64,000 nt of DNA, from NCBI RefSeq assembly GCF_007904085.1, contig NZ_CP042326.1, forward strand, positions 434,001-498,000, read 5' to 3'. Origin of the DNA: Euhalothece natronophila Z-M001. Its GTDB lineage: Bacteria > Cyanobacteriota > Cyanobacteriia > Cyanobacteriales > Rubidibacteraceae. Positions 1 through 64,000 of the stretch are shown one piece after another. The notes below the pieces were generated by a model. That model was not told the origin of the DNA. It searched no databases and was given only the letters and a program-made list of their open reading frames with translations. The position numbers were made by a program, and so were the translations under genes. Numbering within the stretch: the stretch's first letter is position 1; every line of letters begins with the position of its first letter.

Positions 1-1158
1 GAAATTGAGCAAGAATTAGGCTTACAAACCTATGCTGTCAATTGGCCCATTGGCATGGGAGATCGATTTCAGGGGGTTTATGATCGGCGCAATCAAGAAA
101 TCCATCTGTTTCAACGCACTGCCCACGGTAGTAGCCAAGCCGAAACAACAGTTATTTCTCTCCATGATCCCAAAATTGAAGAAGTCTTGGATCAAGAGCT
201 TTATTTTCAACTCAAAGATGAAATTGAAATTATTGAGGAGGTTGCCCCTGAATTTGATCTCGAAAGAATCCATAATGGGGAACTCTCTCCCATGTTTTTC
301 GGTAGTGCCATGACCAACTTTGGGGTGCAACTGTTTTTAGATGCCTTTTTAGAATATGCACAGCCCCCAGAAGCCCATTATTCTTCACAGGGAAAAATTG
401 ATCCTACTTATCCTGAATTCACGGGATTTGTCTTTAAGTTACAAGCAAATATGGATCCCAAACATCGCGATCGCGTTGCCTTTATTCGGGTTTGTACGGG
501 CAAGTTTGAAAAAGACATGAATGTTAATCATGCTCGCACAGGAAAAACCGTCAGATTATCTCGTCCTCAAAAACTCTTTGCCCAAGACCGTAATTCCATT
601 GAAAATGCCTATCCTGGAGACGTAATTGGCTTAAATAACCCAGGGGTCTTTGCTATTGGAGATACCGTTTATACAGGCAAAAAACTTGTCTATGAGGGGA
701 TTCCCTGCTTCTCCCCTGAACTATTTGCTTACCTCAAAAATCCTAACCCCTCCAAGTTCAAACAATTCCATAAAGGCGTAACCGAATTACGGGAAGAGGG
801 AGCCATTCAGATCATGTACTCTAAAGATGAAAGTAAACGTGATCCCATTTTGGCAGCAGTAGGACAACTCCAGCTAGAAGTGGTGCAATATCGTCTAGAA
901 AATGAATATGGGGTAGAAACTAGCCTAGAAATGCTTCCCTATAAAGTAGCAAGATGGGTGAGAGGGGGATGGGAAGCCCTAGACAAAGCAGGACGATTAT
1001 TTAACACAGCAATAGTCAAGGACTTGTGGGAACGTCCAGTTCTTTTATTTAAGAATCAATGGAACTTAGAACAAATTCAGGGCGATCACCCTGAGTTAGA
1101 ACTCAGTGCAACCGCCCCCTTAGCAACAGACGAGTTGATGGAAAAGGTAGGTAATTAA
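1..1158 (+). CDS. prfC: Peptide chain release factor 3, C-terminal part (cut by window start)
   Basis: RF3 is the translational GTPase that removes RF1/RF2 from the ribosome after peptide release. The frame is open from base 1 and reads 385 residues; the family is about 530 long, so the P-loop part of the G domain lies outside the window. The visible part carries the RF3 segment [15 protein letters not shown], an EF-Tu domain-2-like barrel (around [19 protein letters not shown]) and the C-terminal RF3 domain ([19 protein letters not shown]). The ATG at 55 is internal, not the true start. The stop overlaps the stop region of the convergent DAHP synthase gene by four bases. Confidence 0.93.
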
Positions 1159-2213
1159 CCCACGGCTACAGGAGTCGTTTCCCAACGCCCTAAGGGCTGA
1201 CCAATTAAAGACAGATCGCCCATTAGCTCATCAAACTCCGCAGGATTGAGGGATTGTGCGCCATCAGACCATGCTTTAGAAGGATTGGGGTGAACTTCAA
1301 TCATCAGAGAGTCAGTTCCCACTGCAAGTGCACCTTTTGCCATTGCAGGAACATACTCTGACTTGCCTGTGCCATGACTAGGGTCAATCATAATGGGCAA
1401 GTGAGTTAAAGACCGTAAAACAGGCACAACGGATAAATCAAGGGTATTGCGAGTATAACGGCGATCAAATGTGCGAATTCCCCGTTCACAGAGAATCACA
1501 TTGGGATTTCCAGCCGCTAAAATGTACTCAGCCGCCATCAACCATTCTTCAATGGTTCCCGACATCCCGCGCTTAAGTAAAACTGGCTTATCCTGAGAGC
1601 CTACTTTTTTCAGGAGCGGGAAATTTTGCATATTGCGTGCGCCTACTTGTAGCACATCGGCAACTTCGGCAACTTTTTCTACGTCCGCCGTATCCATCAC
1701 TTCGGTGATAATCCCTAAGCCACTGGCTTCCCGAGCAGCGGCTAATAGTCCTAAAGCACTTTCTCCATGACCTTGGAACGAGTAGGGAGAAGTCCGAGGC
1801 TTGTAAGCGCCACCCCGTAGAAACTTCGCTCCTGATGCTTGCACCGCTTTTGCCGTTTTCACAATCATGTCCTCATTCTCAACGGAACAAGGGCCGGCAA
1901 CGACAACAACGGGGTGATTTTCCCCAAATGTAACCGCACCATTGGGAGTATTAACCACTACCTCACTGGGCTGACCATGACGAAATGCTCGACTCGCCCG
2001 CTTAAAGGGTTGTTCTACTCGCATTACGCTTTCAATCCAAGGGCTTATTTCTTGGAGTTGGAGGGGATCCATTGACGCAGTATCCCCCACTAGCCCAATC
2101 ACAACTTTATGGCGACCGACAATTTTTTCTGGGGTTAAATCTTTTTCTTGGCACTCCTCACAAATGCGGTTAATTTCGGCTTCTGGCGAGCCAACTTTCA
2201 TGACAATGATCAT
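1155..2213 (-). CDS. aroF: 3-deoxy-7-phosphoheptulonate (DAHP) synthase, AroF/AroG type I-beta
   Basis: This enzyme condenses phosphoenolpyruvate with erythrose 4-phosphate, the first step of the shikimate pathway, in the cytoplasm. The 352 residues start with the small N-terminal regulatory-like domain ([14 protein letters not shown]) and continue into the TIM barrel with the family signatures [28 protein letters not shown] and [13 protein letters not shown]. The length and N-terminal extension match the type I-beta enzymes that carry a ferredoxin-like regulatory domain. It is a single gene converging on prfC. The annotated start begins the conserved N-terminus; a second ATG four codons in is less likely. 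Confidence 0.95.
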
Positions 2214-2326
2214 AGTTATTACAAGTCCTTGTTTGGTTTTCTTTTTAAATCAGCTTATATAATCTATCTTTACCAATTTTTAGCTGATTTTCAATTAACA
2301 AAATCTTTGGTTTTTGGTTGCAAGGA

Positions 2327-2791
2327 TTATTGTCTGGCACTACGCCAGGCAGAAATCAGTCGCTTAATATTAGCTTTAAACTCTTCCCAACCGACCCTTG
2401 TACCTAGTCGTCCTTCATCCCAAGACGCGGAGATGACCCCATAACTGAGTCCTAAGACACCAAGCCCAAATAATCCCATACTTACCAAGACAACAGTGTA
2501 GGGAGGTAGCTCAAGTAATTCCCTGGAAACAATCCAGTAAAAGATAAAAAAGCTGGCAATTCCCAAGCTAGTGGGAATCCCTGAAAAGAAAGCCATTCGA
2601 CGCACCATGCGTTGACTGACTTCTTCTGGAATTGCCGAAAGAGAGGCTTGAGCTTTTTTCTGCTCATGGGATAAGGGTTCAGAGCTAGGAGTCTCACTCG
2701 CGTTTACGGAAGTTGCTTTTTGCTTTTTTTTCCGTTTTCTTGTCGGCTCAAAGGGCAAGTTTGCTTGTTTTTCTTCTGATTGAGAAGGCAT
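2327..2791 (-). CDS. PAM68-like (DUF3464) membrane protein
   Basis: This 154-residue protein has a basic, charged N-terminus (runs of Lys/Arg around residues 15-30) followed by two membrane segments (about 72-92 and 98-118) and a soluble tail ending in a conserved WEEFKANI-type stretch. This layout is that of the PAM68/DUF3464 family. The plant and cyanobacterial members help photosystem II assembly by acting on early CP43/CP47 insertion into thylakoids. It sits 17 bases downstream of rpsO on the same strand, a pairing that suggests co-transcription. The assignment rests on family layout and conserved words, not on a search. Confidence 0.8.
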   Translation of the reverse strand: MPSQSEEKQANLPFEPTRKRKKKQKATSVNASETPSSEPLSHEQKKAQASLSAIPEEVSQRMVRRMAFFSGIPTSLGIASFFIFYWIVSRELLELPPYTVVLVSMGLFGLGVLGLSYGVISASWDEGRLGTRVGWEEFKANIKRLISAWRSARQ

Positions 2792-2808
2792 AGCGATTTA
2801 AATTGGAG

Positions 2809-3078
2809 TTAGCCACGAATACCAAGGCGTTTAATCAAGTTTTGATAGCGTTCTTGATCTTCTTTCTGCAAATAGGATAACAAACTTCTACGATGACCAA
2901 TGAGTTGTAGTAACCCTCGACGAGAAGCGTGATCTTTATTATTCTGCTTAAGATGCTCCGTTAGACGGGTGATGCGCTTTGTCATGATGGCGACTTGCAC
3001 TTCTGTAGATCCAGTATCAGTTTCGTGAACTTGATAATTGTTAATGATCTCTTGTTTATTTTCTTGGCTTAGACTCAT
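2809..3078 (-). CDS. rpsO: 30S ribosomal protein S15
   Basis: S15 is a primary 16S rRNA binding protein of the small subunit platform. The 89-residue length is exactly that of the family, and the hallmarks are present: [13 protein letters not shown] in the N-terminal half, [18 protein letters not shown] in the rRNA-binding helices and the terminal [11 protein letters not shown]. It is followed on the same strand by the PAM68-like gene. Confidence 0.98.
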
Positions 3079-3440
3079 TGTTGTTTTGCGTTCCTAGCGA
3101 TTGTCTGTTTTTATACTCATGACTATGGGAATACTCATTATAACATTGCTCTGTCCTTTGTACAGGTGCTTTTTAAGAAATGATGAACGACTTGTCCTTT
3201 TTCCTTCCTCGTTTGTCAACCAATGATCAATCATTAAGAAACGATTAGAGAGAAAAATAAGCAATTAAACTTACTTCTAACCCTGTTTTGCCACTTCTGG
3301 ATGACTAATGACTAAGAACCCCTACAAAAAGCTTTTTCTAGTAGGGTGAAGCTGACCTACCCACCCTACTCACTCCTAAAAAACATAACTGTGAAGTTAG
3401 GAAGCCGTCGACATAATCTTCGATTTGTCGAGGGAGGATG
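3079..3440. other. Gene-free stretch between rpsO and the DUF751 gene with structured repeats
   Basis: No coding frame was recognised here. The stretch holds the rpsO upstream region, a short piece of the heptad repeat (GATGACTAATGACTAA near 3300), a hairpin built from CCCTAC and GTAGGG arms around a self-complementary AAAAGCTTTT core (about 3319-3346), and a probable right end of a TnpB-type insertion element (about 3395-3444). Confidence 0.5.
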
Positions 3441-3444
3441 TCAC
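3395..3444 (+). mobile_element. Probable solo right end of an IS200/IS605 (TnpB-type) element
   Basis: The stretch reads GGAAGCC, then a hairpin with arms TCGACA (3408-3413) and TGTCGA (3426-3431), then GGGAGGATGTCAC. The same plan (GGAAGC, hairpin, short tail ending TCAC) is seen at the 3' end of the TnpB remnant near 8872-8909. No transposase coding sequence remains next to it, so this would be a leftover right end. The terminal TCAC overlaps the TGA stop of the DUF751 gene on the opposite strand. The call is by resemblance only. Confidence 0.42.
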
Positions 3445-3644
3445 AGATTAGTATAACCTAGCATTCCTCTTAGGGTAAAGACTAGTAGTAGAAAGCCACT
3501 GATTATGATACCGATTAAAGCGGTGGCAGTAACTGGACGTTTAAATAGTGGTTTAATCCGTTCAAATAGGGCAAAAAATATCCCTAAACTGAAACTGATT
3601 AAGTAGCGGGGATAGCGAGACACATTTAGAAAAAATTCTTTCAT
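3441..3644 (-). CDS. DUF751 / Ycf33-like small membrane protein
   Basis: This 67-residue protein starts MKEFFLNVSRYPRYLISF and has two hydrophobic segments (about 13-27 and 40-60) joined by a basic loop (KPLFKRPVTA). This is the pattern of the DUF751 family, which includes the plastid-encoded Ycf33. Members are small thylakoid-associated membrane proteins of unsettled function in cyanobacteria and algae. The last codons lie flush against the putative insertion-element end, whose terminal bases supply the TGA stop, so the natural C-terminus may have been altered slightly. Confidence 0.8.
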   Translation of the reverse strand: MKEFFLNVSRYPRYLISFSLGIFFALFERIKPLFKRPVTATALIGIIISGFLLLVFTLRGMLGYTNL

Positions 3645-3836
3645 AACGCTTGATTAATTACTCAACTCTTTCCTCTCTATTTTAAGCAAGAAAATTTTTG
3701 CCATTGTTTTTCTAATGTTGAAACCCACCCCTAGAAAGTAGGGTTTTCAGCCAGATAATTACTACCAAAATCATTAAGATCAATAATAAATGACCTATAA
3801 AAAACTTTATGAATCCTGTTACAGGAGGTAAAAAAT

Positions 3837-6473
3837 ATGCAACCAACCAATCCGAATCAATTTACGGAAAAGGCGTGGGAAGCGATTGTGCGACTTCCAG
3901 ATTTAGCCAAACAAAACCAGCAACAACAAATCGAAAGTGAACACTTGCTTAAGTCGTTGTTAGAGCAAGATGGGCTTGCTGCCAGTGTTTTCAGTAAAGC
4001 AGGGATTGATACCCAAAAAATGCGCGATCGCGCGGATGAGTTTATTTCTAGACAACCGAAAATCTCCAATACAGGGGGATCAATCTATCTTGGGCGCAGT
4101 TTAGATTCCCTGTTTGATCGCGCTGAAAATTATCGTACCACTCTTGAAGACGAATATATCTCTATTGAACACCTGATTCTAGCGTTTGCCAAAGATGATC
4201 GCTTTGGGAAGCAGCTTTACAAGGAATTTGGACTCAATGAAGAGAAGCTGAAAGAGATTATTAAAGAAATTCGAGGATCGCAAAAAGTCACAGATCAAAA
4301 TCCAGAAGGGAAATATGAAGCCCTACAAAAATATGGACGGGATTTAACAGAATGGGCGCGTCAAGGGAAACTTGATCCTGTGATTGGACGAGATGACGAG
4401 ATCCGCCGCACTGTGCAAATTTTATCTCGTCGCACGAAAAATAACCCTGTGTTAATTGGGGAACCAGGTGTGGGTAAAACTGCCATTGTGGAAGGATTAG
4501 CGCAACGCATTGTCAGTCGGGATGTGCCAGAATCATTGCGCGATCGGCGTTTAATTTCCCTTGATATGGGAGCATTAGTCGCAGGGGCAAAATATCGTGG
4601 GGAATTTGAAGAACGTCTGAAAGCAGTTCTCAAAGAAGTCACCGACGCGGAAGGACAAATCATCATGTTTATTGATGAGATTCACACCGTAGTTGGTGCA
4701 GGAGCAACCCAAGGAGCCATGGATGCTGGTAACTTATTAAAACCGATGTTAGCACGGGGAGAATTGCGCTGTATCGGGGCAACCACTCTTGATGAGTATC
4801 GAGAAAACATCGAAAAAGATGCTGCCTTAGAACGGCGTTTTCAAGCGGTTTATGTAGATGAACCGAATGTTACCGATACCATTTCCATTTTACGGGGATT
4901 AAAAGAACGCTATGAAGTCCATCACGGGGTAAAAATTTCTGACCGTTGCTTAGTGGCGGCAGCGACGTTATCAGATCGGTATATTAGTGACAGATTTCTC
5001 CCTGACAAAGCCATTGACTTAGTCGATGAAGCAGCGGCAAAACTAAAAATGGAGATTACCTCCAAACCTGAGGAATTAGACGAACTTGAGCGTAAAGTCC
5101 TGCAATTAGAAATGGAACGCCTCTCTTTAGAAAAAGAAGAGGATACGGCTTCTAAAGAACGCCTGGAAACCCTTGATAAAGAACTTGCAGATCTCAAAGA
5201 AGAACAAGACGAACTCAACGCCCAATGGCAATCGGAAAAAGAAGTTATTGACGAAATTCGCAGCATCAAGGAAACCATTGACCAAGTTAATATCGAAATC
5301 CAACAAGCCGAACGAGATTATGATCTCAATCGGGCAGCAGAATTGCGCTATGGTCGTCTCACAGAATTACAACGACAGCGTCAAGAAGCAGAAGAGAAAT
5401 TAGAACAGATGCAAAGTAGTGGGCGTACCCTGTTACGAGAAGAAGTGGCAGAAGCGGATGTTGCCGAAATTATCTCCAAGTGGACAGGGATTCCCATTAG
5501 TAAGTTAATGGCTTCTGAGAAAGAAAAACTGCTGTACTTAGAACAAGAGTTACATCAACGGGTAATTGGGCAAAATGAAGCAGTAACTGCCGTTGCTGAT
5601 GCCATACAGCGATCGCGCGCTGGGTTAGCGGATCCCAATCGTCCCACCTCTAGCTTTATCTTCCTTGGTCCCACAGGAGTCGGTAAAACGGAATTAGCCA
5701 AAGCCCTTGCGTCTAACCTCTTTGACACAGAAAGTGCCCTAGTACGGGTGGATATGTCCGAATATATGGAGAAACACTCGGTTGCCCGTCTTATTGGCGC
5801 ACCTCCAGGATATGTGGGCTATGAAGAAGGGGGACAACTCACGGAACCCATCCGCCGTCGCCCTTATGCGGTGATTCTCTTTGATGAAATTGAAAAAGCC
5901 CATCCTGATGTGTTTAATATCATGCTGCAAATTCTTGATGATGGTCGTCTCACCGATGCCCAAGGGCGAAATGTGGACTTTAAGAACACGATTATCATTA
6001 TGACCAGCAATATTGGCTCAGACTTGATTTTAGATGTTTCTGGGGATGACTCGCGATATGAAGAAATGCGCGATCGCGTTATGAATGCCATGCGAGATAA
6101 CTTCCGCCCCGAATTTCTCAACCGTATTGATGAAATGATCATCTTCCACGCCTTACAACGAGATGAATTACGGCAAATTGTCCGCTTACAAACCCAATAT
6201 CTTGAAAATCGTCTCAGTGAACAAAAACTGTCTCTCAAACTCTCAGAAGAGGCTCTAGACTTCCTCGCTGATGTTGGTTATGATCCCGTTTATGGAGCGC
6301 GACCATTACGCCGTGCTGTGCAACGTTATCTCGAAACTCCCATTGCCAAGTCCTTACTAAGAGGAGAGTTTAGCGAAGGAGATACCATCTTTGCTGATGT
6401 CTCCGATGAACGCCTCTCTTTGAAGCGACTCCCTGATGTGAATGCCGATTTAATGTCAGCAGAAGCAAGTTAA
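3837..6473 (+). CDS. clpB: ATP-dependent chaperone ClpB
   Basis: ClpB is the hexameric AAA+ disaggregase that, with DnaK, recovers aggregated proteins after heat stress. The 878 residues show the N-terminal Clp_N repeats (1-150), the first ATPase domain with Walker [14 protein letters not shown] (near 205) and Walker [11 protein letters not shown], a long coiled-coil middle domain (about 405-525, rich in Glu/Lys/Leu), and the second ATPase domain with [15 protein letters not shown] and [14 protein letters not shown]. The middle domain separates ClpB from ClpA/ClpC. A strong ribosome binding site (AGGAGGT) lies nine bases before the ATG. I saw no CIRCE operator in the upstream region. Confidence 0.97.
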
Positions 6474-6475
6474 GT

Positions 6476-6512
6476 CTTAAGGGGAGAGGGTAAACCTTCT
6501 CCCTTTTTATTG
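6476..6512 (+). terminator. Bidirectional-looking terminator after clpB
   Basis: Just after the clpB stop the arms AAGGGGAGAGG and CCTTCTCCCTT can pair (one imperfection) around a short TAAA loop and are followed by T-rich sequence. The next gene converges from the other side, so the hairpin can end both transcripts. Confidence 0.65.
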
Positions 6513-6513
6513 A

Positions 6514-7872
6514 TTATTTTTCTACACTTTTCCGTTCCCATCGGGTAGCAGGAGCAATTCTTCTTGGCGCATCAATGTCTAATTTTGTCCAGTCAGCATT
6601 TTGAGTAACAAGGACTTTTCCAGTATTAGAACCACAGTTATTTCCGTCGGGATCCTGATTCCAGCTTTTCGCCCAAACACTTCCAGTAATTCCTTGACCA
6701 CTGGTATCATTAGTACCATCATTTGCCTCGTTATTTGCTCCTCCATTAACTGCTACATTTGCTTCTGGAGCAAAAATAAAAGCATCTACAGTGGAACCAC
6801 CGCTTAAACAAAAGCTTTTTGTTTTTCCATCTTTATATGTATCTGAACCATCACCACCGTAAATCTGGAAATTCTCGGGCTTGCAATCTTTAACATCGTC
6901 GCAGTCATGTATAAGTCTGGCATTACCCTTCATATCAACATTGCCTTGCAGATAAAACCTTACTTTCTCACCCGGTGTAATTATGATTTCTCTACCCCCT
7001 CCCCTTAAGTTGATCGAATTACCGTTGTTACCACCGGTTGTACCAAGGAGATAATGATAGACATTGTTGGCATCTGCCTTATCATCAGAACGTGGTAACT
7101 GTAGCGTTCTATCATTGCCACTAAAACTGGAAGAGGTGATTCCATTGTTGAATTCATTATAAACATCAGGCAGTTTCGGTAGAGGTGGAAATTCTGCCAA
7201 AGGATCAGCTTTTGCATCACCCTTCTTAATGTTCTCTAGATTAATGTCGCTATCCTCAGAATCTAAATCGCAATCACGTAAAAGTAAATTGCCTTCAATT
7301 TGGTTATTTGATAAGTTAGCTTTATTGACATATAACCCAGGAGCGCCATCTTCAACAGGCTGAACGGGAATAGTCACATCCAATGCAGCGCTGGAAGGAT
7401 TTTGATTAAAGTTAGCTTGCGCTTCAATACTTAAAAGTCCCTCCCCCCCCAGATATTGATAGTCATTTACCCGAAATCGATCGCGCCCATTGTTAATGTC
7501 AATCCAATTATTCCCAGTATAGGCATTTAAAATATCGTCAATATCTTCACCACAGGCTCTTGCAATATCTCCAACCTCATCATATCTATTTTCCCATTCA
7601 TCTAAATTTCTATTCGCAAGAGGTCGTACATTATTTAAAAAATTCATGACTCGTGTTACCCCTGTTTCTGCAGAGGCTAATGCTTGTGAAGTTTGGGCTT
7701 GTGAAATGGAACGCATTTGTTCATCACTGGAACGACCAATCATTGTTAGACCTACCAAGGTCATAATTAGCCCTAAGCCTATCATCATCGGTAAAACAAA
7801 TCCTTGATTTTTTTCTCCAGACTTAGACAAAGAAAAGACTTTTAAGTAAATTTGCAGGGCTTTATTATTCAT
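6514..7872 (-). CDS. PilX-like minor pilin-type protein with type III signal peptide
   Basis: The 452-residue protein has a prepilin-like N-terminus. A charged leader ends at Gly24, and residues 25-44 (FVLPMMIGLGLIMTLVGLTM) form one hydrophobic helix followed by the polar helix SSDEQMRSISQAQTSQALASAETGV, split here as in PilX/PulK-type minor pilins. The usual Glu at mature position 5 is missing, as in some minor pilins. The remainder is a Gly/Asn-rich secreted domain with Cys pairs (for example at about 200 and 325-331) and no domain I recognise. It probably travels through the type IV pilus or a related export machine. It is a lone gene converging on clpB; no other pilus gene is nearby. Confidence 0.6.
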   Translation of the reverse strand: MNNKALQIYLKVFSLSKSGEKNQGFVLPMMIGLGLIMTLVGLTMIGRSSDEQMRSISQAQTSQALASAETGVTRVMNFLNNVRPLANRNLDEWENRYDEVGDIARACGEDIDDILNAYTGNNWIDINNGRDRFRVNDYQYLGGEGLLSIEAQANFNQNPSSAALDVTIPVQPVEDGAPGLYVNKANLSNNQIEGNLLLRDCDLDSEDSDINLENIKKGDAKADPLAEFPPLPKLPDVYNEFNNGITSSSFSGNDRTLQLPRSDDKADANNVYHYLLGTTGGNNGNSINLRGGGREIIITPGEKVRFYLQGNVDMKGNARLIHDCDDVKDCKPENFQIYGGDGSDTYKDGKTKSFCLSGGSTVDAFIFAPEANVAVNGGANNEANDGTNDTSGQGITGSVWAKSWNQDPDGNNCGSNTGKVLVTQNADWTKLDIDAPRRIAPATRWERKSVEK

Positions 7873-8546
7873 AATAGAGTTTTTATATTAAGTTTTTTAA
7901 ATCCATTTATTCTCTATATTGACATTATACATTTTTAAAAATAAAACTGTGATTTTTCATTAATCATTAAAACTGCGGATTTTTTAAAAAGAGGCTAAAA
8001 AAATATCCTTAAAAATACGTAGAACTTGACTCTTAATTTCAAAACTTATAGTTAGGAACTGCTTCTTAATTCAATTATAAGAATTTAAAGGACAAGAAGC
8101 CGAGGTTCATTTCAACGTTGCGGGAGTAAGCGATGAATGAAGCTGATCGCATCATCAACAGAATCAGCCACAGAAACTTGTTTTCCTGCTAGAGATTAGA
8201 AAAAGTGTAAGAGAATCACAGACTTACCCTACTCTAAATCAGCCCCTGATGACATATTGCTATTATCAGCAGTGGGAAAAATCTCCCGTTATAGTAGTCC
8301 AATTTAACAGAGTGTGAGCGAGAAGTCCCCAATTTCAGCAAAGCGAATTGGGGACGGGGCTTATAAACCGGAGCGAAGTGAGGACGGAATGCGATTCTAA
8401 GGGCTTAGTTCTGGGGTTTCCCCAGAACGCAAGAAGCCCGCACCGAAGGGCGCCCACAGCCCCTCATGATAGCGAACTTAGAACACAAACCAATAATTTT
8501 GTGTTAGAGTTGTTTTATCACTAAAAGTTTTGTTGAATCATGTTGA
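7873..8546. other. Gene-free stretch with several perfect hairpins upstream of a TnpB remnant
   Basis: No coding frame was recognised. The first part (7873-8070) is AT-rich and is the upstream region of the pilin-like gene. From 8325 to 8460 there is a dense run of inverted repeats: GTCCCCAATT/AATTGGGGAC (8325-8355) and a nested hairpin 8401-8439 with outer arms GGGCTT/AAGCCC and inner arms GTTCTGGGG/CCCCAGAAC. These could be leftover insertion-element ends or a structured RNA; nothing further can be assigned. Confidence 0.5.
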
Positions 8547-8891
8547 GAGCGACCAAAGATTGATCGTTTCTTCCCAAGTTCTAAAACTTGTCATGTTTGC
8601 TTAAATCAAGTAAGAAGCCTTCCACTTGATGTAAGGAATTGGCGGTGTGAGAAGTGCGGTACAGAACACGACCGAGACATCAACGCTGCTATAAATATCA
8701 GAGACGAAGCACTGCGAATTTTGACCGCCGACCCTGCGGGAATTGGATTCCCGCAGGAATGCGACGGTGCATTCCGCACCTCTGGAACGGGGGAGACCGC
8801 CTGTCGCCCAGATGTAAGTCGAGATAGTAGAGGTCGTAAGACTTCTACTGTGTCGCAGTCTGTTGGGCAGGAAGCGCAAAGCTCAACGTAG
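8547..8891 (+). pseudogene. TnpB (IS200/IS605-type RNA-guided nuclease) C-terminal remnant
   Basis: A frame without a start codon, open after a TGA at 8544, reads about 114 residues to a TAG at 8889. It contains the TnpB zinc-finger halves (KTCHVC and RCEKCG), followed by the RuvC-III motif EHDRDINAAINI and the typical cyanobacterial tail (DVSRDSRGRKTSTVSQSVGQE). The N-terminal two thirds, including RuvC-I and -II, are absent, so the protein cannot be an active nuclease. The frame ends in a typical right end: GGAAGC, hairpin arms GCAAAGC/GCTTTGC, and GTAGTTCAC. The open frame on the opposite strand here is only its shadow. Confidence 0.85.
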
Positions 8892-8909
8892 TGGCTTTGC
8901 GTAGTTCAC
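8872..8909 (+). mobile_element. Right end of the TnpB-type element (hairpin plus TTCAC)
   Basis: Hairpin arms GCAAAGC and GCTTTGC are followed by GTAGTTCAC, a form typical of right ends of IS200/IS605-group elements in cyanobacteria. The terminal bases overlap the TGA stop (8906-8908, minus strand) of the sodium-dependent transporter gene. No matching left end was identified. Confidence 0.65.
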
Positions 8910-10384
8910 TTTTCTTCTTTGAGTTCCTTTTTATCTTTGATGATCAAGCCAATAAAGATCCCAAACGGAATAATAACTCCTAACCAGCCAATACCGAGAG
9001 CCCAAGCAGGATAATCTTCATAGGGGCTAGTGAGATCATTATGGAATTGCGTTGCTAAGAGAATGGCTAAAACAATGACAATGACATATTTAATCATCCA
9101 GTTCCACCATTTTCCTAACGTCCAATTACTTGCCTCATTAATTTCACGACGTAGCTTTTCTGCGCCATAAATCCAGCCAATTAAAAGACATTGACAAATC
9201 CCAACTAAAACTAGGTTATAGTTGGTGACAAAGTGATCCATAATATCCAGAAAATAAAGCCCCGCGCGAGTGGTGTAAAGAATCCCTGCTAAAAAGCCCA
9301 CTAAACACACAGCAAAGGCAACTTTAGGAATTTTTAAGTCTTCATAGCGATCTGTAAAAGCAGCAATTACTGCTTCCACAAGAGAAAAGGCACTATCAAT
9401 GCCCAAGGTAAAGAGCATGATAAAGAAGAATAGGCTAAATAACCAAGGTAAAGGCATTAGGCTTAATGCCTCTGGAAACACTACAAATGCTAACCCCGGA
9501 CCACTTTCTTGAGCTAACTCTTCTAAAGGAACATCGGTTTGAGTTGCCATATACCCTAACACGCCAAAGACGACGAACCCTGCAAATAAACTTACGCCAC
9601 TATTTAAAAGAGCAGTAATCCAACTATCTTGAACAATATCTTCGCCAGTATCACGATAACTGGCATACGTAATCATCGCTCCAAAGCCTAACGTGAGGGT
9701 AAAAAAGATTTGGGCAAAAGCAGCTGTCCAAACTTCAGGATCTAACATTGCTTCCCACTCGGGCATTAGATACAGTGCCCAGCCATCTAAAAATCCGTCT
9801 AATGTTACCGCTCGAATTAATAATGCCACTAATAAAATGACAGGGAGTGGAACACTAAATAGCACCACTTTTCCGACACTTTGAGTGCCTTGCCAAACAC
9901 AAAAATAGGTCAGCACCCAAACTAAAATTAGAGCGAAAAAGATAGGAAGGTTTAATCCCCCAATTTCACCCACACTATCGGTTACTTGTAGGACTTCTTC
10001 AAAAAAGTAACCCTCTGAATTGTCAGCCCAATTTACGCCAAAAGAGGCAAAGAAATAAATGACTGACCAGGCCATAACAACAGCATAATAAGAGACAATC
10101 AGAAATGCCGAAAGGAGAGCTAAAACTCCCAGTCCACCAAAATTAGAGGTGACTCTGCGAAATGAACCAATTGCTCCTCTTTGTTTAGTTTGACCTAAGC
10201 CAATTTCTAGGGTTAAAAGCGGTATTCCGACAATAAGTAAGGCAATTAGATAAGGAACTAAAAATGCCCCACCACCGTGTCTGGCAGCAAGATAGGGAAA
10301 ACGCCAAACGTTTCCTAAGCCCACTGCTGATCCCACAGCGGCTAAAATAAAGACGGTTCGAGAAGCCCATTTTTGACGAGCCAT
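8906..10384 (-). CDS. Sodium-dependent transporter, NSS/SNF family
   Basis: The 492-residue integral membrane protein carries the NSS (LeuT-type) first-helix signature AAVGSAVGLGNVWRFPYL near residue 15, whose unwound section binds Na+ and substrate. About twelve membrane segments follow. Members take up amino acids or related small solutes with sodium; the substrate cannot be told from sequence. A Tyr in helix 3 (SYYAVVMAW) matches the LeuT gate region. The gene stands alone, and its stop codon is overlapped by the right end of a TnpB-type element. Confidence 0.92.
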   Translation of the reverse strand: MARQKWASRTVFILAAVGSAVGLGNVWRFPYLAARHGGGAFLVPYLIALLIVGIPLLTLEIGLGQTKQRGAIGSFRRVTSNFGGLGVLALLSAFLIVSYYAVVMAWSVIYFFASFGVNWADNSEGYFFEEVLQVTDSVGEIGGLNLPIFFALILVWVLTYFCVWQGTQSVGKVVLFSVPLPVILLVALLIRAVTLDGFLDGWALYLMPEWEAMLDPEVWTAAFAQIFFTLTLGFGAMITYASYRDTGEDIVQDSWITALLNSGVSLFAGFVVFGVLGYMATQTDVPLEELAQESGPGLAFVVFPEALSLMPLPWLFSLFFFIMLFTLGIDSAFSLVEAVIAAFTDRYEDLKIPKVAFAVCLVGFLAGILYTTRAGLYFLDIMDHFVTNYNLVLVGICQCLLIGWIYGAEKLRREINEASNWTLGKWWNWMIKYVIVIVLAILLATQFHNDLTSPYEDYPAWALGIGWLGVIIPFGIFIGLIIKDKKELKEEK

Positions 10385-10641
10385 ATTTTTCTCTCCCTTA
10401 ATTAGTTTTTCAGTAATTTAACACTTGTAATTAACTGTTTTAGTTCATTCTATTTTAGATTAATATAGAATAAATGGTTTCTCAAGAAAAGGAAGATCAT
10501 TATTAAATTTTATTCTTTAATATCAGCAATTTTCATTATTCCATAATTGATAACTTTTGTGGGAATAATACTAGTTTTAACCAGTTTATGTTGCGGCAAC
10601 GAATTGATTATTGATTAGTTATAAGATTACCAAGGAAAACT

Positions 10642-12075
10642 TCACATTTGCGATAAACAGCGATCGCAGTTTCCACAACGGAAATTTTCTGCTTCTTGCT
10701 TAAACCCAAATTCCCTTAGTAAAAATTGCCACCGACAGTTTTGAGTTCTCAAATAGGCTTCCATTTTTCGCGGTTGGGTTAATAATTTGGGTGTTGATTG
10801 TTTGATCTCAGAAGCAGGTAATAACCGATAGTAAAACGGATTCAGCCATTCTAATTCTCCGATGCTATGAAGGAGAGAAAGGGTGGTTAATCCCTGAGGT
10901 GACATAGCTTCCACTGTACGAATATTTCCTTCTTTTGGAATTTGTTTTCGCAGTTGCTGCGCTTTTTGGTATTGCTGACGTAGCTTCTGAATGAAATACC
11001 GTTGTCTTTGTTTATCTTCAGGATAAAGTAAGCCTGTGGGTTCACTCACTAAAGTTAAAGCATAGGCAATTTTACCATCTCTTCCACCGCGCCCAATTTC
11101 TTGGACGTATTCTGAGAGTAATAAGGGGGGTTGATAGTGTATTACCCAGCGCAAATTAGCTTTGTTAATCCCCATTCCAAATGCAGAAGTAGCAATGACG
11201 AATTGTAGGTTTCCTGTTAGCCATTGCTGTTCAATGTAACGACGTTCGGTTGCACTTAATCCCGCATGATAAGCAGCACTCTGATATCCTTTTTCCTTTA
11301 ACCATTTGCTTAGAGTTTCTGTCACAGAGCGCGATCGCGCATAGATTAATCCTGCTTGTTGCGGTTGAATAAACTTTAATAATTGCTGTTTTCGTTGCGC
11401 TGGAGTACAAACTTGTTTTACCTTTAGCCGTAAATTTGGCCGATAAGGGCTTTGTTGGAAGTAAGTGGGCGTGTTAAGTCGTAAACAGCTTTCAATCGTC
11501 TCACAGGCTTCAGGATCAGCCGTTGCAGTAAAGGCGGCAACTGCGATGGGATTCGAGTCTGGTTTCTCTGTTAATAAAGCTTGTCTGACTCCCCCTAAAC
11601 GGCGATAGGCAGGGCGAAACGTTTCTCCCCACTGTACCAGACAATGGGCTTCATCTAAAATTAAGCCGTTAATCATCAACCTCGGGGCGATTAATCGTTC
11701 CCAAATTGAAGGACTAAACAAACTTTCTGGAGACAGATATAACAGTCTTAATTGTTGCTTTTCTAATTGTTGTAAAATCTTTTTTTGTTGCCCCCGTGGT
11801 ACTTCACTATGAAAGGAAGCCGCCGCTAATTGATGTTGCTGTAATTCTTGAACTTGATTTTCCATTAACGCCACTAACGGCGATACTACTAAGGTTAATC
11901 CTTGTTGTAAAAGCGCTGGTAATTGAAAGCATAAGGATTTACCGCCACCTGTGGGTAAAACCACTAACGCATCCTTTCCTTGCAATAAACAAGCAATAAT
12001 TTCCCCCTGCGGTGGGCGGAATTGATCATATCCCCAAATTGCCTTTGCGCGATCGCGCACTTGCCACCAGTCCAT
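10642..12075 (-). CDS. recQ: RecQ-family ATP-dependent DNA helicase (short form)
   Basis: RecQ unwinds DNA 3'-5' in recombination and fork repair. Visible motifs are motif 0 (GYDQFRPPQGEII), Walker A VVLPTGGGKSLCFQLPAL, motif II LDEAHCLVQWGETFRP (the DEAH form plus the RecQ aromatic loop), motif V/VI (FGMGINKANLRWVIHY, EIGRGGRDG) and a C-terminal zinc-binding FRCGNCDRC. At 477 residues it is shorter than the 600-residue E. coli type and has no HRDC domain, which is common for one of the cyanobacterial RecQ paralogues. Confidence 0.93.
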   Translation of the reverse strand: MDWWQVRDRAKAIWGYDQFRPPQGEIIACLLQGKDALVVLPTGGGKSLCFQLPALLQQGLTLVVSPLVALMENQVQELQQHQLAAASFHSEVPRGQQKKILQQLEKQQLRLLYLSPESLFSPSIWERLIAPRLMINGLILDEAHCLVQWGETFRPAYRRLGGVRQALLTEKPDSNPIAVAAFTATADPEACETIESCLRLNTPTYFQQSPYRPNLRLKVKQVCTPAQRKQQLLKFIQPQQAGLIYARSRSVTETLSKWLKEKGYQSAAYHAGLSATERRYIEQQWLTGNLQFVIATSAFGMGINKANLRWVIHYQPPLLLSEYVQEIGRGGRDGKIAYALTLVSEPTGLLYPEDKQRQRYFIQKLRQQYQKAQQLRKQIPKEGNIRTVEAMSPQGLTTLSLLHSIGELEWLNPFYYRLLPASEIKQSTPKLLTQPRKMEAYLRTQNCRWQFLLREFGFKQEAENFRCGNCDRCLSQM

Positions 12076-12118
12076 AAACCTTTAAACTAAATAAAAGAGA
12101 ATACAATAGAAAATATCT

Positions 12119-12511
12119 ATGAGTGAAATGAAAACTGCAATTAATCGAACCGCAATTGATAACGAACTGTCTAAACGTCACATTAACCTTGATCCGGGTG
12201 GCTATTTCATTATCTACCTTGATCGCGAGGAAGGCTTAATTTGCGCCAAACACTATAACAATCTCGTTGATGACGAAGGATTTGCCCTTCACCCCGAAAC
12301 AGGAGAAAGGTTATCTGCTAAATGCCAAGACAATGATCAAGTTGCCACTACAATTTATAGTGGACGCACGGCAAAAGAGCTTTGTGTCCAACTATTTGAA
12401 GAAACACAACCCTGTCCAGTGACCCATTTTAACCATGCGGCTTATCTAGGGCGAGAATTCCTGAGAGCGGAAATTGCACTGGAACAAGGCAGTGAATACA
12501 TCCAAGACTAG
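12119..12511 (+). CDS. DUF4346 domain protein
   Basis: This 130-residue soluble protein has conserved stretches LSKRHINLDPGGYFIIYLDR, GRTAKELCVQLFEE and HAAYLGREFLRAE, which I recognise as the DUF4346 family common in cyanobacteria. No biochemical role is established. It is divergent from recQ (43 bases between starts) and its stop overlaps the stop of the convergent psb32 gene by four bases. Confidence 0.75.
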   Translation: MSEMKTAINRTAIDNELSKRHINLDPGGYFIIYLDREEGLICAKHYNNLVDDEGFALHPETGERLSAKCQDNDQVATTIYSGRTAKELCVQLFEETQPCPVTHFNHAAYLGREFLRAEIALEQGSEYIQD

Positions 12512-13236
12512 TTGGTCAAGAGAACATAGGCAAAATAAGTTGCCATAGGGATAATTGTGGCAACAACAAGCAAACCGACGACCCAAACAGTAGAACTTTC
12601 AGTGTCGGTCTCTTCTGCTTTGGTAAAGGTGCTTTCTACATTTAGATCATCCTTCACCTCTGGTGGACCCGGGTCAGGTTCACCAGCTAAAACCATCGCT
12701 AAACGATTACTAGCATTTAAGAAAGCTTGATTATACTTATTATCCTCTCGAATGGGAACACCGATTGTATCATCAACGACACTTTCTGCAATTTCTTCTG
12801 AGAGACGATCTTTTAAGCCTTCACCGACACGAATTGTGGCGTTGTTTGTAATCGTATCAAACACTAATAACACTTTGTCTGCTTGTTCTTCTGGGGTGGG
12901 ATACCACTGATTAAATAACTCATCAGCAAAGCTATCTACAGTTTCCCCATAGTTGAGACGACGAATGACGACTAATTTAACATCGGTTCCTGTATTCTCA
13001 GAAATATCTTGTAAAACTTCATTGAGTTTTCCCTCATTAATGCGGCTGATGACTTCTGCTTGGTCAACTACAGCCACTGAGTCATCGCCACTGATATCAG
13101 GAATATCTTGAGGACTCGTGGCAGCGTGAACAGGAGTTACAACGAAAAATAATAGCAAGCAAGGAATGACTACTCTTAACAAGAGTTTCTGGGTAAATTT
13201 GAGTTTTATTGCAATTTGTTGCAGAAGTTGTGACAT
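12508..13236 (-). CDS. psb32: Psb32-like TPM-domain protein of photosystem II repair
   Basis: The frame contains a signal segment (LLLRVVIPCLLLFFVVTPVHA), a TPM domain (about 55-190, with VDQAEVIS, LVVIRRLNYGETVDSFADEL and LLVFDTITNNATIRVGEGL) and a C-terminal membrane helix (VWVVGLLVVATIIPMATYFA). This is the plan of Psb32/TLP18-type proteins, which protect photosystem II from photodamage and speed its repair at the thylakoid membrane. I take the ATG at 13236 as start because the signal peptide then has normal length; a frame start ten codons upstream exists. Confidence 0.8.
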   Translation of the reverse strand: MSQLLQQIAIKLKFTQKLLLRVVIPCLLLFFVVTPVHAATSPQDIPDISGDDSVAVVDQAEVISRINEGKLNEVLQDISENTGTDVKLVVIRRLNYGETVDSFADELFNQWYPTPEEQADKVLLVFDTITNNATIRVGEGLKDRLSEEIAESVVDDTIGVPIREDNKYNQAFLNASNRLAMVLAGEPDPGPPEVKDDLNVESTFTKAEETDTESSTVWVVGLLVVATIIPMATYFAYVLLTN

Positions 13237-13440
13237 AACTTTAACTTTTGCTTGATATGCTGGCAATTTATGTTACATCTTATAACGGAAGCAGGACGGA
13301 ATTTTCTAAAGTTTTACTGGGAATTTAATAAACTTTTTTAACGCTTAGACCCAGAATTAAATTTATCGTACCGTCTCTGCGTAAAATATAAGCGATTCAC
13401 CCAATCACTTTATTGTTACAGAGAAGGGGAAAACTTGCCG

Positions 13441-13947
13441 ATGGCTGAAACTAAAAATATGGAATACATCCAACCTTATAACAATGATGTTTACATGGGA
13501 CATCTTTCCACACCAATTTCTGATTCTGGTTTAACTCGTACTTTTATTAATAACCTCCCAGCGTATCGTGAAGGAATTTCTCCTTTACTACGTGGGTTAG
13601 AAATTGGCATGGCCCATGGTTATTTTCTCGTTGGCCCTTGGACATTACTCGGTCCATTACGGGATAGCGATGGCTATGCTTATTTAGGTGGCTTAATCTC
13701 TGCTATTGCCTTAATTTTAGTCGCAACTGCTGGGCTTTCTGCTTATGGGTTAGCGGCTTTTCCTGCAGATAATTCGGAAGCCCAATACTTTGATCATCGC
13801 GCCCCCGAAAACTTAAAAACCCGTCAAGGTTGGAGTCAGTTTGCTGGTGGCTTCTTTATCGGTGCAATGGGTGGCGCGTTTGTTGCCTATTTCCTTTTAG
13901 AAAATCTATCGGTAGTTGATAGTATATTACGAGGAACGATTAACTAA
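13441..13947 (+). CDS. psaL: Photosystem I reaction centre subunit XI (PsaL)
   Basis: PsaL holds photosystem I trimers or tetramers together in the thylakoid. Hallmarks are [39 protein letters not shown] and three membrane segments, ending in a [20 protein letters not shown] helix. The ATG at 13441 fits the family; a TTG two codons earlier (13435) lies closer to the GAAGGGG ribosome binding site and cannot be excluded. psaI follows 46 bases downstream on the same strand, so the two are probably one transcript. Confidence 0.96.
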
Positions 13948-13993
13948 TTGTTCCATTTGTCATTTTTTGTTGTTTATTCAAGGAAGGTTTAAT

Positions 13994-14110
13994 ATGTCTG
14001 GAGATTACGCGGCATCTTTCTTACCGTACATACTCATTCCCGTTGTAGGCTGGTTAATGCCTGCTGTTGTTATGGGCTTACTCTTTATTCATATTGAGTC
14101 TGATGCCTAG
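13994..14110 (+). CDS. psaI: Photosystem I reaction centre subunit VIII (PsaI)
   Basis: This 38-residue single-span protein ([20 protein letters not shown] then [18 protein letters not shown]) has the length and sequence pattern of PsaI, which contacts PsaL at the trimer interface. The start at 13994 is set by a good ribosome binding site (AAGGAAGG) and by family length; a longer frame beginning at 13916 overlaps psaL and is not used. The order psaL then psaI is noted because psaI often lies upstream of psaL elsewhere. Confidence 0.93.
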
Positions 14111-14131
14111 TTGTTATTAACAAATGCGGTC

Positions 14132-14166
14132 ATCCTCTCCTTAATTTAGGGAGGGGATTTTTTATT
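14132..14166 (+). terminator. Terminator after psaL-psaI
   Basis: The arms ATCCTCTCC and GGGAGGGGAT pair with G-U steps around a TTAATTTA loop, followed by TTTTTTA. It lies about 20 bases after the psaI stop and fits a factor-independent terminator. Confidence 0.7.
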
Positions 14167-14168
14167 AG

Positions 14169-14772
14169 TCATTAGAGACTGTTCCTAAAGAAAATATAAA
14201 GAATGGCGCGATTGCCTTTGGCAAATGGCGGAGCCATATCGCTGACCAAAACAGTTCAAACTAGAACTAGAAATAGATGCAACGATTCGCTATGAAGATG
14301 ACGAAACGTCGCTCCTATCCTACAGACTTAAAGGTCGTAAACGACATATTTTGGTAGATTCTCAGGGATTGCTCCTAGCAGTTGTCGTTAGTGAAGCCAA
14401 GAGGCACCGAACGTGTTGGTGGAATGGCTCTTTTACTAGAAGTGGAATCCCAACTCCCCAACTTGTCTTTAATTTGGGTGGATGCTGGGTACCAAGGACC
14501 CAACTTTAGCAGGGCAGTCGAGAAGTTAACTCAAGCCCAAGTAGAAGTTGTCAAACGTTCGAGTAAAGCGTTTGAGGTTCTTCCTCGACGATGGGTGGTG
14601 GAAAGAACCTTTGCTTGGCTGGTTCAAAATCGACGCTTAGTTATTGATTCAGAGAAATTACCAGAAATCAGTGAAGCTCTCATCAAAGTAGCCATGACTC
14701 GCCTGATGTTAAAACGGTTAGCTATGTTTTCAGCTTAGTCTTAAGGTTTATTTTAGGAACAGTCTCTAATGA
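14169..14772 (+). mobile_element. Decayed IS5-type insertion sequence with intact terminal inverted repeats
   Basis: The ends match over 21 bases as perfect inverted repeats: the left arm at 14169-14189 includes GAGACTGTTCCTAAA and the right arm at 14752-14772 is its complement. The outermost six bases (TCATTA/TAATGA) also belong to heptad-repeat DNA flanking both sides, so the true tips are probably GAGACTG and CAGTCTC, and a target duplication cannot be fixed. The inside is only about 560 bases, shorter than a full IS5 element, and its transposase is frameshifted and 5'-truncated. It separates psaI from menC. Confidence 0.8.
14333..14738 (+). pseudogene. IS5-family DDE transposase fragment, frameshifted
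   Basis: The piece at 14333-14400 reads GRKRHILVDSQGLLLAVVVS in one frame, and the rest reads from about 14400 in another (ERVGGMALLLEVES, then WVDAGYQGP with the second catalytic Asp, then RRWVVERTFAWLVQNRRL with the IS5-type catalytic Glu). One frameshift therefore divides the catalytic domain, and the first half of the protein is missing, so it should be inactive. An intact sister copy elsewhere could still mobilise the element through its ends. Confidence 0.8.
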
Positions 14773-14792
14773 CCAATGACTAATAACTAATG
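14767..14792 (-). repeat. Heptad-repeat DNA before menC (reverse orientation)
   Basis: TAATGACCAATGACTAATAA and neighbouring bases carry the heptad units TGACCAA/TGACTAA, the reverse complement of the units found in the nif spacers. They run into the menC start codon. Matching units (TTAGTCATTA) lie on the far side of the insertion sequence. Confidence 0.7.
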
Positions 14793-15704
14793 TATCAGCT
14801 ATCGGTTACGCCCTATAATCGTCCCTTTCGTCAGCCCTTACAAACCAGTCAGGGGGAATGGAAAACACGGAAGGGAATTATTATTGCTTTGGAAGATTCT
14901 CAGGGAAGAGTTAGTTATGGGGAAATTGCGCCACTTCCAAGTTTTGGTTCGGAAACCTATGAGGAAGCCTTAAAGTTTTGTTCTCAGTTCTCTCAAGGCA
15001 TTTCTTTAGCAGCGATTTATCAAATTCCTGAACAGTTCCCTGCTTGTCAGTTTGCTTTTGAGTCAGCGTTAAAGGGGTTAACTGCAACTCAGATTGAAGA
15101 GGATGGTTTCGCCTTAAGTTACCTCTTACCTGCGGGAAAAAAGGCTTTAGAAAAATGTCATTATGCGAAAGAACAAGGGCAAAAGACTTGTAAATGGAAG
15201 ATTGGGGTGTTTTCTTTACAGGAGGAGTTAGCATGGTTTCAACAGCTAATCAATATCCTTCCAGAAGAGATGACATTGCGACTTGATGCCAATGGTGGAC
15301 TTACGGTTAGTGAGGCGGAACAATGGCTAAAAGTTGCTGATGCGTCTGGACGAGTGGAATTTATTGAACAACCGCTACCTCCCTCTCAGTTTCAGGAAAT
15401 GCAGGAACTGGCTAAGGGGTTTCAGACGGTTCTCGCTTTGGATGAGTCGGTGGGAACTCTCTCCCAACTAGAAACCTGTTATTTACAAGGATGGCGAGGA
15501 GTATTTGTGGTAAAATGCGCGATCGCGGGATATCCTCACTATCTCCGACAATTATGCCAAACCTATCCCCTTGATTTAGTTTTATCTTCAGTAATGGAAA
15601 CTTCTGTAGCTAGACAAGCTGTTTTCCGACTCGCTACGACACTCTCTCCCCATCGCGCTTTAGGGTTTGGGGTTAACCACTGGTTCTCTGAAAAATCAAG
15701 TTGA
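14790..15704 (+). CDS. menC: o-Succinylbenzoate synthase
   Basis: MenC dehydrates SHCHC to o-succinylbenzoate in phylloquinone (vitamin K1) synthesis, the quinone of photosystem I. The 304 residues belong to the enolase superfamily and show the catalytic Lys pair (TCKWKIG), the metal ligands in RLDANGG, EFIEQPL and ALDESVG, and the second catalytic Lys in VVKCAIAG. It begins inside heptad-repeat DNA next to the insertion sequence and is followed after three bases by menE. Confidence 0.92.
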   Translation: MYQLSVTPYNRPFRQPLQTSQGEWKTRKGIIIALEDSQGRVSYGEIAPLPSFGSETYEEALKFCSQFSQGISLAAIYQIPEQFPACQFAFESALKGLTATQIEEDGFALSYLLPAGKKALEKCHYAKEQGQKTCKWKIGVFSLQEELAWFQQLINILPEEMTLRLDANGGLTVSEAEQWLKVADASGRVEFIEQPLPPSQFQEMQELAKGFQTVLALDESVGTLSQLETCYLQGWRGVFVVKCAIAGYPHYLRQLCQTYPLDLVLSSVMETSVARQAVFRLATTLSPHRALGFGVNHWFSEKSS

Positions 15705-15707
15705 GCT

Positions 15708-17075
15708 ATGACCTCTTTTCAGCAACTTCAAAAACAATTTAAGGTTTGGACTAGCGAGGATTCGTTACCTAAGCCTTATGCTGACACATTTTTCACCCAT
15801 ACATCTAGACTATACCAAAAAATACAAAATAAGTCAATACTATTTTTAAATACGCAAAATTCCTATCAGTTGATCGCTGGTTTCTTAGTGGGAATTGAGA
15901 AAGAGTGCAAGATTTTTTTAGGAAATCCTCAATGGAAACAACAGGAAGAGAAGCAGGTTTTAGAACAAGTTAAACCGAATTTTATTCTTAATGATAAGGG
16001 TTTAGAAACAATTACCTCTGTCACTATCACCAAGGAAGCTGCAATTATGATTCCCACTGGTGGTTCTTCGGGAAATATTCGCTTTGTTAGACACAGTTGG
16101 GAAACCCTAAGTGCTTCAGTAAAAGGTTTTTGCCAGTATTTTAATCAAGAGACAGTGAACTGTTTTTGTCTGCTTCCCCTTTATCATGTCAGTGGTTTAA
16201 TGCAGTTGATGCGAAGTTTTCTAAGTGGAGGACATCTGTTTCTTGACTCTTACAAAACCATTGAGACAGCTTGGCGCGATCAAGATTTAGAGACAATTCA
16301 GAAACTAGAAACCTTCCCTCAAGAAGAGTATTTTCTCTCTCTCGTTCCAACGCAACTGCAACGATTACTTAACTATGGAGCAGGTAATTGGTTATCTCAA
16401 TTTAAAACAGTGCTTTTAGGAGGCGCGCCGCCTTGGAAAAGTCTGTTAGATACTGCTAGAGCTTATAACATTCCCATCGCGCTAACCTATGGAATGACCG
16501 AAACCGCTTCCCAAGTAGTTACCCTTAAACCCAATGATTTTTTAGTAGGGAATTATAGTGTGGGTCAAGTTTTACCCCATGCCAAAATTTCGATAATCGG
16601 GGAAACAGGGGAGAAGTTACCAACAGGAGAAGTAGGAAAAATTACGATTCAAAGTCAATCACTAGGCTTAGGCTATTATGGTGGTTCTAATTGGAATCGA
16701 GAAGCATTTGTTACCGATGACTTAGGCTATTTTGATAGCGAGGGATATCTTTATATTGTCGGTCGCAATAGTCGTAAAATTATTACAGGTGGGGAAAATG
16801 TTTTTCCTGATGAAGTGGAGGTTGCGATTTTATCAACGGGGTTAGTGAGAGATGTATATGTGTTGGGAATAGAGGATGAAAATTGGGGAGAAGTAGTAAC
16901 AGCGTTTTATGTGCCAAAAGAGGAAGAAACAATAATCACAGAAATGATTAGACAATTAAAGTTGAACCTTAGTAATTATAAGATTCCCAAGCATTGGCGA
17001 TGTGTTAGAGAAATTCCTCGTAATAAACAAGGAAAAGTTATTCTTCAGGAGTTACCGTCTTACCATAGTTTTTAA
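15708..17075 (+). CDS. menE: 2-Succinylbenzoate-CoA ligase
   Basis: MenE activates o-succinylbenzoate with CoA and ATP, the step after MenC. The 455 residues show the ANL-superfamily motifs: P-loop IPTGGSSGNIRFVRHSW, LTYGMTETASQV, the Asp/Gly hinge DDLGYFDSEGYLYIVGRNSR with KIITGGENVFPDEVE, and the C-terminal catalytic Lys in RNKQGKVI. It is three bases after menC, so the two form a tight operon. Confidence 0.93.
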   Translation: MTSFQQLQKQFKVWTSEDSLPKPYADTFFTHTSRLYQKIQNKSILFLNTQNSYQLIAGFLVGIEKECKIFLGNPQWKQQEEKQVLEQVKPNFILNDKGLETITSVTITKEAAIMIPTGGSSGNIRFVRHSWETLSASVKGFCQYFNQETVNCFCLLPLYHVSGLMQLMRSFLSGGHLFLDSYKTIETAWRDQDLETIQKLETFPQEEYFLSLVPTQLQRLLNYGAGNWLSQFKTVLLGGAPPWKSLLDTARAYNIPIALTYGMTETASQVVTLKPNDFLVGNYSVGQVLPHAKISIIGETGEKLPTGEVGKITIQSQSLGLGYYGGSNWNREAFVTDDLGYFDSEGYLYIVGRNSRKIITGGENVFPDEVEVAILSTGLVRDVYVLGIEDENWGEVVTAFYVPKEEETIITEMIRQLKLNLSNYKIPKHWRCVREIPRNKQGKVILQELPSYHSF

Positions 17076-17127
17076 GTCTTTCGTTCCCCGCTAACTCCCT
17101 TTTGAAAGAGCGGATCTAAGATGGAAG

Positions 17128-17160
17128 TTTACAACTGATGGATGTAGGATTGCTATACCT
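17128..17160 (+). repeat. Dispersed repeat copy A (TTTACAACTGAT...GGATTGCTATA)
   Basis: The stretch TTTACAACTGAT, a variable few bases, then TAGGATTGCTATA occurs here after menE and again near 46273-46301 after modBC. Both copies are intergenic and lie downstream of a gene. Confidence 0.6.
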
Positions 17161-17208
17161 TGGCTATGGTATAATCCGCATTAAAGTATTTAGTATTTAA
17201 GATTAATA

Positions 17209-17991
17209 ATGACAGATTTCACCTGTATAAATTGTTGGTCTAATCAAATACAGAATATACAAAAAATTATTGAATCCGAAACCGAAGCTATATATATAAA
17301 TGAACAAACCTCTTCCAAAGAACCTAGCTTTGATGAAATTGTTAAATCAAGTGATCAGATTAAGATAAATTCACAAACCCGTTTAGCTTATCAATTATCT
17401 AACTTAGACATACCAGATGAAACGAGTTTGGTTAATCCAGTAGAGAAAGAGCAATTAATTAATTCAAAGAAAAAACAAGAGAAGCGATTAAACTATCTTA
17501 AAAGTATTAAGACAAATAATGATAATTTGAATTATGACATGAATAATTTTTTTAAATACCTATTAATTATTGTAGGCATTACTTGTTTATTTTTAGCGCT
17601 AGTAGGTTTAGTTGTGATGATTATAATAGGGAGTGATTATCCATTCTTATTTCTTATTTCTTATTTATTTTTTATTTCTTTGTTGTCTGAACTAGGTATT
17701 ATTTTGTTTTACTTTGCATTAAGTGTATTAATACAGTTTTTAAATTATTTAAATAATAAAAAATTAGTTAAAGAAATTCAGTCAATCAAACAATCTATTG
17801 ACCAACTAACTCAGCAAATCATTGAGCTAGAAGATGCGAATGATTTTAATAAAAAACTTCACATTTGGTCAAATCTTTATTATTGCCATGACTGCAATAC
17901 AGTAATGGAATTAGAAACAAAAATACACAACACTCCAGAAAAAATTAATGATTTAGTCAACGAGTTATACTATAACAGCTATTTTAGGTAG
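17209..17991 (+). CDS. Unknown membrane protein with a split zinc-ribbon-like Cys motif
   Basis: I do not recognise this 260-residue protein. A CxxC pair (Cys6, Cys9) lies near the N-terminus and another (Cys226, Cys229; YYCHDCN) near the C-terminus, which together could bind one zinc. Between them lie a polar stretch (10-110), a hydrophobic region with two or three membrane helices (about 113-180) and a probable coiled coil (about 183-215, KEIQSIKQSIDQLTQQIIEL). Codon use is very A/T-rich compared with its neighbours, and Asn/Ile/Leu/Lys dominate, which hints at foreign origin. It stands between menE and the NafY-like gene, both separate units. Confidence 0.6.
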   Translation: MTDFTCINCWSNQIQNIQKIIESETEAIYINEQTSSKEPSFDEIVKSSDQIKINSQTRLAYQLSNLDIPDETSLVNPVEKEQLINSKKKQEKRLNYLKSIKTNNDNLNYDMNNFFKYLLIIVGITCLFLALVGLVVMIIIGSDYPFLFLISYLFFISLLSELGIILFYFALSVLIQFLNYLNNKKLVKEIQSIKQSIDQLTQQIIELEDANDFNKKLHIWSNLYYCHDCNTVMELETKIHNTPEKINDLVNELYYNSYFR

Positions 17992-18048
17992 TTCTATTAT
18001 ATAGTAATTTTGGTTCTTCTAGAGTAACTATGATATTTAAATGATGAG

Positions 18049-18753
18049 TTATTCTTCAGCAGTTACCGTCTTACCGTAGTTTTTAAGTCTTTCGTCTGCA
18101 CTAACTCCCAAAATTTTCGCTAGCCAAGGAGGAGGAGACTGCGCGATCGCGCTTTGTAATTGAGCTAAAAATTCTCTTGCTTCACCGCCTTCCTCTTTTT
18201 TCAAAGGATAAATATTGGCATGAATCACTTTCGCCGCTGCTGGCCCTCCAATAGAAACTAAATAGACAATATCACAATCTTTAATCAAGTTAACGCGGAA
18301 AGCAGTTTTCTCTTTTGCTAACTCAGACTCAATGGCCAATCTAACATCAACTAATCGCATTGTCTCTGGTGTTAATTGATAAATCAGATAATAATCGCAA
18401 GAACCAAAATGCCCATCTAACTTTTCAGGGTTATTGGAAGACACGGCAACTTGAATTGATTGGGAATTTTCTATTGGCTTCTCAATCGGGAACCAGTCTT
18501 GATAATTAACTGTTTCACCGCGTAAAATTGGCACTGCTTCCTCGACACCACTTTGTTCCTCTCCTTCTACTATGGCTTGTAAATCTGCGAGTGTTAGTTG
18601 ATTGAGAACATCGACACTAAGTTCGGTTTGGAAATGAAGCTGTAAGCCTTCTATTAATGTCTTAGGGGAAAACTGAGATAAAACTTTGATTGCTAAAGTA
18701 AGTCTTAAAGCAACCTCTTTGGAAAATTGAGTCATTGGTTCAAGGGATGGCAT
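18049..18753 (-). CDS. NafY/NifX-family FeMo-cofactor binding protein
   Basis: The C-terminal half (about 100-215 of the 234 used) matches the dinitrogenase FeMo-cofactor domain: IQVAVSSNNPEKLDGHFGSC, then DCDIVYLVSIGGPAAAKVI. The N-terminal half (LRLTLAIKVLSQFSPKTLIE) resembles the helical DIMCO_N/NafY N-terminal domain. Such proteins hold FeMo-co or stabilise apo-dinitrogenase before cofactor insertion. A CxxC-free C-terminal PPPWL stretch is shared with NifX at 39 kb. The start at 18753 follows AGAGGTG; the frame extends to 18801. It is transcribed away from cnfR, and a TACTCA motif lies just upstream of it. Confidence 0.8.
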   Translation of the reverse strand: MPSLEPMTQFSKEVALRLTLAIKVLSQFSPKTLIEGLQLHFQTELSVDVLNQLTLADLQAIVEGEEQSGVEEAVPILRGETVNYQDWFPIEKPIENSQSIQVAVSSNNPEKLDGHFGSCDYYLIYQLTPETMRLVDVRLAIESELAKEKTAFRVNLIKDCDIVYLVSIGGPAAAKVIHANIYPLKKEEGGEAREFLAQLQSAIAQSPPPWLAKILGVSADERLKNYGKTVTAEE

Positions 18754-18944
18754 GATGATCGACACCTCTAGAATTTTGAAATTGTATAATACCAGCATCA
18801 TATTGAAACAGAAACATATTCTACTGGCATTAAATTAATTAAGAAGGTACTCAAAGCTTGAAACACTAAAGGAGTGCAGTCTGTAAATTTATTTTGGGAT
18901 CACAGACGAGTCTTTTTGCTGAGTTTAACGGCAAACTTGAAACT

Positions 18945-18958
18945 GTAAAATCCGTTAC
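18945..18958. promoter_or_regulatory. NtcA-type site GTA-N8-TAC upstream of cnfR
   Basis: GTA (18945-18947), eight bases, TAC (18956-18958) matches the full NtcA consensus. NtcA is the cyanobacterial CRP-family regulator that senses 2-oxoglutarate during nitrogen shortage. The site is far (about 900 bases) from cnfR and about 190 bases from the NafY-like start, so which gene it serves is open. Confidence 0.5.
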
Positions 18959-19186
18959 AAAATGTAAAAAATTGTGGCAAGACCTTCTCGCTGCTACGGG
19001 AAAATTGTAAAATTAGTAACAAAATAAGGTCTAAAAACTCAGGTGACAGTAGCGCGATTCCTGATTGGTGATTGGGCTAAAAAATACTTGTCATCTTAAC
19101 TAACAATACTCATTAGAGTCTCTAACAATACTTGTGGCTTAGGTTCTAGTCACTTAAAAACCCTTCTATAGAAAGGGATTAACGTT

Positions 19187-19228
19187 TGAGTACATCCTTA
19201 ATTAACTAGATGAAGCTCAATGTACTCA
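19187..19228. promoter_or_regulatory. Inverted pair of TGAGTACAT / ATGTACTCA
   Basis: TGAGTACAT at 19187-19195 and its exact reverse complement at 19220-19228 form an inverted pair with a 24-base spacer. The same nine-base word, or GGTACTCA variants, recur at 18846, 26853, 27052, 27149 and 27323, all in the two nif regulatory regions. It is a strong candidate for the binding site of a nif regulator such as CnfR. Confidence 0.55.
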
Positions 19229-19334
19229 TCCTTCTTAAGGTTAGAGCAATTAATATGAAATAACAACAATCAGACTATAAATAGGATTACCTTGATTGAT
19301 GCTTGTCTCTAAGTTAAGTATTAACGGATTTTAC

Positions 19335-19366
19335 ATGATACCATTTCGGTATCATCTTGATACCAT
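19335..19366. promoter_or_regulatory. Perfect palindrome ATGATACC-N5-GGTATCAT plus an extra half-site
   Basis: ATGATACC (19335-19342) and GGTATCAT (19348-19355) are exact reverse complements; a further GATACCAT follows at 19359-19366, and ATACCAT overlaps the RHH start codon at 19423-19429. Regular repeats of a short half-site directly before a ribbon-helix-helix gene are typical of autoregulatory operators. Confidence 0.6.
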
Positions 19367-19427
19367 ATTTGATAAAATTCAAGCTGATTGTGGCTAATTA
19401 ACACTAAAATAATGTCATACTAATACC

Positions 19428-19592
19428 ATGAAAAGATTTACTTTACGATTAAGTGAAGCCGAATATCTAAAGCTCAAAAACTACTGTGATGAACTTCATA
19501 TTTCCATGAATGATGTGGTTAGACAATTAATCCGAGAGTGGCAACCCAAGCCTGAAATTTCCCTACAAGTAAGAAATCAAGGCAATCAATGA
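19428..19592 (+). CDS. Small ribbon-helix-helix (CopG/Arc-type) DNA-binding protein
   Basis: A complete 54-residue frame begins MKRFTLRLSEAEYLKLKNYC and continues DELHISMNDVVRQLIREWQP before a short polar tail. An N-terminal beta strand (RFTLRL) followed by two helices with the SxNDVVRQLIRE pattern is the ribbon-helix-helix fold, which binds DNA as a dimer. No clear Shine-Dalgarno sequence precedes the ATG. It sits 264 bases upstream of cnfR on the same strand, with GATACC operator-like repeats in front. It is not obviously part of a toxin-antitoxin pair, because no toxin-like gene follows. The fold assignment is good; the role is inferred. Confidence 0.7.
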   Translation: MKRFTLRLSEAEYLKLKNYCDELHISMNDVVRQLIREWQPKPEISLQVRNQGNQ

Positions 19593-19856
19593 AGACAAAC
19601 CTACAAACTAGAAGGTGATGAACGATTTTAGTGATTTTAGCCAATTAATGCTTACTTTTAGTTCACTTAAGTCAAGTTGATATTCTTAATCACTTGAGAA
19701 TCGTGAATTTATTTTATTAATTATTAATAAATATAAAATAAATAAAAAGATTCTTGAAAAACCACTGAAAAATATCATTTGTAACAAAATAGAAAGTTAA
19801 AGTTTGTCAATATGTAAAGTCAAAAGTAATTGTCCGATTCAAGAAGGAAATTAACT

Positions 19857-21461
19857 ATGGCTTACACAATTCCTAAGTCTTGTAACAATTGCGGCATCTG
19901 TTTACCGCAATGCCCAACCCATGCCATTCAAGTTGATCAAGATGACGAGTATTGGGTAGAAGCTGGGCTTTGTAATAACTGTGACAATAAAAGTAGTAAT
20001 CCCATTTGTGTCAGCAGTTGCCCTGATCATTTACCATTACCCTTATTAAGTAAAAAAGGAAGATATAAAGAGCAACTAAGGCTTCTACCGACTCATAGTC
20101 TTTTTCCTGATGGTGAAACGAATCCCATGGCGACACCGATGGTAATTTGGGAAGCCTGTAATATTCTCGCAAAAGGATCAGATGCCTCTTGGCAAAAAGA
20201 TGATCAAGATCAACTATACTTCCAACGCCCTGTTAAACAAGGAAAAGGGAAACTAGAATTTTGGCTAACCAATGATGTAATGAACAATGATCCGTCATGT
20301 TTGAGTTTCGCTGAAGCTATTTCCACCACTGACGCAATGGATATTCGGGCAGCTGCCTTGCACTTAATTTTTGCGGCTCATGTTGTCAGTATGGAAAAAC
20401 CTTGGGAAGAGGAGTTTATCATTGATAATAAGCAAATTGAGGAATATTTGGGATTAGATAAACGTAAAGACTTGAGTAAGGCAACAAAATTGAGCTTGAT
20501 TAAGTCTTTAGTGCAACAACCCTGTCAGCTTCTTACAGCCATTGATTGGCCCCGACAAGGGCGAATTAAGTCCTTTTCTGTTGCTAAAGATCGCATTTGG
20601 CATTTAATGGGAATTGATCATCATTTTCAGGAAGATTCCCGTGGCTATAAACATTTATCTGGAATGACATTTCGCATCAAAGCAGGAAATTGGGCAGCGT
20701 ATTTTCTCAATAAACAGGGGCATAAAAAATCTCTTGCTTTTTATCAATATGGCACTTTGCCGGAATTTATGTTGTCAGCCGTAACCACAATTTGGCATCA
20801 ACATGAAGGTGCTGTTCGCATGATGCTGTGGTTATTATTTAAAACTAAGATGGGAAGACAACAGCGTCTGACGGTTTCTAAATTGATGGAGGTTGCTTAT
20901 GGTGAAAAGAAAATTCATGAGGCGTGGTTTAGTCAGGAACGTCGCAAGCGGTTAATTCGCAAGTTTGAAAATGATCTAGAAACTCTCCACCGATACGGGG
21001 TTAAACCTGTGTTTGATCCTGTAACTTATCCCCCAAAAATTCAACCTTTGTGGGCAAAATTAGCTGAAATTCCTGATGATGCCGATGAAGCCATGGAGTT
21101 TTGGATTAATGATGCTTGTAGTGATACCCAAATTACTGAGGCAGCACCGCGAGGAAAATGGAATTTATTAATGAAAGCTCGGATTTTAGGCTTTGAGTTA
21201 CCTCCAGAATGGGATCAGCAATTATCCAATTGGGAAAGCAAAAAGGAACAAAAAACGCGCGGTAAAAATCGCACCCAAAGTGTTGGTAACTTGAGTGCGA
21301 AGCAAATTTGGAATGCTAGAAAATGTTTAGGAATTAGCCAGAGAAAACTCGCTCAATTAATTGGAAAAAGTCAAAGTTGGGTTCGCGACTTAGAAAAAGG
21401 TCGGTTTTCTGCTAAAAGCAATGACTGTGCTAAGTTACAAGAGGTTTTGCAAATTCAATAG
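19857..21461 (+). CDS. cnfR: CnfR/PatB, Fe-S transcriptional activator of nif genes
   Basis: CnfR is the activator needed for nif expression under low oxygen in non-heterocystous cyanobacteria (PatB in Anabaena). The 534 residues begin with a bacterial-type ferredoxin domain (CNNCGICLPQCPTHAIQ and CNNCDNKSSNPICVSSCP), have a long middle region of unknown fold, and end with an XRE-type helix-turn-helix (ISQRKLAQLIGKSQSWVRDL). The clusters are thought to sense oxygen. I choose the ATG at 19857, preceded by AAGGAA, over a TTG nine codons upstream. It is flanked by the nifP operon (convergent) and the RHH gene. Confidence 0.93.
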   Translation: MAYTIPKSCNNCGICLPQCPTHAIQVDQDDEYWVEAGLCNNCDNKSSNPICVSSCPDHLPLPLLSKKGRYKEQLRLLPTHSLFPDGETNPMATPMVIWEACNILAKGSDASWQKDDQDQLYFQRPVKQGKGKLEFWLTNDVMNNDPSCLSFAEAISTTDAMDIRAAALHLIFAAHVVSMEKPWEEEFIIDNKQIEEYLGLDKRKDLSKATKLSLIKSLVQQPCQLLTAIDWPRQGRIKSFSVAKDRIWHLMGIDHHFQEDSRGYKHLSGMTFRIKAGNWAAYFLNKQGHKKSLAFYQYGTLPEFMLSAVTTIWHQHEGAVRMMLWLLFKTKMGRQQRLTVSKLMEVAYGEKKIHEAWFSQERRKRLIRKFENDLETLHRYGVKPVFDPVTYPPKIQPLWAKLAEIPDDADEAMEFWINDACSDTQITEAAPRGKWNLLMKARILGFELPPEWDQQLSNWESKKEQKTRGKNRTQSVGNLSAKQIWNARKCLGISQRKLAQLIGKSQSWVRDLEKGRFSAKSNDCAKLQEVLQIQ

Positions 21462-21470
21462 TGCAATTGC

Positions 21471-21995
21471 TTATTTTCTTAAGTAATGGGCTTCTAGTAG
21501 GGAGGGAAGATTCTGAGGATCAACATATTTATGCTTGACCTTACCCGGCATTAAGATAAAGCTAGGAGCTTGTTTACATTGTTTTTGGCAACCTGTAAAC
21601 TCAATGCTAACTTGGTTTTCTAATCCCAAGTTTTTAAGAGTTTCCACTAAAGCCGCATAAAGTTGCTTTCCTCCCTTTTTTGAGCAACTCGATTTACGGC
21701 AAATTAAAATCTTTCCTTGTTTAGCCGTGGAAATTGATTGACCCGAGTCAAGTTTTTTGATGTGATCCGCTTTTAATTTTAATTGACATTTTGGGTCTGA
21801 TTTCTTTTTGTCTAGAGAAACCAAAAGTTTCTCCCCAACTTCAACTTCCTTAGCAACGGGTTTTCGGATTTCTTTGGCTAATTTAATGGCAAGAACCCGT
21901 TCTCCCACTTGCAATTGCATATATTTTAATTTATTTTTCGGTTTGGGAATAAAGCCCAGAAACTGACCTTCGATTTGGTGGGCGGTTGATGTCAT
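21471..21995 (-). CDS. Thioredoxin-like [2Fe-2S] ferredoxin-domain protein
   Basis: The C-terminal half (about 95-175) has the thioredoxin-like [2Fe-2S] ferredoxin pattern: ILICRKSSCSKKGGKQL with the first two Cys and EFTGCQKQCKQAP with the second pair. The N-terminal half (GQFLGFIPKPKNKLKYMQLQ, then ERVLAIKLAKEIR) is a basic beta-rich module seen in cyanobacterial homologues, of unknown role. It may pass electrons or sense Fe-S status. The start at 21995 is eight codons inside the longest frame and avoids overlap with cysK. It is the last gene of the nifP operon and converges on cnfR. Confidence 0.72.
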   Translation of the reverse strand: MTSTAHQIEGQFLGFIPKPKNKLKYMQLQVGERVLAIKLAKEIRKPVAKEVEVGEKLLVSLDKKKSDPKCQLKLKADHIKKLDSGQSISTAKQGKILICRKSSCSKKGGKQLYAALVETLKNLGLENQVSIEFTGCQKQCKQAPSFILMPGKVKHKYVDPQNLPSLLEAHYLRK

Positions 21996-22005
21996 GATTA
22001 AACTC

Positions 22006-22971
22006 CTAATGAGTGGCAACGAGGGTTTTTTCTTCTTCTAAATCTTTGAAAAGTGGGGTACTCAGATAACGTTCGCCAAAGCTAGGCTGAATCATCACAA
22101 TGAGTTTTCCTGCGTTTTCGGGTCGTTTGCCCACTTTAATAGCAGCGGCAAGGGCAGCCCCACTGGAAATTCCTGAAAGTAAGCCTTCTTCTCGCGCTAA
22201 ACGGCGACCATAGTCAATGGCTTCTTCATCGGTAATTGTGATTACTTCATCGATCGCGCTGACATTGAGAATCTCAGGCACAAATCCTGCCCCAATGCCT
22301 TGAATTTTATGGCTACCAGAACTTCCTCCTGATAAAACTGGACTACTACTCGGTTCAACCGCGATCGCGCTAAAATCAGATTTACGTTCTTTCAGGGTTT
22401 CGGCAATGCCAGTGATAGTTCCGCCAGTGCCAACGCCAGCAATCAGAATATCCACTTCTCCATCAGTATCAGACCAAATTTCTTCGGCGGTTGTGTGACG
22501 GTGAATTTCAGGATTAGCAGGATTTTTAAACTGTTGAGGCATAAAACTATTGGGAATAGAGTTAGCGAGAGTTTCTGCATGCGCGATCGCGCCTTTCATG
22601 CCATCACTAGCAGGGGTTAACTCTAATTGCGCCCCATAAGCCTTTAACATCGCCCGTCGTTCTAAACTCATACTCTCAGGCATGGTTAAAACCAGTTTAT
22701 ATCCTTTCGCGGCTGCCACCATGGCAAGGGCAATCCCTGTATTGCCAGAAGTGGGTTCAATAATAGTCGTTTCCCCGGGGGTAATTAATCCAGCGTCTTC
22801 TGCAGCCTGAATCATACTCACACCAATGCGATCTTTAACCGAACAGGCGGGATTCATCCCTTCTAATTTGACTACAATTTGCGCTAAGCAACCTTCAGCA
22901 AAGGGAATCGAATTTAAGCGTACTAAAGGAGTTTTTCCAATTAATTCGGCAATATTGTCAGCAATGTTCAT
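22006..22971 (-). CDS. cysK: Cysteine synthase (O-acetylserine sulfhydrylase)
   Basis: CysK joins sulfide to O-acetylserine to make cysteine, the sulfur source for NifS. The 321 residues show the PLP-Lys region [11 protein letters not shown], the [10 protein letters not shown] substrate loop, and [13 protein letters not shown] for phosphate binding. Its place in an operon headed by nifP (serine acetyltransferase) puts both steps of cysteine synthesis under nif control. This makes biological sense for heavy Fe-S demand. Confidence 0.95.
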
Positions 22972-23020
22972 AAGTTATTCACTCCTTAATTGGGTTAACA
23001 CGAATTGATTATAATTATTT

Positions 23021-23323
23021 TCAGCTCATCACTGAATCAGTTGATACAGAAGAATCAACTTCTTGATTAGAAGATGAGTTGTTAAAGTCAGGATAAAATC
23101 CTAATTGTTTCGAGAGTTCTCGCGCAATAAACATTAAAAATTGAGCGGATTGTTGATTATCATCGTGAGCCATCGCCGTAGCCACTTGGATCAGAGTCTT
23201 AATAAACTCTTGGTCAACTAAGTGAAAACTTCCTTCTAAAACTTCTGGTTCTTTTCCATTAGGGCATTGTAGTAAGCGATCAATTAACTCAAAATATTCG
23301 TCTTGCCGTTGATTATCTGTCAT
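23021..23323 (-). CDS. Small conserved helical protein of unknown function in the nif operon
   Basis: This 100-residue acidic protein has the pattern DEYFELIDRLLQCPNGKEPE then LVDQEFIKTLIQVATAMAHD. I recognise this as the short helical module found at the N-terminus of many cyanobacterial CHAT/TPR proteins, but here it stands alone, with a low-complexity Ser/Asp tail. No catalytic residues are evident, so a protein-protein contact role is only a guess. It has a strong ribosome binding site (GGAGGA) and lies between fdxB and cysK. Confidence 0.62.
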   Translation of the reverse strand: MTDNQRQDEYFELIDRLLQCPNGKEPEVLEGSFHLVDQEFIKTLIQVATAMAHDDNQQSAQFLMFIARELSKQLGFYPDFNNSSSNQEVDSSVSTDSVMS

Positions 23324-23452
23324 GATAATTTCCTCCAGTCATTCTTAACATGAAATTGATTAATTTCTGCTATACTAATTTTTCCCCCATCTCCCTTGTC
23401 TCCCCCTCTCCTAACTCCCTAGCCGTAGCTAGAGAGTTGTTTCCTTGTCCAA

Positions 23453-23752
23453 TTAAACAGCTAGGGCCTCATGAGTTTGACAATTTTTCGGACAAATGCG
23501 AGCGCAGGCTTCACAACCAATGCAATTAGCAAGATTAACAACGGTCATAACATAACGCTCAATATCATCATCATCTTCATCTTCATCTTCAATGAATTCA
23601 CCAAACTCATTCATGGGTTTTAATCCCAGGACATTACGACCGCAAACTTTATAGCAACGACCGCATCCGAGACAAACTTGTTGATTAATGGCTTGGATAA
23701 ATTTTGGTTCCCAAGTTGAACCACCTTTTGTTAAACCTGTAAGTGTCGCCAT
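23453..23752 (-). CDS. fdxB: Nif-specific ferredoxin III (FdxB)
   Basis: This 99-residue ferredoxin has two 4Fe-4S motifs: [15 protein letters not shown] near residue 28 and [15 protein letters not shown] near residue 78. A stretch of Asp/Glu ([16 protein letters not shown]) lies between them. This is the ferredoxin III nif-specific type found in nif clusters, likely an electron carrier for nitrogenase or its maturation. The ribosome binding site is GAGGAG. It follows nifT on the same transcript. Confidence 0.92.
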
Positions 23753-23768
23753 GATTTTTCTCCTCTAA

Positions 23769-23969
23769 TTATAGTTTTCGGGCGTTGAAGGTTTTGGGTA
23801 GCTTACTGTCATCAGTTAAACCCTTAAAAGATAATTGCCACCCATTAGCAAGGGTTAAAACCTTGCCTTCAGAAGTTGTTAATTGCTCAACAACTTCCTC
23901 TTCGACATCTTTTTTAGGAACATAAACGGATAAATGTCCCAGGGAATTTTTGTGTAACATTACTTTCAT
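23769..23969 (-). CDS. nifT: NifT/FixU protein
   Basis: This 66-residue protein carries the NifT pattern: MKVMLHKNSLGHLSVYVPKK, then LTLANGWQLSFKGLTDD. The family is always tied to nif clusters and is dispensable in the lab; its role is unknown. Its Shine-Dalgarno (AAAGGA) lies in the heptad-repeat spacer that separates it from nifV. Confidence 0.9.
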   Translation of the reverse strand: MKVMLHKNSLGHLSVYVPKKDVEEEVVEQLTTSEGKVLTLANGWQLSFKGLTDDSKLPKTFNARKL

Positions 23970-23974
23970 GTTGT

Positions 23975-24060
23975 TGTCCTTTGTTGTTTGTCGTTTGTCC
24001 TTCGTAAACCAATGACCAATGACTAATGACTAATGACCAATGACTAATGACTAATGACTA
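23975..24060 (-). repeat. Heptad-repeat spacer between nifV and nifT
   Basis: Read on the minus strand, units TTAGTCA/TTGGTCA come first, directly at the nifV stop, then a TTTACGAAGGAC segment, then AAACAAC/AAAGGAC units that give nifT its ribosome binding site. Confidence 0.85.
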
Positions 24061-25164
24061 TGAAACTAAGTTCAGTAACTCATTGGGAGTTAAATCGCGT
24101 TTCAATTCAACGGATAATTTGCGGATAGCATCTAGCAGCGATCGCGCTTCTTCTGAACTTAATTGAATGCCTTGTTGTTGGAAAAAATCAGTAATCAGAT
24201 GCTTGCCCGAATGTTTTCCAATAACAAAGCGTCTATTTCCTCCTACCTCTTCTGGGGTAAACGGCTCATAAGTAGAAGGATTTTGTAACACGCCATGTCC
24301 ATGAATCCCAGACTCATGAGCAAAGGCATTTTTCCCGACAATCGCTTTCCATGGGGGGAGTTCCCAGCCCGTGGCTTGAATGACAAATTCGGAGAGAGCT
24401 TGCAGTTTCTCGGTATCAATTCCAATTTTGAGACCATAAAGCTGCTTTAAGCCCATGACCACTTCTTCTAAAGCGGCGTTGCCAGCTCTTTCTCCTAACC
24501 CATTGACCGTGGTATTCACCGAGGTAGCCCCCGCTCGAATCCCTGCTAAAGCATTAGCAGTGGCGCATCCCAAATCATTATGGGTGTGCATTTCCACAGG
24601 AATGGTCAACTGTTCCACCAGTTGTTCCACTTGAGAGTAAGTGGAAAAAGGATCAAGAACGCCTACGGTATCACAAAAGCGAAATCGTGATGCTCCCCAC
24701 GCTTGAGCCATTGATGCCAGTTTTAAGAGAAAGGAAGTATCAGCACGAGAAGAATCTTCCCCTCCCACAGACACATATAAGCCGCGATCGCGCCCATAAG
24801 TAATCGCCTTTTGGAGTGCATCCAGCACCCGTTGACGACTCCCTTGGAACTTAATATTGATCTGGAGGTCAGAAACAGGAACTGAAATATGCACCCGTTG
24901 TAACCCACAAGCTAAAGAGGCATCGAGATCAGACGTTAAAGCACGATTCCAACCGATTAGTCGAGACTTTAAACCGAGGCGAGTCATTTGCGTAATGGCT
25001 TCAGCTTCGGCTCCACCCATTGCTGGAACGCCTACTTCCAACTCTTGCACCCCGATCGCGCTCATTAAGCTGGCAAAAGCGACTTTTTCCTCAACGGTAA
25101 AGACAACCCCTGCTGCTTGTTCTCCATCGCGGAGAGTTGTATCGTTAACTTGAATGGGTGGCAT
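24058..25164 (-). CDS. nifV: Homocitrate synthase
   Basis: NifV condenses acetyl-CoA with 2-oxoglutarate to homocitrate, the organic ligand of FeMo-co. The 368 residues show the DRE-TIM metallolyase motif NDTTLRDGEQAAGV at the N-terminus, the metal ligands in VEMHTHNDLGCATANALA and GLGERAGNAALEEVV, and the C-terminal KAIVGKNAFAHESGIHGHG. The nifV stop codon lies in the heptad-repeat spacer, and its ribosome binding site comes from another copy. Confidence 0.95.
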   Translation of the reverse strand: MPPIQVNDTTLRDGEQAAGVVFTVEEKVAFASLMSAIGVQELEVGVPAMGGAEAEAITQMTRLGLKSRLIGWNRALTSDLDASLACGLQRVHISVPVSDLQINIKFQGSRQRVLDALQKAITYGRDRGLYVSVGGEDSSRADTSFLLKLASMAQAWGASRFRFCDTVGVLDPFSTYSQVEQLVEQLTIPVEMHTHNDLGCATANALAGIRAGATSVNTTVNGLGERAGNAALEEVVMGLKQLYGLKIGIDTEKLQALSEFVIQATGWELPPWKAIVGKNAFAHESGIHGHGVLQNPSTYEPFTPEEVGGNRRFVIGKHSGKHLITDFFQQQGIQLSSEEARSLLDAIRKLSVELKRDLTPNELLNLVS

Positions 25165-25167
25165 AAT

Positions 25168-25243
25168 TATTGTCCTTTGTTGTTTGTCCTTTGTTGTTTG
25201 TCCTTCGTCCTTCGTAAACTAATGACTAATGACCAATGACTAA
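25168..25243 (-). repeat. Heptad-repeat spacer between dps and nifV
   Basis: On the minus strand the spacer begins with the TAG stop of the dps gene inside TTAGTCA units, and ends with AAAGGAC units eight to ten bases before the nifV ATG. It has the same order of unit types as the other spacers. Confidence 0.85.
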
Positions 25244-25773
25244 TTACCAAGGGTTAAGCTATCGTTAGCTAAGAAGTGTTCAAGATGAAACGCTCGTTCT
25301 TCCGTTGCTAAGAGGATTTGCTCGTATAAGTAACGGGTAGCGCGATCGCCGACACTTTCTACTTGCGCCGCTTGACGACGAAGTAACTCAATAACTTGCT
25401 GTTCTGCTTCGAGATCGTGTTCGATCATTTGCCGACAAGCGAAAATGCCATCAGTTTCAGGAGTAAAACAACAAAACGCTGCCAACTTCTCAAAACTAGC
25501 AACAGGGGTTCCACCTAAGCCATTGAGACGTTCTCCAAGCTCATGAGCGTGACCTTGTACCGCCTCATAGCTTTCTTGAAAATACTGGTGAATGGAATAA
25601 AACTCCGACCCTTCTACCACAAAATGATGTTTCTGGTATTGTAAGTAAAGAGCCTGAAAACTTGCCAGAGCAATATTTAAGCCCTCACAAATTGAGACGA
25701 CAATTCCTTTATCTAAAAGAATCGGATTGGCGCTTACGTCGCCAAAAGATTGAACCGCTGTTTTCTGTGTCAT
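25240..25773 (-). CDS. dps: Dps-family ferritin, probably His-type ferroxidase
   Basis: The 177-residue four-helix protein stores iron and consumes peroxide as a dodecamer. The Dps signature region reads [20 protein letters not shown] then [20 protein letters not shown]. The usual Asp of the intersubunit iron site (DEIAER in most members) is replaced by His (AHELGER) while the Glu stays. This resembles the His-type centres described for cyanobacterial DpsA-Te and NpDps4. Its place inside the nif operon suggests it protects nitrogenase from iron and peroxide or buffers iron for Fe-S assembly. Confidence 0.85.
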
Positions 25774-25785
25774 GGATTTAGACTC

Positions 25786-26055
25786 CTAATTATTAGATAT
25801 GGATAAGATTGGGGTACTCCAGCATCGCTCTAACCAAGTTGCTAATTCATGGCGAGAGCTAACAAATTGCTGAATGGTACTTCGCAGTAAGTGTGCTTCT
25901 ACCGTGGTTTGAATTTCAACCCAGAGGCTTCCATCGTCAGGACAGCAACAGGCAATATTTAATTCTTGGAGACGGCGATAAACACACCAGCGATCGCTAC
26001 GATTAATTTTGATCACCTTAGTGACCAGTGCATCAGGATGAGTTAATTGATTCAT
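25786..26055 (-). CDS. Conserved nif-operon protein of unknown function (about 89 residues)
   Basis: I take the ATG at 26055, giving [20 protein letters not shown] and then [21 protein letters not shown] Cys run (ACCCPD) and WVEIQT follow, then a helical C-terminus ([20 protein letters not shown]). It overlaps the nifP end by 23 bases, so translation is probably coupled. Similar small proteins accompany nifP/nifV in other cyanobacteria, but I can assign no function; the Cys cluster could bind metal. A longer frame from 26118 lies inside nifP and is less likely. Confidence 0.65.
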
Positions 26056-26740
26056 GATTCTGGGCTTGATAGAACGATAATTGTTGTACTTGCTGTTCCA
26101 AACTCTCAATGCGTTCAAGGAGAGAACGAATTGTTTTCACATCAGGATCAGGAAGTTTTCCGTGTTCAAGGGGACAACCGTAACCTGTCTTAGAAACAAT
26201 CCGCCCTGGAACTCCTACAACCGTGCAGTCATCTGGAACATCTTGCAGGACAATAGAACCAGCCCCAACTCGGACATAGTTCCCAATTTGGAGATTCCCT
26301 AAAATCTTTGCCCCTGCACCGACAACCACCTCTTGTCCAAGGGTGGGATGACGTTTTCCCGTTTCTTTACCCGTACCACCGAGGGTGACATTTTGATAAA
26401 TTAAACAATAATCCCCAACAATGGCAGTTTCACCAATAACCACTCCCATTCCGTGATCAATAAAGACCCCTTTTCCAATCGCAGCACCAGGATGAATTTC
26501 AATACCAGTGATAAATCTTCCGAAATGAGAGAGTAAACGGGGTAATAAAGGGAATCGCTTTTGCCAAAGCCAACTCGCCACCCGATGTAATATCAACGCA
26601 TGAACCCCAGGATAGCAGAGTAAAACCTCTAGCCAATTTTTGGCTGCAGGATCGCGATCAAAGATAATCTTCAAGTCTGTCGCGATCGCGAGCTTTGGAC
26701 TATTTTCTCGTTTACTAGGAATAGTGAATGATCGTTGCAT
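26033..26740 (-). CDS. nifP: Nif-associated serine O-acetyltransferase
   Basis: NifP (a CysE paralogue) makes O-acetylserine for cysteine, boosting sulfur supply to nitrogenase Fe-S assembly. The 235 residues show the left-handed beta-helix hexapeptide repeats ([51 protein letters not shown]) with the catalytic His/Asp region [12 protein letters not shown]. It is the first gene of the minus-strand nif operon; its upstream region faces nifB. Confidence 0.93.
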
Positions 26741-26852
26741 GACTTTTATCGGAGAGGTGAGCTGGTGTTTGCTCTCTATGTATATTGCTTATAGCAAGGA
26801 AGGATTAACGAGGTCTTGTCATCGCAAAAGGTTAGATTCATTAGGTTTATTA

Positions 26853-27331
26853 GATGTACTCATTAATTTGAAACCCCCTTGAAATAAGGATGTAAGACGG
26901 TAAAAAATTTTTTTGGGGGGATGGAGACGATTATTTTTCAGGGTAGGGGTGAGTCTCCTCAACTCAAGCCCCTAGTCTTTAAGACTTATTTAATACTTGC
27001 TTATAACTCTGACTAGCTGAGGAACTGATAGCAATACTTTAAAAATAAATTGGTACTCATAGATTTTTTTAAGGTTTTATAATAGAAGTCAGTATTTATC
27101 AATTTTGTAGTATTAGTTACTGTTTATTTTCAAAAAAAAAGAATTTTAATGTACTCATTTCTAGCAAACTGTTACATTAAATACAAGCGATAAAAGGAAA
27201 AGATAGTGAGTATAATAAACACTAGTCCTTTCAGAAATAAGCACTAGTCGCCATGGCGAAAAAACCCGTTACTTGTCCCAAAATAGATTTCTTTCCCTCG
27301 CCACAGCTAGTTTCTAAAGGGATGAGTACAT
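26853..27331. promoter_or_regulatory. Four copies of the TGAGTACAT motif between nifP and nifB
   Basis: ATGTACTCA occurs at 26853-26861 and 27149-27157, GGTACTCAT at 27052-27060, and the reverse form TGAGTACAT at 27323-27331. Three more copies lie upstream of cnfR. Across the rest of the window I noticed only one clear copy, inside the DAHP synthase gene, so the clustering is not what chance would give. Confidence 0.55.
27107..27120. promoter_or_regulatory. NtcA-type site GTA-N8-TAC upstream of nifB
   Basis: GTA at 27107-27109 and TAC at 27118-27120 match the NtcA consensus. A weaker GTT-N8-TAC follows at 27171-27184, 26 bases before TATAAT (27211-27216). That spacing is close to an NtcA-activated promoter for nifB. 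Confidence 0.45.
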
Positions 27332-27519
27332 TCTAATAAAATTAATAAACCTAACCAAGTACAAGTTTACCCTTTCTCAAAATAGCAACTGCTATAACTG
27401 ACCATAACGTTATCGAATATCTTTGAATTTAAACCTCAGAAAAACTGAGATTTTTATAATTATCATTCGATTTGTAGTTCTAGCTAACTTGTTACCTTGT
27501 ATTTGCGGAATTTAATTCA

Positions 27520-28947
27520 ATGTCACCAACTACTAACGAAAGTCTTAAAAGAGTAAGTAACGCAATCAAATCCTCATCAAACTGTGGAAGTGGTTGCAGT
27601 CCAGCAACTTCTCCTGAACTTGATCCGAAAGTTCAAGAAAGAGTTGAAAATCATCCCTGCTATAGCGAGGATGCTCATCATCACTATGCTCGGATGCACG
27701 TCGCTGTTGCCCCGGCTTGTAACATTCAGTGTAATTTTTGCAATCGCAAATATGATTGTGCCAATGAAAGTCGCCCGGGGGTCGTCAGTGAACTTCTTTC
27801 TCCAGAAGAAGCGGCTCATAAAGTGTTGGTAGTGGCTGGCCAAATTCCGCAAATGAGTGTTTTAGGAATCGCGGGCCCTGGCGATCCACTAGCAAACCCC
27901 AAAGAAACCTTCCGTACCTTTGAACTCGTCAAAGAAAAAGCCCCTGATATCAAACTTTGCTTATCCACTAATGGGCTTATGCTTCCCGATTACGTGGAAC
28001 GCATCAAAGAATTAGAAATTGATCATGTCACCATTACCATCAACATGATTGATCCCAAAATTGGGGCAGAAATTTATCCTTGGGTGCGCTATAACCGCAA
28101 GGGCTGGACAGGAGAAGAGGCTTCCAAAATTCTGCACGAACGGCAGATGGAAGGATTACAAGCCCTAAAAGAAGCAGATATTCTCTGCAAAGTTAACTCA
28201 GTGATGATTCCGGGGATTAATGATCAACATCTGGCGGAAGTCGATGAAGTCGTCCGCGCTAAAGGAGCATTTATTCACAATATCATGCCTCTGGTTTCTG
28301 CTCCTGAACATGGCACTCACTTTGGGTTAATTGGACAAAGAGGCCCCACCCCCAAAGAACTTAAAACCCTACAAGATAATTGTTCTGGGAATATGAAAAT
28401 GATGCGTCACTGTCGTCAGTGTCGCGCTGATGCCGTGGGCTTACTTGGGGAAGATCGCTCTAAGGAATTTACCAAAGAGAAAATGCTGGAGATGACCCCA
28501 GAATACAATCTGGAAAAACGCCAAGAAGTTCATGCTGACATCAAGCACATTCAAGATGCCATGAAAACGGCAAAAGCAGAAAAAGTCACTGCTAATAAGC
28601 AACGAGGAGAAAAAATATTAGTCGCTGTAGCCACTAAAGGCGGTGGCGTTGTTAATCAGCATTTTGGTCATGCCAAAGAGTTCCAAATTTTTGAAGTTGA
28701 TGGCGTAGAAGCCAACTTCGTGGGACATCGTAAGGTTGATCATTACTGTCAAGGGGGTTACGGCGAAGAAGCAACCCTCAACAACATTATTGAGACCATC
28801 CAAGACTGTAAAGCTGTTCTTGCCCTCAAAATTGGTGATTGTCCCCAAGACTTTCTACAAAAAGCTGGCGTTCAGCCGGTTGAAGGTTACGACACCATTA
28901 ATGCTTTAGCGTTGAAATTCTACGAAGAATCTATGGTTAGTCATTAG
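27520..28947 (+). CDS. nifB: FeMo-cofactor biosynthesis radical SAM protein NifB
   Basis: NifB fuses two 4Fe-4S clusters and adds the central carbon and a sulfur to make NifB-co, the FeMo-co precursor. The 475 residues show the radical SAM cluster motif [14 protein letters not shown] near residue 70, [11 protein letters not shown], and a C-terminal NifX-like domain (from about 365; [20 protein letters not shown]) for cofactor binding. The last residues MVSH and the TAG stop are read from heptad-repeat DNA. The ribosome binding site is weak. Confidence 0.97.
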
Positions 28948-29055
28948 TCATTAGTCATCAGTCATTGGTCACTGGTTTACGAAGGATAAAGGACGAAGGA
29001 CAAAGGACGAAGGACAAAGGACAAAGGACAAACAACAAAGGACAAATAATAAAGG
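28937..29055 (+). repeat. Heptad-repeat spacer between nifB and fdxN
   Basis: Six or so TTAGTCA/TTGGTCA units come first, giving the nifB stop; then GGTTTACGAAGGA; then many AAAGGAC/GAAGGAC/AAACAAC units up to the fdxN ribosome binding site (AAAGGAG). It is one of the longest copies in the window. Confidence 0.9.
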
Positions 29056-29064
29056 AGAAAAACA

Positions 29065-29421
29065 ATGAGTTATGTAATTTCTGACAACTGTATTGCTTGT
29101 GGTAGCTGTTTATCCCAATGCCCCACCGGAGCCATTAGCCAAAATGATAACGGTAAATTTGCGATTGATCCTAATGCTTGTAACCACTGTGTTGGCTTTT
29201 ATGGTGTTCCCCAATGTATGTCAGTTTGCCCAACCAAAGATAGCTGTAGTCCCAGTCTCGCAAGTGTGATTCCAGCAACAGAAGGGAAATATTGGGATCG
29301 CTGGTTTGGGACTTATGAGCATTTGACTGCGCGACTCCAAGCCAAACAAGAAACCCGATATTGGCAAAATTGGTTTGATGTTTATTCCGAAAAATTAGAA
29401 CGCTTAATGGTTAGTCATTAG
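29065..29421 (+). CDS. fdxN: Nif-cluster 4Fe-4S ferredoxin FdxN
   Basis: This 118-residue bacterial-type ferredoxin has two cluster motifs, CIACGSCLSQCPTGAIS near residue 9 and CNHCVGFYGVPQCMSVCP near residue 39, plus a C-terminal tail with a WDRWFGTYEHL / WQNWFDVYSEKL repeat. FdxN lies between nifB and nifS in cyanobacterial clusters and is thought to supply electrons for NifB. The last four residues (MVSH) and stop come from the heptad repeat. Confidence 0.93.
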   Translation: MSYVISDNCIACGSCLSQCPTGAISQNDNGKFAIDPNACNHCVGFYGVPQCMSVCPTKDSCSPSLASVIPATEGKYWDRWFGTYEHLTARLQAKQETRYWQNWFDVYSEKLERLMVSH

Positions 29422-29460
29422 TCATTGGTCATTAGTCGTTTATTTGCAAACAACAAAGGA
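29411..29460 (+). repeat. Heptad-repeat spacer between fdxN and nifS
   Basis: A short copy: TTAGTCATTAG units including the fdxN stop, then GCAAACAACAAAGGA before nifS. Confidence 0.85.
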
Positions 29461-29470
29461 TACCAGAGAA

Positions 29471-30670
29471 ATGAATGAGCCGATTTATTTTGATAATAAT
29501 GCCACCACCAAAATAGATGAAGAGGTCATCGCAACGATGCTTCCTTATCTCCAGACCTATTATGGAAACCCCTCTAGTATGCACACCTTCGGCGGACAAG
29601 TCGGTCGCGCTGTCAGAGAGGCAAGAGGTCAGGTTGCGTCTTTACTCGGGGCGCAGGAATCAGAAATTATCTTTACCAGTTGTGGCACAGAAGGGGATAA
29701 TGCGGCTATTCTCGCAGCCCTCAAAGCCCAGCCGAATAAAAAACAGATTATTACCACTAAGGTAGAACATCCTGCGGTTTTAAATCTGTGTCGAAAACTG
29801 GAAAAAGAGGGCTATGTTGTTACCTATCTTGGAGTTGATAGTAAAGGTCAACTTGATTTAGGGGAACTAGAAGCCGCCTTAACCAATGACACAGCCGTTG
29901 TTTCCATTATGTATGCGAACAACGAAACTGGCGTAGTCTTTCCCATTGAAGAAATTGGACAGCGAGTTAAGGCGTATGGGGCTTTATTTCATGTGGATGC
30001 GGTGCAAGCCGTGGGAAAAATTCCCTTCAATTTAGAAACCAGTTCCATTGATTTCCTGACTCTCTCTGGTCACAAAATTCATGCCCCAAAAGGAATTGGC
30101 GCGTTATATGTTCGTAAAGGTGTGCGCTTTCGTCCCCATTTGATTGGAGGACATCAAGAACGAGGGCGTAGAGGGGGAACGGAAAATGTCCCTGCGATTG
30201 TGGCGCTGGGAAAAGCCGCAGAACTGGCTAGAAAACATTTACCGAGTGTTGCTGAAGAACAGCGTTTACGGGACAAGTTAGAACAAGGCATTCTGGCGAC
30301 TATTCCTGATGCTGCGGTGAATGGAGATCCGATTAACCGTTTACCGAATACCAGCAATATTGGTTTTAAGTACATCGAAGGAGAAGCAATTTTACTGTCT
30401 CTTGATCAATATGGGATTTGTGCATCTTCTGGTTCGGCTTGTACGTCCGGGTCGCTTGAACCGTCTCATGTTCTTCAGGCGTTAGGGCTTCCTTATACCG
30501 TTTTACATGGTTCAATTCGGTTTAGTCTTTCTCGCTTTACCACCGAAGCAGAAATCGATCGCGCTTTAGATGTTTTACCCAGAATTATCAATCGTCTCCG
30601 CGACCTCTCTCCTTTTAATAATGACAATGCGGACTGGTTAAAAGAACAGTCATTAGCGGTTAGTCATTAG
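29471..30670 (+). CDS. nifS: Cysteine desulfurase NifS
   Basis: NifS is the PLP enzyme that takes sulfur from cysteine for NifU. I start at 29471 (MNEPIYFDNNATTKIDEEV), nine codons inside the longest frame, where the family begins. The 399 residues show the PLP Lys in LSGHKIHAPKGIGALYV, the catalytic Cys region CASSGSACTSGSLEPSHVLQ, and HVDAVQAVGKIP. The C-terminal residues AVSH and the stop are read from the heptad repeat. Confidence 0.96.
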   Translation: MNEPIYFDNNATTKIDEEVIATMLPYLQTYYGNPSSMHTFGGQVGRAVREARGQVASLLGAQESEIIFTSCGTEGDNAAILAALKAQPNKKQIITTKVEHPAVLNLCRKLEKEGYVVTYLGVDSKGQLDLGELEAALTNDTAVVSIMYANNETGVVFPIEEIGQRVKAYGALFHVDAVQAVGKIPFNLETSSIDFLTLSGHKIHAPKGIGALYVRKGVRFRPHLIGGHQERGRRGGTENVPAIVALGKAAELARKHLPSVAEEQRLRDKLEQGILATIPDAAVNGDPINRLPNTSNIGFKYIEGEAILLSLDQYGICASSGSACTSGSLEPSHVLQALGLPYTVLHGSIRFSLSRFTTEAEIDRALDVLPRIINRLRDLSPFNNDNADWLKEQSLAVSH

Positions 30671-30769
30671 TTATTGGTCATTGGTCATTGGTCATTAGTC
30701 ATTAGTCATTGGTTTACAAACAAAGGACGAAGGACAAACAACAAAGGACAAACAACAAAGGACAAAATC
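30660..30769 (+). repeat. Heptad-repeat spacer between nifS and nifU
   Basis: About eight TTAGTCA/TTGGTCA-type units are followed by GGTTTACAAACAAAGGACGA and repeated AAACAACAAAGGAC units. The last AAAGGAC lies seven bases before the nifU ATG. Confidence 0.9.
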
Positions 30770-31642
30770 ATGTGGGACTATACAGAAAAAGTTATGGAAT
30801 ACTTCCATCATCCTCGTAATCAAGGAGCGATTACTGAGCAAAAGGAAGGAGAAAAAATTGTTACTGGGGAAGTAGGAAGTATTGCTTGTGGTGATGCTTT
30901 AAAGCTTCATCTCAAAATTGATGAGGCAACAAAAACGATTGCTGAAGCAACCTTTCAAACCTTTGGTTGTGCTAGCGCGATCGCGTCTTCTTCAGCGTTA
31001 ACTGAACTCTTAAAAGGAAAAACAGTCGAAGAAGCCCTCAACGTTACCAATCACGAAATTACCGAATTTCTAGGGGGATTGCCTGAAGAAAAAATGCACT
31101 GCTCTGTTATGGGGCAAGAAGCCTTAGAAGCAGCCATTTATAACTACAAGGGGATTCCTCTAGATAATCACGAAGAATCTGAAGGAAATATTATATGTAG
31201 CTGTTTTGGTATCTCTGATACAAAAATTAAGCGTGTTATTCGTGATAATAAAATAACAACCGCAGAACAAGTTACAAACTATGTGAAAGCGGGAGGCGGT
31301 TGCAGCACTTGTTTACCAGAAATAGATGATATTCTTGCTGAAATTGCCACAGAAGAAGAAAAAAGTCTAGAAGTTGCAAACAAGATTCGTACGCAACCAG
31401 CCGTCTTAACAAACCTGCAAAAAATCAACCTAATTCAGCAGGTTATCACCGAACAAATTCGACCCATCTTAATTGAAGATGGCGGTGATTTAGAACTATT
31501 TGATGTCGAAGGCGATGTGGTTAAAGTAATTCTTAAAGGAGCTTGCGATGGCTGTGCTTCCTCCACAGAAACTTTAAAAAATGCCATTGAAAATACACTC
31601 CAAGAAGCCATTTTACCCACTCTCACTGTAGAAGCTGTCTAA
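30770..31642 (+). CDS. nifU: Fe-S cluster scaffold NifU
   Basis: NifU assembles [4Fe-4S] clusters for NifH, NifB and other Nif proteins. The 290 residues have all three modules: the IscU-like domain with Cys in IACGDAL, TFGCASAI and KMHCSVMG; the central [2Fe-2S] BFD-like module (IICSCFGISD, GGGCSTCLPEI); and the C-terminal Nfu domain (GACDGCASS). I start at 30770 (MWDYTEKVMEYF); the upstream extension of the frame translates repeat DNA. Confidence 0.96.
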   Translation: MWDYTEKVMEYFHHPRNQGAITEQKEGEKIVTGEVGSIACGDALKLHLKIDEATKTIAEATFQTFGCASAIASSSALTELLKGKTVEEALNVTNHEITEFLGGLPEEKMHCSVMGQEALEAAIYNYKGIPLDNHEESEGNIICSCFGISDTKIKRVIRDNKITTAEQVTNYVKAGGGCSTCLPEIDDILAEIATEEEKSLEVANKIRTQPAVLTNLQKINLIQQVITEQIRPILIEDGGDLELFDVEGDVVKVILKGACDGCASSTETLKNAIENTLQEAILPTLTVEAV

Positions 31643-31756
31643 CCTAATGTTTTTATCAATTTTCTTTCCCCATAATCCCTATCAGTTGCGAGAGCGACCC
31701 CCGCCGCTCCTAAGAAATCAAACCCAATTGACACTTGATTTTTCTAAAATTTGTAA

Positions 31757-32659
<903 letters not shown>

Positions 32660-32673
32660 CTAAATAGCATTTT

Positions 32674-32709
32674 GAGGGAAGAGAAGGAATGGCACTTCCT
32701 CTCTCCCCT
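32674..32709 (+). promoter_or_regulatory. Stem-loop between nifH and nifD
   Basis: GAGGGAAGAGAAGGAA and TTCCTCTCTCCCC can pair with one bulge across a six-base loop, 15 bases after the nifH stop. A stem-loop here is known in other nif clusters to stabilise the abundant nifH transcript and thin the downstream message; here the role is inferred. Confidence 0.55.
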
Positions 32710-32747
32710 TCTTAAAACTAAATCCAACATCTAGTAAGGATAATACT

Positions 32748-34211
32748 ATGTCAACTAAAGAAAGAAATCAAGAAGTAATCAAAGAGGTTCTGGAAGGCTA
32801 TCCAGAGAAAGCTGGTAAACGGCGAAGTAAACATATTGGCACTTACGAAGAAGCAAAATCTGGCGAAGAAGGAAAATCAGGCTGCGACGTTAAATCCAAC
32901 AAGAAATCACTGCCTGGAGTCATGACTGCCCGTGGTTGCTCCTTTGCTGGCGCAAAAGGGGTAGTTTGGGGCCCAGTTAAAGATATGGTTCATGTCAGTC
33001 ATGGGCCAGTGGGTTGTGGTTACTACTCTTGGGCAGGTCGTCGGAACTACTACACTGGCTATACCGGGGTAGATACCTTTGGCACTATGCAATTCACCTC
33101 TGACTTCCAAGAAAAAGATATTGTCTTTGGGGGTGATAAAAAACTGGCTAAACTCATTGATGAAGCCGAAACCCTATTTCCTCTGAATCAAGGAACAACC
33201 GTTGAGTCAGAATGTCCAGTCGGGCTAATTGGGGATGATATTGAAGCCGTCGCCCGTGCCAAAGGCAAAGAAACAGGTAAGCCCGTCGTTCCAGTTCGTT
33301 GTGAAGGTTTCCGAGGGGTTTCTCAATCCTTAGGACACCACATTGCTAATGATAGCGTTCGGGATTGGATTTACCCCAAAGCCGACGAGTATCGCAAACT
33401 GCAAGACGGATTTGAGTCCACCCCTTATGATGTCAACATTATCGGAGACTATAACATCGGTGGGGATGCTTGGCCGAGTCGGCTCTTACTAGAAGCCATT
33501 GGCTTGCGCGTCATTAGCCAATTTTCTGGCGATGGCTCTTTTAATGAAGTGACAATGAGCCCCTTGGCTAAACTCAATCTCATCCACTGTTATCGGTCAA
33601 TGAACTATCTCTGCCGACACATGGAAGAGGAATATGGCATTCCTTGGATGGAATACAACTTATTCGGCCCAACCTACATTGCTAAGTCTCTGCGAGAAAT
33701 TGCGGCTCAATTTGACGAAACCATCCAAGCAAATGCAGAGCGTGTTATTCAGGAATATCAAGCGTCTATGGACGCAGTTTTGGCAGAATATCGTCCGCGC
33801 CTAGAAGGGAAAAAAGTGATGATGATGGTGGGTGGACTTCGCCCCCGTCACGTTATTCCAGCGTTTGAAGACTTGGGCATGGAAGTGATTGGAACTGGTT
33901 ATGAGTTTGGGCATAACGATGACTACAAACTAACCAGTGAATACCTAAAAGACGGAACGCTCATCTACGACGATGTCAGCGGTTATGAATTTGAGGAATT
34001 TGCCAAAAAGCTCAAGCCCGATCTGATTGCTGCAGGGATTAAAGAGAAGTATGTCTTCCAAAAAATGGCACTTCCCTTCCGTCAAATGCACTCTTGGGAT
34101 TATTCCGGACCTTATCACGGCTATCACGGCTTTGCTGTCTTCGCTCGGGATATGGATTTAGCGATTAATAACCCCACTTGGAGTTTAATCGAAAATCCTT
34201 GGTCGAATTAG
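32748..34211 (+). CDS. nifD: Nitrogenase molybdenum-iron protein alpha chain
   Basis: NifD carries FeMo-co and shares the P-cluster with NifK. The 487 residues show the P-cluster Cys in [25 protein letters not shown] and [15 protein letters not shown], and the FeMo-co ligands Cys (about residue 280) and His near the C-terminus ([15 protein letters not shown]). It is continuous: no nifD excision element as in some Anabaena strains. Its stop (AAT TAG) opens the heptad-repeat spacer. Confidence 0.98.
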
Positions 34212-34315
34212 TCATTAGTCATTGGTCATTAGTCATTAGTCATTGGTCATTAGTCATTAGTCATTGGGCTACAAACAACAAAGGACGAAGGACAAAGGAC
34301 AAACAGCAAAGGCTA
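34207..34315 (+). repeat. Heptad-repeat spacer between nifD and nifK
   Basis: Repeated TTAGTCA/TTGGTCA units follow the nifD stop, then GGGCTACAAACAACAAAGGA and further GAAGGAC/AAAGGAC units. After it a 40-base unique stretch with AAAAGGT precedes nifK. Confidence 0.9.
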
Positions 34316-34355
34316 ATGACCCACAAACAAGCAACATTACAAAAGGTAAACTGTC

Positions 34356-35948
34356 ATGACACAGAACAACAACGAAAATACGCAAAATTCTACTACCTCT
34401 GCCCCTTCTAATATCCCTTCTAACCCCCATGAAGTTCAGGATCACTTTGACTTATTTCACACTGATCCTTATCAGAAGCTATTTGAATACAAGCGCCAGT
34501 TTGAAGGGGCACATAGTCAGGAAAAAATTGAAGAAGTTGCTGAATGGACAAAAAGTTGGGACTATCGCGAGAAAAATTTTGCTCGGGAAGCCTTAACGAT
34601 TAATCCTGCTAAAGCCTGTCAACCCTTAGGTGCATTATTCGTGGCCTCAGGCTTTGAAGGAACACTTCCCTATAGCCACGGCTCTCAAGGCTGTGTTGCT
34701 TATTTCCGTACCCATCTCGCTCGGAACTATAAAGAACCGTTTCAAGCTGTTTCTTCTTCTATGACTGAAGATGCAGCAGTTTTTGGGGGCTATAGCAACA
34801 TGAAGGATGGGCTTGCTAACTCCTATACCCTTTATGAGCCAAAAATGATTGCTTTGTGTACCACTTGCATGGCAGAAGTAATTGGGGATGATTTAGGCGG
34901 CTTTATCGAAAACGCCAAGCATGAGGCGGCGATTCCTGCAGAAGTTCCTGTTCCTTATGCTCATACTCCCAGTTTTGTTGGTTCTCACCTAACTGGTTAT
35001 GACAATATGCTCAAGTCGATCTTAAGTTGTCTCACGAAGGGCAAAGAACCAGAAACCAGTAATGGCAAGTATAACTTTAACTTAGGATTTGACCCTTATA
35101 TTGGCAATATTCGGGAACTGAAACGAATCCTACAGTTATTTGATCTTGATTACACGATCCTTTCTGATAATGCGGATACATTTGATTCTCCCAATACAGG
35201 GGACTTCCAAATGTATAATGGCTTAACCAGCCTCGATGATACCGCCGATAGCATTAACGCTGAAGGAACGTTCTTCTTCCAAAAACATACAACTCCTAAA
35301 ACCCAAGAATATATTGAGGAGAAATGGGGTCAAGAAACCTTTAATTTCCGTCCCTTTGGTATTCGTGGAACTGATGAATTTATCACCAAATTATCCGAAA
35401 TTACTGGTAAATCAGTGCCACAAGAACTGGTAGAAGAACGCGGTCGCGCTGTCGATGCAATTACTGATTCTCAAGCCTGGATTCATGGTAAGCGTGTGGC
35501 CCTTTATGGCGATCCTGATCATGTTTTTGGACTGGTGAATTTCTTGTTGGAATTAGGGGCTGAACCCGTTCATATTGTTGTTACTAACAGTAATAACAAG
35601 TTTGAAAAAGAATTACAGGAAGTTTTGGATGCAAGCATGTATGGCCAAAAGGCAACAATTTGGGGTAAAAAAGACCTCTGGCATCTGCGGAGCTTAATGT
35701 TTACTGAACCTGTAGATTTATTAATTGGTAATTCTTACGGGAAGTATCTCTGGCGCGATACAGAAACCCCTCTGGTTCGCATTGGTTATCCGATTTTTGA
35801 TCGCCACCACATGCACCGTTATGAAACCTTGGGCTATCGTGGCGCGATTAATCTTCATAACTGGATTGTGAATACGATTCTTGACGAATTAGATCGGAAA
35901 ACGATTGTCAGTGGTAAGACTGATATTTCCTTCGACTTGATTCGTTAA
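34356..35948 (+). CDS. nifK: Nitrogenase molybdenum-iron protein beta chain
   Basis: NifK shares the P-cluster with NifD and forms the alpha2beta2 dinitrogenase. The 530 residues show the P-cluster Cys in NPAKACQPLGAL, SHGSQGCVAYFR and ALCTTCMAEVIGDDL with GYDNM and FGLVNFLLELGAEPVH. The first 30 residues are Asn/Ser/Thr-rich and form the variable N-terminus. The preceding open frame across the spacer is just translated repeat DNA. Confidence 0.98.
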   Translation: MTQNNNENTQNSTTSAPSNIPSNPHEVQDHFDLFHTDPYQKLFEYKRQFEGAHSQEKIEEVAEWTKSWDYREKNFAREALTINPAKACQPLGALFVASGFEGTLPYSHGSQGCVAYFRTHLARNYKEPFQAVSSSMTEDAAVFGGYSNMKDGLANSYTLYEPKMIALCTTCMAEVIGDDLGGFIENAKHEAAIPAEVPVPYAHTPSFVGSHLTGYDNMLKSILSCLTKGKEPETSNGKYNFNLGFDPYIGNIRELKRILQLFDLDYTILSDNADTFDSPNTGDFQMYNGLTSLDDTADSINAEGTFFFQKHTTPKTQEYIEEKWGQETFNFRPFGIRGTDEFITKLSEITGKSVPQELVEERGRAVDAITDSQAWIHGKRVALYGDPDHVFGLVNFLLELGAEPVHIVVTNSNNKFEKELQEVLDASMYGQKATIWGKKDLWHLRSLMFTEPVDLLIGNSYGKYLWRDTETPLVRIGYPIFDRHHMHRYETLGYRGAINLHNWIVNTILDELDRKTIVSGKTDISFDLIR

Positions 35949-36029
35949 ATTTTCCATCATTGGTCATTTGTCTTTGGTAATGCCGACAAATGATCAATGA
36001 ATCAATCGCTAAGAACAGAGGAGAAAATC

Positions 36030-36290
36030 ATGAAACTGGATGAAGTAGAACTCAATCGGGAACCAGATTTTGAACTGGATTCTAAAGTAAAACTCCGTAA
36101 AAATATTCGCAATGATGGCACATTCCCAGGTGCAGAAGTTGGGGAAACCATTGCTAAAAAAGGTGAGGAAGGATATGTCATTGGAGTTGGAACTTTTTTA
36201 CAAACTGCTTATGTCTATTCAATTCATTTTTTAAGCACAGGAAAAGTCGTCGGTTGCTTAGGGAAAGAACTGGAACAGGCCGGTGGTTAA
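36030..36290 (+). CDS. nifZ: NifZ domain protein
   Basis: NifZ helps P-cluster maturation of NifDK. The 86-residue form (MKLDEVELNREPDFELDSKV, then GTFPGAEVGETIAKKGEEGY and VVGCLGKELE) is typical of the family. The start at 36030 follows AGAGGAG; the frame extends eleven codons upstream. Its position between nifK and nifE is less usual than next to nifV and nifT. Confidence 0.88.
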   Translation: MKLDEVELNREPDFELDSKVKLRKNIRNDGTFPGAEVGETIAKKGEEGYVIGVGTFLQTAYVYSIHFLSTGKVVGCLGKELEQAGG

Positions 36291-36324
36291 GGAGCAATGA
36301 CCAAGAATAAAGGACGAAGAAGCA

Positions 36325-37692
36325 ATGACTAAACCAAAAGTCGCAGACCTCTTACACGAACCCGGTTGCGGCCATAATCACAAAAAAGGCGATAATAAGG
36401 CTTGTAGCCAACAAGCCAAACCAGGGGCAGCCCAAGGCGGTTGTGCCTTTGATGGGGCTTCGATTACCCTAGTTCCCATTACTGATGCCGCTCATTTGGT
36501 TCATGGCCCGACGGCGTGTGCGGGCAACTCTTGGGGTAGTCGCGGTAGTCTTTCTTCAGGGGCAACCACTTATCAACTGGGACTAACCACAGATGTTAAG
36601 GAAAATGACATTATTTTTGGGGGCGAGAAAAAGTTATATAGCGCGATCGCGCAAGTGATTAACCGCTATCATCCACCTGCAGTCTTTGTTTACGCTACCT
36701 GTGTCACGTCTCTTATTGGTGATGATCTAGAGGCAGTTTGTCGCGCAGCAACAGAGCAGTTTCAAACCCCAACTATCCCCGTTCAAGCCCCCGGTTTTAC
36801 GGGAACAAAAAATTTAGGGAACCGCCTAGCAGGAGAAGCCCTATTTGAGTATGTTGTAGGTACGCAAGAACCAGAATATACCACCCCTTATGACATTAAC
36901 CTCATTGGGGAATATAACGTTGCTGGGGAACTTTGGGGGGTGCTTCCCCTTTTAGAAAAAGTGGGGATTCGCGTTCTCTCCAAAATTACAGGAGATGCCA
37001 CCTTCCGAGAAATCTGTTATGCCCATCGCGCCAAACTTAATGTCATGATTTGCTCGAAAGCCCTGATTAATCTGGGTCGCAAAATGGAGGAAACTTATGG
37101 CATTCCCTACATTGAGGAATCTTTCTATGGCGTTGCTGACATGAACCGATGTTTACGTCATATTGCCGAAAAATTAGGGGATGAAGAGTTAAAAGCGCGA
37201 GTGGAAACGCTGATTGCGACGGAAACGGCAAAACTGGACACGGCCCTTGCCCCCTATCGGAAACGACTACAAGGTAAACGCATCGTTCTTTATACTGGCG
37301 GTGTAAAAAGCTGGTCGATTATTTCTGCTGCCCAAGATTTGGGGATGAAAGTGGTTGCCACCAGCACCAAAAAAAGCACCGAAGAAGATAAAGCCAAAAT
37401 CAAGGAATTACTTGGCGAAGACGGCATTATGCTCTCTAAAGGCAATGCCAAAGAACTTCTAAAAGTTATTGAAAACACCAATGCGGATATGCTTGTCGCT
37501 GGTGGACGTAATCAATATACCGCTCTCAAGGCTCGGATTCCCTTTCTGGATGTCAACCAAGAACGCCATAATCCCTATGCCGGTTATCGGGGACTTATAG
37601 AAATGGCAAAAGAGTTTGATCACGTTCTTCATAGTCCGATTTGGGAACAGGTGCGAGAACCTGCCCCTTGGTCATTAGTCACTAGTCATTAG
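36325..37692 (+). CDS. nifE: FeMo-cofactor scaffold protein NifE
   Basis: NifE forms with NifN the scaffold on which NifB-co becomes FeMo-co. The 455 residues resemble NifD: CSQQAKPGAAQGGCAFDGAS, HGPTACAGNSWGSRG and ATCVTSLIGDDLEAVCRA carry the cluster Cys. The C-terminus (WSLVTSH) and stop are read from the heptad-repeat DNA, and so differ from the usual family end. Confidence 0.96.
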   Translation: MTKPKVADLLHEPGCGHNHKKGDNKACSQQAKPGAAQGGCAFDGASITLVPITDAAHLVHGPTACAGNSWGSRGSLSSGATTYQLGLTTDVKENDIIFGGEKKLYSAIAQVINRYHPPAVFVYATCVTSLIGDDLEAVCRAATEQFQTPTIPVQAPGFTGTKNLGNRLAGEALFEYVVGTQEPEYTTPYDINLIGEYNVAGELWGVLPLLEKVGIRVLSKITGDATFREICYAHRAKLNVMICSKALINLGRKMEETYGIPYIEESFYGVADMNRCLRHIAEKLGDEELKARVETLIATETAKLDTALAPYRKRLQGKRIVLYTGGVKSWSIISAAQDLGMKVVATSTKKSTEEDKAKIKELLGEDGIMLSKGNAKELLKVIENTNADMLVAGGRNQYTALKARIPFLDVNQERHNPYAGYRGLIEMAKEFDHVLHSPIWEQVREPAPWSLVTSH

Positions 37693-37818
37693 TCATTAGT
37701 CATTGGTTATTAGTCATTAGTCATTGGTTATTAGTCATTAGTTGACAAAGGACGAAGGACAAACAACGAAGGACAAAAGATGAAGGACAAACAACAAGCC
37801 ACAAAGGACAAACAGCAA
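37671..37818 (+). repeat. Heptad-repeat spacer between nifE and nifN
   Basis: The longest copy with both unit types: about ten TTAGTCA/TTGGTTA-type units, then GACAAAGGACGAAGGACAAA and many AAACAAC/AAAGGAC units. The last AAAGGAC lies about ten bases before the nifN ATG. Confidence 0.9.
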
Positions 37819-39123
37819 ATGACAACCATAACCAGCCCACAAAAATCTCTCTCTGTTAACCCCCTAAAACAAAGTCCGCCTTTAGGGGCAGCATTAGCCT
37901 TGTTAGGCTTAAAAGGCTTAGTTCCCCTTCTTCATGGTTCACAAGGTTGCACCGCGTTTGCCAAAGTGTTGTTAGTCCGACATTTTCGAGAAGCCATCCC
38001 CATTGCGACAACGGCGATGACTGAGGTTTCCACAATTTTAGGAGGAGAAGAAAATATTGAAGAAGCAATTCTCACCTTAGTGGAAAAAGCAGAACCTGAG
38101 CTGTTGGGATTACTAACAACAGGGTTAACGGAAACTCGTGGGGATGATATGCCCTATATCCTCAAATTATTCCGTCAACGTCATCCTGAACTGAAGTCGC
38201 TGCCCATTATTTTGGCTTCTACTCCTGATTATAAAGGAGGCTTACAAGAGGGTTATGCCACTGCGGTTAAATCCATTGTTGAAACCGATTACGGTGCGCC
38301 CCCCCAAGAAACCTCGCAACCAGTCATTACGGTTTTAGCAGGGTCATTGTTGGGGCCAGGGGATGTGCAAGAAATTAAAGAGATCATCGAAGCCTTTGGG
38401 TTAACACCGCTGGTAATTCCGGACTTATCGGGGTCTCTTGATGGTCATCTTGATGATAGTGAGTATAACAGTAAAACATCTGGGGGAACTTCGTTACAAC
38501 AGTTACAGCAATTAGCGCGATCGCGCTTTACCATTGTCATTGGGGAAAGTATGCGTCCTGCTGCTGAAGTGTTGCAGCAAAAGTTTGAGACTAACTATCA
38601 AGTATTTCCCCGTTTATCAGGCTTAAAAACTGTTGATCAATTCCTGTGGTTACTCAGTCAAATTAGCGAATACCCTGATACCGTTCCGAAAAAATATCAA
38701 CATCAACGTCGGCAATTACAAGATGCTATCTTAGATAGTCATTTCTATCTTGGTGGCAAGAAAATTTCCCTCGCCTTAGAACCCGATTTACTCTATCAAA
38801 CCAGTTGGTTATTACAGGAAATGGGGGTCAATATTCAAGCGGCTGTTACGACGAGTAAATCCCCATTATTAAATGATTTACCTGTAGATACAGTCACCAT
38901 TGGAGACTTTGGAGATTTAGAAGAATTAGCCCCCAATTCTGACTTAATTATTACCAATTCTCAAGGCAAATTAATTGCCGATAAACTGGATATTCCCCTC
39001 TATCGGTTAGGATTCCCAATTTATGATCGCTTGGGTAATGGAACTCGTTGTTTAACCAGTTATCGCGGAACAATGCAGTTATTATTTGACCTCAGTAATC
39101 TTTTTATTGAACACAGTCATTAA
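37819..39123 (+). CDS. nifN: FeMo-cofactor scaffold protein NifN
   Basis: NifN is the NifK-like partner of NifE. I start at 37819 (MTTITSPQKSLSVNPLKQS); the frame extends 13 codons into repeat DNA (KDKQQ-type residues) which is unlikely to be translated but has its own possible ribosome binding site. The 434 residues show LKQSPPLGAALALLGLKGLV, HGSQGCTAFAK and TTGLTETRGDDM. It ends HSH, TAA. Confidence 0.94.
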   Translation: MTTITSPQKSLSVNPLKQSPPLGAALALLGLKGLVPLLHGSQGCTAFAKVLLVRHFREAIPIATTAMTEVSTILGGEENIEEAILTLVEKAEPELLGLLTTGLTETRGDDMPYILKLFRQRHPELKSLPIILASTPDYKGGLQEGYATAVKSIVETDYGAPPQETSQPVITVLAGSLLGPGDVQEIKEIIEAFGLTPLVIPDLSGSLDGHLDDSEYNSKTSGGTSLQQLQQLARSRFTIVIGESMRPAAEVLQQKFETNYQVFPRLSGLKTVDQFLWLLSQISEYPDTVPKKYQHQRRQLQDAILDSHFYLGGKKISLALEPDLLYQTSWLLQEMGVNIQAAVTTSKSPLLNDLPVDTVTIGDFGDLEELAPNSDLIITNSQGKLIADKLDIPLYRLGFPIYDRLGNGTRCLTSYRGTMQLLFDLSNLFIEHSH

Positions 39124-39143
39124 TTTTATTGGAGGATTTAATT

Positions 39144-39581
39144 ATGAAAGTTGCCTTTGCGACTCACGACAATATTCACGTCGATTCCCATTTTGGATGG
39201 GCGAAAAAAATTGACATTTATGATGTTTCCTCAGAAGGATATAATTTTCTCCGAACCATTGACTTTGGAGATGATCTCGCAGAAGACGGGAACGAAGATA
39301 AATTAATTCCGAAAATGAAAGCAGTTGCTGATTGTACAATTGTTTATGTTTCAGCAATTGGCAGCGGCGCAGCGTCCCGTTTGCTTGAGAATAAGATCAC
39401 TCCTCTCAAACCTGAAAACCAAGAAAAGGAAATTGTTACCGTTTTAAGTCAGCTAACGGAAACATTAAAATCTCCCCCTCCTTGGTTGCGGAAAGTCATT
39501 AAACCCAAACTAACCAAGTTTAATGTTGAGGAAACTAATGAAAAATTAGAAGAGGTAGCTAGCCATGACAGAAACTATTAA
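39144..39581 (+). CDS. nifX: FeMo-cofactor carrier protein NifX
   Basis: NifX binds NifB-co and the VK-cluster during FeMo-co assembly. The 145 residues have the family fold: MKVAFATHDNIHVDSHFGWA and IVYVSAIGSGAASRLLENKI. The start at 39144 follows GGAGGA. The C-terminal PPPWLRKVI tail matches the NafY-like gene at 18 kb. Its end overlaps the DUF269 start by 17 bases. Confidence 0.93.
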   Translation: MKVAFATHDNIHVDSHFGWAKKIDIYDVSSEGYNFLRTIDFGDDLAEDGNEDKLIPKMKAVADCTIVYVSAIGSGAASRLLENKITPLKPENQEKEIVTVLSQLTETLKSPPPWLRKVIKPKLTKFNVEETNEKLEEVASHDRNY

Positions 39582-40029
39582 TGATAATTTAGTTGCAGAA
39601 AACCCTTTTTTACAAGAATTAGTGTTACAAGTTCGCGCTCAAGATAATTACGGGGTTTATCGCAGTTGGAAGGATGAATTAGTCTTAGCGAATTTCGTTG
39701 TTTCTAAAGAAAAGAAACGTCAAATTTCTTTAGACCAAGGGCTTGATCCTCAAACCCAACTCAGGATTCTTTACTTCTATCGCGCGATCGCGGCTCAAAT
39801 TGAAAAACAATCGGGAAAACTTTGTCAAGTTGCCATTGATCTCTCCCATGAGGGCTTTGGTTGGGCAATTATTTGGACAGGACACTTAATGGTGGTATGT
39901 CGCAGTTTAAGAGATGCTCAAACCTTTGGCTATTCTTCCCTTAGCAAACTCGCCAACCAAGGGGAAAAATTAGTCGCTTCGGGTTTGAAAAAAATTGCTC
40001 AATTTCCCGATGCAGCAAACGGAAGTTAA
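39565..40029 (+). CDS. NifX-associated DUF269 protein
   Basis: The 154-residue DUF269 protein almost always follows nifX. Signatures here are NPFLQELVLQVRAQDNYGVY, RSWKDELVLANFVVSKEKKR and GFGWAIIWTGHLMVVCRSLRDA, split as family words. Role: an unresolved helper in FeMo-co synthesis. It overlaps nifX by 17 bases, which argues for coupled translation. Confidence 0.9.
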   Translation: MTETINDNLVAENPFLQELVLQVRAQDNYGVYRSWKDELVLANFVVSKEKKRQISLDQGLDPQTQLRILYFYRAIAAQIEKQSGKLCQVAIDLSHEGFGWAIIWTGHLMVVCRSLRDAQTFGYSSLSKLANQGEKLVASGLKKIAQFPDAANGS

Positions 40030-40055
40030 CTTCAATTCTTAGGAGACTTAATATC

Positions 40056-40382
40056 ATGACCACAACCAAAACTTTAGCTGATTTCCAAAAACTGACTACC
40101 GCCGAAGATTACTTACAGTTCTTCGAGATTGACTATGATCAGCAATTTGTTAATATCAATCGTCTGCACATTTTGAAGCAATTTTCTTTATTAATTAAGG
40201 AAGTCGATGAAGCATTCCCAGACGTTAGCGAAGAAGAAAAACTAGAGAAATATGGTATGGCTTTAGCAGAAGCCTATGAAGTATTTTTGACCTCTAGTCC
40301 TTTAGAAACAAAACTCTTTAAGGTATTTCAAAATAAACCGAAAAACTTTGTTTCTGTTAATGATCTTACCCCCAAAGAATGA
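40056..40382 (+). CDS. nifW: Nitrogenase-stabilising protein NifW
   Basis: NifW protects or helps mature NifDK. The 108 residues match the family: LADFQKLTTAEDYLQFFEID, NRLHILKQFS and LEKYGMALAEAYEVFLTSS. It ends TGATG, overlapping the hesA start by one base. Confidence 0.9.
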   Translation: MTTTKTLADFQKLTTAEDYLQFFEIDYDQQFVNINRLHILKQFSLLIKEVDEAFPDVSEEEKLEKYGMALAEAYEVFLTSSPLETKLFKVFQNKPKNFVSVNDLTPKE

Positions 40383-41201
40383 TGCTAACTGCGAAAGAAT
40401 TAGAACGTTATCGCCGACAGATTCAGCTGCCAGGATTAGGAAAATCAGGGCAAAACGCCTTGAAAAATACCACAGCCCCTCGTTTCGGGGGTGGGAGGCT
40501 TGGGAGGGACAGTGGCTTTATATTTGGCAGTTGCTGGTATCGGTAAACTAATCCTCGTCCGTGGGGGAAACCTACGCCTAGATGACATGAATCGGCAAAT
40601 TTTAATGACCGATGACTGGGTAGGGCAATCACGGGTGACAAAAGCCCAGCAAACGCTAAAGGCGATTAATCCTGATGTTGAGGTGAGCGCGATCGCGCAA
40701 TATATTACCCCCGAAAATGTCGATGGATTAGTTCAAAATGCCGATATCGTCCTCGATTGCGCCCACAACTTCTTGGAAAGAGACTTACTCAATGAGGCTT
40801 GTGTTCAGTGGAATAAACCCATGGTTGAAGCCGCGATGAACAACATGGAAGCCTATGTCACCACCATCATTCCTAAACAAACCCCTTGTCTATCTTGTCT
40901 CTTTCCTGAAAAACCCCACTGGGATCATCAAGGATTTGGCGTTCTCGGCGCTGTATCTGGCACTCTCGCCTGTTTAAGTGCCTTAGAAGCAATCAAACTG
41001 ATCACAGGCTTAGGTAAGCCCTTACTCGGGTACTTACTGAATATGGATCTTGCCCAAGGAGAATTCAAAAAACTCCACTTATATAAAGATCCCCATTGTC
41101 CTACCTGTGGTGAAAGGGCAACTCATCCCGTTTTGAACAATTGGCACTACTATACGATCCCCCCAACCCCCCTTAATAAGGGGGGCGAAGGGGGGATCTA
41201 A
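40382..41201 (+). pseudogene. hesA: HesA-family adenylyltransferase with an apparent one-base frameshift
   Basis: HesA is a ThiF/MoeB-type E1-like enzyme conserved in cyanobacterial nif clusters, perhaps needed for Fe-S or molybdenum handling. The start at 40382 reads MLTAKELERYRRQIQLPGLG then NALKNTTA. At a run of four C (40476-40479) the frame moves by one base, and the next frame reads LVSGVGGLGGTVALYLAVAG, continuing with DDMNRQILMTDDWVG, VEAAMNNMEA and the CLSCLF / CPTCGE zinc Cys. Removing one C joins both parts into 272 residues. The GGLGG nucleotide loop is at the junction. The last 13 residues (YTIPPTPLNKGGEGGI) derive from a palindromic repeat. Confidence 0.85.
41154..41201 (+). repeat. 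Palindromic C/G repeat inside the 3' end of hesA
   Basis: GATCCCCCCAACCCCCC, TTAATAA, GGGGGG and GGGGGGATC form a palindrome that is a known type of cyanobacterial dispersed repeat. A sister copy lies at 46231-46265 downstream of modBC. Here it supplies the last dozen hesA codons and the stop. Confidence 0.8.
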
Positions 41202-41242
41202 CGTAACACCTCCACCCACCCAAAACAATAAGGAGAAATCTG

Positions 41243-41617
41243 ATGACTGTTTACTTAACAGAAAAAGCCGCTTCCAAACTGCGTGGTTTTATTTATGCCG
41301 ACGGCAAACCCCCAACCTCTGAAAAAGGTATTCGGGTCGCCGTCAATCAGGGAGGCTGTAGTGGGTTTGAATATGTTTTAAATATTGTTCCCAACCCTGA
41401 TGTGGATGATGTCATTTACGAACAACATGATATCAAAATCTATCTTGATCGTGATAGCGCACCGATTTTAGACGGCGTTGTCATCGACTTTATCGACAGC
41501 CTCGCTGAAAGTGGGTTTATTTTTGAAAACCCCAATGCCACTGAAGCCTGTAGCTGTGGGAAATCCTTTGCTGTTGCGGAAAATACTCCCGCTGCTATTC
41601 CTTGTACGACTTATTAG
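41243..41617 (+). CDS. hesB: HesB/IscA-type A-type Fe-S carrier
   Basis: HesB is the nif-linked A-type carrier for Fe-S clusters. The 124 residues begin VYLTEKAASKLRGF and carry the three ligand Cys: NQGGCSGFEY near residue 53 and EACSCGKSF near 108. It has a good ribosome binding site (AAGGAG) and follows hesA by 41 bases. Confidence 0.94.
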   Translation: MTVYLTEKAASKLRGFIYADGKPPTSEKGIRVAVNQGGCSGFEYVLNIVPNPDVDDVIYEQHDIKIYLDRDSAPILDGVVIDFIDSLAESGFIFENPNATEACSCGKSFAVAENTPAAIPCTTY

Positions 41618-41628
41618 TTCCCAAATAA

Positions 41629-41955
<327 letters not shown>

Positions 41956-42020
41956 GGTTGATCAATATCGGGGTTAACAGCCGTTGATCCCGATATAACT
42001 TTTACGTAAAAAAAATAACA

Positions 42021-42818
42021 ATGCTGAAACGAGGATTATCTGCTAAACAATTCTTACCCGTTTTTTGGGGAGGAGTTGTAGGGATTATGGGAGGTTTAAT
42101 TGGTTTAGGCGGCGCTGAATTTCGTTTGCCGATTCTGATTAGAATTTTTCATTATTCCACTCTCCAAGCGATTATTATCAATTTAATTGTAAGCCTTGTA
42201 ACGGTTATTTTTTCCCTACTATTTCGGAATGGAATTGAGGGATTGATTAATATTGCCAATCACTTCCCTATTATTTTGAATATTCTGGCAGGTTCTTTAC
42301 TCGGGTCTTATTTAGGTGTCAATTATGCCACTGGAATCAATGAAAAACTATTAACTCGAATAGTTATCATTTTTTTAGTCGTGATTAGTTTCATTTTAAT
42401 CGGACATGACCTAATTTTTAATATTGGAGACTGGCAACTCCCTCCTTTACTACAGATTATCACGGCTTTAATTGCTGGCATAGTCATTGGCATTTTTAGT
42501 GGCTTACTGGGAGTCGCAGGAGGAGAACTCATTATTCCAACGATTATCCTTATTTTTGCCATTGATATTCAATTAGCAGGAAATCTTAGTCTTGCCATTA
42601 GTATGCCCACAATTTTAATGGGATTATTTAAGTATAATCAGCAAGATAAATTGAAAGAGGTTAAATCCGAGAATAACTTTCTAATTCTCATTGCAATTGG
42701 TTCAGTTTTAGGAGCATTTATCGGTAGTTACTTCTTACAATATGTCACTAGCACAGCCCTCTATTGGATTTTAGGAATTATTCTTTTAATTTCTGCTTTT
42801 AAGCTCGCAAAACATTAA
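42021..42818 (+). CDS. TSUP (TauE/SafE) family membrane permease
   Basis: The 265-residue protein has about eight membrane helices in two homologous halves, each starting with a Gly-rich motif (GLIGLGGAEFRLPILIR; SGLLGVAGGELIIPTIIL). This is the TSUP/DUF81 family, which moves sulfur-type anions and other organic anions. Its place between fdxH and modA, four bases before modA, suggests a role in anion traffic (sulfur or molybdate) for nitrogenase, but substrate is unknown. Confidence 0.85.
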   Translation: MLKRGLSAKQFLPVFWGGVVGIMGGLIGLGGAEFRLPILIRIFHYSTLQAIIINLIVSLVTVIFSLLFRNGIEGLINIANHFPIILNILAGSLLGSYLGVNYATGINEKLLTRIVIIFLVVISFILIGHDLIFNIGDWQLPPLLQIITALIAGIVIGIFSGLLGVAGGELIIPTIILIFAIDIQLAGNLSLAISMPTILMGLFKYNQQDKLKEVKSENNFLILIAIGSVLGAFIGSYFLQYVTSTALYWILGIILLISAFKLAKH

Positions 42819-42822
42819 AAAA

Positions 42823-43638
42823 ATGAAACTAAATCAGCTAATTCTAATGTTATTTTTGGGCATTTTATCATTTACTTTAGTCATAGGATGTCAACCAGCA
42901 CAAACAAGCAATCAAATTACAATTTCTGCCTCTGCTACTTTCCAAGATGTTCTGGAAACTATTAAACCTATTTATGAATCAGAATATCCTGAAAAAGAAA
43001 TTACGTATAACTTTGGTGGTTCTGGTTCTTTACAGCGACAAATTGAACAAGGCGCACCTGTTGATATTTTTCTAGTTGCTGATGCCGAAAAAATGGATAG
43101 CTTAGAAGAACAGGGGTTAATTCTTTCAGAAACTAGACAGGATATTTTACGGAATAAAATTGCTTTAGTTACGGCGAGTGATAATAATTTAGAATTAACC
43201 AATTTTAATGATATTACGCAAGAAAGTATTAATTTGGTTGGGCTAGGAGAAGCCAAAACTATTGCAGCAGGAAGATATACGCAAGAAATTTTAGACTCAT
43301 TGAATATTGCTGACGAAGTTTATGCTAAAGCAGTTTATGGTAAAGATGTTCGACAAATTGTGAATTATGTGGCGACAGGTAATGTGGAAGTGGGGATGGT
43401 TTTTCAAACTGATGCCCAAAATGCTAATAATATTAAAACCATTACTACAGCACCAGAAGAGAGTCATTCTCCTATTATTTGTCCCATTGCTGTTATAAAA
43501 GATAGCCAAAATATAGAACTCAGCAAAGAATTTATTGAATTTTTAACCAATAATCAAGCGCAAACAGTTTTTGAAGAATATGGATTTATCCCAGTCAAGA
43601 GTGACCAGTTAGCAGTTACCGAAAGAACAAATGACTAA
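42823..43638 (+). CDS. modA: Molybdate ABC transporter substrate-binding lipoprotein
   Basis: ModA captures molybdate in the periplasm. The 271 residues have a lipoprotein signal (FLGILSFTLVIGC, lipobox Cys about 23) and the ModA motifs ITISASATFQDVLETIKPIY, NFGGSGSLQRQIEQGAPVDI and VEVGMVFQTDAQNA. It overlaps the methyltransferase gene by eight bases. Placement next to the nif cluster fits the molybdenum need. Confidence 0.92.
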   Translation: MKLNQLILMLFLGILSFTLVIGCQPAQTSNQITISASATFQDVLETIKPIYESEYPEKEITYNFGGSGSLQRQIEQGAPVDIFLVADAEKMDSLEEQGLILSETRQDILRNKIALVTASDNNLELTNFNDITQESINLVGLGEAKTIAAGRYTQEILDSLNIADEVYAKAVYGKDVRQIVNYVATGNVEVGMVFQTDAQNANNIKTITTAPEESHSPIICPIAVIKDSQNIELSKEFIEFLTNNQAQTVFEEYGFIPVKSDQLAVTERTND

Positions 43639-44221
43639 TACAAAGCGAGATTGGAATAGCTACTATAATGCCATTGAAAATCGCCCTCCCAGACGAACCA
43701 TTTTAACTGCTTTGGCTGGTTTTGAAGAAAGTGGTTTTGCGATTGATTTGGGTTGCGGAACGGGGAGAGATACAGAAGAATTATTAACACAAAATTGGAC
43801 AGTTTTAGCTATTGATCAAGAAACAGAGACAATTCAAAGGCTACAAGCCAAATTTGAGGATCATCCTCAACTAACTACCCAAGTTTCTAGTTTTGAAGAC
43901 TTAAAATTTCCGCAAGCAGTTGATTTGATTAATGCTAGCTTCACTTTACCCTTTTGTTCTCCAGTTGCTTTTCCAAGGGTTTGGGAAACTATTTTTAACT
44001 CATTGAAAAAGGGAGGAAGATTTTGTGGACATTTATTCGGCGATCGCGATTCTTGGCGAGACAAACCTTTTATTCATTGTCAAACTCGTTTTCAAGTAGA
44101 GACTTTACTCAAGCCTTACAAAATTGAATTACTTGAAGAAGAAGAACACAGTGGTCAAACGCCTTTAGGTGAAGCAAGAGACTGGCATATTTTTCATATT
44201 GTAGCCCAGAAAAATGAATGA
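43631..44221 (+). CDS. Class I SAM-dependent methyltransferase within the mod operon
   Basis: The 196-residue protein shows SAM motif I (AIDLGCGTGRDTEELL), motif II region (AVDLINASFTLPFC) and a TehB/thiopurine-like fold (RDWNSYYNAIENRPPRRTIL at the start). It overlaps modA by eight bases at its start and modBC by eight bases at its end, so all three are translationally coupled. Substrate unknown; TehB-type enzymes methylate oxyanions such as tellurite, so a metal-oxyanion link is thinkable but unproven. Confidence 0.82.
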   Translation: MTNTKRDWNSYYNAIENRPPRRTILTALAGFEESGFAIDLGCGTGRDTEELLTQNWTVLAIDQETETIQRLQAKFEDHPQLTTQVSSFEDLKFPQAVDLINASFTLPFCSPVAFPRVWETIFNSLKKGGRFCGHLFGDRDSWRDKPFIHCQTRFQVETLLKPYKIELLEEEEHSGQTPLGEARDWHIFHIVAQKNE

Positions 44222-46046
44222 TTTAAGTCCAATTTGGATATCGCTAAATACAGCTTTAGTTGCAACTGTCATTACCTTTATCTTAGGTATTTTAATGGCA
44301 TGGTGGATGCTAAAATACCAAGGAAGATTCAAAGGATTCTTAGAAAGTATCTTAACTGCCCCTTTAGTCTTACCGCCAACTGTAGTGGGCTTTTTATTAT
44401 TATTGTTACTAGGAAGAAATAGCCCTCTTGGTCAACTTCTAAATTACTTCGGGATTAGAATTATTTTCTCTTGGTATGCAACAGTGATTGCTTCGACTGT
44501 GGTGGCTTTTCCCCTGATGTATAAAACAGCTTTTGGGGCATTTCAACAAATTGATCGCAATTTAATTGCTTGTGCTAGAACGCTTGGTGCTTCAGAATGG
44601 ACAATTTTTTTACGAATTATTCTCCCTTTAGCCCAATCAGGATTAATTGCTGGAACTTTACTTAGTTTTGCTCGCGCTTTAGGAGAATTTGGGGCAACAT
44701 TAATGGTAGCTGGATCAGTTCCAGGGGAAACACAAACCATGCCTATTGCTATTTTTTTGGCAGCAGAAGGGGGAGACATGGATCGCGCCTTTATCCTCGT
44801 CTTAATTATTTTAGTTATCTCTTTAGGCGTAATTACTGCTGTTAACTATTGGACAAAAGATAATCAAGATTATCGCACTCATAATTTCTTAAATCCTCTC
44901 TTTTCAAGATTGTCTAATTCAGCTGCTTCAAAGCGAAAACCAAGTTTTCATTCTCCTTTACCAGAAACCGAAATAAAATTAGTGGTTGCCATTGAAAAAC
45001 AACTCTCCGATTTAAACTTAAATGTTTCCTTTACCAGTAATCAAATTCCCATGGGATTATTAGGGGCTTCTGGTGCTGGAAAAAGTACGATTTTACGTTG
45101 TATTGCTGGCTTAGAAACCCCTGATCGCGGTACAATTATATTAAATGGCAAAATCCTGTTTGATTCCGAAAGAGGAATTAATCTACCGCCGCGCGATCGC
45201 GCTTGTGGTTTCTTATTTCAAAACTATGCTTTATTTCCCCATCTTACAGTAACAGAGAACATCGCCTTTGCCGTAGCTAAAGGAACAACTAATCGACAGA
45301 TTAAACAAGTAGTGGAAAAAGAATTAATTGCCGTTAATCTACAAGGAATGGGGAATCGCTACCCTGAAGAACTTTCTGGCGGGCAACAACAAAGAGTGGC
45401 ACTAGCGCGGGCAAAAATTAATCAACCAGAAATTCTCTTACTCGATGAACCCTTCTCGGCGTTAGATACTTATCTACGAGATCAACAAGAAAAATTGCTG
45501 AGACAAAACTTAAGTTCTTACCAAGGAGTCACCTTATTTATTACTCATAATTTAGAAGAAGCCTATCGGGTTTGCCCTCATTTACTGGTAATTGATCAAG
45601 GAAAAGTCATTGCCAATGATTCTAAACAAAATATTTTTGAACATCCTCCCAACTATCAAACCGCACAATTAACAGGTTGTAAAAACTTCTCTCGCGCTGT
45701 TAAACTCTCTCCTACCAAAATTCAAGCCTTAGATTGGAATTGTAGTTTAGAAGTCTTAGAACCAATTCCTGATACTTTAGAATATGTTGCTATTCGCGCC
45801 CATCATCTCAACTTTTCGGCAACAGAAGAAACTAATACCATTCCCTGTTGGGTAGCAACCCTGAGTGAAACCCAGCACCGTGTCACCTTGTATCTAAAAT
45901 TAAACCAACCAGCAACACATCCAGAAGACTATCATTTGCAAGCAGAAATTTTTAAAGAGAAATGGCAAGAATTAAAAGCCTCTCCCTTTCCCTGGCAAGT
46001 CCAACTACCGCCACTTAGGATAATATTATTGAATCGGTTTCCTTAA
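44214..46046 (+). CDS. modBC: Molybdate ABC transporter, fused permease-ATPase ModBC
   Basis: One 610-residue chain joins the ModB permease (1-225; five or more membrane segments, with the EAA loop around ARTLGASEWTIFLRIILPLA) to the ModC ATPase (from about 258: Walker A GASGAGKSTILRC, signature LSGGQQQRVALARA, Walker B ILLLDEPFSALD, and ITHNLEEAY). A TOBE-like domain ends it. A fused ModBC is known from other nitrogen-fixing cyanobacteria. It acts with ModA. Confidence 0.95.
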   Translation: MNDLSPIWISLNTALVATVITFILGILMAWWMLKYQGRFKGFLESILTAPLVLPPTVVGFLLLLLLGRNSPLGQLLNYFGIRIIFSWYATVIASTVVAFPLMYKTAFGAFQQIDRNLIACARTLGASEWTIFLRIILPLAQSGLIAGTLLSFARALGEFGATLMVAGSVPGETQTMPIAIFLAAEGGDMDRAFILVLIILVISLGVITAVNYWTKDNQDYRTHNFLNPLFSRLSNSAASKRKPSFHSPLPETEIKLVVAIEKQLSDLNLNVSFTSNQIPMGLLGASGAGKSTILRCIAGLETPDRGTIILNGKILFDSERGINLPPRDRACGFLFQNYALFPHLTVTENIAFAVAKGTTNRQIKQVVEKELIAVNLQGMGNRYPEELSGGQQQRVALARAKINQPEILLLDEPFSALDTYLRDQQEKLLRQNLSSYQGVTLFITHNLEEAYRVCPHLLVIDQGKVIANDSKQNIFEHPPNYQTAQLTGCKNFSRAVKLSPTKIQALDWNCSLEVLEPIPDTLEYVAIRAHHLNFSATEETNTIPCWVATLSETQHRVTLYLKLNQPATHPEDYHLQAEIFKEKWQELKASPFPWQVQLPPLRIILLNRFP

Positions 46047-46230
46047 TAAGTTTTTCTCCTTCACCCTATCACTCCACAACATTTTCTTTTTGGGTTATAC
46101 TATTTTTCGTGAATAGTAAAAAACAGAAACTTGATAGTAATAAAAATCGGATATAGCAATATGATCTCATTTGTAAAAACTAGCTTAATTTACGTAGGCT
46201 GAAAGCCGTGCCGAAGGCTTACCCTCTAAC

Positions 46231-46265
46231 CCCCCTTATTAAGGGGGGAATTAAAGGGGGGATCA
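46231..46265 (+). repeat. Palindromic C/G repeat, second copy
   Basis: CCCCCC-TTATTAA-GGGGGG with a second GGGGGGATC arm, closely like the copy inside hesA. The two share the order of arms and the AT core, TTAATAA against TTATTAA. Confidence 0.75.
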
Positions 46266-46272
46266 AATGCAG

Positions 46273-46301
46273 GAATTTACAACTGATTTAGGATTGCTAT
46301 A
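46273..46301 (+). repeat. Dispersed repeat copy B (TTTACAACTGAT...GGATTGCTATA)
   Basis: TTTACAACTGATTTAGGATT then GCTATATA, next to the C/G palindrome. Same core as the copy near 17128-17160 after menE. Confidence 0.6.
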
Positions 46302-46466
46302 TAACTATTTTTAATAATTTGTCAAAGTTTCATGCGAATGTCAAAAAGAAGACTTAAATTCAAGGCTAGTAATTATAAACTGGTAAATTAATAAAGGCGC
46401 GATCGCGCAGAAGTTATTAAAATCTGTATTAAATAGCAACTTCTAGAAATAGTGTTACTCAGATAG

Positions 46467-47150
46467 TTACTTGAGAAATTCTGAATGTTGCGAGGAGTTC
46501 AAACCTTCTTTTAAGACTGCCAAAACTCTTGCCATATCGCCATTTAGCAGGGATGCAACTGCTAACCACAATCCAGGGAACACCTCACTGCGAATAATTC
46601 CAGCGCGATCGGGTTCAAGGGAACGATAATCACCATCGGTGAGAACAAACCAATTTAATTTTTGATCCAATACCTGCCAAACGAGATATTCCCGAACCCC
46701 GTTGCGACGGTAAACCTTCTTTTTTTCATACAAATCATTGGCGCTACTACTGGCAGCCACTTCCACCACTAATTCCGGTGCGCCTTCAATATAACCATCT
46801 TCATCAAGGCGAGATTGCCCCCCTGCAGTTTCCTCAATGAGTAAAACAGCATCAGGCTGAGGTTCATTGTCTAAATCTAGGCGAACGGTGGGATTATCAC
46901 CTAATCTCGTTCCTGGTGTCATTGCTTTGTAAGTTCCCAACCAAGTCATCAAATCACCGTGAGGTTCAGCATGAGGTTCAAACCGTAGAGGGGAGGGCAC
47001 GTAAACAACTCCTTCAATGAGTTCTGCTTTTTTTAGATGTGGCATGGCATGGTAACGACGTTCAAACTGATCACGAGTAAGATGATCGCCGCTTTCGAGA
47101 GGAGGTGTTACAAAATGACTCTCTTGTTGGGATGATTGCGCTTTAACCAT
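46467..47150 (-). CDS. Uma2-family (DUF820) putative restriction-endonuclease-like protein
   Basis: The 227-residue protein has the Uma2 plan: RDQFERRYHAMPHLKKAELI at the start, DNEPQPDAVLLIEE for the PD-type catalytic part, and APELVVEVAASSSANDLYEK with the ExK-like part. Cyanobacteria hold dozens of these PD-(D/E)XK-fold genes, with no known function. It stands alone, with a good ribosome binding site (GAGAGGA). Confidence 0.85.
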   Translation of the reverse strand: MVKAQSSQQESHFVTPPLESGDHLTRDQFERRYHAMPHLKKAELIEGVVYVPSPLRFEPHAEPHGDLMTWLGTYKAMTPGTRLGDNPTVRLDLDNEPQPDAVLLIEETAGGQSRLDEDGYIEGAPELVVEVAASSSANDLYEKKKVYRRNGVREYLVWQVLDQKLNWFVLTDGDYRSLEPDRAGIIRSEVFPGLWLAVASLLNGDMARVLAVLKEGLNSSQHSEFLK

Positions 47151-47277
47151 GATTATTTTCCTCTCTCCCCTGATTCGCTTTATCTTCAGTTTACTGTATC
47201 GATAATTTTGCGCGATCAGATTTTTATCATATCATCTTTTTCTATAAACCCTAACTTAAGTCATCCGCTAAGGTTTC

Positions 47278-47898
47278 TCACAACTTTTCAAAGATGGTTA
47301 ACCCTACCCCTGCTAACAACCAATAATGATTAATCTGAGTAAACCCAATTTGCTTTCCCATTTCTTCTCGCTTAGAAAAACTGTAAAGGCGAATTTTTCC
47401 AGCGCCGATGGGAATCTCTTGATAACCATCATTTCCTATCCCAACCCAATCAATTAAATAATACTTTCCTTGAGGTTTTAGGGTGCGATAAACTTCCGAT
47501 AAGACTTGTAAGGGTTCTGGATAATGAAGAAAGCTAATGGTATTAAAAACTGCATCGAATTGATTATCGGCTGTTGGTAACGTAGCGGCATTTCCTTTAA
47601 TATACACTAAGCGGGGTGCATGACGACGAGACTTTCGCGCTTGGCGTAACATTTCTGAAGAGATATCTAAACCGATGCCAAAAAGGTCTGGATAAATTTT
47701 TGCTAAACGGTCTAATAAGCGTCCTGTTCCACAGCCTAAATCTAATACCCAAGGTGTTTTCGGTAATGTGAGATAATCCAATAATCGTCGATGAAGGGTT
47801 TTATAAAATAAGGAAGAAATTAAATCATCATAAAATAATGCCCAAATATTAAAGAGTTGAATTTTTTGTTGAATCTCTTGCTCACTATTTGAGGTCAT
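47278..47898 (-). CDS. Class I SAM-dependent methyltransferase (UbiE/Methyltransf_11 type)
   Basis: The 206-residue enzyme carries SAM motif I VLDLGCGTGRLLDRLA, motif II (DAVFNTISFLHYPEP) and GKYYLIDWVGIG. The substrate is unknown. The start codon is inside short heptad-repeat DNA (47896-47916), in reverse orientation to the nif spacers. It follows sufS after 68 bases and could be at the end of that operon. Confidence 0.85.
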   Translation of the reverse strand: MTSNSEQEIQQKIQLFNIWALFYDDLISSLFYKTLHRRLLDYLTLPKTPWVLDLGCGTGRLLDRLAKIYPDLFGIGLDISSEMLRQARKSRRHAPRLVYIKGNAATLPTADNQFDAVFNTISFLHYPEPLQVLSEVYRTLKPQGKYYLIDWVGIGNDGYQEIPIGAGKIRLYSFSKREEMGKQIGFTQINHYWLLAGVGLTIFEKL

Positions 47899-47916
47899 TA
47901 GTCATTAGTCATTTGT
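47896..47916 (+). repeat. Short heptad-repeat copy at a methyltransferase start
   Basis: TCATTAGTCATTAGTCATTT lies over the minus-strand ATG, so on the coding strand it reads AATGACTAATGACTAATGA. Here the orientation relative to the gene is opposite to that in the nif spacers, and there is no AAAGGAC half. Confidence 0.7.
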
Positions 47917-47966
47917 TATTGATTGGCGCACATTGGGTTCTCGCTAACAAAATGAACCGCATTTGC

Positions 47967-49229
47967 CTATTCCATCATTTCCATAAAGAAGTCAATGGTA
48001 TTTTTTAGGGCTGTAACAAAAGCATCAATTTCTTCCTTTGTATTATAGAAGTAAAGACTTGCCCTTGCACTTCCTGAAACGCCTAGTTCTCGATGTAAAG
48101 GTTGGGTACAATGATGCCCAGAACGAATCGCAACCCCATCATAATCTAAGAGTGGGGATAAATCATTAGGGTGTAAGTTTTCCACATTAAAAGATGCAAG
48201 TGCTGCCCTTCCTTTCCCCTTTCCATCAGGTTTGGGTCCATAAATATTTAGGTTAGGAAACTGATTTAATTTATCAAAAAGATAAGCAGTTAGTTCTTCC
48301 TCATAGGCATGAATATTTGCCATGCCAATATTGCTTAAATAATCAACCGCTGCCCCTAAAGCAATCGCTTCTCCAATCGCAGGAGTTCCTGCTTCAAATT
48401 TATGGGGCAATTCTCCACAAGTGAAATGATCTAAAAATACTTCTCCAATCATTTCGCCACCGCCGAGGAAAGGCGACATTTCTTCTAATAAATTTTCCTT
48501 GCCATATAAAAAGCCAATCCCCGTGGGGGCGCACATTTTATGTCCGCTAGCTACTAACCAATCACAATCAATTGCTTGCACATCAACAGGTAAATGAGGG
48601 ACACTTTGACAGCCATCAATTAACACTTTTGCCCCTTTTTCATGGGCAAGCCTCGTAATTTCCTCAACTGGATTAATGCAGCCTAAGGTATTAGAAACAT
48701 GAACTAAAGCAACTAATTTGGTATTATCAGATAGTAAACGTTTATACTGTTCAATATCTAATTCTTGATTTTCATTTAATCCCACGTGCTTGAGGGTTGC
48801 CCCTGTTTTCTGGGCGATCATTTGCCAAGGAACTAAGTTACTGTGATGTTCCATGACAGAGGTTAGAATTTCATCCCCCGATCGCAGATTATTTAAAGCC
48901 CAACTGTAAGCCACTAAATTCACTGCTTCAGTGGCGTTACGAGTAAAGACAATTTCATTACGAGAGTTGGCATTAATAAACTGGGCAACTTTATCTCTTG
49001 CCCCTTCAAACCCTTCTGTTGCCTTAGTGCTTAAATGGTGCGCTCCACGGTGAACATTAGCATTATTATAGCGATAATAGTTATCTAGAGCATTGATAAC
49101 TGATAAGGGTTTTTGAGACGTGGCTGCACTATCGAGATAAATCAGTTGATTCCCATTAATTTCCTGATTGAGGATGGGAAAATCAGCGCGAACTTTTTCT
49201 CCCAGTGATTGAGTGGTAGCAATGGTCAT
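47967..49229 (-). CDS. sufS: Cysteine desulfurase SufS
   Basis: SufS takes sulfur from cysteine for the SUF pathway. The 420 residues show the PLP Lys in [33 protein letters not shown], and the catalytic Cys in [20 protein letters not shown]. It is the last main gene of sufBCDS, 12 bases after sufD. Confidence 0.95.
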
Positions 49230-49241
49230 TTTACTTCTTTC

Positions 49242-50588
49242 CTAACCTAGAAACCGATTTTGCAAACTGCTATATAATCCCTCTCGCACCGATTTAAAGG
49301 GAATTTCCTTAATAATTTCGGCAGCAAAAGCATTAATCAGTAAATTAGAGGCAGCTTGGCTATCTAATCCCCGACTGCGAAGATAAAATAATTCATCTGC
49401 TTCGAGTTGGCTAACGGTTGCCCCGTGAGCGCATTGTACATTATCGGCGGTGATATTTAATTCGGGCTTGGTGTCAACGTGAGCTTTATCCGATAATAAA
49501 AGATTACGATTGAGTTGGGAAGCATCGGTTAATTGGGCTTTTTGCGGAACAAATACTTTCCCATTGAAAACGGCACGACCGTTATCATCTAAAATATTTT
49601 TCTGAAGTTGATCGGCACTGCTGTGAGGATGGCGAAACGCGATCGCGCTATGAGTATCTAACAACTGTTCCCCATTGCCTAAGGTTAACCCATAGAGACG
49701 AGTATCGGTTTGAGTGCCCGTTTGAAACACATCAAAATCTAGTCGTGCTAACCGTCCGCCCATACTAACAGGATAACAAGCATAACGGCTATCTTGAGCT
49801 TGAGTTACCGCCGTTTTCGCAATCTGAAAGCTATTTAAGGCTTCTTGCTGCAGACGAATATGATTCACTTCTGCATTGGCTTCTACCCAAACTTCAGTGA
49901 CAGGGTTATTAAAATAGGAAGCTGCATCCGTTGCCGAGAAGCTAGCATATTGTTCAATGAAATTGACTTTAGCACTGGTTTCAGCAATGACTAAACAACG
50001 GGGTTGAATGAGACTGGGTTTTTCTTCTCCCACCGATAAAAATAATAAATGGATGGGCGTTTCCACCTCAGTATTCTTAGCCACCCAAACCACGGCAGCA
50101 TCATCAAAGCCAGCCGTATTTAAGGCGGTAAATAACTCTTCTCCCCCTTCCTGTTGGGTTAAATAATCAGTAACTTTCGATTTTTCTTTTGCTTCTAACG
50201 CCGCTAAATTACCAACTTTTACCCCTGCTGGTAAGTTTTCCACTTGCGAGAGAGTAGGGGAATAATAGCCATTAATAAAGACTAATCTTGTGGTTGCCTC
50301 AGGAATATTAAAAGCATCTACGGCTTGCGAACTAATATCAAAGGAGTGACTCTTTTGATATTGATATTCTAAGAGAGGGGATAAATCAGTAAAGCGCCAT
50401 TCCTCATCTTTACGGTGAGGCATTCTCGAATTAGCAACCGTCGTGGCAGCTTCTTGCTGTCGTTTTTGTCGCCAGAGAGAAAACGTTGACTCCTCCGTGA
50501 CTGATCGTTTTTGACATTCACTTAAAAGCTGTGTCAAAAACTGATCTTGCTGAGTCATTTGATCTTGAGAAGAAACTGACATTGTCAT
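49242..50588 (-). CDS. sufD: Fe-S cluster assembly protein SufD
   Basis: SufD joins SufB and SufC in the scaffold complex. The 448 residues show PHRKDEEWRFTDLSPLL near the start, the beta-helix centre (YACYPVSMGGRLARLDFDVF) and the C-terminal CAHGATVSQLEADELFYLRS with the conserved Cys/His. It lies two bases after sufC. Confidence 0.94.
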   Translation of the reverse strand: MTMSVSSQDQMTQQDQFLTQLLSECQKRSVTEESTFSLWRQKRQQEAATTVANSRMPHRKDEEWRFTDLSPLLEYQYQKSHSFDISSQAVDAFNIPEATTRLVFINGYYSPTLSQVENLPAGVKVGNLAALEAKEKSKVTDYLTQQEGGEELFTALNTAGFDDAAVVWVAKNTEVETPIHLLFLSVGEEKPSLIQPRCLVIAETSAKVNFIEQYASFSATDAASYFNNPVTEVWVEANAEVNHIRLQQEALNSFQIAKTAVTQAQDSRYACYPVSMGGRLARLDFDVFQTGTQTDTRLYGLTLGNGEQLLDTHSAIAFRHPHSSADQLQKNILDDNGRAVFNGKVFVPQKAQLTDASQLNRNLLLSDKAHVDTKPELNITADNVQCAHGATVSQLEADELFYLRSRGLDSQAASNLLINAFAAEIIKEIPFKSVREGLYSSLQNRFLG

Positions 50589-50590
50589 AC

Positions 50591-51382
50591 TTAAGCGTTA
50601 ACCTCCTGTGGCGCATACTGTTCATACAACCATTCATAGCCATGTTCTTCTAATTGATGGGCTAACTCTTTACCGCCACTGGTAATAATTTGCCCATCTC
50701 CCATCACATGAATGTAATCAGGTTCGACATAATTTAGTAATCGCTGATAGTGAGTAATCATCAGAGTTGCATTATCAGCCGTTGCTAATTGCTTCACCCC
50801 ATTTGCCACAATTTTCAGGGCATCAATATCTAACCCTGAATCTGTTTCATCTAAAATGGACAAGGTGGGTTCAAGTAACGCCATCTGTAAAATCTCATTG
50901 CGTTTTTTCTCCCCACCTGAGAAGCCTTCATTGAGACTTCTTTGGAGAAAGCTAGGATCCATTTTGACAATATCTAGCTTTTCTTCGACTAAATCTTCAA
51001 AATCAAAGGCATCTATTTCTTCTTTTCCTTGGGCTTTCAAGTGGGAATTATAAGCAACCTTTAAAAAGTCTAAGTTACTAACCCCAGGAATTTCTAAGGG
51101 ATATTGAAAGGCGAGAAAAAGCCCTTTTAAGGCGCGTTGATCAGGTTCAAGTTCAGCGATATTTTCCCCTTGATAAATAATCTCACCTGAGGTGATTTCA
51201 TAGTCAGGATGACCGGCTAATACTTTAGACAGGGTACTTTTTCCTGAACCGTTACGCCCCATAATGGCATGAATTTCTCCCGCCTTAATCTCCAAATTTA
51301 CGCCTTTAAGAATGGGGGTATCTTCAACTTTGGCGTGTAAGTTTCGTATGGATAAAATAACGTTGCTATTTTCTTGGATCAT
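50591..51382 (-). CDS. sufC: Fe-S cluster assembly ATPase SufC
   Basis: SufC is the ABC-type ATPase of the SufBCD complex. I start at 51382 ([20 protein letters not shown]), since the 17 codons upstream translate heptad-repeat DNA. The 263 residues show Walker [21 protein letters not shown], signature [15 protein letters not shown] and Walker [20 protein letters not shown]. Confidence 0.95.
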
Positions 51383-51385
51383 AGA

Positions 51386-51459
51386 GTTTGTTGTTTGTTG
51401 TTTGTCCTTCGTTGTTTGTCCTTTGTAAACCAATGACTAATGACCAATGACTAATGACT
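51386..51459 (-). repeat. Heptad-repeat spacer between sufB and sufC
   Basis: Read on the minus strand: TTAGTCATTAGTCATTGGTC units over the sufB stop, then GGTTTACAAAGGACAAACAA and further AAACAAC units before sufC. It has the same build and orientation as the nif spacers, outside the nif cluster. Confidence 0.9.
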
Positions 51460-52894
51460 AACCCACAGAGTTTTCTAATTTCAAAGCAAGTAATTTATCC
51501 GCTTCTGCAGCAAACTCCATAGGTAACTGATTAAAGACTTCTTTACAGAAACCACTGACAATCATGGAAACGGCATCTTCTTCCGAAATTCCCCGTTGGG
51601 CAAAGTAGAATAGCTGATCTTCCCCAATTTTGGCAGTTGAGGCTTCATGTTCCACTTTGGTGCGATTATTATCAACTTGGATATAGGGGAAGGTATTGGC
51701 TTCGGCTTCATCTCCTACTAACATCGAGTCACATTGGGAGTAATTTCTTGCACCATCGGCTTTTGGTCCCATTTTTACTAAGCCACGATAGCTATTTTGA
51801 GAATGACCAGCAGAAATTCCTTTAGAGATAATGGTACTCTTGGTATTTTTCCCAATATGAACCATTTTTGTCCCTGTATCAGCTTGCTGGTAATTATTGG
51901 TTAAAGCAATAGAGTAAAATTCCCCAACGGAGTTGTCACCAGCTAAAACGCAACTGGGATATTTCCAAGTAACAGCAGAACCAGTTTCTACTTGTGTCCA
52001 AGAGATTTTAGAATTTTTGCCTTTACAGAGTCCACGCTTGGTGACAAAGTTATAAATACCGCCTTTGCCCTCTTCATCGCCAGCAAACCAGTTTTGAACC
52101 GTAGAATATTTAATATCGGCATCGTCTAAGGCGACTAATTCTACGATCGCGGCGTGAAGTTGGTTAGAATCGTACATGGGCGCGGTACAGCCTTCTAAGT
52201 AGCTGACAGAAGCCCCTTCTTCTGCGACAATGAGGGTGCGCTCAAATTGTCCTGCTTCATCGGTATTGATGCGGAAATAGGTGGAAAGTTCCATGGGGCA
52301 TTGTACGCCTTTGGGAACATAAACAAATGACCCATCACTAAAGACCGCAGAGTTTAAGGCAGCAAAAAAGTTATCTCCACTGGGAACCACACTGCCTAAG
52401 TATTTTTTCACTAATTCAGGATACTCTTGTAAGGCTTCTGAAATAGAACAGAAAATAACCCCTTCTTCAGCTAATTTTTCTTTAAAGGTGGTGGCAACAG
52501 AAACACTGTCAAAGATGGCATCTACCGCAACGTTACCGAGGCGTTTTTGTTCCGATAGAGGAATGCCGAGTTTCTCAAAGGTTTCTAGAAGTGCAGGATC
52601 CACTTCGTCTAAACTTTCTTTCTTCTCTTCCTTTTGTTTTGGTGCAGAGTAGTAGATAATATCATTAAAATCAATGGGACGGTAGCCAACGTGCGCCCAA
52701 TTCGGTTCTTTCATGTTCAGCCACTGTCGGTAGGCTTTGAGGCGAAAGTCTAGCATGAACTCAGGTTCATTTTTCTTGGCTGAGATCATGCGGATAATAT
52801 CTTCATTCAGTCCCCGAGGTAAGGTTTCTGTTTCGATATCAGTTACGAAACCGTATTTATAGGGTTGGTTGATTAAAGTTTTAGTGGCAGTCAT
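51458..52894 (-). CDS. sufB: Fe-S cluster assembly protein SufB
   Basis: SufB is the main scaffold subunit on which clusters are built. The 478 residues show [60 protein letters not shown] and [20 protein letters not shown]. It heads the suf operon, divergent from sufR. Its TAG stop lies in the heptad-repeat spacer. Confidence 0.96.
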
Positions 52895-52950
52895 GGACTT
52901 TGTGTTTCCTCAGTTAAGCTAGTTATCCGTCTTTTATGATTTCTGTTGGA

Positions 52951-52965
52951 TCGCTAATCTAGCGA
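52951..52965. promoter_or_regulatory. Inverted repeat TCGCTA-ATC-TAGCGA in the sufB-sufR region
   Basis: A perfect six-base inverted repeat with a three-base spacer lies about 60 bases upstream of sufB. It does not match the SufR site; it could be a second operator or just the sufB leader. Confidence 0.4.
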
Positions 52966-53014
52966 CCGACTTACGAAACATATTTGTTGTTTAACTATTT
53001 TTAGGCTACATTAA

Positions 53015-53028
53015 CAACTAAGATGTTG
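53015..53028. promoter_or_regulatory. SufR operator CAAC-N6-GTTG
   Basis: CAAC (53015-53018), six bases and GTTG (53025-53028) match the site reported for SufR in Synechocystis, with one more matched base on each arm. It lies between the divergent sufB and sufR genes, so SufR probably represses both. Confidence 0.8.
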
Positions 53029-53061
53029 TCAAACTAATTGTAGATTCTTTAGGAAAAAGTA

Positions 53062-53739
53062 ATGGTTCAGGACACTGCTAAAACAGCAACTCTCTCGAAG
53101 ACGGGACAAGGTTCGACTAAGCAAGATATTCTCAGACATATTCTAAAACAGGGAGAAGCCACGGCCCAGGAGTTAGCAGACGTTCTGGAAATTAGCCCCC
53201 AAGCTACCCGTCGTCATCTCAAAGAATTAGGTACAGATGGCTTAGTGTATCACGAAGCGGTACAAAATGGGATGGGGCGACCCCAATACGTCTATTATCT
53301 CACTCAACAGGGACGAGATCAGTTACCGCATGATTATGGGGAGTTTGCGGTTTCTTTCCTTCATACCCTCGCTGAAACGGCAGGAGAAGAACAAGTCCAA
53401 GCAGTTTTAGAAAAACAATGGCAACGGAAAGCGGATGATTATCGCCAAAGAATTGGTGAGGGAACATTACAAGAACGGGTAGAGAAACTGGCAGAATTGC
53501 GGCAAGCAGAAGGGTATATGGCAGAGTATTCGCCTTTAGAGGGATCAACGCCTCAGTTTTTGTTATTTGAAAATAATTGCGCGATCGCGAGTGTCGCTGA
53601 ATCCTATCCTAGCGTCTGTGGACATGAATTAGAAATGTTTGCGGCGATTCTTCCAGACTGCAAAGTAGAAAGAACACATTGGCTATATCAAGGAGAACAT
53701 CGTTGTGGCTATTTAATCCAATTAATAGAGAATGAATAA
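53062..53739 (+). CDS. sufR: SufR, Fe-S-dependent repressor of the suf operon
   Basis: SufR is a winged-helix repressor that holds an Fe-S cluster and shuts off sufBCDS when clusters are plentiful. The 225 residues have the helix-turn-helix TAQELADVLEISPQATRRHL and the C-terminal cluster Cys: NNCAIASVAESYPSVCGHEL, then AAILPDCKVERTHWLYQGEH and RCGYLIQLI. Divergent from sufB over 167 bases with one clear CAAC-N6-GTTG site. Confidence 0.95.
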   Translation: MVQDTAKTATLSKTGQGSTKQDILRHILKQGEATAQELADVLEISPQATRRHLKELGTDGLVYHEAVQNGMGRPQYVYYLTQQGRDQLPHDYGEFAVSFLHTLAETAGEEQVQAVLEKQWQRKADDYRQRIGEGTLQERVEKLAELRQAEGYMAEYSPLEGSTPQFLLFENNCAIASVAESYPSVCGHELEMFAAILPDCKVERTHWLYQGEHRCGYLIQLIENE

Positions 53740-53766
53740 TCAATGTTCAAGTTAAGGAGGAAAATC

Positions 53767-54015
53767 ATGGATAATAGTTCTTTTCAATTTTTAACCAAAG
53801 AAGAATCACAGGAAGTGGATAAAGCATTACTTTCTTCCCCTGAGAAGTTTTTAACACGATTGACCATTTCTTCTTTTAGATTACTCACTATCATCGCCGA
53901 ACAAGAAGGCGTTGCGATTGAAGAACTCACTCCAGAACAAATCATCGCTTGGTTTGAAAAGGATGGCAAAATTAGGCGAGAAGAAGGCATTGAAGCAGCA
54001 ACTCTCAAGTGGTGA
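53767..54015 (+). CDS. Small conserved protein of unknown function after sufR
   Basis: This 82-residue acidic helical protein (DNSSFQFLTKEESQEVDKAL, LSSPEKFLTRLTISSFRLLT, and LTPEQIIAWFEKDGKIRREE) has no Cys and no motif I recognise. Start at 53767 follows AAGGAGG, eight codons inside the longest frame. It is only 27 bases after sufR, so it may share its transcript. Converges on the DNA methyltransferase. Confidence 0.65.
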   Translation: MDNSSFQFLTKEESQEVDKALLSSPEKFLTRLTISSFRLLTIIAEQEGVAIEELTPEQIIAWFEKDGKIRREEGIEAATLKW

Positions 54016-54024
54016 TATTATTAG

Positions 54025-55053
54025 TTAGAGTGAAAACTGCAATAAAGCCTGTTTGATATTTAAAGCGATTCTCTGCACTACAGGAACGGTAACTGAGTTT
54101 CCTACTTGTTTATATCTATGACAATTGGCAAGTTTGGGAGGAAAACTAAAATTAGGGTTAAAACCTTGAAAAGCTAGACATTCTTCAGGAGTAATTTTTC
54201 TGATTTTATCGCCAACTTTAATTAAAGGGACGTTATGTCCACCAGTTCCCATATTCGCGGTGAGAGTGGGGCAAACGTTATTTTTATTTTCTCTAACGTA
54301 AACTCTTCGCCATTGATAAATAGTGTCCTCTCTAATCATTTCTTGCTTTAATTTTGAATAATATTTATGATTAGGCAAGTAGTAATAGGATTCATCAACG
54401 GGCTTTGTTGTTATAATATCCTTAATTGTCTTTACTAAGTCTATTTTCTTAGGAATTTCAAAATAAGCGGAATATGACTCTTTATCTAAAAAAAGATTAT
54501 CATTGATATCTTCATTTAGATCAGCGACGACATGACCTTCATCTTTAAACCCTACAATATAAATTCGTTCTCTAGTTTGAGGGACATTACCATAATCTTT
54601 AGAATTAAGAACAAAGGGAATAAAAGAATAATTTAATTCCTGAGTTAAAATATTTTTAATGGTCTTAAAAGTTCTACCTTGATCATGAGAGACAAGGTTT
54701 TTAACGTTTTCTAAAAGATATGCTTTAGGTTTAATAGCATCTATGAATCTTGCGGTTTCAAAAAATAAATTGCCACGTCCCTTTTGATCATAAAAGCCTT
54801 GTCTATAACCAGCAATAGAAAATGCTTGACATGGAAACCCTGACGTAATAACATCAACATACCCTAGCTTTTCAGGATGTTTAATTTCTCGGATATCTTC
54901 TTCATAAAGGGAATGTGGGAAATTATAACGATAAGTTTCACAAGCCTTAGCATCAAATTCGTTTGCCCACTTAACTGTATAGCCTTCATTGCTAAAAGCC
55001 ATACAAATGCCACCAATTCCTGCAAATAAACTACCGACGCTAAGTTGTGTCAT
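54025..55053 (-). CDS. DNA (cytosine-5-) methyltransferase
   Basis: The 342-residue enzyme has the C5-methyltransferase motifs in order: motif I SVGSLFAGIGGICMAF, motif IV ITSGFPCQAFSIAGYRQ with the catalytic Cys, motif VI LLENVKNLVSHDQG, motif VIII QTRERIYIVGF and the final motifs CLAFQGFNPNF and YKQVGNSVTVPVV. The target-recognition region is small. No restriction enzyme lies beside it, so it looks like an orphan. The target is not readable from sequence; HIP1-related CGATCG methylation is one possibility. Confidence 0.93.
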   Translation of the reverse strand: MTQLSVGSLFAGIGGICMAFSNEGYTVKWANEFDAKACETYRYNFPHSLYEEDIREIKHPEKLGYVDVITSGFPCQAFSIAGYRQGFYDQKGRGNLFFETARFIDAIKPKAYLLENVKNLVSHDQGRTFKTIKNILTQELNYSFIPFVLNSKDYGNVPQTRERIYIVGFKDEGHVVADLNEDINDNLFLDKESYSAYFEIPKKIDLVKTIKDIITTKPVDESYYYLPNHKYYSKLKQEMIREDTIYQWRRVYVRENKNNVCPTLTANMGTGGHNVPLIKVGDKIRKITPEECLAFQGFNPNFSFPPKLANCHRYKQVGNSVTVPVVQRIALNIKQALLQFSL

Positions 55054-55058
55054 TTCAT

Positions 55059-55167
55059 TTATAGTCGTTCCAATTCAGTTCCGTAGTGCAGCCATCTTGG
55101 CTGCTACTAGGGAGCAAGATGCTCCCACTACTTTTAGGTTGCTGTTTTTTATTTGGAATCACTATAA
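55059..55167. mobile_element. MITE-like palindromic element upstream of the DNA methyltransferase
   Basis: The ends TTATAGTCGTTCCAATT (55059-55075) and ATTTGGAATCACTATAA (55151-55167) are inverted repeats with two or three mismatches. Inside are two smaller palindromes, GCAGCCATCTTGGCTGC and GGGAGCAAGATGCTCCC, flanked by GTAGTG and CACTAC. There is no coding capacity in the 109 bases. It resembles small non-autonomous elements of cyanobacteria; the family is not identified. Confidence 0.65.
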
Positions 55168-55219
55168 GTTCTATTTTTTAACATAATAACTTAATTATAA
55201 TTTTTTACTAAATTTTGAG

Positions 55220-56143
55220 TCACTTTCTGAGAAACTTAAAGACAGCTTCTTGAGTGGGTAAAGCTGATTGCGCTCCTGATTTAGTAACAGTTAAAGCACC
55301 GGCGGCAGAAGCAAAAGTTAACGCATTTTCTAGCTTCATTCCTTGGGATAAAGCAACTGCTAATGCCCCATTAAAAGCATCTCCGGCCGCTACCGTATCA
55401 ATAACAGAGTCAACCTCAAAACTGGGAATAAAAAGCCTCTCCTCGCCACTGGCACAATAAACACCCTGGCTTCCTAAAGTAATGATGGGGGTTGGTACAC
55501 CTTTTTCTTGAAAATATTGCGTAGCTTTTTGGGCAGATTGTTGATCAGTAATGGGAAATCCAGCTAATTTTTCAGCTTCTGAAGTATTGGGAGTAATGAT
55601 ATCAATTTGTTGATAAAGACTCAAAGGTAAAGTTTGAGCAGGTGCGGGATCAAGAATTACTTTTACCCCCATTGTTTGAGCTAGTTTGGATGCTGCTTCT
55701 ACCACAAAAAGGGGAATTTCTAACTGCATTAATAAAAAATTTGCGCCTTCTAAATAAGGGCGTAGTCGTTGCACATCAGTTTTATCAAGATTTCCATTGG
55801 CTTCAGGGATTACAATGATATGATTTTCTCCCGCACGATCTACGGTAATCATTGCTACCCCAGTGTGTACTGACTCATCAATTAAAATTCCTGTGGTATC
55901 AACTTGATGATTTTGGAGAGATTGCACTAAGGTGCTACCAAAGCTATCATTGCCGATGCGTCCCACCATCTGACAAGGAAGCCCTAAACGAGAAACCGCG
56001 ATCGCTTGATTAGCCCCCTTTCCCCCAAGATTCATGGCAAAACTATCCCCTGTAATTGTTTCTCCAGCATTGGGTAAATGGGGACTATTTGTGACTAAGT
56101 CTATGTTTAGGCTACCAAGTACAACAATATTAAGGTCACTCAT
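55220..56143 (-). CDS. rbsK: Ribokinase
   Basis: Ribokinase phosphorylates ribose at O5. The 307 residues belong to the PfkB family: N-terminal NLGGKGANQAIAVSRLGLPC and the C-terminal ATP/catalytic motif VDTVAAGDAFNGALAVALSQ. There are no ribose transport genes nearby, so other sugars are possible substrates. Confidence 0.9.
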   Translation of the reverse strand: MSDLNIVVLGSLNIDLVTNSPHLPNAGETITGDSFAMNLGGKGANQAIAVSRLGLPCQMVGRIGNDSFGSTLVQSLQNHQVDTTGILIDESVHTGVAMITVDRAGENHIIVIPEANGNLDKTDVQRLRPYLEGANFLLMQLEIPLFVVEAASKLAQTMGVKVILDPAPAQTLPLSLYQQIDIITPNTSEAEKLAGFPITDQQSAQKATQYFQEKGVPTPIITLGSQGVYCASGEERLFIPSFEVDSVIDTVAAGDAFNGALAVALSQGMKLENALTFASAAGALTVTKSGAQSALPTQEAVFKFLRK

Positions 56144-56197
56144 TCTTTATGTTATTTATTGCAATTCAAGGCAATATTAGAAATGATGGTGTGATAA

Positions 56198-57133
56198 TCA
56201 ATCACGGTGACGAGGAATTTCATAGACCATAAAATCATGGGCTAAACAAGTATTGGGAAAAATGGCTTGGGCTTCTTCTAATAAGTTATTTAAGCGGATG
56301 GGATTACCGGGGGCATAACGAGGGCTGAAATGGGTCATAATTAGCTGTTTCACGGGTGCAGCCAACGCCACTTGAGCAGCCATAGTGGAAGTAGAATGTA
56401 AGCGTTCAAATGCCATTTCTGCATCTTGATGAGCAAAGGTTGCCTCATGAATTAAAACATCGGCATCTGCGGCTAAGTCCACCGCATTCTCTGTAAAGAC
56501 AGTATCGGTGCAATAAACGAATTTACGACCGGGTTCATCAGGTTCACACAGGTCTTTTCCAGATACTTGACGACCATCTTCCAAGGTAACGGTTTCTCCT
56601 TTTTTCAAATCGCCATAAATGGGGCCAGGGGGAATCCCTAACGCCTTGGCTTTTTCCACATCAAAACGTCCGGGGCGATCTTTTTCGGTGACTGCGTAAC
56701 CATAGGCGGGAATGCGATGTTTGAGGGGATTACAAGTGACAGTAAATTGGTCATTCTCAAAGACAACTCCTGGCTGCACGGGATGCACTTGAACCCGACT
56801 CGCAAAGTGGGTATGAGAATAGCGGACGCAAGCATTGAGATAGTCTTTTAACTCAGGGGGACCATAAATATCTACTTGTCCTTTTGCCCCTGCTAGTCCA
56901 GTGCTGGCAAGTAACCCCATTAAACCAAAAATATGATCGCCGTGCATGTGAGTGATAAAAATACGGCGAATCTGGGAGGATTTGAGGTCACTCCGTAAAA
57001 GCTGATGTTGTGTCCCTTCTCCACAGTCAAATAGCCAAATTTCTGATTTTTGGGGAAGACGGAGGGCGACACTAGAAACATTGCGCGATCGCGTTGGTAC
57101 CCCTGAACTTGTTCCTAAAAATGTAATTTCCAC
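56198..57133 (-). CDS. rnz: Ribonuclease Z (tRNA 3' endonuclease)
   Basis: RNase Z cuts the 3' trailer of tRNA precursors lacking CCA. The 311 residues have the metallo-beta-lactamase motifs [58 protein letters not shown] and MTHFSPRY, with the HxHxDH zinc ligands. The length is that of the short bacterial form. Confidence 0.95.
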
Positions 57134-57157
57134 TTTTCAATTACCCATCACCAATAA

Positions 57158-58666
57158 CTACATTCCAATGCCAAGTTTCCCAGCTAAACCGGGACTTAAA
57201 GGAATTAAGGTTGCTAACATCAAAAATAACGCTAATAACCCTAATGCGGCTCTGGCATCATCAGGTTCAGTTAATTCATTGAGACTGGGACGTTCTAAGC
57301 TACGTTGTAAGAATAAAATTAAAATTCCCCAATATAAGGGAATGGGATTACTGGGATTAATAATGGCAACAATCCCTAAAACAATTAAAGTGGCAACGGT
57401 TGTTCTACGAGCCGTTTTTCGCCCATAAATTGCTTGCACAATACGACCGCCATCTAATTGTCCGGCTGGCATTAAATTTAACGCTGTAATCACTAATCCT
57501 AGCCAACCAATGACGGTTAAAGGATGAACATCTACGATTGATTCTTGCAGTTGCGATCCTAAGATGACTTTCGCTAATGATCCCACTAGAATTGACCCTT
57601 GAAAGAATTGGGTGGGAACTTGAAACAAACTGCCGGGTTGAGACAAAATTAACCCTGTTACTAGCATTAATAAGGAAACTAACCCGCCAATCGCCGGACC
57701 CGCAAAAGCTAATTCAAATAAGACGGTGCGAGAGGGTAATAAGGATTCGATGCGAGTAAATGCCCCAAAAGACCCAATCTGTAAACTAGGGAGGAAAAAG
57801 GGTAAACTGAGGCGAATTCCGTAGCGTTGGGCAATAATGCGATGTCCAATTTCATGAGCGCCGAGAATAATGGCTAACCCAATAACCAGAGGAAACGGCT
57901 CCTGAAAACGGTTAAGATTGTTAAATAAATCGAATCCTAATAATAAGCTAAAGGCTTCTAAACTACTGATAATTGTTGCCACCATTAAGGCAATGGCTAA
58001 GATATTTTGACCTGTGGTGCTGGTTTGGGGATCATTGGTACTGGGTAAGACAATCACCACTGGCTTATTTTCTGGACTTTCCACTAAAAAGAGCCGATAT
58101 TTTTCTCCTAAGGCAGCTTCTAATTTACTAGAGAGTTGTTGATAAACTTTTTCTGGATCGCCCCGTAAATTTCCCTTAAAAATTGCCCCATCTTGATAGG
58201 GGATGGTTTCGGTACTGAAAAAGGTATCAATACCAAATAATCCTTGAATCGTTTTTAAGTCTTCTTCTGGAATTGGTGGCTTGTTCGTATTTTGAGCGGT
58301 TTCTGTTTCGGTCGTGTCTGTTGAGGACTCTTCCTGTTGGAGAGTTTCTTGTTGTTCTCGTAGCCGCTCACTGGCTTTTTGACGAAGCATGACATCTTGA
58401 CCAGCTTTCCGTAAACGATTGCCAAGATAAATATAGATAATTGTGGAAGCTAAGAGTAATACTAAAACCCCCACCAGATTTAAATAGATTCCAGCGGCAA
58501 ATAAGCTAAAAAATAGTAACCAAGGAGCCATTAACACCACTGATTGTAACCAAGAAAGAATCCCCACTTTACCGTAAGGGCGAGCGCGATTAAATCCCCA
58601 AACTAAAACCGCGATCGCGATTAAGAGAATTGCGGAAGTGGCGAGAGTTTCAGAATTATTAAACAT
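57158..58666 (-). CDS. Site-2 protease family (M50) membrane metalloprotease
   Basis: The 502-residue protein has many membrane helices, the zinc motif ILGAHEIGHRIIAQRYGIRL with HExxH, the second motif LMPAGQLDGGRIVQAIYGRK with the Asp ligand, and an N-terminal soluble part (about 80-200) with Glu/Thr-rich linker. It resembles the plant EGY proteases rather than RseP, since there is no PDZ domain. It could cut membrane-bound regulators in the thylakoid or plasma membrane. Confidence 0.9.
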   Translation of the reverse strand: MFNNSETLATSAILLIAIAVLVWGFNRARPYGKVGILSWLQSVVLMAPWLLFFSLFAAGIYLNLVGVLVLLLASTIIYIYLGNRLRKAGQDVMLRQKASERLREQQETLQQEESSTDTTETETAQNTNKPPIPEEDLKTIQGLFGIDTFFSTETIPYQDGAIFKGNLRGDPEKVYQQLSSKLEAALGEKYRLFLVESPENKPVVIVLPSTNDPQTSTTGQNILAIALMVATIISSLEAFSLLLGFDLFNNLNRFQEPFPLVIGLAIILGAHEIGHRIIAQRYGIRLSLPFFLPSLQIGSFGAFTRIESLLPSRTVLFELAFAGPAIGGLVSLLMLVTGLILSQPGSLFQVPTQFFQGSILVGSLAKVILGSQLQESIVDVHPLTVIGWLGLVITALNLMPAGQLDGGRIVQAIYGRKTARRTTVATLIVLGIVAIINPSNPIPLYWGILILFLQRSLERPSLNELTEPDDARAALGLLALFLMLATLIPLSPGLAGKLGIGM

Positions 58667-58744
58667 AGATTACCAAATTACCAGTCACAGGTTAAAATAA
58701 CCTTCTTCTTCCCACAATACTATCCTTATGGGGGAAATGGTTAG

Positions 58745-58797
58745 GGATCATAAAAATGAGAATTCCCCCTTCCAATTAAACTCAGAAGAGGGAGAAA
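58745..58797 (-). terminator. Terminator-like hairpin after the Nfu gene
   Basis: On the minus strand TTCTCCCTCTTC and GGAAGGGGGAA pair with some G-U steps about a loop, followed by TTCTCATTTTT. It lies just after the Nfu stop and before the M50 protease gene. Confidence 0.5.
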
Positions 58798-58813
58798 TTT
58801 TAAAGTTAAAAAA

Positions 58814-59065
58814 TTAGCTGGCTTCCACTTGTTCAACTTCTGCAATCTCAGGGATAAATTCGCGCAGACGGCGTTCAATTCCCATTTTGAGGGTCATTGC
58901 TGAACTCGGGCAAGAGCCACAAGCGCCCTGTAATTGTAACTTAACAATGGGACCTTCAATTTCGACTAAATCAACGTTCCCACCATCAGCCATGAGATAG
59001 GGACGTAAGTCTTCCAGCACTTTTTCTACGTTTTCTTCGGTGAGGGCGAGTTTTGTATCAGCCAT
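58814..59065 (-). CDS. nfuA: Nfu-type Fe-S scaffold protein
   Basis: An 83-residue single Nfu domain with the cluster CxxC ([20 protein letters not shown]). The cyanobacterial form (NfuA/CnfU) is a main scaffold for [4Fe-4S] clusters of photosystem I. It is separate from the NifU at 30.8 kb, whose C-terminal domain is homologous. Confidence 0.93.
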
Positions 59066-59146
59066 AATCTACCTTTTTTGATTAATCGTTCTAATTTCTT
59101 TATAGCTTATCGCAAATAATTTTCGCATGGGGAAAAACCGTTGGAA

Positions 59147-59791
59147 CTAAAGTAGCTCGATATTGCTAAAGTTGAACTCAGTGGTGGTGGTGTTGCCATC
59201 TTTAGCAATTGCTTCCACTCTTTGACGGATCGGAATATAATAGCCACCAATATTAGCGTATTCTTCCTCAAATTCCCGTTTTTCCTTTAATTCATCGGTT
59301 TTTGGGTCACGGAAAATGGCATTATATTTAGTGGCAATATAGCCTTCTCCTGTATCAAGACTTTCGGCTGTATTAATGGTAAACGCGATCGGTCCCATCA
59401 CACGGCTAACTTGAGAAATTTCTTTCCCCCGTACTTTATAGTTTGACCCCATGGAGTCGCCTTCTACCTTAATTTCCACTGCGCCAGTGGCATCTTCTTC
59501 CCCAAGAGAGAAACGATTTTTACCATGGGCTTGATCAAAGGATTTGCGTTTACGGTGGGTGACAATATCCCGCATTTGGTTATAAAGGCTCTCTTTAACC
59601 TGTTCATCGTCAATATCGCTGACTTCTACGGTTAAATCGCCATTAACTTTCACTTGCGCCTGATAAACTTCCTCCCCTTGGCGGAGTTCTAGCTGGGCTT
59701 GATAGCCGGGGAAATTTTCATTCCAAGTGTAACGATTTTCGTAGGCGGCGCGGAAAATTTCTTGCGCTTTACTGGTGCTAGTTGTAGTCAT
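59147..59791 (-). CDS. DUF3386 protein
   Basis: The 214-residue soluble protein has the words AQEIFRAAYENRYTWNENFP, GYQAQLELRQGEEVY, GRMR-like DIVTHRKRKSFDQAHGKN and ANIGGYYIPIRQRVEAIAKD, which I recognise as the cyanobacterial DUF3386 family. Function is unknown. No membrane segment or signal peptide seen. Confidence 0.78.
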   Translation of the reverse strand: MTTTSTSKAQEIFRAAYENRYTWNENFPGYQAQLELRQGEEVYQAQVKVNGDLTVEVSDIDDEQVKESLYNQMRDIVTHRKRKSFDQAHGKNRFSLGEEDATGAVEIKVEGDSMGSNYKVRGKEISQVSRVMGPIAFTINTAESLDTGEGYIATKYNAIFRDPKTDELKEKREFEEEYANIGGYYIPIRQRVEAIAKDGNTTTTEFNFSNIELL

Positions 59792-59883
59792 AAATTTTTC
59801 GCAATTAGAGTCTTTTCTCTCATGTTAAGAGATTTCTGGATTGTGCCACGATTCCCCCACAGTTTTTTGCAGGGGAGACGTTG

Positions 59884-60420
59884 TTAAGAAGACACCTTTA
59901 AAAGTTCCACATCAAAAATTAAGGTTGCATTGGGGGGAATGACACCGCCTGCACCGCGTTGACCATAACCAAGTTCTGGGGGAATAATTAGCTGACGACG
60001 ACCCCCCACTTTCATGGTAGAAATGCCTTCCTCCCAACCTTTGATCACTTGACCTGAGCCAAGTTTAAAGGAAAAAGGTCGATCGCGATCGCGGGAACTA
60101 TCAAATTTTTTCCCATCAGCAAGACTTCCTGTATAATGAACCACAACCGTATCACCTTTTTTGGGAACTTCCCCTTCACCTTCTTTCACATCCACATAAC
60201 GCAACCCTGACTCAGTAGTTTTTACCTCCTCTTTTTCTGTAACATCCTCTAAACTAAGAGCGATTAAAGTTTCCTCAGTATTAGCAGTTTCTGTCACAGT
60301 TTCGGAAGACATGGGAGACGCGATCGCGCTCTCTTGCTTACCTTGATCCACTACCTGCGCCACAATCAACACCAATACACAAATAATTAGAACGCCAAAA
60401 CTGACTAAAATTTCTCGCAT
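59884..60420 (-). CDS. FKBP-type peptidyl-prolyl cis-trans isomerase, membrane-anchored
   Basis: The 178 residues begin with a membrane anchor or signal ([20 protein letters not shown]), then a low-complexity Ser/Thr/Glu linker, then one FKBP domain (about 70-178) with [40 protein letters not shown] and [20 protein letters not shown]. It helps proline isomerisation during folding at the lumen or periplasm. Confidence 0.92.
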
Positions 60421-60443
60421 TAAATTGCCTCCAACTGATATAG

Positions 60444-60767
60444 TTAACGCCAGGATCGATTTTCCAACTCTCTAATTTGACGTTCTATACGATCAATCCG
60501 ACCTCGCAACTCATCCAACTCATTTTGACGGGGGACTCCCAAATCTTGTAGTGTATTACGCATTTGCCGTTCCATTTGTTCTTCAAAATTTCCTTGTTCA
60601 GCCTGAATTTGCTGCATTAAATCATCCACAAACTCTCGGGCTTGCTCAGGATTAATTTTACCCTCTCTAACCCATTCTTCACTCACTTCTCGTAATTTTT
60701 CTGCAACGAGAGAGGTTGTCCCTACTCCCATCATTAATAATTGCTTGATCCAGTTATTATTATCCAT
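60444..60767 (-). CDS. Phasin-like coiled-coil protein
   Basis: A 107-residue all-helical protein with [20 protein letters not shown] and a C-terminal heptad coiled coil ([20 protein letters not shown]). This resembles the small phasin-type proteins of cyanobacteria that coat polyhydroxyalkanoate granules or just form coiled coils. No PHA gene is seen here, so the name is tentative. Confidence 0.6.
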
Positions 60768-60799
60768 TGTCCTAACCTTACCTAATCTGCTTATTAATT

Positions 60800-61675
60800 T
60801 TAAGTTCCTAAATAACGGGTGGTAAAACTTTCTAGAGACTCCATTTTCATATTAAACGTCGTTTCCACCTGATTCACTTCCGCTTCCGTACAGAAAAATT
60901 CATTAGCTGACAAGGTTCGTAAGGTTCCTAACGACTTTTGCGTTTGCGGATCAAAAAATCCAATCCCCTCTCGTACCGTATCTAGCAAAAATAGAGGAAC
61001 TGTAACTGTTAAAGGTTCACGATTAAAAACACGACCAAAAATTTCGGGAATTTCCTCTCGTTTCAAAATTTCTGGTCCCCCCACAGGAAAAGTTTTATTT
61101 TTTGCTTCCTCGGTAGTTGCTGCCTTAATCGCAATTTTAGCCACATCATCAGAACTAACAATAGAGGTGCGATTTTGCGGATCACCAATAATTAAATAAA
61201 ATCCTGTATCGCGAAATCGTTCGGCTAAGGGTAATAAATTAGACGCTAACCCAGCAGGCTGTAGAATTGTATAATTTAGCCCACTACTCTGCAAATACTT
61301 TTCTACTTCTCGTTTCGCCTTAAAAGTGGGAGAATCTTCATAGCCTCGTTGCGCCCCTAAAACAGAAATAAACACAAAATGTTCCACCCCTTGGGCTTTC
61401 GCATGATCAATTAACTCAATATTGGCGCGATAATCGAGAGCTTGTGCTTTCCCACCAGAACCGTGAGCGCTGATAACATATCTCACTCCCTCACAGGCTT
61501 TGGCAATATCCTTTTCTAGAGTTAAATCGCCAATAAAAATTTCTGCGCCTCGCTGTTCTAAATCACGATAGTTAGAATCTAAGCGTACAAAAGCCCTCGT
61601 TGGCTGTTCATCTTCACGTAAAAAGCGAACAATCCGTTTTCCAATTTGTCCCGTTGCACCTGTCACTAAAAACAT
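60800..61675 (-). CDS. NmrA-like / atypical SDR NAD(P)-binding protein
   Basis: The 291-residue protein has the Rossmann motif FLVTGATGQIGKRIVRFLRE and an SDR core with HFVFISVLGAQRGYEDSPTF and LQPAGLASNLLPLAERFRDT. I start at 61675 (ATG) rather than at the TTG at 61684, because AGAGGGG lies ten bases before the ATG. It lacks the catalytic Tyr-x-x-x-Lys, so it may be a binding protein rather than a dehydrogenase. Confidence 0.85.
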   Translation of the reverse strand: MFLVTGATGQIGKRIVRFLREDEQPTRAFVRLDSNYRDLEQRGAEIFIGDLTLEKDIAKACEGVRYVISAHGSGGKAQALDYRANIELIDHAKAQGVEHFVFISVLGAQRGYEDSPTFKAKREVEKYLQSSGLNYTILQPAGLASNLLPLAERFRDTGFYLIIGDPQNRTSIVSSDDVAKIAIKAATTEEAKNKTFPVGGPEILKREEIPEIFGRVFNREPLTVTVPLFLLDTVREGIGFFDPQTQKSLGTLRTLSANEFFCTEAEVNQVETTFNMKMESLESFTTRYLGT

Positions 61676-61884
61676 CAATATCAAACCCCTCTAAATTCTT
61701 AATTTTGATAGTAATGCCAATTGTAGATCTTCCCTTCGCGACCCTGTAATAAGCCGAAGCAAAGCGTGAGGATTGGGGAGGATCGTTTGTAGGAGTAGTT
61801 GATCAAAATGGCATAATCCCTTAGCTGCCTATTGCCTCCATGTTATTGTAAAAAGTATGGAGATTAATTAAAAGAGGAAACACC

Positions 61885-62112
61885 TTGCCTTATACTATTG
61901 TTACCAATACTTGTGAAGGGGTTGCCGATTGTGTCGAGGCTTGTCCTGTGGCTTGTATCCATGAAGGACCAGGGAAAAACGAAAAAGGAACCGATTGGTA
62001 TTGGATTGACTTCGACACCTGCATTGATTGTGGAATTTGCTTGCAAGTTTGCCCAGTAGAGGGAGCAATCTTACCTGAAGAACGTCCTGATTTGCAAAAT
62101 ACCCCCGAGTAA
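61885..62112 (+). CDS. Two-cluster (7Fe/8Fe) bacterial-type ferredoxin
   Basis: The 75-residue ferredoxin has two cluster motifs, CEGVADCVEACPVACIHEG near residue 9 and CIDCGICLQVCPVEGA near residue 47. The wide first motif fits 7Fe types. The start is TTG at 61885, placed by AGAGGA nine bases before and by the family start PYTIVTNTCEG. Different in type from the nif ferredoxins. Confidence 0.92.
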   Translation: MPYTIVTNTCEGVADCVEACPVACIHEGPGKNEKGTDWYWIDFDTCIDCGICLQVCPVEGAILPEERPDLQNTPE

Positions 62113-62200
62113 AATCATATCGGTTTTCTCGACTACCCATTACGGGCAGAATCAGCCAAAATAAAAAATAAAACATCAGTTAAGTTACGAAAAAAAAGTT

Positions 62201-62929
62201 ATGAGTAACACTTACAACTTTCGCAAGGCTATGCAAGAAACTCGTGGCAGTGCGATAATTGGTCCCAATGTCATTTCTAATGCACTGCCTTTTGTTGGAG
62301 GAGGGCTGGTTCTCACTGCTGTGGGAACTTATGGGGGGTTAGGAGTCATTAATAACGCTCCGAACCTCTTTATGCCCACTTTTATCGCTGCCCTCATTGG
62401 TAACTTAGTTCTCTTTTTTATTGCCAGAGGCGTTGCAGAAAACGGCAATAATAGCACTGCCCTCCCTTTACTAGCACTTTATAGCCTTTTATCAGGTTAT
62501 ACCCTCAGTGGGCTAATTTTTGTGGCTCTCAATAGTGCTGCTGGAGTTGGAGGCGTAGGAATCGCTGCCTTAGGATGTGGAGCAACATTTGTGGTGGCTC
62601 GTTCCGTTGGCTCTAATCTTTCTGATGAAGACGGAATAGCCCTTACCAAAACTGTACAACTAGGGGTTGTTGCCCTGCTAGTAGTTTTAGTGGGTCAACT
62701 TCTGTTTAGTGCCTTTGGTGTATTTACCCCCACTTGGCTAGAAATTGGTATTTCTGGCTTTGGAACCTTACTATTTGCTGGCGTTGCCGTTGTTGACTTT
62801 TATATTCTCCCTCGCACCTACGAGGACGAGAAATATCTCCCAGCAGCGCTTTCGATGTACTTGACTTACATTAACCTGTTTATCTTCATCTTACGTCTTG
62901 TTATTGCCCTTAGTGGCGGTCGTGAGTAG
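62201..62929 (+). CDS. Bax inhibitor-1 family membrane protein
   Basis: The 242-residue protein has seven membrane helices and a short soluble N-terminus (RKAMQETRGSAIIGPNVIS). The pattern FYILPRTYEDEKYLPAALSM with Asp-rich ends is as in the BI-1/YccA group, which are pH-sensitive calcium leak channels in characterised cases. The function in cyanobacteria is unknown. Confidence 0.82.
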   Translation: MSNTYNFRKAMQETRGSAIIGPNVISNALPFVGGGLVLTAVGTYGGLGVINNAPNLFMPTFIAALIGNLVLFFIARGVAENGNNSTALPLLALYSLLSGYTLSGLIFVALNSAAGVGGVGIAALGCGATFVVARSVGSNLSDEDGIALTKTVQLGVVALLVVLVGQLLFSAFGVFTPTWLEIGISGFGTLLFAGVAVVDFYILPRTYEDEKYLPAALSMYLTYINLFIFILRLVIALSGGRE

Positions 62930-62961
62930 TTGCCAGCTACTGAATAATTAAACTCAATTTT

Positions 62962-62998
62962 GTTAAGAGTCAACAGTAGTTGGCTCTTAACTTTTGTT
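62962..62998 (+). terminator. Strong terminator after the Bax-inhibitor-1 gene
   Basis: GTTAAGAGTCAAC and GTTGGCTCTTAAC pair over 12-13 bases with one G-U step around AGTA, followed by TTTTGTT. Confidence 0.8.
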
Positions 62999-63055
62999 CT
63001 GAAGATTGTTAGATGCTGACGGGTTCTACCATGACAAAATCAGCACGAAGAAAAG

Positions 63056-64000
63056 ATGAATAAAAATACACTTAAAACTTATCGCCAAAAATATGAGCAG
63101 GAATTACTAGAAAGTATTATTCCCTTTTGGACAAAATACTCTCCCGACTATCAATATGGAGGGTATTTTAATTGTTTAGACCAAGATGGCACAATTTATG
63201 ACACTACTAAACATATTTGGTTACAGGGACGACAAGTTTGGGTTTTTAGTAAGTTTTACCGCGAGATTGAAGCTAATCCTCAATGGTTAGAAATAGCACG
63301 GTTAGGGGCTGATTTTTTACGAAACTATGCTATCCGAGATGATGGTCGGGTCTATTTTTCTGTCACTTCCCAAGGAAAGCCAATTTATTTACAGCGTAAA
63401 ATTTTCTCAGAATGTTTTTATATTATGGCGTTGGCGGAGTTTTCTCGCGCTAGTGAACAACCTCACCTTTTAGAAGAAGCAAAGAGAGAGTTAGCAAAAG
63501 TTTGGGAATGGGCCTATGATTGGACAAAAGTAGGACGACCGAATTATTCGGGACAAATATCGGCTCAGAGTTTAGCTGTCCCTATGATTTTATTAAACTT
63601 AATTTCAGAAGTAGCTGGAGAAGAAACACAAGCCTATCAGCGAGAGATAAGCGAGTGTATTGAACGGTTACAATTACATGTTCATAGCGACACAAAAACC
63701 GTTTATGAACTAGTAACACCACAAGGAGATTTAATTGGTAGTAGTGAGGGACGCTTATTAAATCCAGGACACGCTATTGAAGCAGGGTGGTTTCTTCAAC
63801 ATTGGGCGCAACATTTTCAAGATCAAGCCTTATCAGAAACTGCCACGAATATGATTCGCTGGTCATTTGAAAGGGGTTGGGATTCCGAATATGGGGGAAT
63901 CTATTATTTTCTAGATGCAGAAGGCTATAGTCCGACACCTCTCGAATGGTTTATGAAATTATGGTGGGTTCATTGCGAAGCCCTTTATGGTCATCTCTTA
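63056..64000 (+). CDS. AGE-family N-acylglucosamine 2-epimerase-like protein, cut by window end
   Basis: A frame open from ATG at 63056 to the window end gives 315 residues: KYEQELLESIIPFWTKYSPD, YGGYFNCLDQDG, HIWLQGRQVWVFSKFYREIE and LLNPGHAIEAGWFLQHWAQH. These are the AGE (alpha/alpha-barrel sugar epimerase) family signatures, with the active His in NPGHAIE. About 70-80 more residues are expected. Members isomerise N-acetylglucosamine, cellobiose or mannose; substrate not clear. Confidence 0.85.
   Translation, partial: MNKNTLKTYRQKYEQELLESIIPFWTKYSPDYQYGGYFNCLDQDGTIYDTTKHIWLQGRQVWVFSKFYREIEANPQWLEIARLGADFLRNYAIRDDGRVYFSVTSQGKPIYLQRKIFSECFYIMALAEFSRASEQPHLLEEAKRELAKVWEWAYDWTKVGRPNYSGQISAQSLAVPMILLNLISEVAGEETQAYQREISECIERLQLHVHSDTKTVYELVTPQGDLIGSSEGRLLNPGHAIEAGWFLQHWAQHFQDQALSETATNMIRWSFERGWDSEYGGIYYFLDAEGYSPTPLEWFMKLWWVHCEALYGHLL

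Follow-up and report, generated by a model that had tools for sequence, protein, structure and literature searches.

Heptad-repeat spacers between nif and suf genes of Euhalothece as probable ORF-less forms of an element carrying a PF05635 four-helix-bundle gene

Heptad repeats in the spacers of cyanobacteria have long been described and, to our knowledge, have no owner. Tandem heptanucleotide repeats (STRR) were reportedly described by Mazel in 1990, and Mulligan and Haselkorn are said to have found heptads in the Anabaena nif operon in 1989. The composite spacers of Euhalothece resemble STRR in their 7-nt tandem unit, intergenic position, many copies and copy number shifting by whole units, but differ in that two distinct arrays, inverted relative to each other, meet at a joint, and in their tie to a four-helix-bundle gene. 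In REP/REPIN systems with a RAYT, one gene is flanked by the repeat and many gene-less copies lie elsewhere; the present protein is, however, a four-helix bundle rather than a Y1 transposase, and its arms are tandem heptads.

Other heptads have also been described. TAACTGA heptamers of Beggiatoaceae and cyanobacteria are intergenic direct repeats, many located just before start codons, for which the author saw no evident transfer mechanism (PMC4679880). They consist of a single unit without composites, and that paper nowhere uses the term 'four helix'. GGGAATC and GGGGA(C/T)T heptads are over-represented in non-coding regions of Xanthomonas and Nostoc, some as inverted pairs, and have been studied as G-quadruplex-forming repeats (PMC4692102). 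The P6b stem of the Nostoc tRNA-Leu intron is built from 7-nt repeats whose unit class has been replaced while the structure remained similar, but it belongs to a group I intron (PMC4476775). A further related system is the intervening sequence of the Coxiella 23S rRNA, in which complementary ends form a stem with an S23/PF05635 ORF in the loop. Tandem heptameric repeats precede this ORF, RNase III has a site at the first of them, and the function of S23/four-helix-bundle proteins is not known (PMC4990558). That paper reports heptamers in one element. A search of the open-access literature (subscription journals and preprints fall outside it) retrieved no work joining PF05635 genes with inverted heptad arrays generally. 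Compared with the Coxiella element, the nif and suf copies occupy spacers of mRNAs, and in the window none of them contains the ORF. PF05635 is also stated to resemble the Avd protein of diversity-generating retroelements (PMC10053308).

The window, i.e., the whole 64-kb stretch of DNA that was analyzed, contains the following heptad features:

25172..25243, minus strand: dps/nifV composite (left array 25223-25243; joint AGTTTACGAA; right array 25172-25213)
23976..24054, minus strand: nifV/nifT composite (left array 24013-24054; joint 24001-24015; right array 23976-23989)
28937..29043, plus strand: nifB/fdxN composite (left array 28937-28971; joint 28969-28983; right array 28988-29043)
29411..29461, plus strand: fdxN/nifS composite (left array 29411-29431; degenerate joint TTTATTTGCAAA; right array 29448-29461)
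30660..30763, plus strand: nifS/nifU composite (left array 30660-30708; joint 30706-30720; right array 30722-30763)
34208..34307, plus strand: nifD/nifK composite (left array 34208-34263; joint GGGCTACAAA; right array 34273-34307)
37668..37823, plus strand: nifE/nifN composite (left arrays 37668-37737; joint AGTTGACAAA; right arrays 37747-37823)
51390..51461, minus strand: sufB/sufC composite (left array 51434-51461; joint 51422-51436; right array 51390-51424)
3302..3315, minus strand: left-unit array alone, between divergent genes
14770..14790, minus strand: left-unit array alone, antisense to both flanking genes
47898..47911, plus strand: left-unit array alone, antisense to both flanking genes

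All eight composite spacers claimed by the sequence-only reading are present and co-oriented with their genes on both strands. The uniform build that it gave them holds for the arrays and the joint region (8/8), while the exact joint GGTTTAC(A/G)AA occurs in 4/8 only; the joints of dps/nifV, fdxN/nifS, nifD/nifK and nifE/nifN deviate as listed. With a simple regular expression, two to nine left units and two to nine right units are counted per composite spacer. The three further left-unit arrays are not sense-intercistronic, and the same type of search finds no right array with them. Gene calls were made with a purpose-made hexamer-based gene finder. NCBIfam backs the names nifT, nifV, dpsA, nifB, sufB and sufC, the ferredoxin match of fdxN lies below the curated cut-off, and the remaining nif names are those of the sequence-only reading. 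The left array provides the stop codon of nifB (28947), fdxN (29421), nifS (30670) and nifD (34211), and the right arrays of nifE/nifN extend into the predicted nifN start at 37780. All eight spacers have two arms with a joint, unlike a simple direct STRR-type array without a partner, and the left (TTAGTCA) and right (AAAGGAC) units can be read as diverged inverted copies of each other. Reading of the eight spacers showed no terminal inverted repeats or target-site duplication, and a profile search found no PF05635/TIGR02436 ORF in the 64-kb window.

Across the genome, (TTAGTCA)2 occurs 92 + 93 times and the joint TCAYTGGTTTACRAA 64 times, whereas the reversed control of the former and the control of the latter both score 0; the repeats are therefore not due to chance. 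Retrieval covered every place of the 64 exact joints and part of the left-arm places. Outside the window, the composite occupies 51 spacers, of which 16 are sense, 13 antisense, 13 convergent and 9 divergent. After collapsing two tandem arrays, the exact joints are distributed over 54 spacers (19 sense, 11 antisense, 16 convergent and 8 divergent). These mixed counts rule out strict operon targeting. The strict operon-internal sense placement that had been claimed thus fails in the scan that the sequence-only reading had named as its refutation. Its further suggestion of selection or a spreading element fares better, as both are plausible, but nothing shows that intercistronic gaps are targeted. 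Outside the window the orientation counts show no selection, with 9 sense versus 5 antisense copies in same-strand gaps of at most 150 bp (p = 0.42).

Gene-bearing copies are found in the same genome. It has three PF05635 matches, all between heptad arrays, of which two are a duplicate on contig C2 (L190/L191) with arms of another heptad family. The third (L189) is a four-helix-bundle gene of the S23/23S rRNA IVP type (PF05635/TIGR02436) located at the joint between nif-type arms. That these arms are inverted copies rests on the reading of their units, as their inverted match is poor (score 10.5, with a far-control maximum of 11). The joint is similar to the 3' end of the L189 ORF and might be a scar left by deletion of the ORF. 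In relatives, the nifS/nifU spacer itself carries such a gene. A four-helix-bundle ORF occupies the joint in G004 and strain ESFC-1 (84% and 87% protein identity to L189, same arm order), and in the congener G002 the first 22 codons of such an ORF are left, surrounded by arm units. This orthologous spacer is thus seen filled, with a remnant and empty, and gene and arms occur together in Euhalothece and its relatives. In the family, the genomes with a PF05635 gene (n = 5) have 84-451 TTRGTCA dimers, versus 1 and 0 in those without one among the matches listed (n = 2).

To look beyond this family, we compiled 70 PF05635 loci, comprising the 30 top-scoring ones, 39 hand-picked from the listed matches and two own loci, minus one with a short flank; L191 was excluded as a duplicate of L190. 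Note that these loci are not independent, as 11 stem from G123, six from G374 and four from G308. Period-7 arrays are present in 40 upstream and 41 downstream flanks, compared to 3 and 2 in far controls. The two flanks of a locus match each other in inverted orientation with a median of 20, against 8 across loci. Inverted matches exceed the cross-locus 95th percentile in 51/70 loci and the 99th in 21/70, versus 6/70 and 0/70 for direct matches. Inverted arms that match within the locus are thus found at most sampled PF05635 loci of the phylum. In 13/70, the inverted match does not rise above the best far control, and in 4/70 neither side has a period. The flank periods are concordant at 7/7 in 38 loci, 8/8 in 9 and 9/9 in 1, and discordant in 4. 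Outside the phylum, all three loci that were read (Azospirillum, Gemmatirosa, Riemerella) have arrays on both sides. Those of Gemmatirosa consist of 8-nt units, and the Azospirillum element lies inside a 23S rRNA gene rather than in nif or suf spacers.

Based on these observations, the nif spacers are probably ORF-less (miniature) forms of an element in which a PF05635 four-helix-bundle gene lies between inverted 7-nt arrays. The joint would be where the full form holds its gene, and in ORF-less copies it would form the tip of an imperfect hairpin. ORF-less copies may have been derived from, or alongside, the gene-bearing form, their array length being altered by slippage, and would have spread in both orientations. 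The arms may pair in RNA, by analogy with 23S rRNA intervening sequences excised by RNase III, and such pairing would explain why an insertion inside a transcript is tolerated. Composites fold with a median z of -1.29 (n = 54) compared to 0.06 for control gaps (n = 60), but z falls below -2 in only 13/54 on the sense strand (23/54 on the other strand, 4/60 controls). The stem is weak but above controls in TTAGTCA composites, clear at most PF05635 loci and weak at L189. Sense orientation in the nif and suf operons may be maintained because stop codons come from the left arm and AAAGGA ribosome-binding sites from the right, for which there is some support. A stop codon lies within or beside the left array in 10/16 sense gaps. 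In same-strand gaps of 20-200 bp, an SD-like motif precedes the next start in 12/16 sense, 2/9 antisense and 107/297 repeat-free gaps. The excess in sense over repeat-free gaps (Fisher p = 0.0027) pools all 16 sense gaps, seven of which are window spacers, and 6/9 outside the window have the motif. Given this excess and the sense orientation retained in the nif cluster, orientation may plausibly be under selection within tight operons.

An explanation of the composites as selected intercistronic signals of the nif and suf operons (stop codons in every frame, ribosome-binding sites and possibly a hairpin for mRNA processing) would draw on the same stop and SD-like motif counts. It would also draw on the uniform sense orientation in the window, which the proposed comparison of close strains confirmed by eye for the nif clusters of two congeners, and on the period-7 arrays in 134/327 nif gaps of 80 other loci, some of these gaps holding other genes. 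We nevertheless consider it highly improbable, since orientation and gap type are mixed outside the window and individual nif spacers gain or lose the repeat between congeners. For instance, the nifV/nifT composite is absent in G002 and G004. The nifH/nifD gap is free of the repeat in all three genomes (0/3, the own genome and two congeners). Alternatively, the composites could be the inner part of ordinary MITEs, mobilized by transposases in trans, whose ends were lost later. Some joints do lie inside a TATAGCG...CTGCTATA element of the Euhalothece genome, and in another genome a cassette of heptads and four-helix-bundle gene with inverted ends and short direct repeats is present at two sites (99.8% identity over 550 nt). 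No such ends were seen in the eight window spacers, few of the 70 loci having been checked, and a MITE origin of the nif copies was set aside as improbable.

The hairpins might also be ordinary, geneless cyanobacterial tandem repeats grown by slippage, with the four-helix-bundle genes as passengers at existing joints. The TTAGTCA composite is indeed far commoner than the gene, with 64 exact joints versus one chromosomal PF05635 gene. At one orthologous four-helix-bundle site (2.7 kb alignable), moreover, the gene is kept while the arms consist of different heptads per genome, being the commoner of the two heptads counted in 2/3 genomes; the retention of the gene with exchanged arms also counts for the element reading. 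Against the passenger role, flanks with unrelated units match inverted rather than directly across the phylum (51 vs. 6 of 70 loci beyond the 95th percentile), a 23S rRNA copy has arms where an intergenic hairpin is unexpected, and the Coxiella rRNA element likewise has tandem heptamers (PMC4990558). On this evidence, we regard the passenger role as unlikely. The idea that arm units track the commoner heptad of each genome had a mixed outcome. GGGAATA/GGCAAGA 19-mer counts are as expected from the arms in G328 (337/72) and G246 (28/452), yet in G067 (89/18) the upstream arm of the locus is of the GGCAAGA type.

A broader, more tentative and on balance doubtful proposal is that S23/four-helix-bundle genes belong together with inverted heptad arrays in a single, widespread class of mobile element. 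Its protein would act in trans on heptad hairpins, its arms would be rewritten in concert such that pairing survives a change of unit, and it would hide as a processed hairpin in transcripts, namely in rRNA loops and operon spacers. On this view, many unexplained cyanobacterial heptad repeats would be copies of it that lack the gene. ORF-less GGGAAYA hairpins, sought with a short loop, were found in 0/6 other genomes; miniature forms are therefore well shown for the TTAGTCA family alone, which weakens the generality. Among the loci compared, none caught the heptad element itself in the act of moving, and the clearest duplicated copies (L239/L240) have ordinary transposon-like ends. Still, the link between repeat and S23 provides both the ownerless heptads and a protein without a function with a testable partner. 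By appearance, the nif spacer element is of the same kind as that interrupting ribosomal RNA genes in other bacteria. Heptad repeats between nif genes should not be taken as nif-specific regulation. The arms also represent a case in which the stem sequence is replaced and pairing is kept. Finally, G328 and G208 show identical forward and reverse 19-mer counts (161, 176).

In all eight gaps named for the window (434001-498000 of contig 1), which contains a nif cluster and a suf operon of this 3.52 Mb genome, the composite spacer described by the sequence-only reading is present between same-strand genes and runs along the direction of transcription. Its build of a left array (TTAGTCA/TTGGTCA units), a joint and a right array (AAAGGAC/AAACAAC/GAAGGAC units) holds throughout, but the exact joint, GGTTTAC(A/G)AA, occurs in only four of the eight. 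The stop codons of nifB, fdxN and nifS are supplied by the left array, and all three genes end in GTTAGTCATTAG. Three further left-unit arrays lie within the window, none of them intercistronic in sense orientation. In the nifE/nifN gap, the right arm (window 37747-37823) extends beyond the predicted nifN start at 37780, so the true start may lie further downstream.

Strict operon-internal sense placement, as first proposed, breaks down outside the window. The exact joint occurs 64 times in the genome (reversed control: 0). Genes called in the stretches fetched around all 64 place 19 joints in sense, 12 in antisense, 25 in convergent and 8 in divergent contexts, or 19, 11, 16 and 8 spacers when two tandem arrays are collapsed. 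A looser composite definition and more stretches yield 58 spacers. All seven that lie in the window are sense; the 51 elsewhere comprise 16 sense, 13 antisense, 13 convergent and 9 divergent ones. Given these mixed contexts, it is the nif and suf region that obeys the strict rule, rather than the repeat as such. Same-strand gaps hold 29 of the 51; neighbouring genes in the same stretches form 524 pairs on one strand, 151 convergent pairs and 146 divergent ones. Same-strand gaps of at most 150 bp outside the window hold 9 sense versus 5 antisense composites.

We lean towards the explanation that the composites are ORF-less forms of an element carrying a four-helix-bundle gene (PF05635/TIGR02436) between inverted heptad arrays. 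The nif cluster is common to this genome and two congeners (G002, G004), whose nif gaps, compared by eye, hold this composite too, in sense orientation throughout, with different joints and with gains and losses. Among the three, the nifV/nifT gap has a composite in our genome only, while the gap before nifE has a full one in the congeners only. In the nifS/nifU gap, filled, remnant and empty states are directly seen. An antisense four-helix-bundle ORF (TIGR02436) sits between both arms in G004, and such an ORF also occupies this gap in the filamentous cyanobacterium ESFC-1 (L078); G002 retains the first 22 codons of one (36 if the open frame ahead of the start is included) with arm units on either side. 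Our own gap is the ORF-less state of this spacer. The genome has three PF05635 matches, all flanked by heptad arrays, of which two are a duplicate with a different heptad family:

C2:4056-4364, four-helix-bundle gene (L190), ACTGGTC and CAGTTAC arms
C2:71576-71884, the same gene again (L191), ACTGGTC and CAGTTAC arms

The chromosomal match (L189) has the nif unit vocabulary, its ORF at the joint and the arm order of the nifS/nifU copies, and its protein is 84% identical to the G004 ORF and 87% to that of ESFC-1.

Predicted folding gives the composite a weak and imperfect stem whose apex is the joint. Read against the right unit in the register GGACAAA, the reverse complement of TTAGTCA (TGACTAA) agrees at five of seven positions. 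The 54 folded composites have a median z of -1.29 for the sense strand, where 13 fall below -2, and of -1.62 for the opposite strand, where 23 do; the median of the 60 control gaps is 0.06, and 4 of them fall below -2. Example folds pair in 7-nt steps. The weakness of the TTAGTCA-family stem, L189 included, counts against the favoured explanation.

Across the phylum, PF05635 matches occur in 160 of 386 genomes, 139 above the curated cut-off. In a sample of 70 loci, period 7 is found in 40 upstream and 41 downstream flanks (both in 33; far controls 3 and 2 of 70), period 8 in 6 and 14, the harmonic period 14 in 17 and 22, and each remaining period from 4 to 13 in 0 to 2 flanks. In a slightly shorter window, the best period is the same on both sides in 48 loci (7/7 in 38, 8/8 in 9, 9/9 in 1), differs in 4, occurs on one side only in 14 and on neither in 4. 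Scored against the reverse complement of the downstream flank, an upstream flank reaches a median of 20 within its own locus and 8 between loci. Inverted matching exceeds the cross-locus 95th percentile (15) in 51 loci and the 99th (24.8) in 21, compared to 6 (counted from rows) and 0 for direct matching; it exceeds the best far control in 57 loci and does not in 13. Similar proteins are often encoded between arms that differ from locus to locus, although the two arms of each locus match each other: in 27 of 67 such protein pairs with good arms, the cross-match reaches no more than 0.7 of the own match. At one orthologous site (L250/L258), where 2.7 kb can be aligned at 81%, GGGAATA-type heptads make up the arms in one genome, and GGCAAGA and GGGAATA types are mixed in the other. 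Nine near-identical four-helix-bundle genes lie at different places in one genome (G123; L195, L224-L231); the upstream stretch common to eight of them begins with ACTGACGTTACGCAC, and most end early.

Period 7 also occurs in 134 of the 327 gaps between neighbouring nif genes at the best 80 of 426 nifB loci, versus 0, 4, 12 and 10 for periods 5, 6, 8 and 9, a rough count because some gaps contain other genes. By profile, one of these 80 loci, ESFC-1, holds a four-helix-bundle ORF. Within the family, G000, G001, G002 and G006 have 3, 2, 1 and 7 PF05635 matches and 451, 190, 419 and 84 TTRGTCA dimers, and G004, with its ORF in the nifS/nifU gap, has 316. G003 and G007, listed without a match, have 1 and 0. 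G005 and G008, counted for dimers only, have 1 and 0 (reversed-control dimers across the genomes: 0 to 21). Since dimers are counted with overlap inside arrays and the genomes are related, this co-occurrence is a pointer, not a test.

Outside the phylum, six of 44 plasmid records with a match come from other phyla, and the three read (Azospirillum, Gemmatirosa, Riemerella) all have arrays on both sides, with 8-nt units in Gemmatirosa. The Azospirillum gene sits within a 23S rRNA gene (RF02541 over 277-3303 of L262) and ties standalone four-helix-bundle genes to classical intervening sequences. In Riemerella (L265:953-1369; NZ_CP081930.1), heptad-like arrays flank the gene on either side, and its neighbours within a suf operon are an iron-sulfur assembly gene and sufB.

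Heptads in cyanobacteria and S23 intervening sequences are already in print. Heptads have been described ahead of start codons (PMC4679880) and as inverted pairs (PMC4692102), and in Nostoc they build a stem of the tRNA-Leu intron (PMC4476775). The Coxiella intervening sequence is reported to have complementary ends and tandem heptameric repeats and to be cleaved by RNase III (PMC4990558). In the open-access literature searched, we found no account that connects PF05635 genes in general with inverted heptad arrays, and none that reads nif spacers as gene-less element forms.

By analogy with Coxiella, the arms would pair in RNA and be processed. Array length would change by slippage. Tandem growth is evident in an array between convergent genes (L049; C1:2939819-2940267) with ten joints at 49-bp spacing (once 42-bp). 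Orientation within operons may be kept by the supply of stop codons and ribosome sites, with some support from gaps of 20-200 bp: an SD-like motif precedes the next start in 12/16 sense, 2/9 antisense and 107/297 repeat-free gaps (sense versus repeat-free, Fisher p = 0.0027, one test, with window spacers as 7 of the 16 sense gaps). Outside the window, 6/9 sense gaps have the motif. A stop codon lies within or adjoins the left array in 10/16 sense gaps.

Part of the spread may be due to ordinary transposition, since the clearest recent cassette duplication (L239/L240 in G308, 99.8% identical over 550 nt) has transposon-like ends. The inverted ends enclose the four-helix-bundle gene and heptad arms, and by eye 8-9 bp direct repeats are present at the two different sites. 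Alternatively, the gene might enter heptad hairpins as a passenger. One exact search of six genomes found no gene-less hairpins of another heptad family. Our genome also holds a MITE-like element, bounded by TATAGCGTTTCTTAGTCT and GCGTGAAAACTGCTATA, with 25 sites at up to two mismatches, for example:

C1:371664-371681, MITE-like element site
C1:632673-632690, MITE-like element site

Some heptad joints fall, by eye, within this element.
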